Assembly: GCF_001897685.1 (NCBI RefSeq)
Contig: NZ_MKUG01000212.1
Span: 1-42,807, forward strand
DNA: 42,807 nt
Direction: 5' to 3'
Source of the DNA: Thiobacillus sp. 65-1402
Lineage (GTDB): Bacteria; Pseudomonadota; Gammaproteobacteria; Burkholderiales; Thiobacillaceae
Shown here: positions 1 to 42,807 of the stretch, one piece after another
Numbering within the stretch: position 1 is the first letter of the stretch
Layout: each line of letters begins with the position of its first letter
Translations under genes and position numbers: made by a program
The notes under the pieces: generated by a model
Databases searched by the model: none
What the model saw: only the letters and a program-made list of their open reading frames with translations
What the model was told of the DNA's origin: nothing

Positions 1-17
1 TACATGCGGGGCGGGCC

Positions 18-347
18 TTACGCCCGCTGCGCTCCGTAAGCGTCGACGCTGCGCTGGCCGGTGCGCGCCATGCTCAGGCGCTGCTGCAGCTCGTGCAGGC
101 GCGGCTCGGTGAGCGCGCGGATCTTGGCGTCGTTCTGCAGGATGGTGCGGATGATCGCCACCTTGGCGCGCTGTTCGGTTTCGTTCAGCGGCACCGGCGC
201 GGCCTGCATCAGGCTGCCGACGTAGCCCTGGCAGCGCTGCTCCAGCGCGGCCAGATGATCCCATTCGCCCTGGCTGGCGGCGTCCAGCATGGTGCCGGTG
301 AGTGCGGAGAGCGATTCGTAGGTGGTGAGCATTTCGTTGCTGGTCAT
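18..347 (-). CDS. fliT: FliT-like flagellar export chaperone
   Basis: Small (109 aa), mostly helical, charged protein encoded directly after fliS. FliT proteins bind the filament cap protein FliD (and in enterics FlhDC) and deliver it to the flagellar export gate in the cytoplasm. The N-terminus carries the usual FliT pattern of a helix with leucines and an alternating acidic/aliphatic body; there is no strict catalytic motif, so the call rests on size, helical composition and position behind fliD-fliS. Two adjacent ATG codons exist (350 and 347); the second is 6 nt from a GGAG ribosome site and is preferred. The gene ends 17 nt from the window edge, so further downstream genes cannot be seen. 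Confidence 0.7.
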   Translation of the reverse strand: MTSNEMLTTYESLSALTGTMLDAASQGEWDHLAALEQRCQGYVGSLMQAAPVPLNETEQRAKVAIIRTILQNDAKIRALTEPRLHELQQRLSMARTGQRSVDAYGAQRA

Positions 348-365
348 CATGGGCTCCGGTTCGGT

Positions 366-797
366 TCAGGCGGCAACGTGCTGTCTGGCGGAAGAGGCGG
401 GCTGCCCGCTGGCGCCGATCTGCTGCCAGGCGCCGTGCAGTTCGTGCAGCAGGCCCAGCACTTCTTCGAGCGGGGCGGCCTGGTTGTTGACGTGGGCGAG
501 CATCAGGCGCTGGTTCATGTAGTCGTACAGCGCATCCAGTTGCAGCGCGATGTCGCTGCCCTGCTGCGGATCGAGCGCGGCACGCAGGCCGTCCAGGATG
601 ATGTTGCTGGCCTTGCTGATGGCGGCGGATTTCTTCGCCATGTCGCCATCGGCCAGGTGCTTGATCGCCATCCGCACCGCCAGTTCGGCGCCTTCGTACA
701 GCATGACGATGAGCTGGTGCGGGCTGGCCGCGACGACGCCGGTTTCCAGGCCGACACTGGCGTAGGCATGCGCGGCGCTTCTCGTATTGGTGTACAC
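366..797 (-). CDS. fliS: Flagellar export chaperone FliS
   Basis: FliS is the cytoplasmic chaperone that wraps the disordered C-terminus of flagellin and prevents premature polymerisation. The 143-aa product has the family hallmarks: a Y-x-x-V-x-L-E-T-like N-terminus, the segment SPHQLIVMLYEGA near residue 26, and a four-helix-bundle pattern ending in a variable tail. The start is a GTG with an AGGAG ribosome site 6 nt upstream. It lies 14 nt downstream of fliD and 18 nt before fliT, so the three are one transcription unit. The last 20 residues are Ala/Ser/Gln-rich and probably disordered. Family assignment is secure. Confidence 0.93.
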   Translation of the reverse strand: MYTNTRSAAHAYASVGLETGVVAASPHQLIVMLYEGAELAVRMAIKHLADGDMAKKSAAISKASNIILDGLRAALDPQQGSDIALQLDALYDYMNQRLMLAHVNNQAAPLEEVLGLLHELHGAWQQIGASGQPASSARQHVAA

Positions 798-811
798 GTC
801 TGTCTCCTCGT

Positions 812-2812
812 TTATTTGTTCCGGCTGCTGCCGGGCAGGTTGGCCAGTTGCTGGGTCAGAAAGCTGCTGGTGCTGTTCATGCTCGCGAGCATGGAATCGA
901 GCGCGGAAAACTGCGCGCGGTAGCGTTTCTCGATCTGCACCAGGCGCGCTTCCATCTGCTCCTGGCGCCGGTCCAGATTCTTGATGCTGCTGTCGATGCC
1001 GTCGGTGCGGGTCTTCAGGCTGCCCTCGTCGCCCAGCACGGAGTCGAGATACTGGCCGATCCGCGACGCATAGCCCTGGCTGAACGTGACGTTGCCGCGC
1101 GCGCCGAGCGCGCCGCCGGCGATGCGCAGCGCCAGGCCTTCGCTGGCGTTGCCGATGGCGCCGGTCAGCGTCTGTCCGCTGCCGCCGGCCGCGACGCCAT
1201 TGATCGTGCCGGCGACATCGACGCCGGCGGTGACGACAGGGGCGGCGCCGAACAGGCCGGCCATGCCGCTGCCGCCGGTGACCTTGGCTTGCGAAGCGCT
1301 GCCGTACAGCGCCGAGGCGATGTTGAGCACGCCGCCGCTGTGGCTCACCAGCACGCTGCCGGCGGCGCCGGTCGCGCCATTGATCTTGCTCTGGATCTCG
1401 GCGGCCAGCGCGTCGGCGTCGGCGTATTCGGCGGCAGCGAGGACAATGCTGACCGCCTTGCCGTCGACCGTCAGGTCGAGCCGGTCGTTGACGCCGGCCT
1501 GCACGCTCAGGGCCGCCGCCTGGCTGCCCTGGGTGGCGCCGCGCGTCGCCAGCTGGGTGACGTTGACGGCGTAGCTGCCGGGAACGGTCTTGGCGGTGCT
1601 GGCGCTGTAGTTGACCAGGCTGTCGCTGGTTTTCCCCATCTTGGCGAACAGCGCCGCGATGTCGTCGAAATTCTTGTCGATGGCGGTATTGAGCTTGGCG
1701 TTGTCGAGCGCCAGCGTGCCGTCGCGGGTAAAGCCGACGCCGATCTGCGACAGGGTGGTGAGCGCGCCGCCGCTGTCGACCGAGCCATTCAGCAGGCTGC
1801 GCATCTCCACCTGGATCGCGCGCGCGGTGGAATCGCCCAGCAGCGCGCCGTTCTGCGCGCCGGGGCCATTGAAGGCGGTGAGGTTCTTGAGCGTTCCGCT
1901 GGCGTTGTTGTAGGCCTTGACGAAGGCTTCGACCGCAGCGGTGACGGCCCTGGTGTCGCGGCTGACGGCCAGCGTCAGTTTTTCGCCGGCATTCGCCTGG
2001 ACCAGGTTCAGGGTGACGCCCTCGATGGCGTTCTTGACGGTGTTGGTGGGCTGCGTCACCGCGATGCCGTCGATTTCCAGCAGGGCGTCGCGCGCCGCGG
2101 CCTTCTGGCTGAGGTTTTTGCCGCTGCCGGCGGCAGCCGTCGGATCATAGGCCAGCGCCGACAGGCCGCCGCCGTCGAGGCCGTTGCCGTCGCCGTCGGC
2201 CACGCTGATTTTCAGGCTGTTGGCCGCGCCACTGTCGGCGGCGGTGAGCACCAGGCGGTTGCCGGCGGCGCCGCCGTCGTTGACGATGGTGGCGGTGACG
2301 CCCGCATTGGCGGCATTGATCGCATCGCGCACGCCGGCCAGCGTGTTGTTGGCCGGGTCGATGCTGATGCTTTTCACGGCCTTGCCGGCATTGGCGGTAA
2401 AGCTGTTCGAAACGCTGTCGTAGCTGCCGAACTGGATCGTCAGCGTGCCCGAGCCGACGACGTCGTCGGTCGAAGCGTAGCCGGCGGACGCCAGTTTATG
2501 CTGCTGCGCCAGCTGCTTGACCTCGATCTGGTAGCTGGCCGGGATGGCCTTGCCGCCGGCGCTGGCGCCGAGCACCTTGGTGTCGGACGAGACGGCGCTC
2601 AGCGCCTGGAATTTGCTGCCGCTGCCGAGATCCTTCAGCGCGGTCTGGAAGCCGGCGAGCGCGCCGCGCAGCTGGCCGAAAGCGGACAGCTTCTGGGTGT
2701 GCGCCAGCTCCTGCTTGGTCAAGGCGGCAAGCGGCTTGCGTTCCGACAGCATCAACTGTTCGACGATGCCGTTGACGTCGAGCCCCGATCCGATCCCTGC
2801 AGCTGAAACCAT
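812..2812 (-). CDS. fliD: Flagellar hook-associated protein 2 (filament cap) FliD
   Basis: FliD forms the pentameric cap at the filament tip that folds incoming flagellin outside the cell. The 666-aa product starts with MVSAAGIGSGLDVNGIVEQL, the standard FliD_N opening, and the next 90 residues follow the family; the C-terminal region (about 400-660) has the FliD_C pattern with a closing coiled coil rich in Gln, Arg and Leu (around 595-655). At 666 residues it is longer than the enteric protein (about 470 aa), the extra length lying in Ala/Gly-rich exposed domains. There is no signal peptide, as expected for a type III export substrate. ATG start with AGGAG 6 nt upstream. It follows flaG by 10 nt. 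Confidence 0.95.
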   Translation of the reverse strand: MVSAAGIGSGLDVNGIVEQLMLSERKPLAALTKQELAHTQKLSAFGQLRGALAGFQTALKDLGSGSKFQALSAVSSDTKVLGASAGGKAIPASYQIEVKQLAQQHKLASAGYASTDDVVGSGTLTIQFGSYDSVSNSFTANAGKAVKSISIDPANNTLAGVRDAINAANAGVTATIVNDGGAAGNRLVLTAADSGAANSLKISVADGDGNGLDGGGLSALAYDPTAAAGSGKNLSQKAAARDALLEIDGIAVTQPTNTVKNAIEGVTLNLVQANAGEKLTLAVSRDTRAVTAAVEAFVKAYNNASGTLKNLTAFNGPGAQNGALLGDSTARAIQVEMRSLLNGSVDSGGALTTLSQIGVGFTRDGTLALDNAKLNTAIDKNFDDIAALFAKMGKTSDSLVNYSASTAKTVPGSYAVNVTQLATRGATQGSQAAALSVQAGVNDRLDLTVDGKAVSIVLAAAEYADADALAAEIQSKINGATGAAGSVLVSHSGGVLNIASALYGSASQAKVTGGSGMAGLFGAAPVVTAGVDVAGTINGVAAGGSGQTLTGAIGNASEGLALRIAGGALGARGNVTFSQGYASRIGQYLDSVLGDEGSLKTRTDGIDSSIKNLDRRQEQMEARLVQIEKRYRAQFSALDSMLASMNSTSSFLTQQLANLPGSSRNK

Positions 2813-2822
2813 GGCCGGCTCC

Positions 2823-3173
2823 TCAGGCTTCGCGGTTGATCAACAGACCCTGCATGCGGTCTATGGATTTGGAAATGGCCAGCATTTCCTCGCTGGGAAA
2901 CTGGCGCAGCACCTCCGCGGTTTCGGTGTCGACCATCTTGACGACGGTGCGTCCGCTGTCCTGGTCGAGCGAAAACTGGATGCTGGACGAGACCGACTGC
3001 ACGTACGCATTGGCCGACTGCACGGCGGCTGCAACCGCTTCCTGGGTGGCGGGCTGCGCGGGCGCGAAAACGGGGTTGTCGAGCGTGGCGCGCTGCGCGG
3101 GGGTGACGGGGGCGGGTGCGGGGGCCTGCCGCAGCGCGGCAAGATCAACTGAATCGACTTTTCCAATGGACAT
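2823..3173 (-). CDS. flaG: FlaG-family flagellar protein
   Basis: FlaG proteins are small cytosolic or exported proteins, usually between flagellin and fliD, that influence filament length. The 116-aa product has a Pro/Ala-rich disordered N-terminal half and the conserved C-terminal beta domain: an SIQFSLDQDSGRTVVKMVD segment, then a TAEVLRQFPSEEML motif typical of the family. The chosen ATG is preceded by GAGGGG 7 nt upstream; an in-frame TTG five codons earlier (3188) lacks that support. It is located between the fliC terminator and fliD, reading into fliD. Confidence 0.9.
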   Translation of the reverse strand: MSIGKVDSVDLAALRQAPAPAPVTPAQRATLDNPVFAPAQPATQEAVAAAVQSANAYVQSVSSSIQFSLDQDSGRTVVKMVDTETAEVLRQFPSEEMLAISKSIDRMQGLLINREA

Positions 3174-3200
3174 GATGATTCCCCTCAATTAAGCGGCAAA

Positions 3201-3228
3201 GGCGGAGCCGGGAAAATCCCGCTCCGCC
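3201..3228 (-). terminator. Rho-independent terminator after fliC
   Basis: Read on the minus strand this is a GGCGGAGC-GGGA / TCCC-GGCTCCGCC hairpin with one unpaired base and a 3-4 nt T loop, followed by TTTGCCGCTT. It lies between the flagellin stop codon and flaG, so flagellin message can be made separately from, and in larger amounts than, flaG-fliD-fliS-fliT. Confidence 0.75.
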
Positions 3229-3292
3229 GCTTCGCCCGGGCGGCCGGGTTTGACTGAACCCGAACGCGCCCGTTGTGATGCACTTTCCAAAC

Positions 3293-4879
3293 TTAGCCGC
3301 GCAGCAGCGAGAGCACGTTGTTCGGCAGCGAGTTGGCCTGCGCCAGCATCGCGGTACCGGCCTGCTGCAGGATCTGGCCGCGCGTCAGCGAGGCGGTCTC
3401 GGCGGCGAAGTCGGCATCGATGATGCGGCTGCGCGCGCCCTGCAGGTTCTCGGCGGTCACCTGGATGTTGCCGATGGCGTTCTCGAAGCGGCTCTGCACC
3501 GCGCCCAGGGTGCCGCGCGCGCTGTTCACCGAGTTGATCGCCGCATCCATCGCCTTCATGGCGTTGTTGGCGCCGGCGACGCTGGAAATGTCGAGCGTGG
3601 CGAAGCCGGTCTGGGCGCTGCCGGGCGTGGCGGCGTTGGCGCCCGCGGTCAGGCCGGTCTGCTCGGTCACGTTGCCGGTACCGGCGATGTCGATGTTGCC
3701 GGAGCCGCCGATCGAGGTCAGGGTCAGCGCGCCGCCGGAAACCGATGCCTGGACGCCGGTGGTGCCGGTCTTGGCATTGATCGCGGTGGTCAGGTCGGTC
3801 AGGCGGGTGGCGGCATCGGCAGCGGCGCCGACTTCGATGTTCTCGCCGTTGATGGTGAAGGCCGCGCCGGACAGGGCCGAGAAGGTGCCGGGGGTGGCGG
3901 GGGTGCCGCCGGTTGCCGGGGTGCCGCCGGTGTGGTTGGCGACGAAGCCGGCGCCGAAGGTGCCGTCGGATGTGGTGCCTGCCGCCGCAACTGTCGAGCC
4001 GACGGCGTCGGAGAACGACGTGGTGATGGCCATGTCGGTGCCGTCGGCCTTGGTGATCACCAGGTCGCCGCCGGCGACCGTGCCAGCCAGGGTATAGGCG
4101 CCGCCGCTGGCTGCGACAAAAGCGGCGATGTCGGTTTGCAGGTTGGCGGCGGAGGCATTGCCGACCAAGCGGTCGGAGGCGACCGCGCCGTCGATCTTGA
4201 CCTGGAAGGCGTCGGCGGCATTGTCGGATGCGGCCTGGACATAGGCGCCGGAAACCGCGGAAGCGGTCGGCGTTGCCGGCGTCCCCGGCACGGCGGCGAC
4301 GTAGCCCGCGCCCACCGGTGCGGCGCCGGTAACCGGCGCGGCCGCGGTGTCGACGCTGGTCCAGCTGCCGAGCGCCGAGATCTGGGCGTTGGCGATGCCG
4401 GCGACGTTGATGGTCTCGCCGGCGTTGGCGCCGACCTGGAAGGCTTGCAGGGTGAAGCTGCCGTCGAGCAGTTTCAGGCCGTTGAATTCGGTCTGCTTGG
4501 CGACGCGGTCGATTTCGGACAGCAGCTGGCCGGCCTCGGCGTTGAGCGCCTTGCGGTCGTCGGCGCTGTTGCTGGCGTTGGCGGACTGCACGGACAGTTC
4601 GCGCACCCGCTGCAACATGTCGCCGATCTTGCCGAGCGCGCCTTCGGCGGTCTGCGCCAGCGAAATGCCGTCGTTGGCGTTGCGGGCGGCGACGTTGAGG
4701 CCGCGGATCTGCGACGTCATGCGCTCGGAAATCGCCAGGCCGGCGGCATCGTCCTTGGCGCTGTTCACGCGCAGGCCGGAAGACAGGCGCTGGATCGAGG
4801 TGTTGAGCGCGGACTGCGAGGTACCGAGGTTGCGCTGCGTGTTGAGCGAAGCGATGTTGGTATTGATTACTGCTGCCAT
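3293..4879 (-). CDS. fliC: Flagellin
   Basis: Structural subunit of the flagellar filament, exported by the flagellar type III apparatus. The 528-aa protein has the conserved N-terminal D0/D1 region ([18 protein letters not shown], then [19 protein letters not shown] and the QRVRELSVQ motif around residues 88-96) and the conserved C-terminal D1/D0 region ending [11 protein letters not shown]. The centre (about 165-430) is a Gly/Ala/Thr-rich hypervariable insert with TPAT-containing short repeats. ATG start with AAGGAG 7 nt upstream. It has its own terminator downstream and two FliA-like promoters upstream, which fits a late flagellar gene expressed separately. The QRVREL motif is the one recognised by TLR5 in other species. 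Confidence 0.97.
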
Positions 4880-4992
4880 GATATTTCTCCTTGTGTGGAT
4901 CGATGGTTCCGGCTTTATGCCCCAAGGGGCTGCTCTGGTGCCGTCAACGTGGGTCTTGGCCGCTGGGGCTACATGAACCGCCGTTGTGAGAG

Positions 4993-5019
4993 GAATCGTC
5001 GGGTCGCCGAGAAAGTTAA
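4993..5019 (-). promoter_or_regulatory. FliA (sigma-28)-like promoter of fliC, proximal copy
   Basis: On the minus strand: TTAACTTT, exactly 11 nt, then GACGATTC. The family consensus is TAAAGTTT-N11-GCCGATAA, so 6 of 8 and 5 of 8 positions match at the correct spacing. It would start transcription near 4986, giving a flagellin leader of about 107 nt. The match is by eye; no start site is known. Confidence 0.65.
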
Positions 5020-5077
5020 GGCTTTGGAATCAAAAATATGCACGCGTTTCACGCCTCGTCCGCGGCGCGACAAAGAG

Positions 5078-5104
5078 GAATCGTCGGAGGTGGGAGAAAG
5101 TTGA
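5078..5104 (-). promoter_or_regulatory. FliA (sigma-28)-like promoter of fliC, distal copy
   Basis: On the minus strand: TCAACTTT, exactly 11 nt, then GACGATTC, 85 nt upstream of the proximal copy and nearly identical to it, including the shared flanking CTCT after the -10. The duplication of the box with its flank suggests a local tandem duplication of the flagellin promoter. Confidence 0.6.
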
Positions 5105-5203
5105 GGCTGCGTTGCAAAAAACTTCATGGCGAGCATTCGTAAGCGCGGGGCATGCACCAAGCGCCCCTTGTAGGCGCCCGATGCCGCGGGGGTTGCGGCG
5201 GCA

Positions 5204-5282
5204 CGAAAATCGCGGCGGGGCGCCGCTCCCACAGGAAGGCGCTCAGGCCGAAGCTGTAGGAGGCCCGCCCCCGGGCCGATGG
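5204..5282. repeat. Pair of opposed REP-like palindromes
   Basis: Two related short palindromic elements face each other. On the minus strand 5233-5204 reads TGTGGGAG then a GCGGCG/CGCCGC stem and GATTTTCG; on the plus strand 5255-5282 reads TGTAGGAG then a GGCCCG/CGGGCC stem and GATGG. The shared TGTRGGAG head plus a variable GC stem is the layout of REP sequences in many proteobacteria, here as a BIME-like pair. They fill most of the gap between the flagellin promoters and the diguanylate cyclase stop codon; nothing else coding is seen between 4880 and 5327. Confidence 0.6.
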
Positions 5283-5327
5283 CCTGAAAACAACGGATAT
5301 CTACACGCAGATTGCGGACCATTGGAT

Positions 5328-6899
5328 TTAGCCGGCCTCACCGGGAACATCCGCCGCCCGGGAAACCCGGTTCTTGCCGGCGCGCTTGGCTTCGTACATG
5401 GCGGCGTCGGCGCGGGCGATGGCGGCTTCCTGCGATTCGCCAGGGGCGCGCGCGGCGACGCCGGCGCTGAAAGTGATCAGCACGCGCTCGTTGTTGTCGA
5501 GGAAGTATTTCTTGGTGAGGCTGCGCTGCAGCCGGGTGACGATACTCATGGCCTCGTCGAGCGGCGTGTTGGGCAGCAGGATGAGGAATTCCTCGCCGCC
5601 CATGCGCGCGATGTGGTCGGTGAGGCGCAGTTCTTCCTTGGCGATCTTGACCAGATGGATCAGCGCCTCGTCGCCGGTCTGGTGGCCGCGTTTGTCGTTG
5701 AGTGCCTTGAAGTTGTCGACGTCCAGCACGGCGATGCAGAACGGCGAGGCATAGCGGTCGGCGCGCGAGGCTTCGCGTGCGAATTCGTCGTCGAGGCCGC
5801 GCCGGTTGAGGCTGCGGGTGAGCGGATCCTCGCGCACCAGGGCGCTCATTTCGGCGAGCTGGGTTTCCAGTTGGCGGATGCGGCTTTCGGCCTGCAGGGC
5901 GGCGTCGCGCTCCTGGATCAGCTGGCTGTGGGCGCGGCGGGTGTCCGACTGCGCGGTGCGGGTTTCTTCCAGCAGGCTTTCGAGGATGCGGTTCAGTTCC
6001 CGCACGTCTTCGGTGCTGCCGATGCGTTCGATGTGGGAGGCGATTTTTCCCTGGTACTCGTCGTTGGCCGCCACGGCGTCGCGCATGCGGCTGACGAAGG
6101 TGGTCATGGTGGCTTTCAGCGTGGCGGTGGCTTCGCGCAGGCCGTGCTTGACCAGGCTTTGCTTGAAGATCACTTCCTTGAGCCGTTTTTCCGCTTCCTG
6201 CAGCGACTGCAGCCTGAGCGGGCCGGCGACGATTTCCTGCACCATGTCGAGCTGGCCGCGCAGCCAGGTGTCGTCGTCGAGCAGTTCGCCGATGTTTTCC
6301 ACCAGCAGCAGAATGCGCCGGAACGTTTCCTGCCGGTCGTGGAGGTGCGAGGCGTGCTGATCGATATCGATCCACAGCGATTTCAGGCTGGCTGCGGCAT
6401 TGCGCAGGGCGCTGGCGCTGCTGGCTTCGCGCACGGCGGCGGCCAGCTGTTGCGCCCTGTCCGCCAGCGTGGGGTGGTGCGACAACTGGGGGATGAGGCC
6501 GAATTCCAGGGTTTTGGCGAGCAGGTCGCGCAGCAGGGCCAGGTCTTCCTCGCTGCCGCTGCCATCCGTCCGCTGCTTGAGCTGCAGCGCGATCTGGCTC
6601 AGCTGCTTGCGGCATTGCGCCCAGTCGCCTTTGCGGATGGCCCGGTCGAGGATTTCCACCGGGCCCGCCAGTTCGGGATGGTGCAGGCTGAGGTCCATGA
6701 CCAGGCCGGACAGCGCGCTGGCGGCGGTGGCGGCGATGGCCGTCGTCGCCGCCATGCCGGGCGCGCCGGCGATTTCCTCGTACAGGGTCTGGTAGTTGTC
6801 CGGGGTCGGCGCGATCCGGCGCAGCGCAAGGCGGCGCAAGGTTTCACGCGCGACTTCGGTCGGATTGGCAAGATTGATTTTGACGGTTGGCTCGGCCAT
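5328..6899 (-). CDS. Soluble diguanylate cyclase (GGDEF domain)
   Basis: Predicted to make cyclic di-GMP from two GTP. The 523-aa protein has no membrane segment. Residues 1-60 carry an RRLALRRIAPTPDNYQTLYEEI segment common to a group of betaproteobacterial GGDEF proteins; about 60-330 is helical and contains coiled coils (a last one near 310-350); the C-terminal 165 residues are the GGDEF domain with DPLTRSLNRRGLDDEF and the active-site loop GGEEF at 434-438. An RLTD inhibitory site lies exactly five residues before it, so product inhibition is expected. The ATG at 6899 (MAEPTV) is preferred over a longer reading frame because family similarity begins there; the ribosome site is weak. Location next to flagellar genes suggests a role in the motile/sessile switch, which is inference. 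Confidence 0.9.
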   Translation of the reverse strand: MAEPTVKINLANPTEVARETLRRLALRRIAPTPDNYQTLYEEIAGAPGMAATTAIAATAASALSGLVMDLSLHHPELAGPVEILDRAIRKGDWAQCRKQLSQIALQLKQRTDGSGSEEDLALLRDLLAKTLEFGLIPQLSHHPTLADRAQQLAAAVREASSASALRNAAASLKSLWIDIDQHASHLHDRQETFRRILLLVENIGELLDDDTWLRGQLDMVQEIVAGPLRLQSLQEAEKRLKEVIFKQSLVKHGLREATATLKATMTTFVSRMRDAVAANDEYQGKIASHIERIGSTEDVRELNRILESLLEETRTAQSDTRRAHSQLIQERDAALQAESRIRQLETQLAEMSALVREDPLTRSLNRRGLDDEFAREASRADRYASPFCIAVLDVDNFKALNDKRGHQTGDEALIHLVKIAKEELRLTDHIARMGGEEFLILLPNTPLDEAMSIVTRLQRSLTKKYFLDNNERVLITFSAGVAARAPGESQEAAIARADAAMYEAKRAGKNRVSRAADVPGEAG

Positions 6900-7070
6900 G
6901 TCGGCACTCAGACCCGGAAAGGGCAATTCGCTATGCCCGCAAGGGGCAGGCCGTGATTTGCAAAGCCGGCGAACCGGCAACAATCACGCTCTGCCTCGCA
7001 TGTTAAGGCGGGCGGAAGGGGGCTGAAGGACGGATTAGGGCAGGAAAACCCCGGCAATTCCGAAGACAGG

Positions 7071-7209
7071 TGCAAGATTCAAGTTACAAGTTGCAAGGAA
7101 AACCTAGCCGCTTGAACCTTGAACCTTGAACCTTGAACCTTGAACCTTGAACCTTGAACCTTGTAACTTGTAACTTGTAACTTGTAACTTGCAACTCGCA
7201 TCTTGCATC
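7071..7209. repeat. Heptamer tandem-repeat tract
   Basis: Within the 310-nt gap 6900-7209, positions 7111-7159 hold seven perfect copies of CTTGAAC, 7160-7187 four perfect copies of CTTGTAA, and 7188-7208 three degenerate copies (CTTGCAA, CTCGCAT, CTTGCAT), ending at the stop codon of the response regulator. Upstream, 7072-7098 holds the same heptamers in inverse orientation, so a large hairpin can form. From 6900 to 7070 I see only a short leader for the cyclase and no gene. Such tracts change copy number by slippage. Confidence 0.95.
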
Positions 7210-7857
7210 TCAGTCAAGCAGCCCTTGCTTGATCGCGTAATGCGTCAGCTCGGCGTTGTTCTTGAGCTGCATTTTCTTCAGCAGGCGGGCGCGGTACATG
7301 CTGATGGTCTTGACCGACAGCGCCAGCTGGTCGGCGATGAGGCTGACGGTCAGCCCGGAGGCGATCATGCACAGGGTCTGGTATTCGCGGTTGGAGAGGC
7401 CTTCGTGCGGCAGGCCGGTGCGTTCGCCGCTGATTTCGCTGGCGAGTTCCTGGGCGACTTCGGCGCTGATGTATTTCTTGCCCGAGGCGACCAGGCGGAT
7501 GGCGTCGATCAGTTGATCCGGCGCGCTCTGCTTGTTGAGGTAGCCGGCGGCGCCGGTCTTCAGCGCACGCACCGCGTACTGGGTCTCGCGGTGCATCGAG
7601 AGCATCAGCACCTTGATGCCGGGATGTTCGCTCTTCAGCAGTTCCAGGGTTTCCAGGCCGCTGCGGTCGGGCATGGAAATGTCCATCAGCACCAGGTCCC
7701 AGGGCTCCCGCCGGGCCATCTGCAGGGCGTTTCTCGCGCAGTCGGCCTCGCCGGCGACTTCGATGTCGTCGACTTCGGCGAGGATTTGCTTGAGTCCTTC
7801 GCGGACGATGGCATGGTCGTCGACGATGAGGATGCGGTAGGGTTTGACGGCGGCCAC
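7210..7857 (-). CDS. NarL/FixJ-family response regulator
   Basis: Cytoplasmic transcription regulator of a two-component system, 215 aa. The receiver domain (about 7-125) has the acidic pair DD at 13-14, phospho-acceptor D59 in LVLMDISMP, and the conserved Lys in GYLNKQS; the C-terminal LuxR-type helix-turn-helix (about 148-212) begins LSNREYQTLCMIASGLT. It is encoded 49 nt downstream of a histidine kinase on the same strand, so the two are a cognate pair in one operon. Domain order and length are typical. Its target genes cannot be read from the sequence. The stop codon abuts the heptamer repeat tract. Confidence 0.92.
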   Translation of the reverse strand: MAAVKPYRILIVDDHAIVREGLKQILAEVDDIEVAGEADCARNALQMARREPWDLVLMDISMPDRSGLETLELLKSEHPGIKVLMLSMHRETQYAVRALKTGAAGYLNKQSAPDQLIDAIRLVASGKKYISAEVAQELASEISGERTGLPHEGLSNREYQTLCMIASGLTVSLIADQLALSVKTISMYRARLLKKMQLKNNAELTHYAIKQGLLD

Positions 7858-7906
7858 GGTTTGAACGGTTTTTCGAGTTTACAGGCGGTATGGGGGGATT
7901 ATGCCG

Positions 7907-9382
7907 TCATTTTGGCGTGGCGGGCGGGGCGGCGGGCAGGGGGATGCGCAGGCTGACCTGGGTGCCGCGGCGCCGCGCGGGCTGCACGCTGAATTCGCCG
8001 CCGAGCGCCGCGGCGCGTTCGCGCATGCCGAGGACGCCGAAGCCGTGCTTGCCGCTTTTGCCGCGGCACGGCTGGATGCCTTGGCCGTCGTCGGTGACGC
8101 TTACCCGCAGGCTGTCGCGATCGCGGACCAGGCTGACTTTGACTTTGCTGGCGCGGGCGTGCTTGGCCACATTGGTCAGCGCTTCCTGGACGATGCGGAA
8201 CACGGCGATGGCAAGCTCCGGATCGAGCGGAATGGCCGCGTCGGGGGCGCTGAATTCATGGGCGATGTCGGTGTTGTGGCTGAACCGCTGCAGCTGCCAG
8301 TCGATGGCCGACACGATGCCGAAATCCAGCATGGCGGGGCGCAGGTTGGACGCGATGCGGTGCGTTGCTTCGATGGTCTGGTCGACCACGTTGTCCAGAT
8401 AGGCGGTGCGTTCGATCAGGCCGGCCTCGCCGGGCGGCAGATGCCGCTTGAGCCAGGAGAGGCCGATCTTGATCGCGGTGAGATTGCCGCCGAGGTCGTC
8501 GTGCACCTCGCGGGCAAGGTGCAGGCGCTCCTGTTCCTTGACCGCCTCGACGTGCGCGGCCAGCGCACTCAGCTGCGCCCGAGAACGCCGGATTTCCGCC
8601 TCGGCCTGTTTGCTGTGCGTCACGTTCAGCATGATGCCGTCCCAGATCAGGCCGTCCGGCGCTTCGCGCCGGCTGACGCGGAGGTTGACCCATTTCACGT
8701 CCTTCCAGGCTTCCATCCAGATGCGGCCTTCCCAGTTGAAGGTCATGTGGCTGCCGCCTGCTGCGGCCAGCCGGGCCAGGTAATCGGCCTTGTCTTCCTC
8801 CAGGATCAGCCCGGCGAAGCGTTCCGGATGGGCGCGCAGGGCAGGCGCCTTGATGCCGAGCAGCTGCGCGGATTGCTCGCTGACGTAGCGCAGCGAGGTG
8901 GTGCCGTCGTGCTTGCGCAGCACCTGATAGGCCATGCCGGGGATATGCGCCACGATCGCGCGCAGGTCGGAGGCCGAGTGCGCCAGCGCCTGCCGCGTTG
9001 CTTCGCGCTGGCTGATGTCGTCGGCAATGCAGATGAAAACCGGCTGGCCGCGATGGGTCGCGCAGGATAACCGGGCCTCGACCGGGTAGCGGCTGCCGTC
9101 GCGGCGGCGGCAGTGCGCATTCAGCGCGATGCGGCGCTTCTTCCCGCTTTTCAGCAGGGCAAGCAGGGTGTGGAACGTCTGCGTGTCCTCGGGCGCCAGC
9201 ACGTCCAGCGGCGTCAGCTTCTGCAAGGACTTGAGCGGATACTGCAGGTTGTGTGCCGCGGACGGGTTGGCCTGGACGATCTGCAGGGTGTCCGCGTCGA
9301 ATACCATAAGCTCGGTGGCCGATTCCTGCAGGATCGCCTTCAACAGCGCGCCTTCGTCGGTCGCTTGCCTGGGTGAGCCCAT
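7907..9382 (-). CDS. PAS-PAS sensor histidine kinase (HisKA_3 type)
   Basis: Predicted to autophosphorylate and pass phosphate to the adjacent NarL-type regulator. The 491-aa protein shows no transmembrane segment, so the signal is sensed inside the cell. Residues about 15-125 and 135-260 are two PAS modules; the HisKA_3 dimerisation region has the phospho-histidine H294 in LAREVHDDLGG; the C-terminal HATPase has DDGQG and GKHGFGVLGM nucleotide-binding boxes. The ATG at 9382 follows AGGAGG closely; an in-frame GTG at 9430 is possible but lacks a site. It is divergent from the AmmeMemoRadiSam operon. The ligand is unknown. Confidence 0.9.
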   Translation of the reverse strand: MGSPRQATDEGALLKAILQESATELMVFDADTLQIVQANPSAAHNLQYPLKSLQKLTPLDVLAPEDTQTFHTLLALLKSGKKRRIALNAHCRRRDGSRYPVEARLSCATHRGQPVFICIADDISQREATRQALAHSASDLRAIVAHIPGMAYQVLRKHDGTTSLRYVSEQSAQLLGIKAPALRAHPERFAGLILEEDKADYLARLAAAGGSHMTFNWEGRIWMEAWKDVKWVNLRVSRREAPDGLIWDGIMLNVTHSKQAEAEIRRSRAQLSALAAHVEAVKEQERLHLAREVHDDLGGNLTAIKIGLSWLKRHLPPGEAGLIERTAYLDNVVDQTIEATHRIASNLRPAMLDFGIVSAIDWQLQRFSHNTDIAHEFSAPDAAIPLDPELAIAVFRIVQEALTNVAKHARASKVKVSLVRDRDSLRVSVTDDGQGIQPCRGKSGKHGFGVLGMRERAAALGGEFSVQPARRRGTQVSLRIPLPAAPPATPK

Positions 9383-9555
9383 ATCCCTCCTGATGATCGA
9401 AACAATGGCGATCCGGGCTGCCTCGCCCACGCCATTATGGCGAGAATTCCCGGGTTCCCGGCAAGGTTACCGGATGGCGCGGATTTCCGGCAGCCGGGCT
9501 TGAAATTCCGCCGGTTTCCCCGCATTGACTAAACTGGTAGTTGGAAGGATTGCGT

Positions 9556-10929
9556 ATGCACACCACCCGCCCTGCCGCCGTTGCGGGATCGTTCTATCCG
9601 GATAACCCCGTCGCGCTCCGGCAAACGCTTGCCGAACTGCTGGCGCATGCCCGGTCGGGCGCGGCGCCGCGAGCGCCCAAGGCCTTGATCGTGCCGCACG
9701 CCGGCTACCTGTATTCCGGCGCCGTCGCCGCCAGCGCCTATGCGCGCCTGGGCGATGGGCGCGGGCGTATTCGCCGGGTGGTGCTGCTCGGCCCCGCCCA
9801 CCGCGTCTACGTGCGCGGGCTGGCGCTGCCCGAGGCGGAGCGCTTTGCCACTCCGCTCGGCGAAATCCTGCTGGATCGCGAGGGCATGCGGCGCCTCGCC
9901 GATCTGCCGCAGGTGGGCGCAAGCGCCGCGGCGCACCGGATGGAGCATTCGCTGGAAGTGCAGCTGCCTTTCCTGCAGCAGGTGCTGGGCGATTTCCTGC
10001 TGCTGCCGCTGGTGGTGGGCGCGGCGACCGCGGCCGAGGTGGCCGAGGTGCTGGAACGGGCATGGGGCGGCGACGAGACGCTGATCGTGGTCAGTTCCGA
10101 CCTGTCGCATTTTCTGCCCGATGCGGCCGCCCGCAAGGCGGACGGCGAGACCGTGGACGCGATCCTGGCGCTGGATACGCAGCTCGATCACGAACAGGCC
10201 TGCGGGGCCACGCCGATCAACGGCCTGCTGCTGGCGGCCAGGAAGCATGGCCTGCATGCGGTCAAGCTGGACGTGCGCAATTCCAGCGACGCCGCCGGCG
10301 ATCCCGAGCGGGTGGTCGGCTATGCCGCCTTCGCGTTCGAGCCCGCAGCCGGCACCGACCGGCCGGATGCGGAAAAAGGCTCGGCCTTGCTGAAGCTGGC
10401 GCGTTCGGAAATTGCCTCCCGGCTGGGGCGGGCGACGGCGAATCCCGTCAAGGCCGCCTGGCTGCAGGAACCGGGCGCGAGCTTCGTCACCCTGACCCGG
10501 CAGGGCGAGTTGCGCGGCTGCATCGGCACCCTGGAAGCGCACCGCCCGCTGGAAATCGACGTGCGCGAGAATGCGGCGGCGGCGGCGTTCCGCGACCCGC
10601 GCTTCATGCCGCTGGGCCGCGACGAGTTCGAGGAAATCCGGGTCGAGGTGTCGCTGCTGTCGCCGGCCGAAACGCTGGCGGTGAGCGATGAAGCCTCGGC
10701 GCTGGCCGCGTTGCGGCCGCACGTCGACGGCGTGGTGTTGGAGTTCCGGCATTTCAGAAGCACTTTCCTGCCGCAGGTATGGGAACAGTTGCCCGAGCCC
10801 GCCGATTTTCTGGCCCAACTCAAGCGCAAGGCCGGGCTGCCCGCGGATTTCTGGTCCGAAAGCGTGCGCCTGGCGCGCTACAGCGTCACGAAGTGGAAGG
10901 AGGAGACGCGACGCCATGAGCATTCCTGA
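9556..10929 (+). CDS. amrB-amrA fusion: Fused AmmeMemoRadiSam proteins B and A (MEMO1-like + AMMECR1)
   Basis: One 457-aa cytoplasmic polypeptide that joins two proteins usually encoded apart. Residues 1 to about 265 are MEMO-like: H48 (VPHAGYLYSG), H82 (LLGPAHRVY) and C216 (ACGATPINGLL) align in position with the metal ligands H49, H81 and C244 of human MEMO1. Residues about 273-457 are an AMMECR1 domain with its signature LRGCIG at 319-324. The ATG at 9556 has GGAAGGA upstream; an in-frame TTG at 9541 is less likely. The gene overlaps the radical SAM gene by 14 nt. The trio is widely conserved in bacteria and archaea; I know of no firmly established reaction, so the function is left open. 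Confidence 0.92.
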   Translation: MHTTRPAAVAGSFYPDNPVALRQTLAELLAHARSGAAPRAPKALIVPHAGYLYSGAVAASAYARLGDGRGRIRRVVLLGPAHRVYVRGLALPEAERFATPLGEILLDREGMRRLADLPQVGASAAAHRMEHSLEVQLPFLQQVLGDFLLLPLVVGAATAAEVAEVLERAWGGDETLIVVSSDLSHFLPDAAARKADGETVDAILALDTQLDHEQACGATPINGLLLAARKHGLHAVKLDVRNSSDAAGDPERVVGYAAFAFEPAAGTDRPDAEKGSALLKLARSEIASRLGRATANPVKAAWLQEPGASFVTLTRQGELRGCIGTLEAHRPLEIDVRENAAAAAFRDPRFMPLGRDEFEEIRVEVSLLSPAETLAVSDEASALAALRPHVDGVVLEFRHFRSTFLPQVWEQLPEPADFLAQLKRKAGLPADFWSESVRLARYSVTKWKEETRRHEHS

Positions 10930-12010
10930 ATCGCATTACCCCGCGCGCTGGTGGCGCGTGCTGCCGGACGGCCGCATCGAATGCGACCTCTGCCCGCGCT
11001 TCTGCAAGCTGCACGAGGGCCAGCGCGGGCTGTGCTTCGTGCGCAAGATGGAAGGCGGCAAGATGGTGCTCACCACCTACGGCCGCTCGTCCGGTTTCTG
11101 CGTCGATCCCATCGAGAAGAAGCCGCTCAACCACTTCTATCCCGGCAGCTCGGTGTTCTCCTTCGGCACCGCCGGCTGCAATCTGGCCTGCAAGTTCTGC
11201 CAGAACTGGGACATCTCCAAATCGCGCGAGACCGACACGCTGATGGACCGGGCTTCGCCGGACGAGATCGCCGCCGCGGCCGAAAAGAGCGGCTGCAAGA
11301 GCGTGGCCTTCACCTACAACGATCCGGTCATCTTCGCCGAGTACGCGATGGACGTGGCCGACGCCTGCCATGCGCGCGGCCTCAAGACCGTGGCGGTCAC
11401 CGCCGGCTACATCACCGAGGAAGCGCGCCGCGAGTTCTTCGCGAAAATGGACGCGGCCAACGTCGACCTCAAGGCCTTCACCGACGATTTCTACGTCCAG
11501 CTGACCGGCGCCCATCTGCAGCCGGTGCTCGACACGCTGACGTACCTGAAGCGCGAGACGGATACGTGGTTCGAGATCACCACGCTCCTGATCCCCGGCC
11601 ACAACGATTCCGACGCCGAGATCGAGGCGATGAGCCGGTGGATCCTGCGCGAGCTCGGGCCCGACGTGCCGCTGCACTTCTCCGCCTTCCACCCCGACTG
11701 GAAGATGCGCGACGTGCCGCCGACGCCGGCCGCCACGCTGACCCGCGCGCGCGACATCGCGCTGCAGGCCGGTCTGCATTACGCCTATACCGGCAACGTG
11801 CACGACACCACGGGCGGCACCACGTACTGCCCCGGCTGCCATGCGCCGCTGATCGTGCGCGACTGGTATCGCATCGACGATTACAAACTCACCCCCGACG
11901 GCGATTGCCCGCATTGCGGCAGCGCCATCGCCGGCCGTTTCGGCGCGTTCGGCCATCCCTTCGGCAACCGCCGCATCCCGGTCGCCATGCACCGCGAGGA
12001 CCGCGCATGA
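10916..12010 (+). CDS. amrS: AmmeMemoRadiSam system radical SAM enzyme
   Basis: Radical S-adenosylmethionine enzyme of 364 aa. The 4Fe-4S cluster motif CxxxCxxC is C88-C92-C95 in AGCNLACKFCQNW. The N-terminus has four further cysteines (C23, C26, C30, C40 in CDLCPRFC...GLC) and the C-terminus has two CxxC pairs (C305/C308 and C331/C334), arrangements characteristic of this family and related to pyruvate-formate-lyase-activating-type proteins. The ATG overlaps the end of the B-A fusion gene, and the stop overlaps the hydrolase start, indicating coupled translation. Substrate unknown; it presumably modifies something that also meets the MEMO and AMMECR1 domains. Confidence 0.93.
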   Translation: MSIPESHYPARWWRVLPDGRIECDLCPRFCKLHEGQRGLCFVRKMEGGKMVLTTYGRSSGFCVDPIEKKPLNHFYPGSSVFSFGTAGCNLACKFCQNWDISKSRETDTLMDRASPDEIAAAAEKSGCKSVAFTYNDPVIFAEYAMDVADACHARGLKTVAVTAGYITEEARREFFAKMDAANVDLKAFTDDFYVQLTGAHLQPVLDTLTYLKRETDTWFEITTLLIPGHNDSDAEIEAMSRWILRELGPDVPLHFSAFHPDWKMRDVPPTPAATLTRARDIALQAGLHYAYTGNVHDTTGGTTYCPGCHAPLIVRDWYRIDDYKLTPDGDCPHCGSAIAGRFGAFGHPFGNRRIPVAMHREDRA

Positions 12011-12663
12011 GCGCTGCCAGCCTGGTCCGCATCCCGGCCGGCAACGCGACCGTCGACGGCATGCTGGAGATTCCCAACGCCGCCGTCGGGCTGGTGCTGT
12101 TCGCCCACGGCAGCGGCTCGTCGCGCCATTCGCCGCGCAACAACCAGGTGGCCGGCGTGCTGCGGCAGGCCGGCGTCGGCACCCTGTTGATGGATTTGCT
12201 GACGGCAGAAGAAGACCGCGATTATTCGCGGCGCTTCGACATCGCGCTGCTGACCCGACGCCTGCTGCAAGCGGCGCACTGGGCGGTTTCGCAGCCCGCC
12301 GCCCGCGAACTGCCGCTCGGTTTCTTTGGCGCCAGCACCGGCGCCGCCGCTGCGCTCGAAGCCGCCGCCGTTCTGGGCGGCCAGGCGCGCGCCGTGGTCT
12401 CGCGCGGCGGCCGCCCCGATCTGGCGGACCGCGCAGCTCTGGGGAGCGTGACAGCGCCGACCCTGCTGCTGGTGGGCGGCCTCGACGACGGCGTGATCGA
12501 ACTCAACCGGCAGGCCTATGACCAGCTGCAATGCGAAAAGGAACTGGCGATCGTTCCCGGCGCCAGCCACCTGTTCGAGGAGGCCGGCACGCTGGAGGCG
12601 GTGGCGCGCCAGGCCGCAGCCTGGTTCGCGGAGCATCTGCCGGCGCAGCAACGCTCCCGCTAG
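12007..12663 (+). CDS. Alpha/beta hydrolase (dienelactone-hydrolase-like)
   Basis: Cytoplasmic hydrolase of 218 aa with the alpha/beta fold order: oxyanion-side strand LVLFAHGSGSSRHSPRN (29-45), nucleophile elbow GASTG with S110, acid D160 or D161 in GGLDDG, and H188 in GASHLF. The family commonly sits beside or is fused to phosphoribosyltransferases like the one at 19.7-20.3 kb. Its ATG shares the ATGA with the stop of the radical SAM gene, so it is the last gene of that operon. Substrate unknown; whether it works with the AmmeMemoRadiSam proteins is inference from coupling. Confidence 0.85.
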   Translation: MSAASLVRIPAGNATVDGMLEIPNAAVGLVLFAHGSGSSRHSPRNNQVAGVLRQAGVGTLLMDLLTAEEDRDYSRRFDIALLTRRLLQAAHWAVSQPAARELPLGFFGASTGAAAALEAAAVLGGQARAVVSRGGRPDLADRAALGSVTAPTLLLVGGLDDGVIELNRQAYDQLQCEKELAIVPGASHLFEEAGTLEAVARQAAAWFAEHLPAQQRSR

Positions 12664-12816
12664 GAGGGGCGCCTTGATGCCCCATGGGTACGCGCCCCGA
12701 ATTTCGCACACGGGCACTCTTTACGGCATCGGCGCGGGGCGGGCGAGCGTGATTGTTGCCGCTTCAGCGGCTTACAAGCACGGCCTACCCCCTGCGGGTA
12801 CTCCCACACCGCTTTC

Positions 12817-13560
<744 letters not shown>

Positions 13561-13564
13561 CGCC

Positions 13565-16126
<2,562 letters not shown>

Positions 16127-16130
16127 CGGC

Positions 16131-18500
16131 GTGAAGGCCCTCGACCGCAAACTCTTCCGCGATCTGTGGCATCTGCGCGGCCAGGTGCTGGCGATCGCCG
16201 CGGTGATCATGGGCGGCGTCGCCACCATGGCGATGTCGCTCTCGACTTACGATTCGCTGGTCGCTACGCGCGACCGCTTCTATGCTGAATACCGTTTCGC
16301 CGACGTGTTCGAAAGCCTCAAGCGCGCGCCCGAGCCGGTGGCCGAGCGGATCGCCGCGATTCCCGGGGTGGAGCGCATGGAGACGCGGGTGAAGGCCGGA
16401 GTGAAGCTGGAGGTGGCAGGGTTTTCCGATCCCGTCACCGGCCAGCTGCTGTCGCTGCCGGACGTCGGTGCGGCGCAGCTCAACCGGCTGTATCTCAAGC
16501 GCGGACGCAGCGTGCAGCCATGGAGTGCGGACGAGGCGGTGCTGTCCGACACCTTCGCCGACGCCCACGGCCTGCAGCCGGGCGACACCCTCGCCGCGAT
16601 CATCAACGGCAAGCGCAAGCGGCTCACCGTGGTCGGCGTCGCGGTGTCGCCGGAATACGTCTACCAGATCGCGCCCGGCGCCATGTTCCCCGACTTCAAG
16701 CGCTACGGCGTGCTGTGGATGGGACGCAGCGCGCTCGCCGCCGCCTACGACATGGAGGGCGCGTTCAACCAGGTCAGCCTGACGCTGGCGCGCGATGCCC
16801 GCGAACAGGACGTGATCGACCGCGTCGATGCCATCCTGGCGGACTACGGCGGCACCGGCGCCTACGGCCGCCGCGACCAGTTCTCCAACCGTTTCCTGCG
16901 CGAGGAGCTGAAGCAGCTGCGCACCATGGCCGTCGTGTTCCCGGCCATTTTCCTCGGCGTCGCCGCCTTCCTGCTCAACGTGGTGCTGGGCCGGCTGATC
17001 GCGCTGCAGCGCGATCAGATCGCCATCCTCAAGGCCTTCGGCTACGGCTATGCGGCGATCGGCGGCCACTTCGTCAAGCTGGTGCTCATGATGGCGCTGC
17101 TCGGCGTGGCGGCGGGGGTGGCGCTCGGCGCCTGGTTCGGCCAGGGGCTGTCGCACGTCTACACCGAAACGACGTTCCGCTTTCCCTATCTCGACTACCG
17201 GCTCAATGCCGGGGTGATTCTGATCGCTCTGGGGGTCAGCTGCCTGGCGGCGGTCAGCGGCACGCTGCTCTCGGTGGTGCGCGCGGTGCGGCTGCCGCCG
17301 GCCGAGGGCATGCGTCCGGAAATGCCGGTGGCCTACCGTACCTCGCTGGTCGAGCGCATCGGCCCTGCGCGCTGGCTTGCCGCGCCGACGCGCATGGTGC
17401 TGCGCCACATCGGGCGCCATCCGCTGAAGTCGCTGCTGACCGTGCTCGGCATCGCCTGCGCCTGCGGTCTGATGATGGTGGGCAACTACCAGAAGGGCGC
17501 GATCGATTTCATGGTCGACGTGCAGTTCCGCCAGGCCTCGCGCGAGGATCTGGCGCTCTCCTTCATCGAGCCGACTTCCGGCCGTGCGCTGCACGAGCTG
17601 GCGGCGCTGCCGGGCGTCGATTTCGTCGAGGGTTTTCGCGACGTGCCGGCGATCCTGCGCTTCGGGCAGTACCGTCACCGCGGCGCGATCTTCGGCATCC
17701 AGCCCGAGGGCCAGCTGCACCGCTCGCTCGACCGCAAGCTGCAGCCGGTGGCGGTGCCGCCGGGCGGCGTGGTGCTCACCGACCACCTGGCCAACGCGAT
17801 CCTGCACGTCAAGCCGGGCGACCTGCTGACGGTGGAAATCCTCGAAGGCAGCCGCCCGGTGCGGCAGGTGCCGGTGCTCGGCATCACCAGACAGTTTCTC
17901 GGGGTGTCGGCCTACATGCAGCAGGATTCGTTGAATGCCCTGATGCGCGAGGGCGGCGCGGTGTCGGGCGCCTATCTGGCGGTGCGGCCCGGCAGCGAGG
18001 CCGAACTCTACGCAAAGCTGCACGCGCGCCCGCGCGTGCTCGGCATGGTCGCCAACCGGGCGGCGATCCAGAGCTTCTACGCCACCATCGGCGAGTTCAT
18101 CCTGTTCTACAACCTGGTGGCGACCCTGCTGGCCGGCGCCATCGGCTTCGGCGTGGTCTACAACAGCGCGCGCATCGGCCTTTCCGAGCGCGGCCGCGAG
18201 CTTGCCAGCCTGCGCGTGCTGGGCTTCACCCGCGGCGAGATCGCCTATATCCTGCTGGGGGAACTGGCGCTGCTGACGCTGGCGGCGATTCCGGCCGGCT
18301 TCGTGGTCGGCATCGGCCTGGTCGGCATCCTGGTGGTGGCGTTCCAGAGCGAGCTGTACCGGCTGCCGCTGATCCTGACGCCGGAAAACTATGCCATGGG
18401 CGCTTCCGTCGTCATCGTCTCCGCGCTGCTGTCCGGGCTGCTGCTGTGGCATCGCCTCGGCCGGCTCGATCTGGTGGCGGTATTGAAAACTCGCGAATAG
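16131..18500 (+). CDS. ABC transporter permease with two FtsX domains
   Basis: Inner-membrane permease of 789 aa. A first transmembrane helix (about 13-33) is followed by a periplasmic domain, then three helices (about 263-400) forming FtsX domain 1, a further helix near 430-450, a second periplasmic domain, and three helices (about 660-785) forming FtsX domain 2. This duplicated layout is that of MacB/LolC-related permeases with two FtsX units in one chain. Start is GTG at 16131, 4 nt after the P-type ATPase stop. It should pair with the ATPase at 12817 and the adaptor at 18515. The substrate is unknown. Confidence 0.9.
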   Translation: MKALDRKLFRDLWHLRGQVLAIAAVIMGGVATMAMSLSTYDSLVATRDRFYAEYRFADVFESLKRAPEPVAERIAAIPGVERMETRVKAGVKLEVAGFSDPVTGQLLSLPDVGAAQLNRLYLKRGRSVQPWSADEAVLSDTFADAHGLQPGDTLAAIINGKRKRLTVVGVAVSPEYVYQIAPGAMFPDFKRYGVLWMGRSALAAAYDMEGAFNQVSLTLARDAREQDVIDRVDAILADYGGTGAYGRRDQFSNRFLREELKQLRTMAVVFPAIFLGVAAFLLNVVLGRLIALQRDQIAILKAFGYGYAAIGGHFVKLVLMMALLGVAAGVALGAWFGQGLSHVYTETTFRFPYLDYRLNAGVILIALGVSCLAAVSGTLLSVVRAVRLPPAEGMRPEMPVAYRTSLVERIGPARWLAAPTRMVLRHIGRHPLKSLLTVLGIACACGLMMVGNYQKGAIDFMVDVQFRQASREDLALSFIEPTSGRALHELAALPGVDFVEGFRDVPAILRFGQYRHRGAIFGIQPEGQLHRSLDRKLQPVAVPPGGVVLTDHLANAILHVKPGDLLTVEILEGSRPVRQVPVLGITRQFLGVSAYMQQDSLNALMREGGAVSGAYLAVRPGSEAELYAKLHARPRVLGMVANRAAIQSFYATIGEFILFYNLVATLLAGAIGFGVVYNSARIGLSERGRELASLRVLGFTRGEIAYILLGELALLTLAAIPAGFVVGIGLVGILVVAFQSELYRLPLILTPENYAMGASVVIVSALLSGLLLWHRLGRLDLVAVLKTRE

Positions 18501-18514
18501 GGCAACGGGGAAAC

Positions 18515-19708
18515 ATGCGGCTGCGCGCAAAAATCGGAATGCTGGCAACCGCTGCCGTGGTGGTGGCGGGGCTGGCCTACGGTTTCATGCCGCGCGCCGT
18601 GCTGGTCGACCTCGCCGAAGTGAAGCGCGCGCCGCTCGCGGTGACGGTGGAGGAGGAGGGCAAGACGCGGGTGCGCGAGCGCTACACCGTGTCGGCGCCG
18701 GTGGCGGGTTTTGTGCGCCGCATCGGCCTCAAGGCCGGCGACGCCGTCGCCGCCGGGCAGGCGATCGCGGTGATCGAACCGGCGCGTGCGGCGGCGCTCG
18801 ATCCGCGCGCCCGCGCCCAGGCGCAGGCGCAGGCGAGCGCCGCCCAGGCCGCGCTCGCCGCGGCGCAGGAAAACGTCCGCGCCGCCCGCGCTGCGGCGCA
18901 GCTGACGCAGCAGGAGCGCGCCCGCGCCGAATCGCTGCGGCAATCGAATTTCCTCTCCGCCCAGGCGCTCGACGCCGCGCGCACCGCGGAAACCCGCGCC
19001 CGCGCCGCCGAAGCCGCTGCGCAGCATGCGGTGCGAGTGGCGCACTTCGACCTGGCGACCGCGCGTGCGGCCGTCGCCGGCACCGCCCGTCTGCAGGCCG
19101 GCGGCACGGCCGAGCAGGTGCAGGTGCGGGCGCCGGTCGCCGCCCACGTATTGAAGCTGCTGCACGAAAGCGAGGGCGCGGTGGCAACCGGCCAACCGCT
19201 GCTCGAAATCGGCGACCCCGCCAGCCTGGAAGTCGAGGTCGAGGTGCTGTCCGCCCACGCGGTGAAGATCGCGCCCGGCTCGAAAGTCATCCTCGACCGC
19301 TGGGGCGGCGAGCGGCCGCTCGAAGGCCGCGTGCGGGTGGTCGAGCCGAGCGGCTTCACCAAGATTTCAGCGCTCGGCGTCGAGGAGCAGCGGGTGCGCG
19401 TCATCGTCGATTTCAGTTCGCCGCGCGAGGCGTGGGCGCGGCTCGGCGACGGCTACCGGGTGGAGGCGCGCTTCGTGCTGTGGGAAGGCCGGGACGTGCT
19501 GCAGCTGCCGACCAGCGCGCTGTTCCGGCAGGGCGAGGGCTGGGCGGCGTTCGTGCTGGACGGCCGCCGCGCGCGCCTGGTGCCGGTCGGGATCGGTCAG
19601 CGCGCCGGGCTCGCCACCCAGGTGGCGGCAGGACTCAAGGCCGGCGACCGGGTGGTGGCGCACCCCGACGAGACGATCAAGGACGGCGTGCGGGTGAAGC
19701 CGCGCTAG
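18515..19708 (+). CDS. HlyD/MacA-type periplasmic adaptor protein
   Basis: Membrane-fusion protein of 397 aa. It has one N-terminal membrane anchor (about 5-25), a lipoyl-like half (about 50-90), a long Ala/Gln-rich coiled-coil hairpin (about 95-190), the second lipoyl half with VRAPVAAHVLKL, and beta-barrel and membrane-proximal domains to the end. Such adaptors bridge an inner-membrane pump and an outer-membrane channel; no outer-membrane factor gene is in this window, so TolC-like partner would be elsewhere. ATG start 14 nt after the permease with GGGGAAAC upstream. The last 32 nt overlap the convergent phosphoribosyltransferase gene. Confidence 0.9.
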   Translation: MRLRAKIGMLATAAVVVAGLAYGFMPRAVLVDLAEVKRAPLAVTVEEEGKTRVRERYTVSAPVAGFVRRIGLKAGDAVAAGQAIAVIEPARAAALDPRARAQAQAQASAAQAALAAAQENVRAARAAAQLTQQERARAESLRQSNFLSAQALDAARTAETRARAAEAAAQHAVRVAHFDLATARAAVAGTARLQAGGTAEQVQVRAPVAAHVLKLLHESEGAVATGQPLLEIGDPASLEVEVEVLSAHAVKIAPGSKVILDRWGGERPLEGRVRVVEPSGFTKISALGVEEQRVRVIVDFSSPREAWARLGDGYRVEARFVLWEGRDVLQLPTSALFRQGEGWAAFVLDGRRARLVPVGIGQRAGLATQVAAGLKAGDRVVAHPDETIKDGVRVKPR

Positions 19709-20333
19709 CTGTGGCCTGCTTCAAAATCGCTTCGACCTCCGCATCCTCGACCTGCGGGAAATCCGCATAGAACTGCCCCACTGCCTGGAACTGCATCGGC
19801 GTCGACAGGCACACCACCTCGTCGGCGTAGGAGCGGATCTTCTCCAGCGTGTCCGGCGGCGCCACCGGCACCGCGCAGATCAGCTTTGCCGGCTGCTGCG
19901 CGCGCAGCGCATGCAGCGCGGAAATCATCGTTGCCCCGGTGGCCAGTCCGTCGTCGATCACGATGACGGTGCGCCCGGCCGGGTCGATCGGCGGCCTGAG
20001 CGGGGTGTACTGCGCGCGCCGTTTTCTGATGGTGTCGAGCTGGGCCTGCTTTTCCCGGGCCAGGTAGGCCGGCGTGCCGCCGACGGATTCGGCGTAGTCG
20101 GCAATGTAGCTCCAGCCCGACTCGTCGATCGAGCCGATGGCGAATTCCGGATTGAACGGCGCGCGCAGCTTGCGCACCAGCACCACATCGAGTTCGCCGT
20201 CCAGCGCCTGGGCCAGCCGCAGTCCCATCGGCACCGCGCCGCGCGGGATGGCGAGGATCAGCGGATGCCGGCCCTGGTAGGCCTGCAGGGCGTCAGCGAG
20301 CCGGTCGGCAGCCTGGTGGCGATTGGCGAACAT
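19677..20333 (-). CDS. Phosphoribosyltransferase-family protein
   Basis: Cytoplasmic type I phosphoribosyltransferase fold, 218 aa. The PRPP loop is DDGLATGAT at 127-135 after the strand VIVI, and the N-terminus has the LILAIPRGAVPMG segment (about 26-37) of the branch that co-occurs with dienelactone-hydrolase-like proteins. The substrate base is unknown. The ATG at 20333 has GGAGG 8 nt upstream; a longer frame to 20441 would read through AT-rich promoter-like DNA and is rejected. It is divergent from the toxin-antitoxin pair and converges on the adaptor gene with a 32-nt overlap. Confidence 0.87.
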   Translation of the reverse strand: MFANRHQAADRLADALQAYQGRHPLILAIPRGAVPMGLRLAQALDGELDVVLVRKLRAPFNPEFAIGSIDESGWSYIADYAESVGGTPAYLAREKQAQLDTIRKRRAQYTPLRPPIDPAGRTVIVIDDGLATGATMISALHALRAQQPAKLICAVPVAPPDTLEKIRSYADEVVCLSTPMQFQAVGQFYADFPQVEDAEVEAILKQATASAASPARRP

Positions 20334-20415
20334 GATGAAATCCTCCATTTGCATTTTGATCTTAGGTAGGCAGGCGTCAATCGTGACGAAGTGTGGGTCA
20401 GGCAGGAAAAATAAA

Positions 20416-20458
20416 TTGTGCAAAATAAACAAATACTGCATAAAATGCTCAATATAAA
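20416..20458 (+). promoter_or_regulatory. Promoter/operator region of the Xre-RES operon
   Basis: A1-T-rich island in GC-rich DNA upstream of the antitoxin. It contains TTGTGC (20416), a 17-nt spacer and CATAAA, a further TATAAA at 20453-20458, and the 11-nt palindrome GCATAAAATGC (20438-20448). Xre-type antitoxins usually repress their own operon by binding such repeats, so this is the likely operator. The exact promoter boxes are tentative. Confidence 0.45.
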
Positions 20459-20485
20459 CATGCGTCGTGACTTAAGGAGTATCCC

Positions 20486-20845
20486 GTGAGCCTCGCAGTC
20501 GTCCCCGACGTCGACCAAGCCGGTGTCCTGTCAGAAGCCTTAGTGAATGCGGGCAAGCAACTGGGCATGAGCCAGGCCGACCTCGGCGCCATCATCGGCA
20601 AGGACCGCACCGCCATCAGCCGCGGCCGCATCGATCCCGGCAGCAAGGCCGGCGAACTGGCGCTGCTGTTCATCCGCTGCTACCGCGCGCTCTACGTGCT
20701 GGCGGGCGGCAATCCCCAGCAGATGCGGCACTGGATGCAGACCGAAAACCTTCATACCGGCGGCATCCCGGCCGATCAGTTGAAAACCGTGCAGGGACTG
20801 ACCGCCGTGCTGGAATATCTGGATGCCATGCGGGGCAAGCTGTAA
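20486..20845 (+). CDS. Xre/MbcA/ParS-type antitoxin (DUF2384)
   Basis: Antitoxin of a type II module, 119 aa. Residues about 15-55 are a helix-turn-helix (KQLGMSQADLGAIIGKDRTA) and the C-terminal half is the DUF2384 toxin-binding region, with the HWMQTENLHTGG and LKTVQGLTAVLEYLDAMRG segments typical of the family. Start is GTG with AAGGAG 6-7 nt upstream. Its stop codon directly abuts the toxin start. Expected to repress its own promoter and to block the toxin active site. Confidence 0.9.
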   Translation: MSLAVVPDVDQAGVLSEALVNAGKQLGMSQADLGAIIGKDRTAISRGRIDPGSKAGELALLFIRCYRALYVLAGGNPQQMRHWMQTENLHTGGIPADQLKTVQGLTAVLEYLDAMRGKL

Positions 20846-21592
20846 GTGGTGGATTGGGTGGACTGTCTGGCAAGCGCCAGGACAGTCGAACTGTCGGGTG
20901 TGCTGTTGCGCCTGGTGGAAAGCCAGGAACAGATAGCGACCAGCCAGCTGGTTAGTTCACTCGAACGGCAGGCCGCGCTGGAAGACATGCTGGAAGCCAC
21001 CAAGCCGCCTCTGCGCAAGGGAACCGCGCAGCTTCACTACCTGCTGGCGACCCCGTTCCGTTACCCCCCGCTGAAGCACGGCTCCCGTTTCGGTGCACGC
21101 AGCGAGCCCAGCCTGTTTTACGGTTCGCTGGACACCCGAACAGTGCTTGCCGAAGCAGCCTACTACCGCTTTGTCTTCTGGTTCGGCATGGCCACGCCGC
21201 CCGCGGGCAAACTCGACACCCAGCACACCCTGTTCGGGGCGGAATACCGGACGGCCGCCGGCCTGCGACTGCAAGCGTCGCCTTTTGCCCGGTATCGGGA
21301 TGCGCTCAGCGGCCCATCGGATTACCGTGCAAGTCAGGCGCTCGGATCCGGCATGCGCGCGGCCGGCATCGAAGCGTTCGAATTCTTTTCTGCACGCGAT
21401 CCGGAGGGTGGCATCAACCTGGCGCTGTTTACGCCCCGTGCCTTGGCAAAACCCGAACCGGTTTCCCAGGAGGTCTGGCTGTGCGAGCTTACCGGCGAAC
21501 GCGTCCGGTTTCGCGCGGCCCGCGGCCGGGATATCCATGATTTCCCGCTCGGCGTGTTTCAGGTGACGGGCAAGCTGCCGTGGCCTGCCTAG
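20846..21592 (+). CDS. RES-domain toxin
   Basis: Toxin of the Xre/RES module, 248 aa; characterised RES toxins deplete NAD+. The RES core lies at about 60-225, with candidate active-site residues R72/Y73 (PFRYPPL), R81 (GSRF), Y92 (SLFYGS) and E103 (TVLAEAAYYRF). This is longer than minimal RES proteins (about 150-180 aa), having a 55-residue N-terminal helical region. Start is GTG at 20846 or GTG at 20849, immediately after the antitoxin stop, so translation is coupled. All expected key residues are present, suggesting an active toxin. Confidence 0.88.
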   Translation: MVDWVDCLASARTVELSGVLLRLVESQEQIATSQLVSSLERQAALEDMLEATKPPLRKGTAQLHYLLATPFRYPPLKHGSRFGARSEPSLFYGSLDTRTVLAEAAYYRFVFWFGMATPPAGKLDTQHTLFGAEYRTAAGLRLQASPFARYRDALSGPSDYRASQALGSGMRAAGIEAFEFFSARDPEGGINLALFTPRALAKPEPVSQEVWLCELTGERVRFRAARGRDIHDFPLGVFQVTGKLPWPA

Positions 21593-21725
21593 CCAGCGGC
21601 TGAACCGGCCAGCCGCATCGGTTACACTCGGTTCAGAAGAGGCGCCCGGCCGCACTTCCGGCCGGGCAGGCAACGCGCCCGGCCCGTTGCCCATTTTCCG
21701 ACCGCAAGACGAGCACACCCAAAGC

Positions 21726-22118
21726 ATGTCCCCATCCAATCCCAAACCCTGTCCCTTTTGCACGCTTGACCCCCGCCGCATCCTTGTCGAGGACGAGCTT
21801 GTCGTCGCCTACCGGGACGGCTTCCCGGTTTCGCTCGGCCACACCGTCGTCATCCCGCGCCGCCATTTCGCCACCCTGTTCGAGGCCAGCGAAGCCGAGC
21901 AGGCCGCCTTGCTGAAGGCGATGGCGCAGGCGAAAGACCTGCTGGACAAGCACCACCAGCCGGACGGCTACAACATCGGCATCAACCATGGCCTGGCCGG
22001 CGGGCAGACCGTGCCGCATCTGCATATCCACCTGATCCCGCGCTACCGCGGCGACAAGGAAGACCCGCGCGGCGGGGTGCGCTGGGTGCTGCCGGACAAG
22101 GCGAAGTACTGGGCCTGA
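21726..22118 (+). CDS. HIT-family hydrolase
   Basis: Histidine-triad nucleotide hydrolase or transferase, 130 aa, cytoplasmic. The triad HxHxHxx is H98-H100-H102 in PHLHIHLIPR with H100 the expected nucleophile; GFPVSLGHTVVIPRRH (32-47) and YNIGINHGLAGGQ are also family features. The N-terminal C9-P-F-C12 plus the histidines may bind zinc. It resembles the Ap4A-hydrolase-like/HinT-like branch in length. ATG at 21726 is chosen because similarity starts just after it; an upstream TTG frame has no ribosome site. It is a single gene with its own short upstream region. Confidence 0.9.
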   Translation: MSPSNPKPCPFCTLDPRRILVEDELVVAYRDGFPVSLGHTVVIPRRHFATLFEASEAEQAALLKAMAQAKDLLDKHHQPDGYNIGINHGLAGGQTVPHLHIHLIPRYRGDKEDPRGGVRWVLPDKAKYWA

Positions 22119-22229
22119 ACAAGACCGGTTGTGCGGGCGCATGCTGCCGCGGGGCGGTTTGCAAGACCTTAAAGTCATCGGTGTTTTTGTCGCAATAGGG
22201 GAATCAATCTAGCGACTGGGCACTGGACG

Positions 22230-25200
22230 ATGGACGTAGCGCTAACGGACAACGGCGGTCGTGCCGCGGCGATCCGCACCGGCGGGGTGCCGGTGGTGCC
22301 GTGGGCGATCGTGCTGGCGGCGTTCTGGACGCTGGTAGCCGTGCTGTCCCTGGCGTGGAACATCGTGCAGGTGCGCGAACTGGTGCTCGAACAGGCCAGG
22401 GTCGAGCTGCGGGCGAATTTTTTCAAGGACTGGGCCTTCCGCAACTGGGCCTCCCGGCATGGCGGCGTGTATGTGCCCGTCACCCCGGAGAATCCGGTCG
22501 ACCCCTATGGGACCAATTTTCCGGAGCGCGATGTGCGCACGCCCTCCGGGCGCGTGCTGACGCTCATCAATCCGGCGCTGATGGTGCGCCAGTTCAACGA
22601 ACTCGCAGCCGAGCACCATCGTGTGCGCGGCCATCTGAGCGGTCTCAGGCCGATCAATCCGCAGAACCGGCCCGACCCCTGGGAAGCGAAAGCGCTGGCG
22701 CAGTTCCAGCAGGGGGTCGAGGAAGTCACGGGAATCGCCGCAATCGACGCAGCCCCCTATCTGCGCCTGATCCGGCCGATGAGGATGGGGGGAAAGTGCC
22801 TCGCCTGCCATATTCAGCAGGGATATCGGGAAGGCGATCTGGCCGGCGGCGTCAGTGTGTCGGTGCCGCTTGCTCCGCTCAATGCCGCCGCCGACCGGCG
22901 CGTCAACGCGCTGGTGGCCGGTCATGGCGGGCTCTGGCTGTTTGGCCTGGTCGGCATCGGCGCCGCTGCCCGCCAGCTGCGGCGCCGGATCGACGAGAAC
23001 GGCGCTGTCCACGATGCGCTGGAAGAGCACGAGGAGCGCACGCGCGCAATCCTCGACGCCTCGCTCGACGGCATTGTCGCGATCAATGCCAGAAACGAGA
23101 TCATCGACTGGAATTTCCAGGCCGAGCAGACCTTCGGCTGGCCGCGCACCCAGGTGCTGGGCCGCTCTCTTTCGGAAACCATCATCCCGGAGCGCTTCCG
23201 CGTCCAGCACGAAACGGGCCTGCAGCGCAGCCTGGAGAACGATGCGGCAATACTGATCGGCCGCCGCGTCGAACTGACCGGCCTGCACCGCGACGGCCAC
23301 GAGTTTCCCATCGAAGTCTTCATCGCCCGCATCAGTGTCGCCGGGACGCCCTGCTTCAGCGCCTGTGTGCGCGACATCAGCGAGCGCAAGGCGGCGGAGG
23401 ACAAGATCAACCGGGACTATCACACGCAGCGGGTTCTGGCGGAATTGCTGGAAACCTCGATGCGTCCGGCGCCCTTCGAGCAGCGCCTGCAGTTTGCGCT
23501 GGAGCTGATTCTCTCGACGCCCTGGCTGTCCCTGCACGGTACCGGCAGCATCTTCCTGGCCGACGCGGCATCCGGAAAGCTGCGCATGGCCGCTCGGCAC
23601 AAATTGTCCGCGAACATCGTGCAGGCCTGCGATACCGTCGAGATGGGCCATTGCCTGTGCGGGCGGGCGGCGGCGACCCAGGAATTGCTGTTCGTCGATT
23701 GCGTCGATGACCGGCACGAGGTCCATTATCCCGGCATGTCGGAGCACGGGCACTATTGCGCGCCCATCCTGTTCGACGAGAAGCTGCTGGGCGTGCTGAA
23801 TCTCTATGTGGACGCACACCATCGGCAGACGCCGGCGGAACTGCAGTTCATCACTGCCGCCGCGCATGCCGTCGGCGGCATGATCCAGCAGCACCAGGCC
23901 GAACAGCAGCTGCGCTACCACGCCTATCACGATGGCCTGACCCGGATGCCGAACCGGACCCTGTTCATGGACCGCCTGGAACAGCGCCTGCGCCACGGCG
24001 AGCGGCACCCGGCGCTGCGCTGCGCCGTGCTCTACCTGGATATCGACCGCTTCAAGACAGTCAACGACAGCCTCGGCCATACGCTGGGGGATCAACTGCT
24101 GCTCGAAGTGGGCGAGCGCATCCACGCCTGCATGCGGCCCGAGGACACGATCGCCCGCATGGGCGGCGACGAGTTCACGATTCTGCTCAAAGATGTGGCG
24201 GAACCCGCCGACGCGCTGCGCGTAGCCGACCGGTTGCATACTGTGTTGCAGCCGCCGATCATGCTCGAAGGCCGCGAGATATTTGTTTCCGTGAGCATCG
24301 GCATCGTTGTCGGCGCACAGGGCGACCACAACGCCGCCGACCTGCTGCGCGACGCCGACACCGCGATGTACCGCGCCAAATCCACGGGCACGGGGCACAC
24401 GGTCTTGTTCGACGAACGCATGCATCTGCGCGCCGTGGCGCAACTGACGCTGGAATCGGAACTGCGGCGGGCAGTGGAACGCGGAGAACTGCGCGTCCAT
24501 TACCAGCCCATCGTCGACGCAATCCGCGGCGAGGTGCTCGGCTTCGAGGCCCTGGCGCGCTGGGCCCACCCCGATCGTGGCCTGGTTTCGCCGGCCGAAT
24601 TCATCCCGCTGGCGGAAGAAACCGGGCTCATCAACGACATCGGCCATTGGGTGCTGACGGAGGCTTGCCGCCAACTCCAGGCGTGGCGCCGGGATTTTCC
24701 CCAGCGGCCGGATCTGTATATGAGCGTCAATCTGTCCGCCAAGCAGTTCCTGCAGCCGAACCTGGTGGAGCGGATCGACGCGGCGATCGCCGCAACCGGG
24801 GTCGATCCGCATTGCCTTGCTCTGGAAATCACCGAAAGCGTGCTGGTGCACAATCGCGAAACCGCGCACAAAATCCTGCTCGATCTCAAGGCGCGCGGAC
24901 TGCATCTTTATGTCGACGACTTCGGCACCGGCTATTCATCGCTGAGCTATCTGCAGAACTTCCCCTTCGATGCGCTGAAGATCGACCGCGCCTTCGTCAA
25001 TCGCCTGACCCCGGGGATCGAGGACGTGGAGATGGTGTCGACGATCATCGCCATCGCCCGCAACTTCAACATGGGCGTGATCGCCGAAGGGGTGGAGAAC
25101 GACGGGCAGCTCGAACGCGTGATCGCGCTGGGCTGCCGCAAGGTGCAGGGCTACCGTTTCTCGCCGCCACTCGCGGCGGAGGCTGCCGGTTCGCTGATCC

Positions 25201-25235
25201 TGGCGCGCTACACCGAGACGCCGGGGAAGCCCTGA
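22230..25235 (+). CDS. Heme-motif sensor, PAS-GAF-GGDEF-EAL bifunctional c-di-GMP protein
   Basis: Inner-membrane signalling protein of 1001 aa. One membrane helix (about 21-45) leads into a periplasmic DUF3365/Tll0287-like domain with a c-type heme site C190-x-x-C193-H194, then a weak second hydrophobic stretch (about 230-248). Inside the cell come PAS (about 265-390), GAF (about 410-565), GGDEF (about 570-735) and EAL (about 750-995). The cyclase loop GGDEF (645-649) and its RPED inhibitory site five residues before are intact, and the phosphodiesterase EALAR (E773), ESVL and DDFGTGYSS motifs are intact, so both activities are possible. It probably couples periplasmic redox or gas signals to c-di-GMP; that is inference. 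Confidence 0.93.
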   Translation: MDVALTDNGGRAAAIRTGGVPVVPWAIVLAAFWTLVAVLSLAWNIVQVRELVLEQARVELRANFFKDWAFRNWASRHGGVYVPVTPENPVDPYGTNFPERDVRTPSGRVLTLINPALMVRQFNELAAEHHRVRGHLSGLRPINPQNRPDPWEAKALAQFQQGVEEVTGIAAIDAAPYLRLIRPMRMGGKCLACHIQQGYREGDLAGGVSVSVPLAPLNAAADRRVNALVAGHGGLWLFGLVGIGAAARQLRRRIDENGAVHDALEEHEERTRAILDASLDGIVAINARNEIIDWNFQAEQTFGWPRTQVLGRSLSETIIPERFRVQHETGLQRSLENDAAILIGRRVELTGLHRDGHEFPIEVFIARISVAGTPCFSACVRDISERKAAEDKINRDYHTQRVLAELLETSMRPAPFEQRLQFALELILSTPWLSLHGTGSIFLADAASGKLRMAARHKLSANIVQACDTVEMGHCLCGRAAATQELLFVDCVDDRHEVHYPGMSEHGHYCAPILFDEKLLGVLNLYVDAHHRQTPAELQFITAAAHAVGGMIQQHQAEQQLRYHAYHDGLTRMPNRTLFMDRLEQRLRHGERHPALRCAVLYLDIDRFKTVNDSLGHTLGDQLLLEVGERIHACMRPEDTIARMGGDEFTILLKDVAEPADALRVADRLHTVLQPPIMLEGREIFVSVSIGIVVGAQGDHNAADLLRDADTAMYRAKSTGTGHTVLFDERMHLRAVAQLTLESELRRAVERGELRVHYQPIVDAIRGEVLGFEALARWAHPDRGLVSPAEFIPLAEETGLINDIGHWVLTEACRQLQAWRRDFPQRPDLYMSVNLSAKQFLQPNLVERIDAAIAATGVDPHCLALEITESVLVHNRETAHKILLDLKARGLHLYVDDFGTGYSSLSYLQNFPFDALKIDRAFVNRLTPGIEDVEMVSTIIAIARNFNMGVIAEGVENDGQLERVIALGCRKVQGYRFSPPLAAEAAGSLILARYTETPGKP

Positions 25236-25314
25236 ACAAGTCCAGCTTCCAATTCTCGAAAAGCCGGCATATTAGGAATTATGTGGTTTAGGTTCTGCCA
25301 GGCTTCGTTATGGT

Positions 25315-25854
25315 TCACTGGGCTTGCGCGCGCATCCTGTCCAACTTCTCGACTACCGCCTGATAGAGGTCCTGGTCGGCAGCGGGGTTGCGGTCCGGAT
25401 GGTGGGCGCTACGGATCTTTTTCAGCGCAGTCATATCGTCGGGCAGGTCATGCACCTTGGTCACCCGGTCGCCGTTCTTGGCCATCGCGTGCTGAAGCTC
25501 GGCTTCTGCGCCTTCGCGGGTGTCGTGCAGCTTTCTGCTGCCAAGACGCCAGCCATCCTGGGTCTTGCGCGGGAATTGGTTTTTCTTGCCGTCAAACCAG
25601 ATCCATGTGCCGGTGTCGGGATTCAATTCAAAGTGAACGGTAATGATGTCGTAGGTGTAAACGGGCGGCGTGCGGTCCCTGGCGAACATCTTGAACGTGC
25701 CGACCGTATTCACGTCAGCAAGGTAATACGCGCTAGCCTCATGGGGGTGGAATGCGCTGCCGGGCTTGGGCGCTGGCTTGCTGTCGTTGCTTGACGAATC
25801 CATTTCGGCCTTGCGGCTGGCGAGCAATGCTGCCCGGCGTTGTGCGTTGGTCAC
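25315..25854 (-). CDS. Hypothetical protein with C-terminal J-domain-like HPD motif
   Basis: A 179-aa protein I do not recognise as a whole. The N-terminus (1-40) is polar and disordered; about 40-115 is a beta-rich region with aromatic residues (VHFELNPDTGTWIWFDGKK); the C-terminus (142-176) reads as a short J-domain with HPD at 152-154 inside KKIRSAHHPDRNP. A GTG at 25854 with GGAG 7 nt upstream is the likely start; the frame also extends to 25896. It has no clear operon partner except the small winged-helix gene upstream. Less GC-biased and with no conserved neighbours, it may be part of an acquired segment. Confidence 0.6.
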   Translation of the reverse strand: MTNAQRRAALLASRKAEMDSSSNDSKPAPKPGSAFHPHEASAYYLADVNTVGTFKMFARDRTPPVYTYDIITVHFELNPDTGTWIWFDGKKNQFPRKTQDGWRLGSRKLHDTREGAEAELQHAMAKNGDRVTKVHDLPDDMTALKKIRSAHHPDRNPAADQDLYQAVVEKLDRMRAQAQ

Positions 25855-25977
25855 TGGTATTGCTCCATGATATTGGTTGAAACCCACTGGGATCACCCCT
25901 CGCTGAAGGGATCTCCCGCTGGACTCCTGGACCGCCAGGACATCACTCTGAGCTGTTCTTCAATGGCTGTCCCGTTT

Positions 25978-26244
25978 CTAGTCTGACGCGACGCTTTTGG
26001 TAGGCCCGGCCTTTCGGCCTGGCGCGGCGGGCGGCACATAGCCCGAAATCCTGCACTGAAAACCATCAACACGCTTGTCGCCATTGAAGTGGGTGACGCT
26101 GCACTGGGAGATTTCGCCGCGTGCCGTCAAATCAGCCAGTGACTTGCGTACTTGAACCAGTGCAATCCCGGTTGCCGACGCGATCTCCAGATCGAGCAAC
26201 TGCCCATGCTTTTTCAGGTGGCTTAGGATTTGGTCTGTCTGCAT
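25978..26244 (-). CDS. Small winged-helix DNA-binding-like protein
   Basis: An 88-aa protein whose first 50 residues (ILSHLKKHGQLLDLEIASATG ... KSLADLTARGEI, split here) follow a winged helix-turn-helix pattern of the kind seen in ArsR/MarR-like or phage regulators; the tail is Pro/Gly/Ala-rich. ATG start with AAGGA 6 nt upstream. It lies between the J-domain-like gene (same strand, downstream) and the tRNA-Asn gene, a common place for integrated elements. Target unknown. Confidence 0.6.
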   Translation of the reverse strand: MQTDQILSHLKKHGQLLDLEIASATGIALVQVRKSLADLTARGEISQCSVTHFNGDKRVDGFQCRISGYVPPAAPGRKAGPTKSVASD

Positions 26245-26333
26245 CTCGATTCCTTTGACGTGTTGATCAGCGCGCCTGGAGCGGTTTATTAGACAACTGT
26301 CTACAATTCCGTCTACAAAACCCGGAAATGAAC

Positions 26334-26357
26334 AAGGCCCGCATCGCTGCGGGCCTT
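26334..26357 (-). terminator. Terminator after tRNA-Asn
   Basis: Perfect 10-bp stem AAGGCCCGCA / TGCGGGCCTT with a 4-nt loop, followed on the minus strand by GTTCATTT. It lies 9 nt past the tRNA 3' CCA end and ends its transcript. Confidence 0.85.
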
Positions 26358-26365
26358 GCTGTGTC

Positions 26366-26441
26366 TGGCTCCCCGACCTGGGCTCGAACCAGGGACCTGC
26401 GGATTAACAGTCCGTCGCTCTACCGACTGAGCTATCGGGGA
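26366..26441 (-). tRNA. tRNA-Asn (anticodon GTT)
   Basis: 76 nt with encoded CCA. The acceptor stem pairs TCCCCGA with TCGGGGA, the D arm reads GCTC...GAGC, the anticodon stem ACGGA/TCCGC-region frames loop CTGTTAA with GTT, and the T arm is CCTGG-TTCGAGC-CCAGG. Discriminator base is G. All cloverleaf arms are present; without CCA the gene spans 26369-26441. Confidence 0.97.
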
Positions 26442-26486
26442 ATGGGAAGCGCGCATTCTAGTGATGACGCGCGATTCGGTCAACCC

Positions 26487-27722
26487 TTAGCCGTCTTTTT
26501 CCACCTGCAATTCGGGCACATGGCTGAAGGCGATGCGCATTGGCGCGGCGCCGCGGCCATGGTGGGCGCCGCCGAAGTACAGGGTGTTGGGGCCGTAGCG
26601 CTGGTTGATCCGGTCGAGCACGCCGTTGAGGGCCGCGTGGTGGTCGTCGGGGTCGAACAGGTCGCGCGTGGCCTGGCTGTGCTCGACGAGGTCGGTGAGG
26701 GTGACGCCGACCTTGAGGAGGGGGCCGGGGTCGGGCGGGCGGCGCTGCCACAGTTCGGCCAGCACGGGGTTGAAGCGGAGGGTGTCGGCGTGCGGCGCGA
26801 AGCGCGCCTGGTCGCCCCAGCGGGGGTGGCCGGCGGCGGTCTTCATGTAGTGCAGGTGCAGGCCGAGGCCGCCGGCGCAGTAGCCGTAGTGGCGCAGCCG
26901 CATCGCGGCCTTGTGCAGCAGGCGGTAGAGCACGGCAATGGCGGAATCGGGATCGCGCAGCTCGGGCGCCAGCACGTGCGAATGGCCGACGCTGGAGCGC
27001 TGGGTGGGGGCAGGGGCGAGGTTTTCGCCGCGCAGTTTGGCGTAGTAGCGCTCGCCCTCGATGCCGCCCCAGGCATGGCGCAGGGTGTCGCGGCTGGCGG
27101 CGCAGAGTTGCTCGACGGTGTGGATGCCGAGCCGGTTGAAGCGCTGTTCCATGGCGCGGCCGATGCCGGTCAGGGCGCCGAGCTTGAGGCCGTACAGGCG
27201 CTGTGGCAACTCGTGCTGACGGATCACCACCAGCCCGTCCGGTTTCTGCATGTTGGATGCGGTCTTGGCGAGGAAGCGGTTGGGCGCGATGCCGACCGAG
27301 CTGTGCAGCACCTCGCCGACCTGATCGTAGATCGCCTGCTTGATTTGTTTTCCGAGCCGGATGGCCTTGGCTTCCTCGCGGTCGCTGCCCAGCAGGTCGC
27401 AGGCCATTTCGTCGATCGACAGCACGGCGCCGACCGGGGTGCACGATTCCACGGTGGCGACGATGCGGTGGTGGATTTCCACGTAGGTCGACGGCCGTGC
27501 CTGCACGAAAACGATGTCGCGGCACAGCTTGCGGGCTTGCCACACTGGGGTGCCGGTGCGGATGCCGAAACGCTTGGCGTCGATGCTGGCGGCGATGCAG
27601 CAGGTGGTGTCGGCCATCACCGGCAGCACGCCGAGCGGGCGGTCGCGCAGTTCGGGCCGCAGTTGCTGCTCGACCGAGGCGAAGAAGGAATTGAGGTCGA
27701 CGTAAAGCGAATGCAGGGCCAT
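26487..27722 (-). CDS. dinB: Y-family (DinB/UmuC/ImpB-type) DNA polymerase
   Basis: Error-prone translesion polymerase, 411 aa. Catalytic metal ligands are D9 (LYVDLNSFFASVEQQ) and D104-E105 (LSIDEMACDLLG); the palm and fingers show CCIAASIDAKRFGIRTGTPV and the helix-hairpin-helix region includes LTGIGRAMEQRFNRLGI. The protein is not the closest match to classical Pol IV; it resembles a branch often labelled ImpB/MucB/SamB. No obvious beta-clamp motif can be named with confidence at the C-terminus. ATG at 27722 has GGAG 6 nt upstream; the longer frame to 27818 crosses the operator palindrome and is rejected. A long palindrome and a leader hairpin precede it. Confidence 0.88.
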   Translation of the reverse strand: MALHSLYVDLNSFFASVEQQLRPELRDRPLGVLPVMADTTCCIAASIDAKRFGIRTGTPVWQARKLCRDIVFVQARPSTYVEIHHRIVATVESCTPVGAVLSIDEMACDLLGSDREEAKAIRLGKQIKQAIYDQVGEVLHSSVGIAPNRFLAKTASNMQKPDGLVVIRQHELPQRLYGLKLGALTGIGRAMEQRFNRLGIHTVEQLCAASRDTLRHAWGGIEGERYYAKLRGENLAPAPTQRSSVGHSHVLAPELRDPDSAIAVLYRLLHKAAMRLRHYGYCAGGLGLHLHYMKTAAGHPRWGDQARFAPHADTLRFNPVLAELWQRRPPDPGPLLKVGVTLTDLVEHSQATRDLFDPDDHHAALNGVLDRINQRYGPNTLYFGGAHHGRGAAPMRIAFSHVPELQVEKDG

Positions 27723-27743
27723 GGGGTGCTCCGGGGGAACACG

Positions 27744-27777
27744 CCGTCGTCGCCCGGTTTTTCCGGGGCGACGACGG
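27744..27777 (-). promoter_or_regulatory. Leader hairpin of the Y-family polymerase gene
   Basis: A 14-bp stem with one bulge (CCGTCGTCGCCCGG against CCGGGGCGACGACGG) and a 5-nt loop, between the operator palindrome and the ribosome site. On the minus strand it is in the untranslated leader; there is no T-run, so it is not a normal terminator. It could protect the message or limit translation. Confidence 0.55.
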
Positions 27778-27780
27778 ATG

Positions 27781-27814
27781 TTGAACATAGTGTATATCCA
27801 TACACCATGTTCAA
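27781..27814 (-). promoter_or_regulatory. Palindromic operator/promoter of the Y-family polymerase gene
   Basis: A 34-nt near-perfect palindrome: TTGAACAT-n-GTGTAT-4 nt-ATACAC-n-ATGTTCAA. The inner GTGT-N8-ACAC differs only in its outer base from the proteobacterial LexA box CTGT-N8-ACAG. On the minus strand TTGAAC and a TATGTT sit 19 nt apart, so repressor binding would cover the promoter. It starts 6 nt after the upstream stop codon. Repression by LexA or another dimer is inferred. Confidence 0.65.
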
Positions 27815-27819
27815 TCAAT

Positions 27820-29103
27820 TCAGCCCGGGTTCGCCAGGTTCATCCTTTCCAGCCGCTGGCACAGGATGTCGATGATGCGGCGCGACAGCGGGGCGGAATG
27901 GCGCATCAGTTCTTCCAGCGTCTGCGGCGGCAGCGCCAGCACGGTGATCTCGCCGTCGGCGACGACCGAGGCGGTGCGCTTCTCGTTCAGCAGATAGGCC
28001 ATTTCGCCGAACAGCTGGCCTTCGCCGAGTTCGCCCAGGCGGCGCCGCCCGCCGTCGGTGTTCTTGTATACCGCGGCGCGGCCGGCGTAGAGGAAATAGG
28101 CGGTTTTCGAGTCGTCGCCTTCCTCGATCAGCGCGTGGCCGGCGGGGTGCACCTGGCCGTATTTTTCCAGCAGGCGGTGGCTGTCGCTGAAGACGTAGCC
28201 TTCGAGCTTGCCGGCGCCCTCGCCGCTACCGCCGAGGAACAGTTTTTCCAGCGCGGTAATGTCGGCCTTGCCGTAGGCGTACAGCGCCTGTGCCCACAGG
28301 TACAGCAGCAGGAAGGCGAAATAGCCGCCGATCAGCACGAACACCACGCCGCCGAGCGTGCCGTACAGGCTGCGGTAGTTCTCCAGCTTGAAGAAGGCGC
28401 CGAACAGCAGCAACAGCAGGCCCAGGCTCACGGTGGCAGCGAGCGCGAACACCGCCGCGTCGCGCGCGCGCGGATGCCGCCGCGGCAGCCGCCAGTAGGC
28501 GGCGAACAGCAGCGCCCACACCATGGCGAAGGCGAACAGCGAGTTGAGCGTCCGCAGTGCCTGCGCGTTGCCCGCGCCGATGATGTCATTCTGCGCCAGG
28601 AACGACAGCGTGACCTGGGCCAGCGCGGCCACCCCCATCAGCAGGAACAGCACCGGCAGGATGATCAGCGGCAGCACCCACGACACCACCAGATTGCGTT
28701 TGCTCCGGTCGGGAAAAATGATGCGGAAAGCTCCCTGCATCGTGTTGACCAGCCCGCGCGACGACAGCACCAGGGTGACGAGGCCGACGCCGCCGGCCGC
28801 GAGCTGGGTTTGCCGCGGGATGAAGCCGAGCGCGGTGAGGCTGTCCAGTTGCATCTGATCGTAGAGCGCGGCCATCAGGATGGTGGCCGGTATCGAATTC
28901 TCGGCAACATGGCCCAGCAGTTGCAGGGCGTAGCTCAGCAGCAGCAGCAGCGGAGTGGCCGACAGCAGGAAGTAGAACGCCGTCGCCGCGGCGTGGTTCT
29001 GCAGCCCGTTCTGGCCGAACAGGCGCCAGGTGGTGTAGGCAAGCTGGAGCAGCCAGCTCAGCGTGCCGCGGGCAGGGGGCAGGGCGGCGAGTTTCTGGAA
29101 CAT
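27820..29103 (-). CDS. YihY/BrkB-type membrane protein with cyclic-nucleotide-binding domain
   Basis: 427-aa inner-membrane protein. Residues about 15-285 hold the BrkB/YihY domain: six hydrophobic segments, among them [18 protein letters not shown] near 45-63 and paired helices at about 130-285 (once misannotated as RNase BN). After a linker, about 300-425 form a CAP_ED/cNMP-binding domain with [19 protein letters not shown], the phosphate-binding cassette region. The fusion suggests ligand control of the membrane part; the ligand is unknown. ATG at 29103, 26 nt after the aminotransferase stop, so the two probably share a transcript. Confidence 0.88.
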
Positions 29104-29129
29104 GGCCTGCCCGCGCCCGGGTGCCGCGC

Positions 29130-30323
29130 TCAGGCCATCGCCTGGGCGATGCGCTTGAGCGCCTTTTCGAGGTTGGCCTGCGAGGTGGCGAAGGACAGGC
29201 GGATGTAGCCTTCGGCGCCGAAGGCCGAGCCGGGGACGACGGCGACGTCGGCCGACTCCAGCAGGTATTCGGAAAACGCGATGTCGGTGCCCTGCTCGAT
29301 GACGTCGCGCGCCAGCAGGTTCTGGATTGCGGGACGGACGTCGGGGAAGGCGTAGAAGGCGCCGCCGCTGTCGACGCAATGGAAGCCGGGGATGGCGTTG
29401 AGCGCGTCGACGACGTAGCGGTGGCGCGCCTTGAAGGCGTCGAGCATCGGGGTGATGCAGCCCTGGTCGCCGTTCAAGGCGGCCTCGGCGGCGACCTGCG
29501 AGATCGAGGTGGGGTTGGAGGTCGACTGCGACTGCACGTTGGTCATCGCGCGCAGGATGGCTTCCGGGCCGGCAGCGTAGCCGATGCGCCAGCCGGTCAT
29601 CGAATAGGCCTTGGACACGCCGTTCAGCACCAGGGTGCGGTCGTACAGGTCGGGGCAGACATTGAGGATGTTGACGAAGGGCGCACCGTCGAGGCGGATG
29701 TGCTCGTACATGTCGTCGCTGGCGATCAGCACCTGCGGATGCTTGCGCAGCACCGCGCCGAGCGCGGCCAGTTCGTCGCCGCTGTAGACCGCGCCGGTGG
29801 GGTTGGACGGGCTGTTGATGACGACCAGCCGGGTTTTCGGCGTGATCGCCGCTTCCAGCTGCGCCGGGGTGATCTTGAAGCCCTGCTCGATGCCGGCCTC
29901 GACGATCACCGGCTTGCCGTCGGCGAGGATGACGATGTCGGGGTAGGAGACCCAGAACGGCGCGGGGACGATGACCTCGTCGCCGGGGTTGATCACCGCC
30001 TGCACCAGGTTGAAGAAGCTCTGCTTGCCGCCGCACGACACCAGGATCTGCCTGGGTGTGTAGTCCAGCCCGTTGTCGCGCTTGAACTTGGCGACGATCG
30101 CCGCCTTCAGGCCGGGGGTACCGTCGACTGCGGTGTACTTGGTGAAGCCGCCGTTGATCGCTGCGATCGCCGCGTCCTTGATGTGCTGCGGGGTGTCGAA
30201 GTCGGGCTCGCCGGCGCCGAGGCCGACAATGTCGCGGCCGGATGCCTTGAGCGCGGCGGCGCGGGCGGTGACGGCCAGGGTGGGCGAGGGTTTGATGGCC
30301 TGTACGCGGCGGGAGAGTTCCAC
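29130..30323 (-). CDS. aspC: Pyridoxal-phosphate aminotransferase (aspartate aminotransferase type)
   Basis: Class I aminotransferase of 397 aa, subgroup Ib aspartate/prephenate type. It has [21 protein letters not shown] at the N-terminus (split: [10 protein letters not shown] and LAVTARAA), [14 protein letters not shown], substrate loop [11 protein letters not shown], and PLP-lysine in [13 protein letters not shown]. It should exchange amino groups among aspartate, glutamate and, possibly, aromatic acids. A GTG at 30323 with AGGA 6 nt upstream gives the usual M-E-L-S start; a GTG at 30341 would add six residues. It is divergent from uvrB across a 66-nt gap, and its stop is 26 nt before the YihY-like gene. 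Confidence 0.92.
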
Positions 30324-30389
30324 TATGGTTCCTTCATGCACCCCGGCGGGATGCTACTATCGACAAGTTTTAGCCGCGCGATTTTACCT

Positions 30390-32416
<2,027 letters not shown>

Positions 32417-32420
<4 letters not shown>

Positions 32421-32911
32421 CTAAAGTACTTTTCGTATGCATGGGCAATATCTGCCGATCGCCGATGGCGGAAGGCATGTTCCGCAAGGCCATCCAGGAC
32501 GCCGGACTGGACCGGGATGTGGAGACGGATTCCGCCGGGACCCACGCCTACCATATCGGCTCGGCGCCCGATCCGCGCGCGCGGCAGGCGGCGCGGCAGC
32601 GCGGGGCGGACATCAGCGGACTGCGCGGGCGCAAGGTGGCGGACGATGACTTCGAGCGCTTCGATTACATCCTGGTCATGGACGGCGACAATTACAACAG
32701 GCTGATCCAGCGTGCGCCGGCGCACCACCATGGCAAGATCCGGCGACTGCTGTCGTTCAGCCGCAAGTACCCCAATCTCGACGTGGTCGACCCGTATTAC
32801 GGCGGCACACAGGGATTCGAGGAAAACCTCGACATGATCGAAGATGCGGTGCAGGGCTTGATCCGGGAAATCACCGGCGACACCCAGGTGAAAATGCGTT
32901 CAGGTAGCTGA
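32417..32911 (+). CDS. Low-molecular-weight protein-tyrosine phosphatase
   Basis: Cytoplasmic phosphatase of 164 aa. The P-loop C8-M-G-N-I-C-R14-S and the general acid D125 in DPYYGG are present, so an active enzyme is expected. Substrates are not known; relatives act on tyrosine kinases of polysaccharide export, but none is in view. The ATG shares ATGA with the uvrB stop, an unusual pairing, so the phosphatase is translated with UvrB. It ends 22 nt before a bidirectional terminator. Confidence 0.92.
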
Positions 32912-32932
32912 TCGCTTCTGCCGTTCGCAGCA

Positions 32933-32967
32933 AACAACAAGGGCCGCTTCAAGCGGCCCTTGTTGTT
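32933..32967. terminator. Bidirectional terminator between phosphatase gene and rne
   Basis: Perfect 17-bp inverted repeat AACAACAAGGGCCGCTT / AAGCGGCCCTTGTTGTT around a single C. GC stem with A-rich left and T-rich right arm works on both strands, ending the convergent uvrB-phosphatase and rne transcripts. Confidence 0.9.
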
Positions 32968-32979
32968 GTGGCGCAGGCT

Positions 32980-35550
32980 TTATTCCGCCTGGGTTTCCAC
33001 CTGCACCAGCGGGCCCTCTGCCGCACTCGCCTGCGGACGTGCACGCCGGCGTGTGGGGTGGGGGGCTGCGGCCGGCGTGGATGCCGCGGCAACCTCGACG
33101 GCCGGCGCGCTGGTCTCGACCTGCATCAGGCCGACGCTGTCGCTGTCCGCCGGCTTGGCTGCGGGGCGGCGACGGCGGCGCGGACGGCCCGGCTCGCCGG
33201 TTTCACTCGTGCCTGCCGCTGCGGCCTGGGTTTCCACCTGCTGCAGGCTGGCAGTGCTGGCCGCCAGATCCGCCAGGATGGCGGCAGGGGAGGCGGTGAC
33301 GCTATCGGCTGGCGCGGCATTCGGCAGGGCGGCCGTTTCCAGTTGCAAGGCCTGCTGCGCGGGGGCGGCAGGGGCCGCCGCCTTGGGCTTGCCCGCGATT
33401 TCGACGATTGCGTGGAAACCGGCGATTTCGATGATGGCCTGCGGTGTGCTTCCGCCATTGCCGGCCGCGGTTTCCGGACGGGTTTCACGCGGGCGGCGAT
33501 TGCCGCGGCCGCGACGGCTGCGCGGTTCGCGTTTTTCCTCGCTGCCGGCCTCACGCGGGGCTTCCGCCGGCTCTGCCATGCGCGGTGCGGCTTCCGCCTC
33601 GGGGCGCGGTTTGGGCTGGCGCGGCGGGCGGGCGGGCTTTGCCGATTCGCCGTTGCGCGGTTCGGCACGGCCCTCGCTCTGGCGCGGCTCGGCCTGGCGC
33701 GATTCCGGCTGGCGGGCTTCGCCGTTGCGGGCTTCGCCACGCCCTTCGCCGCGGCTGCGGCGCTGGCCGGGCTTGCGTTCACGGCGCTCGCTCGGGCGTT
33801 CGTTGCGTGCAATGGCGGCAACCGGTTCGGCAACCGCCGGGGTGGCTGCGGCGGCAGGCGCTTCTTCGCCGAGTTTCTTGAACCAGCCGAAGATGCGCTC
33901 GAACAGACCGCCCTGGGCCGGCGCGACGGCCGGCACGGCCGGGCGCGCGGCCGGCACCGGCTGCGGCGGCGCGATCGACTTGACCGCGGCTTCCTGGCGC
34001 GCCGGCGCGGCGGACTGGGCGGTCTGGTAGACGGCTTCGGCCTCCGGTAGGGTTGCCATCTTGTAGCTCGGCTCGCTGGCGTCGCGCTGGTTCAGCTCGT
34101 CGTGGCGCAGCCGGGTGATGGTGTAGTGCGGGGTTTCCATGTGGATGTTGGGGATCAACACCACATTGACCTTGAGGCGCGATTCGATGGTGTGGATGTC
34201 GACGCGTTTCTCGTTCAGCAGGAAGGTCGCCACGTCGACCGGCAGCTGTATATGCACCGCGCCGGTGTTTTCCTTCATCGCATCCTCCTGCAGGATGCGC
34301 AGGATGTGCAGCGCCGACGATTCGGTGCCGCGGATGTGGCCGGTGCCGTGGCAGCGCGGGCAGGGGTTGTAGCTGGTCTCGCCGAGGGAGGGCTGCAGCC
34401 GCTGGCGCGACATTTCGAGGAGGCCGAAGCGCGAGATCTTGCCGGTCTGCACGCGGGCGCGGTCGTGATGCAGGGCATCGCGCAGGCGGTTTTCCACTTC
34501 GCGCTGATGCTTGGGGTTTTCCATGTCGATGAAATCGATCACGATCAGCCCGCCGAGGTCGCGCAGCCGCATCTGGCGGGCGATTTCGTCGGCCGCTTCG
34601 AGGTTGGTGTTGTAGGCGGTCTGCTCGACGTCGCTGCCCTTGGTGGCGCGCGCCGAGTTGACGTCGACCGACACCAGCGCTTCGGTATGGTCGATCACGA
34701 TGGCGCCGCCCGACGGCAGGTTGACCTGGCGCGAGAATGCCGATTCGATCTGGTGCTCGATCTGGAAGCGCGAGAACAGCGGCACGTCGTCGCGGTAGAG
34801 CTTCACCTTGTTGACGTTGGCCGGCATCACGTGCGCCATGAACTGCTGCGCCTGCTCGAAGATGTCTTCGGTGTCGATCAGGATTTCGCCGATGTCCGCA
34901 GAGAAATAGTCGCGGATGGCGCGGATCACCAGGCTGCCCTCCTGATAGATCAGGAAGGCGCCGGACATCGAGGTCGACGCGCCGTCGATGGCTTTCCACA
35001 GGCTCAGCAGGTAGTTGAGGTCCCACTGGAATTCCTCGGCGGAACGGCCGATGCCGGCGGTGCGCGCGATCAGGCTCATGCCTTCGGGGATGTCGAGCTG
35101 CGCCAGGGTGTCGCGCAGCTCGTTGCGCTCCTCGCCCTCGATGCGGCGCGACACGCCGCCGCCGCGCGGGTTGGTCGGCATCAGCACGACGTAGCGACCG
35201 GCCAGCGAGACGTAGGTGGTGAGGGCGGCGCCCTTGTTGCCACGCTCGTCCTTTTCCACCTGGACCAGGAGTTCCTGGCCTTCCTTCAGGTTTTCCGGAA
35301 CCTTGCCGTTGCCGGGCAGGCAGGAACGGGCGATTTCCTTGAACGGCAGGAAACCGTGGCGGTCGCAGCCGTAGTCGACGAACGCGGCTTCCAGGCTGGG
35401 CTCGACGCGGGTGACGACACCCTTGTAGATGTTGCCCTTGCGTTGCTCCTTGCTGGCGGACTCGATGTCAAGGTCGACGAGCTTCTGCCCGTCGACGATG
35501 GCAACCCGGAGTTCTTCCGCCTGGGTTGCATTGAAAAGCATGCGCTTCAT
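32980..35550 (-). CDS. rne: Ribonuclease E
   Basis: Endonuclease that starts decay of most mRNAs and processes rRNA and tRNA, 856 aa. Catalytic half (1 to about 500): S1 domain (about 35-125), 5' sensor and RNase-H-like parts, catalytic DNase-I-like region with IDFIDME, Zn-link C397-P-R-C400, and small domain. The rest (about 520-856) is disordered, with an Arg/Glu/Pro-rich RNA-binding tract (about 590-700) and Ala-rich tail that carries LxQVET motifs near 733, 769, 808 and at the very end. ATG at 35550 (MKRMLFNATQAEELRVAI). Tail scaffolding for a degradosome is expected; partners are unknown. Confidence 0.96.
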   Translation of the reverse strand: MKRMLFNATQAEELRVAIVDGQKLVDLDIESASKEQRKGNIYKGVVTRVEPSLEAAFVDYGCDRHGFLPFKEIARSCLPGNGKVPENLKEGQELLVQVEKDERGNKGAALTTYVSLAGRYVVLMPTNPRGGGVSRRIEGEERNELRDTLAQLDIPEGMSLIARTAGIGRSAEEFQWDLNYLLSLWKAIDGASTSMSGAFLIYQEGSLVIRAIRDYFSADIGEILIDTEDIFEQAQQFMAHVMPANVNKVKLYRDDVPLFSRFQIEHQIESAFSRQVNLPSGGAIVIDHTEALVSVDVNSARATKGSDVEQTAYNTNLEAADEIARQMRLRDLGGLIVIDFIDMENPKHQREVENRLRDALHHDRARVQTGKISRFGLLEMSRQRLQPSLGETSYNPCPRCHGTGHIRGTESSALHILRILQEDAMKENTGAVHIQLPVDVATFLLNEKRVDIHTIESRLKVNVVLIPNIHMETPHYTITRLRHDELNQRDASEPSYKMATLPEAEAVYQTAQSAAPARQEAAVKSIAPPQPVPAARPAVPAVAPAQGGLFERIFGWFKKLGEEAPAAAATPAVAEPVAAIARNERPSERRERKPGQRRSRGEGRGEARNGEARQPESRQAEPRQSEGRAEPRNGESAKPARPPRQPKPRPEAEAAPRMAEPAEAPREAGSEEKREPRSRRGRGNRRPRETRPETAAGNGGSTPQAIIEIAGFHAIVEIAGKPKAAAPAAPAQQALQLETAALPNAAPADSVTASPAAILADLAASTASLQQVETQAAAAGTSETGEPGRPRRRRRPAAKPADSDSVGLMQVETSAPAVEVAAASTPAAAPHPTRRRARPQASAAEGPLVQVETQAE

Positions 35551-35972
35551 TGTTTACTCCCGCGCGCGCGCATACGGGACAGGCCAGACTGCCGCCTAGA
35601 GCGGGCGGCTCATGCGATCACGTGTTGAATTAGGTGAAAAGGCATGGGGATTAAGGTGTCCTGTTCCTGGGGCGTGTCGCCGGCTAGGCCGGGATCGTCT
35701 TCCCGATTCCCGCTGGCGTGGGCCGAGCGTGAATGCTGATTTCGTATGCTTGTTGTCGCGTCATTGATAACATCGCTGCTTTGCCGATTGCGCGGGGCGG
35801 GTGGCTTCGACTGGCCGCGCCAAACTGAAGGTTGGCTGGGCGGCAGGAATCCAGACGGGCCGGGCTGGCGGCGGCCGGTGAGCGAAATTAACCGGCGTGA
35901 TCTCTAAAATTCCCGGCATGCATGCCGGGCAAAAGGTCAGGCAAAATCCTGCCCGAACCGGCGGTAGTGTAT
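35551..35972. other. rne-rluC divergent intergenic region
   Basis: About 420 nt without a gene, containing the leaders and promoters of both. On the rne side TTATCA (near 35764) and a weak ATACGA/TACGAA box 17-18 nt further are the best promoter guess. A long rne leader is consistent with the autoregulated leaders of other RNase E genes, but no known structure was recognised. On the rluC side lie the perfect palindrome at 35912 and a small CAGG-CAAAAT-CCTG hairpin. Confidence 0.5.
35912..35929. repeat. Perfect 18-nt palindrome upstream of rluC
   Basis: CCCGGCATGCATGCCGGG reads the same on both strands and lies 43 nt before the rluC start codon. Without a T-run it is not a terminator; it may be an operator or a leader hairpin. 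Confidence 0.6.
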
Positions 35973-36938
35973 ATGAAAAAGAATGACTTAGAGAAAGATT
36001 CGGTCCGGCGATTGAGGATAGACGACAGCGCGGATAACCAGCGTCTGGACAACTTTCTGCTGGCGCGGCTGAAAGGCGTGCCGAAAAGCCGCATCTACAA
36101 GCTGGTGCGAGGCGGCGAGGTGCGGGTCAACGGCGGCCGGACCGAGGTCGGCTACCGGCTGAAGCTGGGCGACGAAGTGCGCATCCCGCCGGTGCGCCTG
36201 GCGGTGCCGGTGATCACCCCCGCCACCCATTTGCCGCAAGGCGGCATCCGCCTGCTGCCGCATATCCTGTACCGCGACGACGCGCTGATTGCGCTGAACA
36301 AGCCGTCCGGCATGGCGGTGCACGGTGGCAGCGGCATTTCGCGCGGGGTGATCGAGCAGATGCGGCTGGAACTGCCGGAATGCCGCTACATGGAGCTGGT
36401 GCACCGGCTCGACCGCGAAACCTCGGGGGTGCTGCTGATCGCGCTGAAGCGGCGCGCGCTCACCGGCCTGCACGCGGCGATGCGCGACGGCAGGATCGAA
36501 AAGCGCTACCTCACGCTGGTGGCGGGACGCTGGCCGAATCCGGTCCAGCATGTGAAGCTGCCGCTGCACAAGCGGGTCACCGACGACGGCGAAAAGCGCG
36601 TCACGGTGCGCGACGAGGGCCAGACCGCGCACACCATCTTCCGCCGCCTGCAGGTATTCCAGAATTTCACCCTGCTGGAAGCGGAACTGAAGACCGGGCG
36701 CACCCATCAGATACGCGTGCATACCTCGCATCTGGGATTTCCGATCGCGGGGGACGACAAATACGGCGACTTCGAACTCAACCGGCGGCTGGCCAGGCAG
36801 GGACTCAAGCGCATGTTCCTGCATGCCGCCAGGCTGGTGTTCGAGCATCCCGTTTCGGGCGAGCGCATGCTGATCGAAGCGCCGCTGCCCGTTGATTTGG
36901 CTGGATTTCAGGAAAACCTCAATGCCCAAGCAATTTGA
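35973..36938 (+). CDS. rluC: 23S rRNA pseudouridine synthase (RluC family)
   Basis: Converts uridines to pseudouridine in 23S rRNA (E. coli RluC: 955, 2504, 2580), 321 aa. N-terminal S4 RNA-binding domain (about 25-75: RLDNFLLARLKGVPKSRIYK) and catalytic domain with D147 in HRLDRETSG, and the closing GRTHQIRVH motif. Start is ATG 35973 (MKKND); an upstream ATG in frame at 35922 lies inside a palindrome and gives atypical residues. Placement divergent from rne is common in proteobacteria. It overlaps the next gene by 17 nt. Confidence 0.93.
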   Translation: MKKNDLEKDSVRRLRIDDSADNQRLDNFLLARLKGVPKSRIYKLVRGGEVRVNGGRTEVGYRLKLGDEVRIPPVRLAVPVITPATHLPQGGIRLLPHILYRDDALIALNKPSGMAVHGGSGISRGVIEQMRLELPECRYMELVHRLDRETSGVLLIALKRRALTGLHAAMRDGRIEKRYLTLVAGRWPNPVQHVKLPLHKRVTDDGEKRVTVRDEGQTAHTIFRRLQVFQNFTLLEAELKTGRTHQIRVHTSHLGFPIAGDDKYGDFELNRRLARQGLKRMFLHAARLVFEHPVSGERMLIEAPLPVDLAGFQENLNAQAI

Positions 36939-37578
36939 TTTACTGATTTTCGACTGGGACGGCACCCTGATGGATTCCGCCGGGGTGATCGTCGATTCGA
37001 TCCAGCGTGCCTGCGAGGATATCGGCCTGCCGACGCCGGGCGAGCGCGCGTCGCGGCAGATCATCGGCCTCGGCCTGGTCCAGGCGCTGCAAACCCTGCT
37101 GCCGGACCTGCCGGCCGACGCCTACCCGCGGCTGGTCGAACGCTACCGCCATCATTATCTGGGCCGCGACACCCAGATTCCGCTGTTTGAGGGTGTCGAT
37201 ACAGGGATCTGCCAGTTGCATGCAAGCGGGTTCCAGTTGGCGGTGGCCACCGGAAAAAGCCGCCTCGGCCTGTCCCGCGCGCTCGAAACCAGCGGGCTGG
37301 AGGCCCGCTTCGCCGCCACCCGCTGCGCCGACCAGACGCATTCCAAGCCGCATCCGGCGATGGTGCTGGAACTGATGGCCGAACTGGATGCCGACCCCGC
37401 GCGCACCCTGGTGATCGGCGATACCAGCCACGACCTGCTGATGGCGTCGAATGCCGGCGTCGCCAGCCTCGGCGTGACCTACGGCGCGCATGAAGCGGAC
37501 GATCTGTATCCGCATGCGCCGCTGGCCCTGATGAACAGTTTTGCCGAGGTGCATGCGTGGCTGAACGCGAACGCCTGA
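36922..37578 (+). CDS. HAD-family hydrolase (phosphoglycolate-phosphatase-like)
   Basis: Haloacid-dehalogenase phosphatase of 218 aa, cytoplasmic. Nucleophile D11 and acid D13 in FDWDGTLMDS; motif II VATGKSR; motif III Lys in HSKPHPAM; motif IV VIGDTSHDLLMASNAG. A small helical cap (about 20-85) places it in subfamily IA, near Gph, PpaX and YrfG. Substrate not determined; damage-control on 2-phosphoglycolate or pyrophosphate is possible. ATG has AGGA 8 nt upstream and overlaps rluC by 17 nt. Confidence 0.9.
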   Translation: MPKQFDLLIFDWDGTLMDSAGVIVDSIQRACEDIGLPTPGERASRQIIGLGLVQALQTLLPDLPADAYPRLVERYRHHYLGRDTQIPLFEGVDTGICQLHASGFQLAVATGKSRLGLSRALETSGLEARFAATRCADQTHSKPHPAMVLELMAELDADPARTLVIGDTSHDLLMASNAGVASLGVTYGAHEADDLYPHAPLALMNSFAEVHAWLNANA

Positions 37579-37907
37579 TCTGCGCCGCCAGCGAACTGGT
37601 TGAACTGGGGCGAGGCGTACGGTTCGAACTGGAACGCCTTGGAAAATCGCAACCGGCTTTCGTGGTGCGTTTCGACGGCCAGTTGCGTGCCTTCCTCAAC
37701 CAGTGCGGCCACGTACCGGTTGAACTCGACTGGCAGGAAGGCGAATTCTTCGATTGCACGCGGTTATACTTGATCTGCTCTACCCACGGCGCGCTTTACC
37801 ACCCGGCAAGCGGGTCTTGCGTCGGTGGACGCTGCGCGGGACGCGGCCTGATCCCGGTCCCGGTCGTCGAGCGCGACGGCCAAGTGTATGTGATTGAAAC
37901 AGCCTGA
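37557..37907 (+). CDS. Rieske [2Fe-2S] protein
   Basis: Small soluble Rieske protein, 116 aa, with C50-G-H52 and C74-S-T-H77, the four cluster ligands at normal spacing. It resembles ferredoxin components of dioxygenases and NirD-type subunits but has no oxygenase nearby. GTG start, overlapping the HAD gene by 22 nt; the next gene (sppA) begins 10 nt later. Genes of this kind are often found between rluC and sppA in betaproteobacteria; its electron partner is unknown. Confidence 0.9.
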   Translation: MAERERLICAASELVELGRGVRFELERLGKSQPAFVVRFDGQLRAFLNQCGHVPVELDWQEGEFFDCTRLYLICSTHGALYHPASGSCVGGRCAGRGLIPVPVVERDGQVYVIETA

Positions 37908-37917
37908 TGGAAGAACG

Positions 37918-38868
37918 ATGAGCGACCAAGACAAACCCGCCCCGGCCAACTGGGAACGAAGCGTGCTGGAAAAACTGGCGCTGTCGGCAATTCAGGAGCA
38001 GCGCCGCAGCCGCCACTGGAGCATTCTGTTCAAGACGCTCGGCTTCCTGTATCTCTTCATCGTATTGTTCCTGGCGGCCGGATGGTTCGGTTCCGACGGA
38101 GTGTCCATCAAGGAGCACACCGCGCTGGTCGATCTGCAGGGCGTGATCGCCTCCGATCAGGCCAGCGCCGATTCGGTGATCGGCAGCCTGCAGGGCGCGT
38201 TCGAGGACAAGAAAACCAAGGGCGTGATCCTGCGCATCAACAGCCCCGGCGGCAGCCCGGTGCAGGCGGGGCAGATCTACGACGAGATCAGGCGCCTGCG
38301 CGCACTGCATCCGAAAATCCCGCTCTACGCCGTGGTCGACGACATCTGCGCCTCGGGGGGGTATTACGTCGCCGTCGGCGCCGACAAGATCTTCGTCGAC
38401 AAGGCCAGCATCGTCGGCTCCATCGGCGTGCTGATGGACGGTTTCGGCTTCACCCAGACCATGCAGAAGCTCGGCGTCGAGCGCCGCTTGCTCACCGCGG
38501 GCGAAAACAAGGGTTTTCTCGATCCGTTCTCGCCGGTGGACCCCAAGCAGGCGGCGTTCGCCAAGCAGATGCTCGAGGAAATCCACGGCCAGTTCATCGG
38601 CGTGGTGCGGGAAGGCCGCGGCAAGCGCCTGCAGGAAACCCCCGAGATGTTCAGCGGCCTGGTGTGGAGCGGCGAAAAAAGCATCCAGCTCGGCCTTGCC
38701 GACGCGCTGGGCAATGTCGAGTCGGTCGCGCGCGACGTGATCAAGGCTGAAGACATCGTCGATTACACCCAGCGCGAAGGTCTGGCTGCACGCCTCGCCA
38801 GCCGCCTGGGCGCATCCGTGGGCAAGGCGCTGATGCCGTTCGAGCAAGCCGGCGTCAGGCTGCGTTGA
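37918..38868 (+). CDS. sppA: Signal peptide peptidase SppA (S49 family)
   Basis: Inner-membrane protease that digests leftover signal peptides, 316 aa. One membrane anchor (about 40-57) is followed by a periplasmic S49 domain: INSPGGSP (108-113 region), nucleophile S146 in CASGGYY, and K198 in AGENKGFLDPFSP as the likely general base, matching the short single-domain (B. subtilis SppA-like) type. ATG with GGAAG upstream, in frame after the Rieske gene. The stop TGA overlaps a TTG start of the next small gene. Confidence 0.92.
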   Translation: MSDQDKPAPANWERSVLEKLALSAIQEQRRSRHWSILFKTLGFLYLFIVLFLAAGWFGSDGVSIKEHTALVDLQGVIASDQASADSVIGSLQGAFEDKKTKGVILRINSPGGSPVQAGQIYDEIRRLRALHPKIPLYAVVDDICASGGYYVAVGADKIFVDKASIVGSIGVLMDGFGFTQTMQKLGVERRLLTAGENKGFLDPFSPVDPKQAAFAKQMLEEIHGQFIGVVREGRGKRLQETPEMFSGLVWSGEKSIQLGLADALGNVESVARDVIKAEDIVDYTQREGLAARLASRLGASVGKALMPFEQAGVRLR

Positions 38869-39074
38869 GCGACTACCGGCCGATCGCCTGTGCCGACCAC
38901 GAGCGGCTGGAGTTTGCCGCGCTCACGCGGCAGTGGCTGGAACTGGGGGTGGACGGCGCGAGGCAGCGTCTGCTGCCGCTCGATGTGTACACCCGCGCTG
39001 GCGCGGAATGGCTCGATGCGCAAACCGAATCGGGCGCAATGCTGACCTTGAGGCTGGATGCCCTGACGTTTTAA
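38865..39074 (+). CDS. Rof (YaeO)-like Rho-binding antiterminator
   Basis: A 69-aa protein with the Rof pattern: YRPIACADHERLEFAAL at the start (P-I-x-C-x-D/E-x-x-x-L-E), central L.L..G...LPLDVYTRAGAEWLD and the ending ..LTLRLDALTF, which align with E. coli Rof/YaeO (YQPINC...LELA...NVEYLV...LRLDKI). Rof binds Rho and inhibits termination. The start is TTG, sharing TTGA with the sppA stop, so translation is coupled. Family call by pattern only; the basic/acidic Rho-contact residues were not checked. Confidence 0.62.
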   Translation: MSDYRPIACADHERLEFAALTRQWLELGVDGARQRLLPLDVYTRAGAEWLDAQTESGAMLTLRLDALTF

Positions 39075-39093
39075 CGCCGTCTCGGACGGGGTG

Positions 39094-39795
39094 TCAGGTG
39101 GCGATGCCGAACACCACCAGCCGGTCTTTCACCCGGTCTGTTCTGTCTTTCCAGTCGCGTGCGCGCCCGGTCTGAATCAACTGGCTGGGCAGGCTCAAAT
39201 CGGCGCCGACGCTGATCAGCGTATCCGGGTTCACGGCATTGACCAGCGCGTCCAGCAAGGCGGCGCTGCGGTAGGGCGTTTCGATGAACAACTGGGTGGC
39301 TTTTTCCGTGCGCGCGGTTTTTTCCAGCGCGCGGATGGCCTGACTGCGCTCCGGCTCCTTGGCGGGCAGGTAGCCGTGGAAGGCGAAGCGCTGGCCGCCC
39401 AGGCCCGAGGCCATCAGCGCCAGCAGGATCGACGATGGGCCGATCAGCGGAACCACCCGGATATTCGCGCGATGCGCGGCCATGACGAGGGCAGCGCCGG
39501 GATCGGCCACGGCGGGACAGCCCGCCTCGGACAGCAGGCCGACGTCGTGCCCGGCCTTCAGCGGCGCCAGCAGCGATTCGATGGCGGCCGCCGGCGTATG
39601 CTCGTTGAGCTCCTCGATCTGCAGCGCCTGGAGCGGCTGCGGATGGCCCATGGCTTTCAGGTGCGCGCGCGCAGTCTTGGCACGTTCGACGACGAAGCGG
39701 TCGAGCCGGCGCGCGACCGCGAGGGTGTCGGGCGGCAGGCAGGCTTCGGGGCTGACCGGCCCCAGCGGAACCGGGATCAGGTAGAGGGTGGCCAC
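39094..39795 (-). CDS. Tetrapyrrole-methylase-fold SAM methyltransferase (RsmI-like)
   Basis: Methyltransferase of 233 aa with the SAM-binding GLLSEAGCPAVADPG segment (86-100 region) and the LIGPSSILLALMASGLGG region (about 117-134) of the RsmI/CobA fold. It resembles RsmI (16S rRNA C1402 2'-O) but is short at both ends and is a known betaproteobacterial paralogue group next to maf. Its start is GTG, 6 nt after maf, with a poor ribosome site. Substrate uncertain; a second, canonical rsmI is likely elsewhere. Confidence 0.85.
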   Translation of the reverse strand: MATLYLIPVPLGPVSPEACLPPDTLAVARRLDRFVVERAKTARAHLKAMGHPQPLQALQIEELNEHTPAAAIESLLAPLKAGHDVGLLSEAGCPAVADPGAALVMAAHRANIRVVPLIGPSSILLALMASGLGGQRFAFHGYLPAKEPERSQAIRALEKTARTEKATQLFIETPYRSAALLDALVNAVNPDTLISVGADLSLPSQLIQTGRARDWKDRTDRVKDRLVVFGIAT

Positions 39796-39801
39796 GTCAA
39801 G

Positions 39802-40392
39802 TCACACCGCGTGCCATGTCAGGACGTCGATGCCTTCGTCCATCAGCATTTCGGTCAGCGCCATCAGCGGCAGGCCGATCAGGGCGGTGGGGTCGGGGCT
39901 GTCCATGCGTTCCATCAGGGCGATGCCGAGCGCTTCGCTCTTGGCCGAGCCGGCGCAGTCGTAGGGCTGCTCCTTGTGCAGATAGGCGGTGATCTGCGCG
40001 TCGGTGAGCGCGCGGATATGCACCACAGTCGGCACGTCGCGCGTCTGGATGCGGCCGCTGCGGCTGTTTAGCAGCGTGAGCGCGGTATGGAACACCATGG
40101 CGCGGCCCTGCATTTTTTTCAGCTGGGCGAAGGCCTTGTCGAAATCGCCGGGCTTGCCAAGCTGCTCGCTGTCCAGCATCAATACCTGATCCGAACCGAT
40201 GATGAGCGCGTCGGGATAAACCGCAGCGGCGGCCTGCGCTTTCTGCACCGACAGCCGCAGGGCGGTGGCCGCGGGGGTTTCGCCGGGCAGCGGCGTTTCG
40301 TCGATGTCGGGCGCCAGCACTTCGAACGGGATCTCCAGGCGCGACAGCAGCTCGCGCCGGTAGCGCGAGGTGGATGCGAGGACCAGCGTCAT
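39802..40392 (-). CDS. maf: Maf-family nucleotide pyrophosphatase (YceF-like)
   Basis: House-cleaning enzyme that hydrolyses non-canonical nucleotides (YceF prefers m7GTP), 196 aa. N-terminal LASTSRYRRELL, central GSDQVL..., then GKPGDFDKAFAQL and the YceF-type SAKSEALGIALM motif around 150; an acidic GS.Q box is present. ATG start shares ATGA with the oadA stop. The next gene is the RsmI-like enzyme, 6 nt away. Elsewhere maf precedes yceD-rpmF, here it follows the carboxylase, an unusual order. Confidence 0.92.
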   Translation of the reverse strand: MTLVLASTSRYRRELLSRLEIPFEVLAPDIDETPLPGETPAATALRLSVQKAQAAAAVYPDALIIGSDQVLMLDSEQLGKPGDFDKAFAQLKKMQGRAMVFHTALTLLNSRSGRIQTRDVPTVVHIRALTDAQITAYLHKEQPYDCAGSAKSEALGIALMERMDSPDPTALIGLPLMALTEMLMDEGIDVLTWHAV

Positions 40393-42233
40393 TCCGGCTG
40401 GATCTCGAGCAGCGCCATGTCGGGCGTCACCGCGTCGCCTTTTTTCGCGAAGACGCTGATGACGATGCCGGCGATCGGCGCCTGCACTTCGTTTTCCATC
40501 TTCATCGCCTCGATCACCAGCACGCCGTCGCCTGCCTTGACCGCCTGGCCGATGCTCACCAGCACGTCGACGATGGTGCCGGGCATGTCTGCGGTGACGT
40601 GGCCGGGGTGGCTGGGACGCGGTTTCTGCCCGGATGCGCCGGGCGCGGCCGCGGTTTTTCGCTGGGCGCTGTCGCTGCCGGCCACGGCGACTTCGTTCAG
40701 CGGCTCGACCAGCACCTCTTCCGAGATGCCGTCCACCGACACGAAGTAAGGCCGTTGCGAGGCGTCGCTGCGGCCGCTGCCCGACAACTTGATGTGGTAG
40801 GTCTCGCCGTGCAGCGTAATCTTGAATTCGTCGGCTGCATAACGCGGCGCGCTGTCCTGTTGCGCGGCGCCCGGCGGCGGCAGCGCTTCGGGCTTGAGGG
40901 TGCCCGCCGCGCGCTCCTGCAGCCAGGTCTTGCCGATTTCGGGGAACATGGCATAGGTCAGCACGTCCTCGTCCGACTTGGCCAGGCCCTCGATTTCGCC
41001 GCGCAGCTTGTCGAGCTCGTCGGCCAGCAGATCGGCGGGCCGGCAGGCGGTGACGTCGAGGTCGCCGATGGCGATTTTGCGCACTTCTTCGTTGATATGC
41101 CCGGGCGCCTTGCCATAGCGGCCCTGCAGGTAGAGCTTCACTTCATTGGTGATCGATTTGTAGCGTGCGCCGGTGAGCACGTTCAACGCCGCCTGGGTGC
41201 CGACGATCTGCGAGGTGGGGGTGACCAGCGGCGGGTAGCCGAGGTCTTCGCGCACGTGTGGAATTTCTTCGAGCACGGCGTCCATCCTGTCGATCGCGCC
41301 CTGCTCCTTCAATTGGTTGGCGAGATTGGAAATCATCCCGCCGGGTACCTGGTTGATCAGCACGCGGGTGTCGGTGCCGGTGAAGGCCGATTCGAACTGC
41401 CAGTATTTCTTGCGCACCTCCTTGAAATAGGCCGAGATCTCCTCGATCAGCGGCAGCGACAGGCCGGTGTCGTATTCGGTGCCCGCCAATGCGGCGACCA
41501 GGCTTTGCGTGGTGGGATGGCTGGCGCCTTCGGCAAACGCGCCGACGCAGGTGTCGATGATGCTGGCGCCGGCTTCCACCGCCTTCAGGTGCGTCATGTG
41601 CGCCAGGCCCGAGGTCGCATGGCTGTGCGTGTGGATCGGCAGCTGGGTCGCGGCGCGGATCGCCTGCACCAGCTCGAACGCGGAGTAGGGCGTGAGCAGG
41701 CCCGCCATGTCCTTGATCGCGATGGTGTCGCAGCCCATCTCGGCCAGCCCCTTGGCCAGCTCGACGAAGTGGGGGATGTCGTGCACCGGGCTGGTGGTGT
41801 AGCAGATCGCGCCTTCGGCGTGCCTGCCGGCCGCCTTGACCGCTTCGATCGACACCTGCAGGTTGCGCAGGTCGTTCATCGCGTCGAACACGCGGAACAC
41901 GTCGACGCCGTTGTCGGCGGATTGCTGCACGAAGGCGCGCACCACGTCGTCGGAGTAATTGCGGTAGCCGAGCAGGTTCTGCCCGCGCAACAGCATCTGG
42001 ATGCGCGTGTTGGGCAGGGCCTTCCTGAGCTTGCGCAGGCGTTCCCACGGGTCTTCGCGCAGAAAACGCACGCAGGCGTCGAAGGTGGCGCCGCCCCAGG
42101 CTTCCAGCGACCAGAAGCCCACTTGATCCAGCTTGCCGCAGATCGGCAGCATGTCGGCAGTCTGCATGCGGGTGGCGATGAGCGACTGGTGGCCGTCGCG
42201 CAGGACGAGATCGGTAACGAATACTTTGGTCAT
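40389..42233 (-). CDS. oadA: Pyruvate carboxylase subunit B / oxaloacetate decarboxylase alpha
   Basis: Carboxyltransferase with biotin carrier, 614 aa. The HMGL-like barrel (about 1-290) has LVLRDGHQSL, FRVFDAMND, DMAGLLTPY and HTHSHATSG with metal ligands; the PYC_OADA domain follows; after a Pro/Ala linker (about 470-545) the biotinyl domain has K578 in VIEAMKMENE. With a neighbouring biotin carboxylase and no beta/gamma membrane decarboxylase genes in view, this most likely is subunit B of anaplerotic two-subunit pyruvate carboxylase. ATG 2 nt after the upstream stop; overlaps maf by 4 nt. Confidence 0.88.
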   Translation of the reverse strand: MTKVFVTDLVLRDGHQSLIATRMQTADMLPICGKLDQVGFWSLEAWGGATFDACVRFLREDPWERLRKLRKALPNTRIQMLLRGQNLLGYRNYSDDVVRAFVQQSADNGVDVFRVFDAMNDLRNLQVSIEAVKAAGRHAEGAICYTTSPVHDIPHFVELAKGLAEMGCDTIAIKDMAGLLTPYSAFELVQAIRAATQLPIHTHSHATSGLAHMTHLKAVEAGASIIDTCVGAFAEGASHPTTQSLVAALAGTEYDTGLSLPLIEEISAYFKEVRKKYWQFESAFTGTDTRVLINQVPGGMISNLANQLKEQGAIDRMDAVLEEIPHVREDLGYPPLVTPTSQIVGTQAALNVLTGARYKSITNEVKLYLQGRYGKAPGHINEEVRKIAIGDLDVTACRPADLLADELDKLRGEIEGLAKSDEDVLTYAMFPEIGKTWLQERAAGTLKPEALPPPGAAQQDSAPRYAADEFKITLHGETYHIKLSGSGRSDASQRPYFVSVDGISEEVLVEPLNEVAVAGSDSAQRKTAAAPGASGQKPRPSHPGHVTADMPGTIVDVLVSIGQAVKAGDGVLVIEAMKMENEVQAPIAGIVISVFAKKGDAVTPDMALLEIQPE

Positions 42234-42235
42234 TT

Positions 42236-42807
42236 TTACAACCCTTGATGAGCGGCGATGGCGGCGGCGATGGCGGCGGCGATCACTTCCGGCGGTTTCT
42301 TTTCAGTGTACTGGGTGAGTTCCGGATGTTCGTCCACAAAGCCGGTATTGAAGCGCCCGCTGCGGAACTCGGGGTTTCTCAAAATTTCCTGGTAGTAGGG
42401 AATCGTCGTCTTCACGCCGTACACCAGCATGTCGGCGAGCGCGCGGCGGCCGCGCTCGACGGTCGCCTCCCAGTTCAGGTTCCACACCGTGAGCTTGGCG
42501 CACATCGAATCGAAATAGGGCGGAATCACGTAGTCGGTGTAGATCGCCGCGTCGACGCGCACGCCGGGGCCGCCCGGCGAATAGTAGCGCGTGATGCGGC
42601 CGAGGCTGGGCAGGAATTCGTTTTTCGGATCTTCGGCGTTGATGCGGAATTCGATGGCGTAGCCGCGGTGCGCGATGTCTTCCTGCCTGTATTGCAGCGG
42701 CTGGCCGTCGGCGATGCGGATCTGCTCCTGCACGATGTCGACGCCGGTAATGGTTTCGGTGATCGGGTGTTCGACCTGCAGCCGGGTGTTCATTTCCATG
42801 AAATAGA
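42236..42807 (-). CDS. Biotin carboxylase subunit (partial, runs off the window end)
   Basis: C-terminal 190 residues of a biotin carboxylase (AccC/PycA). The visible part begins in YFMEMNTRLQVEHPITE, which holds the ATP-grasp catalytic Glu and Arg, and goes through AIEFRINAEDP and the C-domain to an Ala-rich tail (AAAIAAAIAAHQGL). Its start is outside the window. The stop codon is 2 nt before oadA, so the two subunits are coexpressed. Paired with the oadA-like gene, pyruvate carboxylase subunit A is favoured over the fatty-acid AccC. Confidence 0.9.
   Translation of the reverse strand, partial: YFMEMNTRLQVEHPITETITGVDIVQEQIRIADGQPLQYRQEDIAHRGYAIEFRINAEDPKNEFLPSLGRITRYYSPGGPGVRVDAAIYTDYVIPPYFDSMCAKLTVWNLNWEATVERGRRALADMLVYGVKTTIPYYQEILRNPEFRSGRFNTGFVDEHPELTQYTEKKPPEVIAAAIAAAIAAHQGL

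Follow-up and report, generated by a model that had tools for sequence, protein, structure and literature searches.

A hydrolase-fold gene coupled to an AmmeMemoRadiSam trio with fused A and B in Thiobacillus and its possible role as a fourth subunit

The operon and its encoded proteins

The window, meaning the whole stretch of 42,807 nucleotides analyzed here, carries three overlapping genes between positions 9556 and 12663:

9556..10929, + strand: amrB-amrA fusion gene, 457 aa; ATG at 9556, stop ending at 10929
10916..12010, + strand: amrS radical SAM gene, 364 aa; ATG at 10916, stop ending at 12010
12007..12663, + strand: alpha/beta hydrolase-fold gene, 218 aa; ATG at 12007, stop ending at 12663

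The fusion gene overlaps amrS by 14 nt (10916-10929), and amrS in turn overlaps the hydrolase gene by 4 nt (12007-12010); coordinates and overlaps agree exactly with those claimed in an earlier note on this DNA. The same note had described MEMO and AMMECR1 as a single protein and had read H48, H82, C216, LRGCIG and CxxxCxxC as intact, and this description holds, both Pfam domains being found in one 457-aa reading frame and every residue and motif being present. The three-gene order is kept in congeneric Thiobacillus genomes (11 loci compared, with L002 matched partly and L015 in two pieces), where amino-acid identity reaches 72-82% for the fusion, 85-91% for the radical SAM enzyme, and 75-82% for the hydrolase. 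Since order and identity are both conserved across these genomes, the arrangement is not a product of chance. No promoter-like site was found at the operon, and the two terminator-like sites detected there, both on the minus strand, represent no excess over the shuffled expectation of 2.3.

In the fusion protein, the Memo domain (PF01875) spans residues 7-258 with 173.3 bits (cut-off 27) and the AMMECR1 domain (PF01871) residues 279-446 with 154.5 bits (cut-off 25), the AMMECR1 signature LRGCIG beginning at residue 319. At E values up to 0.001 these two domains are the sole Pfam matches, with none to a dioxygenase. The protein also scores 260.2 bits against TIGR04336, the model for protein B of the AmmeMemoRadiSam system (cut-off 26), and 194.7 bits against TIGR04335, the model for protein A (cut-off 99), and its PDB matches are 7kq8 (MEMO1) and 1wsc (AMMECR1-type). 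In a phmmer comparison, H48, H82, and C216 face H49, H81, and C244 of human MEMO1, the two histidines inside the significant alignment and C216 in an additional segment of that match which falls short of significance. The fusion therefore carries the His-His-Cys metal ligands of a MEMO1-type metal protein, as these ligands are identified in PMC11081632; the third ligand position being Cys, the His-His-Glu iron site of LigB-type extradiol dioxygenases is absent. Fusion of A and B recurs elsewhere, and Ideonella and Segatella records contain matches that span both domains in one piece and are annotated as amrB alone.

AmrS reaches 642.9 bits against TIGR04337 (cut-off 220) and contains the CxxxCxxC motif at residues 88-95, with the sequence CNLACKFC. 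Its other cysteines, at positions 23, 26, 30, 40, 62, 127, 151, 305, 308, 331, and 334, are invariant in an alignment of eight sequences (A2), with the exception of C127. All three parts of AmmeMemoRadiSam are encoded together, adjacent and overlapping. The trio is thus this already named system, present here in a betaproteobacterial variant with fused A and B proteins and a coupled fourth gene.

The product of that fourth gene gives two Pfam matches just under the cut-off (26 and 22.9 bits, each against 27). It matches the solved structure 2o2g with a phmmer E value of 5e-62, and its predicted model (pLDDT 95.6) superimposes on 2o2g in Foldseek with a TM score of 0.92. Position and motif point to a putative S110-D160-H188 triad of the serine alpha/beta hydrolase type; with this triad kept, the protein may well be catalytic here. 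Its score against the N-acyl-homoserine lactonase UilS is 22.1 bits, compared with a cut-off of 400.

Distribution and degeneration of the coupled gene

The coupling of the hydrolase to the trio, central to the earlier note, extends beyond close relatives. Among the order genomes carrying both genes, 20 of 25, from 10 families, have the hydrolase directly downstream, on the same strand and with a gap between profile matches of at most 227 nt, near-identical genomes being included in the sample. The hydrolase also lies within 370 nt of the trio in 34 of 80 named loci, these being the best 80 of 589 and leaning to close relatives. In the family sample, 16 of the 20 genomes with a strong hydrolase match have it adjacent, three have it elsewhere, and one is split by contig ends. 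A restriction of the adjacency to two genera, drawn from the family, genus, and class samples, did not survive the order sample and the scan of named loci; the class sample is blind to the link because the window's order adds just three other listed genomes to it (G343, G127, and G244).

Beyond the order, the hydrolase seldom accompanies the trio: the link appears in 3 of 81 regions, window counted. This set is composed mostly of one genome per family picked among the matches listed, but L126 and L128 had originally been fetched for hydrolase proximity, and some regions, such as L231 and L232, cover no more than about 3 kb. The family of L128 has one more listed genome, G250, in which the hydrolase and the radical SAM gene are approximately 245 kb apart. 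Within the order, the fourth gene is optional, since an intact-type hydrolase is missing next to the radical SAM gene in 55 of the 75 genomes that carry the latter. G501 and G581 each encode the hydrolase twice, and in both genomes one copy follows amrS.

The catalytic His has been lost in 11 of the 34 trio-adjacent homologues (L292, L297, L318, L322, L323, L326, L329, L331, L333, L335, and L338), which lack the complete Ser/His pair; 10 of these 11 have also lost the Ser, and none keeps the G of the HG motif. In the underlying triad alignment, contig ends truncate L265 and L266, the former being excluded from the tree, and the "far" hydrolases in both alignment and tree were picked by HGSG and so cannot reveal HGSG loss away from the trio. 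The degenerate genes still stand in the operon behind the trio, and with start codons placed mechanically at the earliest option, six of them share 4 nt with the radical SAM gene. Ka/Ks was computed for four pairs of degenerate genes and, at 0.19-0.42, lies well below 1 in each, a sign of purifying selection; three pairs of triad-bearing Thiobacillus genes give 0.25-0.36. Structures were predicted as single chains for one intact and one degenerate hydrolase, and the degenerate model retains the fold, with a predicted TM score of 0.86 to 2o2g.

The 11 degenerate sequences form one side of a 100/99 branch in the tree, with long branches, and triad loss was perhaps a single event. A search of 170 order genomes with a degenerate profile yielded one further degenerate-type match beside the radical SAM gene, in G545, which is among the 55 genomes counted above, as well as a 94-bit match in G467 on a contig other than that of the radical SAM gene. 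In the class profile search for the hydrolase, no score fell between 210 and 30 bits, except in G243, where two pieces of one gene scored 182 and 69 bits. Retention of the gene after the loss of catalytic residues suggests that the hydrolase-fold protein serves as a partner rather than by cutting esters.

Phosphoribosyltransferase, archease, and RtcB as neighbors

A further gene of the window bears on the origin of the coupled hydrolase:

19677..20441, - strand: phosphoribosyltransferase (PF00156), 78.1 bits

This gene is convergent with the operon, with ABC-transporter and P-type ATPase genes in between. The convergent arrangement, 4-7 kb apart, is also found in six other congeneric genomes viewed with wide flanks (L257-L262), and in many betaproteobacteria a convergent phosphoribosyltransferase stands beside the hydrolase. 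Away from the trio, a phosphoribosyltransferase lies within 1.5 kb of the hydrolase in 21 of 29 class loci, which are the best-scoring 29 of 42 strong class matches, the window's own excluded. Among named loci with at least 6.7 kb available (2 of 80 dropped, their downstream sequence missing), the first 7 kb downstream contain a phosphoribosyltransferase in 8 of 13 loci whose hydrolase keeps the triad, in 0 of 11 whose hydrolase is degenerate, and in 1 of 27 that lack a hydrolase, the contrast between 8/13 and 0/11 being one of raw counts with no correction for relatedness.

The trio, hydrolase, phosphoribosyltransferase, archease, and RtcB are found together in five genomes of the genus g285 (L145, L147, L148 with RtcB cut by a contig end, L251 with an 8-kb gap, and L252) and again in L126 and L250, two genomes that belong to one other family. 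L245, from a third family, has RtcB and archease in tandem with the radical SAM gene, and L246, from a fourth, has all three within 5 kb. Exceptions among the seven g285 genomes viewed are L146, with no archease or RtcB nearby, and G436, split over contigs. A general link between the trio and RtcB/archease is rejected, as either gene lies near the radical SAM gene in just 2 of 81 one-per-family regions, and the 80 named loci, many of them short-flanked, contain no full-length copy and one 96-bit RtcB-like match (L302). The window's genome carries archease and RtcB on a different contig from the trio (L243). According to PMC3973293, archease works with RtcB, and the presence of both genes beside the trio in a few families is a lead towards RNA or nucleotide chemistry.

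Separately, 13-16 of the 81 regions have flagellar- and chemotaxis-like genes, named by reading translations, in the vicinity of the radical SAM gene; this recurrence probably reflects a shared chromosomal position.

Role of the fourth protein and relation to known systems

We favor, with a rough probability of 0.45, the reading that the hydrolase-fold protein is a fourth, accessory or substrate-handling subunit of the trio and that the trio can carry out its reaction without hydrolysis by this protein. AmrS would generate a 5'-deoxyadenosyl radical and, together with the Fe(II) His2Cys site of MEMO, would act in sequence on one common substrate, which AMMECR1 may hold or shape; the hydrolase-fold protein would join them in its accessory or substrate-handling capacity. 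It was probably recruited from a pairing with the phosphoribosyltransferase, and therefore any retained catalysis, as in the window, would more likely serve that partner, whose sphere may be ribosyl or nucleotide-type metabolism. A broader, tentative version adds that the fourth subunit is a pseudoenzyme in the Zoogloea/Propionivibrio/Accumulibacter clade and the trio's binding platform, that the set descends from a phosphoribosyltransferase neighborhood (with archease/RtcB in some families), and that the trio acts on nucleotides, ribosylated compounds, or RNA ends; as a whole, this combination is somewhat unlikely.

From the hydrolase, the earlier note had deduced an ester or thioester as product or substrate. 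A four-enzyme pathway in which the trio produces or uses an ester, lactone, or thioester and the hydrolase cleaves it would accord with the Ser-Asp-His triad of the window hydrolase, its esterase-like predicted fold, and an operon position kept across 10 families. This deduction is weakened, however, because catalytic residues have been lost while the genes remain in the operon and, in the four pairs compared, are under purifying selection; the phosphoribosyltransferase as usual partner away from the trio and the 55 order genomes with no intact-type neighbor also count against such a pathway, which we consider unlikely. It is equally improbable that the hydrolase and the phosphoribosyltransferase are plain passengers, which took up a place behind the trio in an ancestral betaproteobacterium and share its transcript but not its function. 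While pairs of the two genes exist elsewhere without the trio, many betaproteobacteria have the convergent pair, and the adjacency is largely confined to one order, the degenerate genes stay where no phosphoribosyltransferase follows within 7 kb, six of them still overlap amrS, and the two-copy genomes preserve a copy behind it. Very doubtful is a single RNA-end or nucleotide maintenance module, in which the trio would repair or modify a base or an RNA end either ahead of ligation by RtcB or following it: the clusters of g285 and of the second family, the arrangements in L245 and L246, and the archease-RtcB partnership point that way, but L146 and G436 depart from the pattern, such neighbors are scarce in the wider samples, and in the window's own genome both genes lie apart from the trio.

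The note's view of the locus as a candidate undescribed pathway stands in part: the trio is already a named system, yet its biochemical reaction was not found in the literature searched, nor was a paper linking trio, hydrolase, phosphoribosyltransferase, and RtcB among the matches listed. AMMECR1 also occurs in humans, and MEMO and AMMECR1 are a pair conserved from bacteria to humans for which that literature offered no settled reaction. The operon-held fourth protein provides a concrete handle as bait for a complex, and its natural catalytic-looking and non-catalytic versions would separate binding from hydrolysis by complementation. Furthermore, the recurrent phosphoribosyltransferase and occasional archease-RtcB neighbors focus the search for a substrate on compounds of the nucleotide, ribosyl, or RNA type. 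A 2019 JBC survey of Memo contexts by Burroughs et al. reportedly found that these contexts point to nucleotide base and isoprenoid modification.

Among known systems, the archease-RtcB operon lies near or beside the trio in a few families but is absent from the surroundings of the radical SAM gene in most of the regions viewed and is on another contig in the window's genome. The pyruvate formate-lyase activating enzyme PflA shares the radical SAM core with AmrS and accounts for the solved structures best matching it by sequence (3c8f and 8fo0), whereas AmrS has extra N- and C-terminal Cys motifs and, at 65.2 bits against the PFLA cut-off of 231.75, falls outside the glycyl-radical activases. 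Human MEMO1 (7kq8/7l5c), an iron- and copper-binding protein, is sequence-related and has the same His-His-Cys ligands; PMC11081632 reports that no dioxygenase activity was detected with the substrates tried. In contrast to MEMO1, the window's MEMO is fused to AMMECR1 and belongs to an operon. The hydrolase resembles 2O2G, a "dienelactone hydrolase" of Anabaena variabilis from structural genomics, with 55% identity in addition to the similarity of the model. Finally, all three parts of AmmeMemoRadiSam (amrA, amrB, and amrS) are present above the curated cut-offs, and the window's version differs in the fusion of A and B and in the hydrolase-fold gene coupled to it as a fourth component.

Organization and surroundings of the operon

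NCBIfam labels MEMO, AMMECR1 and the radical SAM enzyme as AmmeMemoRadiSam system proteins, and the gene names amrA, amrB and amrS already appear in the part available of PMC9062700; this trio and the MEMO-AMMECR1 fusion are of known kinds. The genes considered in the window are as follows.

3293-4879, minus strand: flagellin-like genes upstream of the operon, named from translations
9556-10929: MEMO-AMMECR1 fusion, 457 aa (MEMO, residues 7-258; AMMECR1, residues 279-446)
10916-12010: radical SAM protein, 364 aa (NCBIfam TIGR04337, 642.9 bits)
12007-12663: alpha/beta-hydrolase-fold protein, 218 aa
12817-19708: downstream genes for an ABC ATPase, a magnesium-type P-type ATPase (TIGR01524), and ABC permease-like and HlyD-like proteins, the last two named from translations without a family search
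19677-20441, minus strand: phosphoribosyltransferase, downstream of the operon

The three operon genes read by the earlier note are borne out, with their coordinates, their overlaps of 14 nt (fusion and radical SAM) and 4 nt (radical SAM and hydrolase), and the H48, H82, C216, LRGCIG and CxxxCxxC motifs of the encoded proteins. In phmmer alignment, H48 and H82 of the fusion lie opposite H49 and H81 of human MEMO1, while C216 lies opposite C244 in a second, non-significant segment; H49 and H81 are among the MEMO1 iron ligands in the part available of PMC11081632. The three best named relatives of the radical SAM protein, in a list that may leave out records from the window's own genome, are Thiobacillus MAGs (88-91% identity), which places the window most probably in Thiobacillus or near it. 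The radical SAM protein carries additional cysteines at both ends that are invariant, except C127, in an eight-sequence alignment and may be ligands for further clusters or zinc. A two-component pair is also found upstream of the operon. Flagellar- or chemotactic-looking genes, named from translations, lie near the trio in 16 of 81 regions sampled one per family of the window's class (e.g., loci L167, L184, L198, and L224).

Distribution of the trio, the fusion and the hydrolase

The GTDB class of the window, Gammaproteobacteria, takes in the betaproteobacteria. Across its 81 one-per-family regions, separate MEMO and AMMECR1 genes are the commonest arrangement (58), followed by a radical SAM gene with neither nearby (14, in regions fetched mostly to about 9 kb on each side), a fused gene (4), MEMO alone (3), and AMMECR1 alone (2); given those 14, the parts of the trio are therefore often apart. 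Among 80 named loci, the best of 589, 53 have separate genes, 19 the fusion, 3 AMMECR1 without MEMO, 1 MEMO without AMMECR1, and 4 neither of them, contig ends explaining some of these. In the window's genus, its own locus included, the fusion prevails (16/18, with 2/18 separate). Fusion-type genes annotated amrB also occur on large plasmids, NZ_CP088082.1 and NZ_CP137560.1 (Ideonella dechloratans and Segatella hominis), the Segatella record giving one match across both domains.

A first sample of relatives gave 11 loci from the window's genus, own locus included, and in 10 of them the hydrolase gene comes after the radical SAM gene (L005 is the exception, and L002 matched only in part). At family level, 20 of 61 genomes have a strong hydrolase match, 16 of them directly downstream of the radical SAM gene: 9/9 in the window's genus and 7/8 in genus g285, whose eighth genome has the two genes split by contig ends. 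In all three genomes of genus g291 with a strong match, the hydrolase lies elsewhere. At order level, 170 genomes were covered: 75 have a radical SAM gene over the cut-off, 31 have a strong hydrolase match with E below 1e-50, and 25 have both. In 20 of these 25, from 10 families, the two matches share a strand and at most 227 nt separate the radical SAM match from the start of the hydrolase match downstream; the exceptions are G527, G517, G343, G511, and G449, and another six genomes carry the hydrolase but lack the radical SAM gene of the trio. A homologue lies within 370 nt downstream in 34 of the 80 named loci, including Thiobacillus, Nitrosomonas, Gallionella, Ferrigenium, Methylotenera, Sulfuricella, Hylemonella, Zoogloea, Accumulibacter, Propionivibrio, and Cognatazoarcus. 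Beyond the order such neighbours are uncommon: a hydrolase is found within about 9 kb in 3/81 one-per-family regions, window included. Betaproteobacteria thus show the association widely, and most of the rest of the class lacks it.

The phosphoribosyltransferase neighbour and loss of the catalytic residues

Eleven of the 34 trio-adjacent homologues are degenerate (L292, L297, L318, L322, L323, L326, L329, L331, L333, L335, and L338): six from Zoogloea (2), Accumulibacter (2), Propionivibrio, and Cognatazoarcus, and five named only as proteobacteria or betaproteobacteria. All have lost the histidine at the H188 position and the glycine of the HG motif, all keep D160, and only L318 retains S110. 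They form one side of a branch supported at 100/99, with long branches flagged by the tree program, in a tree whose root serves for drawing only. These genes do not look like decaying ones: Ka/Ks is 0.23, 0.42, 0.19, and 0.41 in four pairs, beside 0.36, 0.35, and 0.25 in three pairs of Thiobacillus hydrolase genes. Six of them (L322, L323, L329, L331, L333, and L338), taking the earliest start, keep the 4-nt overlap with the radical SAM gene, and the predicted L323 model (pLDDT 88.4, 11 sequences) still has 2o2g as its closest structure (TM 0.86; window hydrolase, pLDDT 95.6, TM 0.92). In G545, an order genome of the degenerate type, a search with the intact type found no other hydrolase copy.

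Of the best 29 of 42 class loci with strong hydrolase matches, the window's own left out, 21 have a phosphoribosyltransferase gene, 4 a PRPP-synthetase-like gene, and 8 a gene without a Pfam match no more than 1.5 kb from the hydrolase. In 20 order loci with 1.5-kb flanks, the phosphoribosyltransferase is near 5/14 trio-adjacent triad-type hydrolases, 0/1 degenerate, and 3/5 hydrolases away from the trio. Several betaproteobacteria, g285 among them, have the hydrolase behind the trio and next the phosphoribosyltransferase on the opposite strand; in the window and the Thiobacillus-type loci L257-L262 the phosphoribosyltransferase lies 4-7 kb beyond the hydrolase, with other genes between, and in the congener L010 inside the 1.5-kb flank. 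Within 7 kb downstream, it accompanies 8/13 triad-keeping hydrolases versus 0/11 degenerate ones (Fisher p 0.002, relatedness ignored) and 1/27 loci with no hydrolase. Given this contrast and the loss of catalytic residues within the operon, the hydrolase's activity appears to go with the phosphoribosyltransferase rather than with the trio. In the simplest history, the hydrolase would have arrived with its phosphoribosyltransferase partner and then joined the trio operon.

Possible roles and relation to known systems

The composition of the operon, its overlaps, its recurrence, and the retention and loss of motifs are established here. From family knowledge, AmrS would cleave SAM reductively, MEMO would carry Fe(II) in a His2Cys site, and AMMECR1, held beside MEMO by the fusion, may take part in a shared active complex. 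For the coupled hydrolase-fold protein, the likeliest, still tentative, reading is a further subunit or substrate handler (probability about 0.45).

The ester or thioester pathway put forward in the earlier note has in its favour the intact triad of the window and against it the catalytic residues lost in 11 of 34 trio-adjacent homologues, and we consider it unlikely. That the hydrolase is a mere fellow traveller is equally improbable: in favour of this, it pairs with a phosphoribosyltransferase away from the trio; against it, the degenerate form stays in the operon with no phosphoribosyltransferase within 7 kb downstream, six of these genes overlapping amrS. An RNA maintenance module is the least likely reading. 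Archease and RtcB lie in the trio cluster in five of seven fetched g285 genomes (L145, L147, L148, L251, and L252), not in L146, and G436 is split over contigs; L126 and L250 also have both genes in the cluster. In L247 they are arranged tail-to-tail with the trio, in L245 they form a tandem ahead of the radical SAM gene, and in L246 they are within 5 kb of that gene. In the window's genome (L243), they are on another contig, and the link is absent from most of the 81 one-per-family regions and 80 named loci, leaving it a lead, not a general rule. The RtcB-archease-radical SAM tandem of L245, from G053 (L193/L245), has neither MEMO nor AMMECR1 nearby.

Behind amrS in four fused-type loci, an MFS transporter-like gene (PF07690 shown for L276 only) replaces the hydrolase, overlapping by 4 nt in L276, L287, and L328 and spaced by +25 nt in L311, which suggests a small transported compound.

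In the available parts of the literature searched, no settled reaction for the trio was found. The fourth operon gene and its pseudoenzyme form are absent from the matches listed in searches whose coverage mostly excludes subscription papers, and from the available parts of PMC7159879, PMC11081632, PMC9062700, PMC9861516, and PMC3973293.
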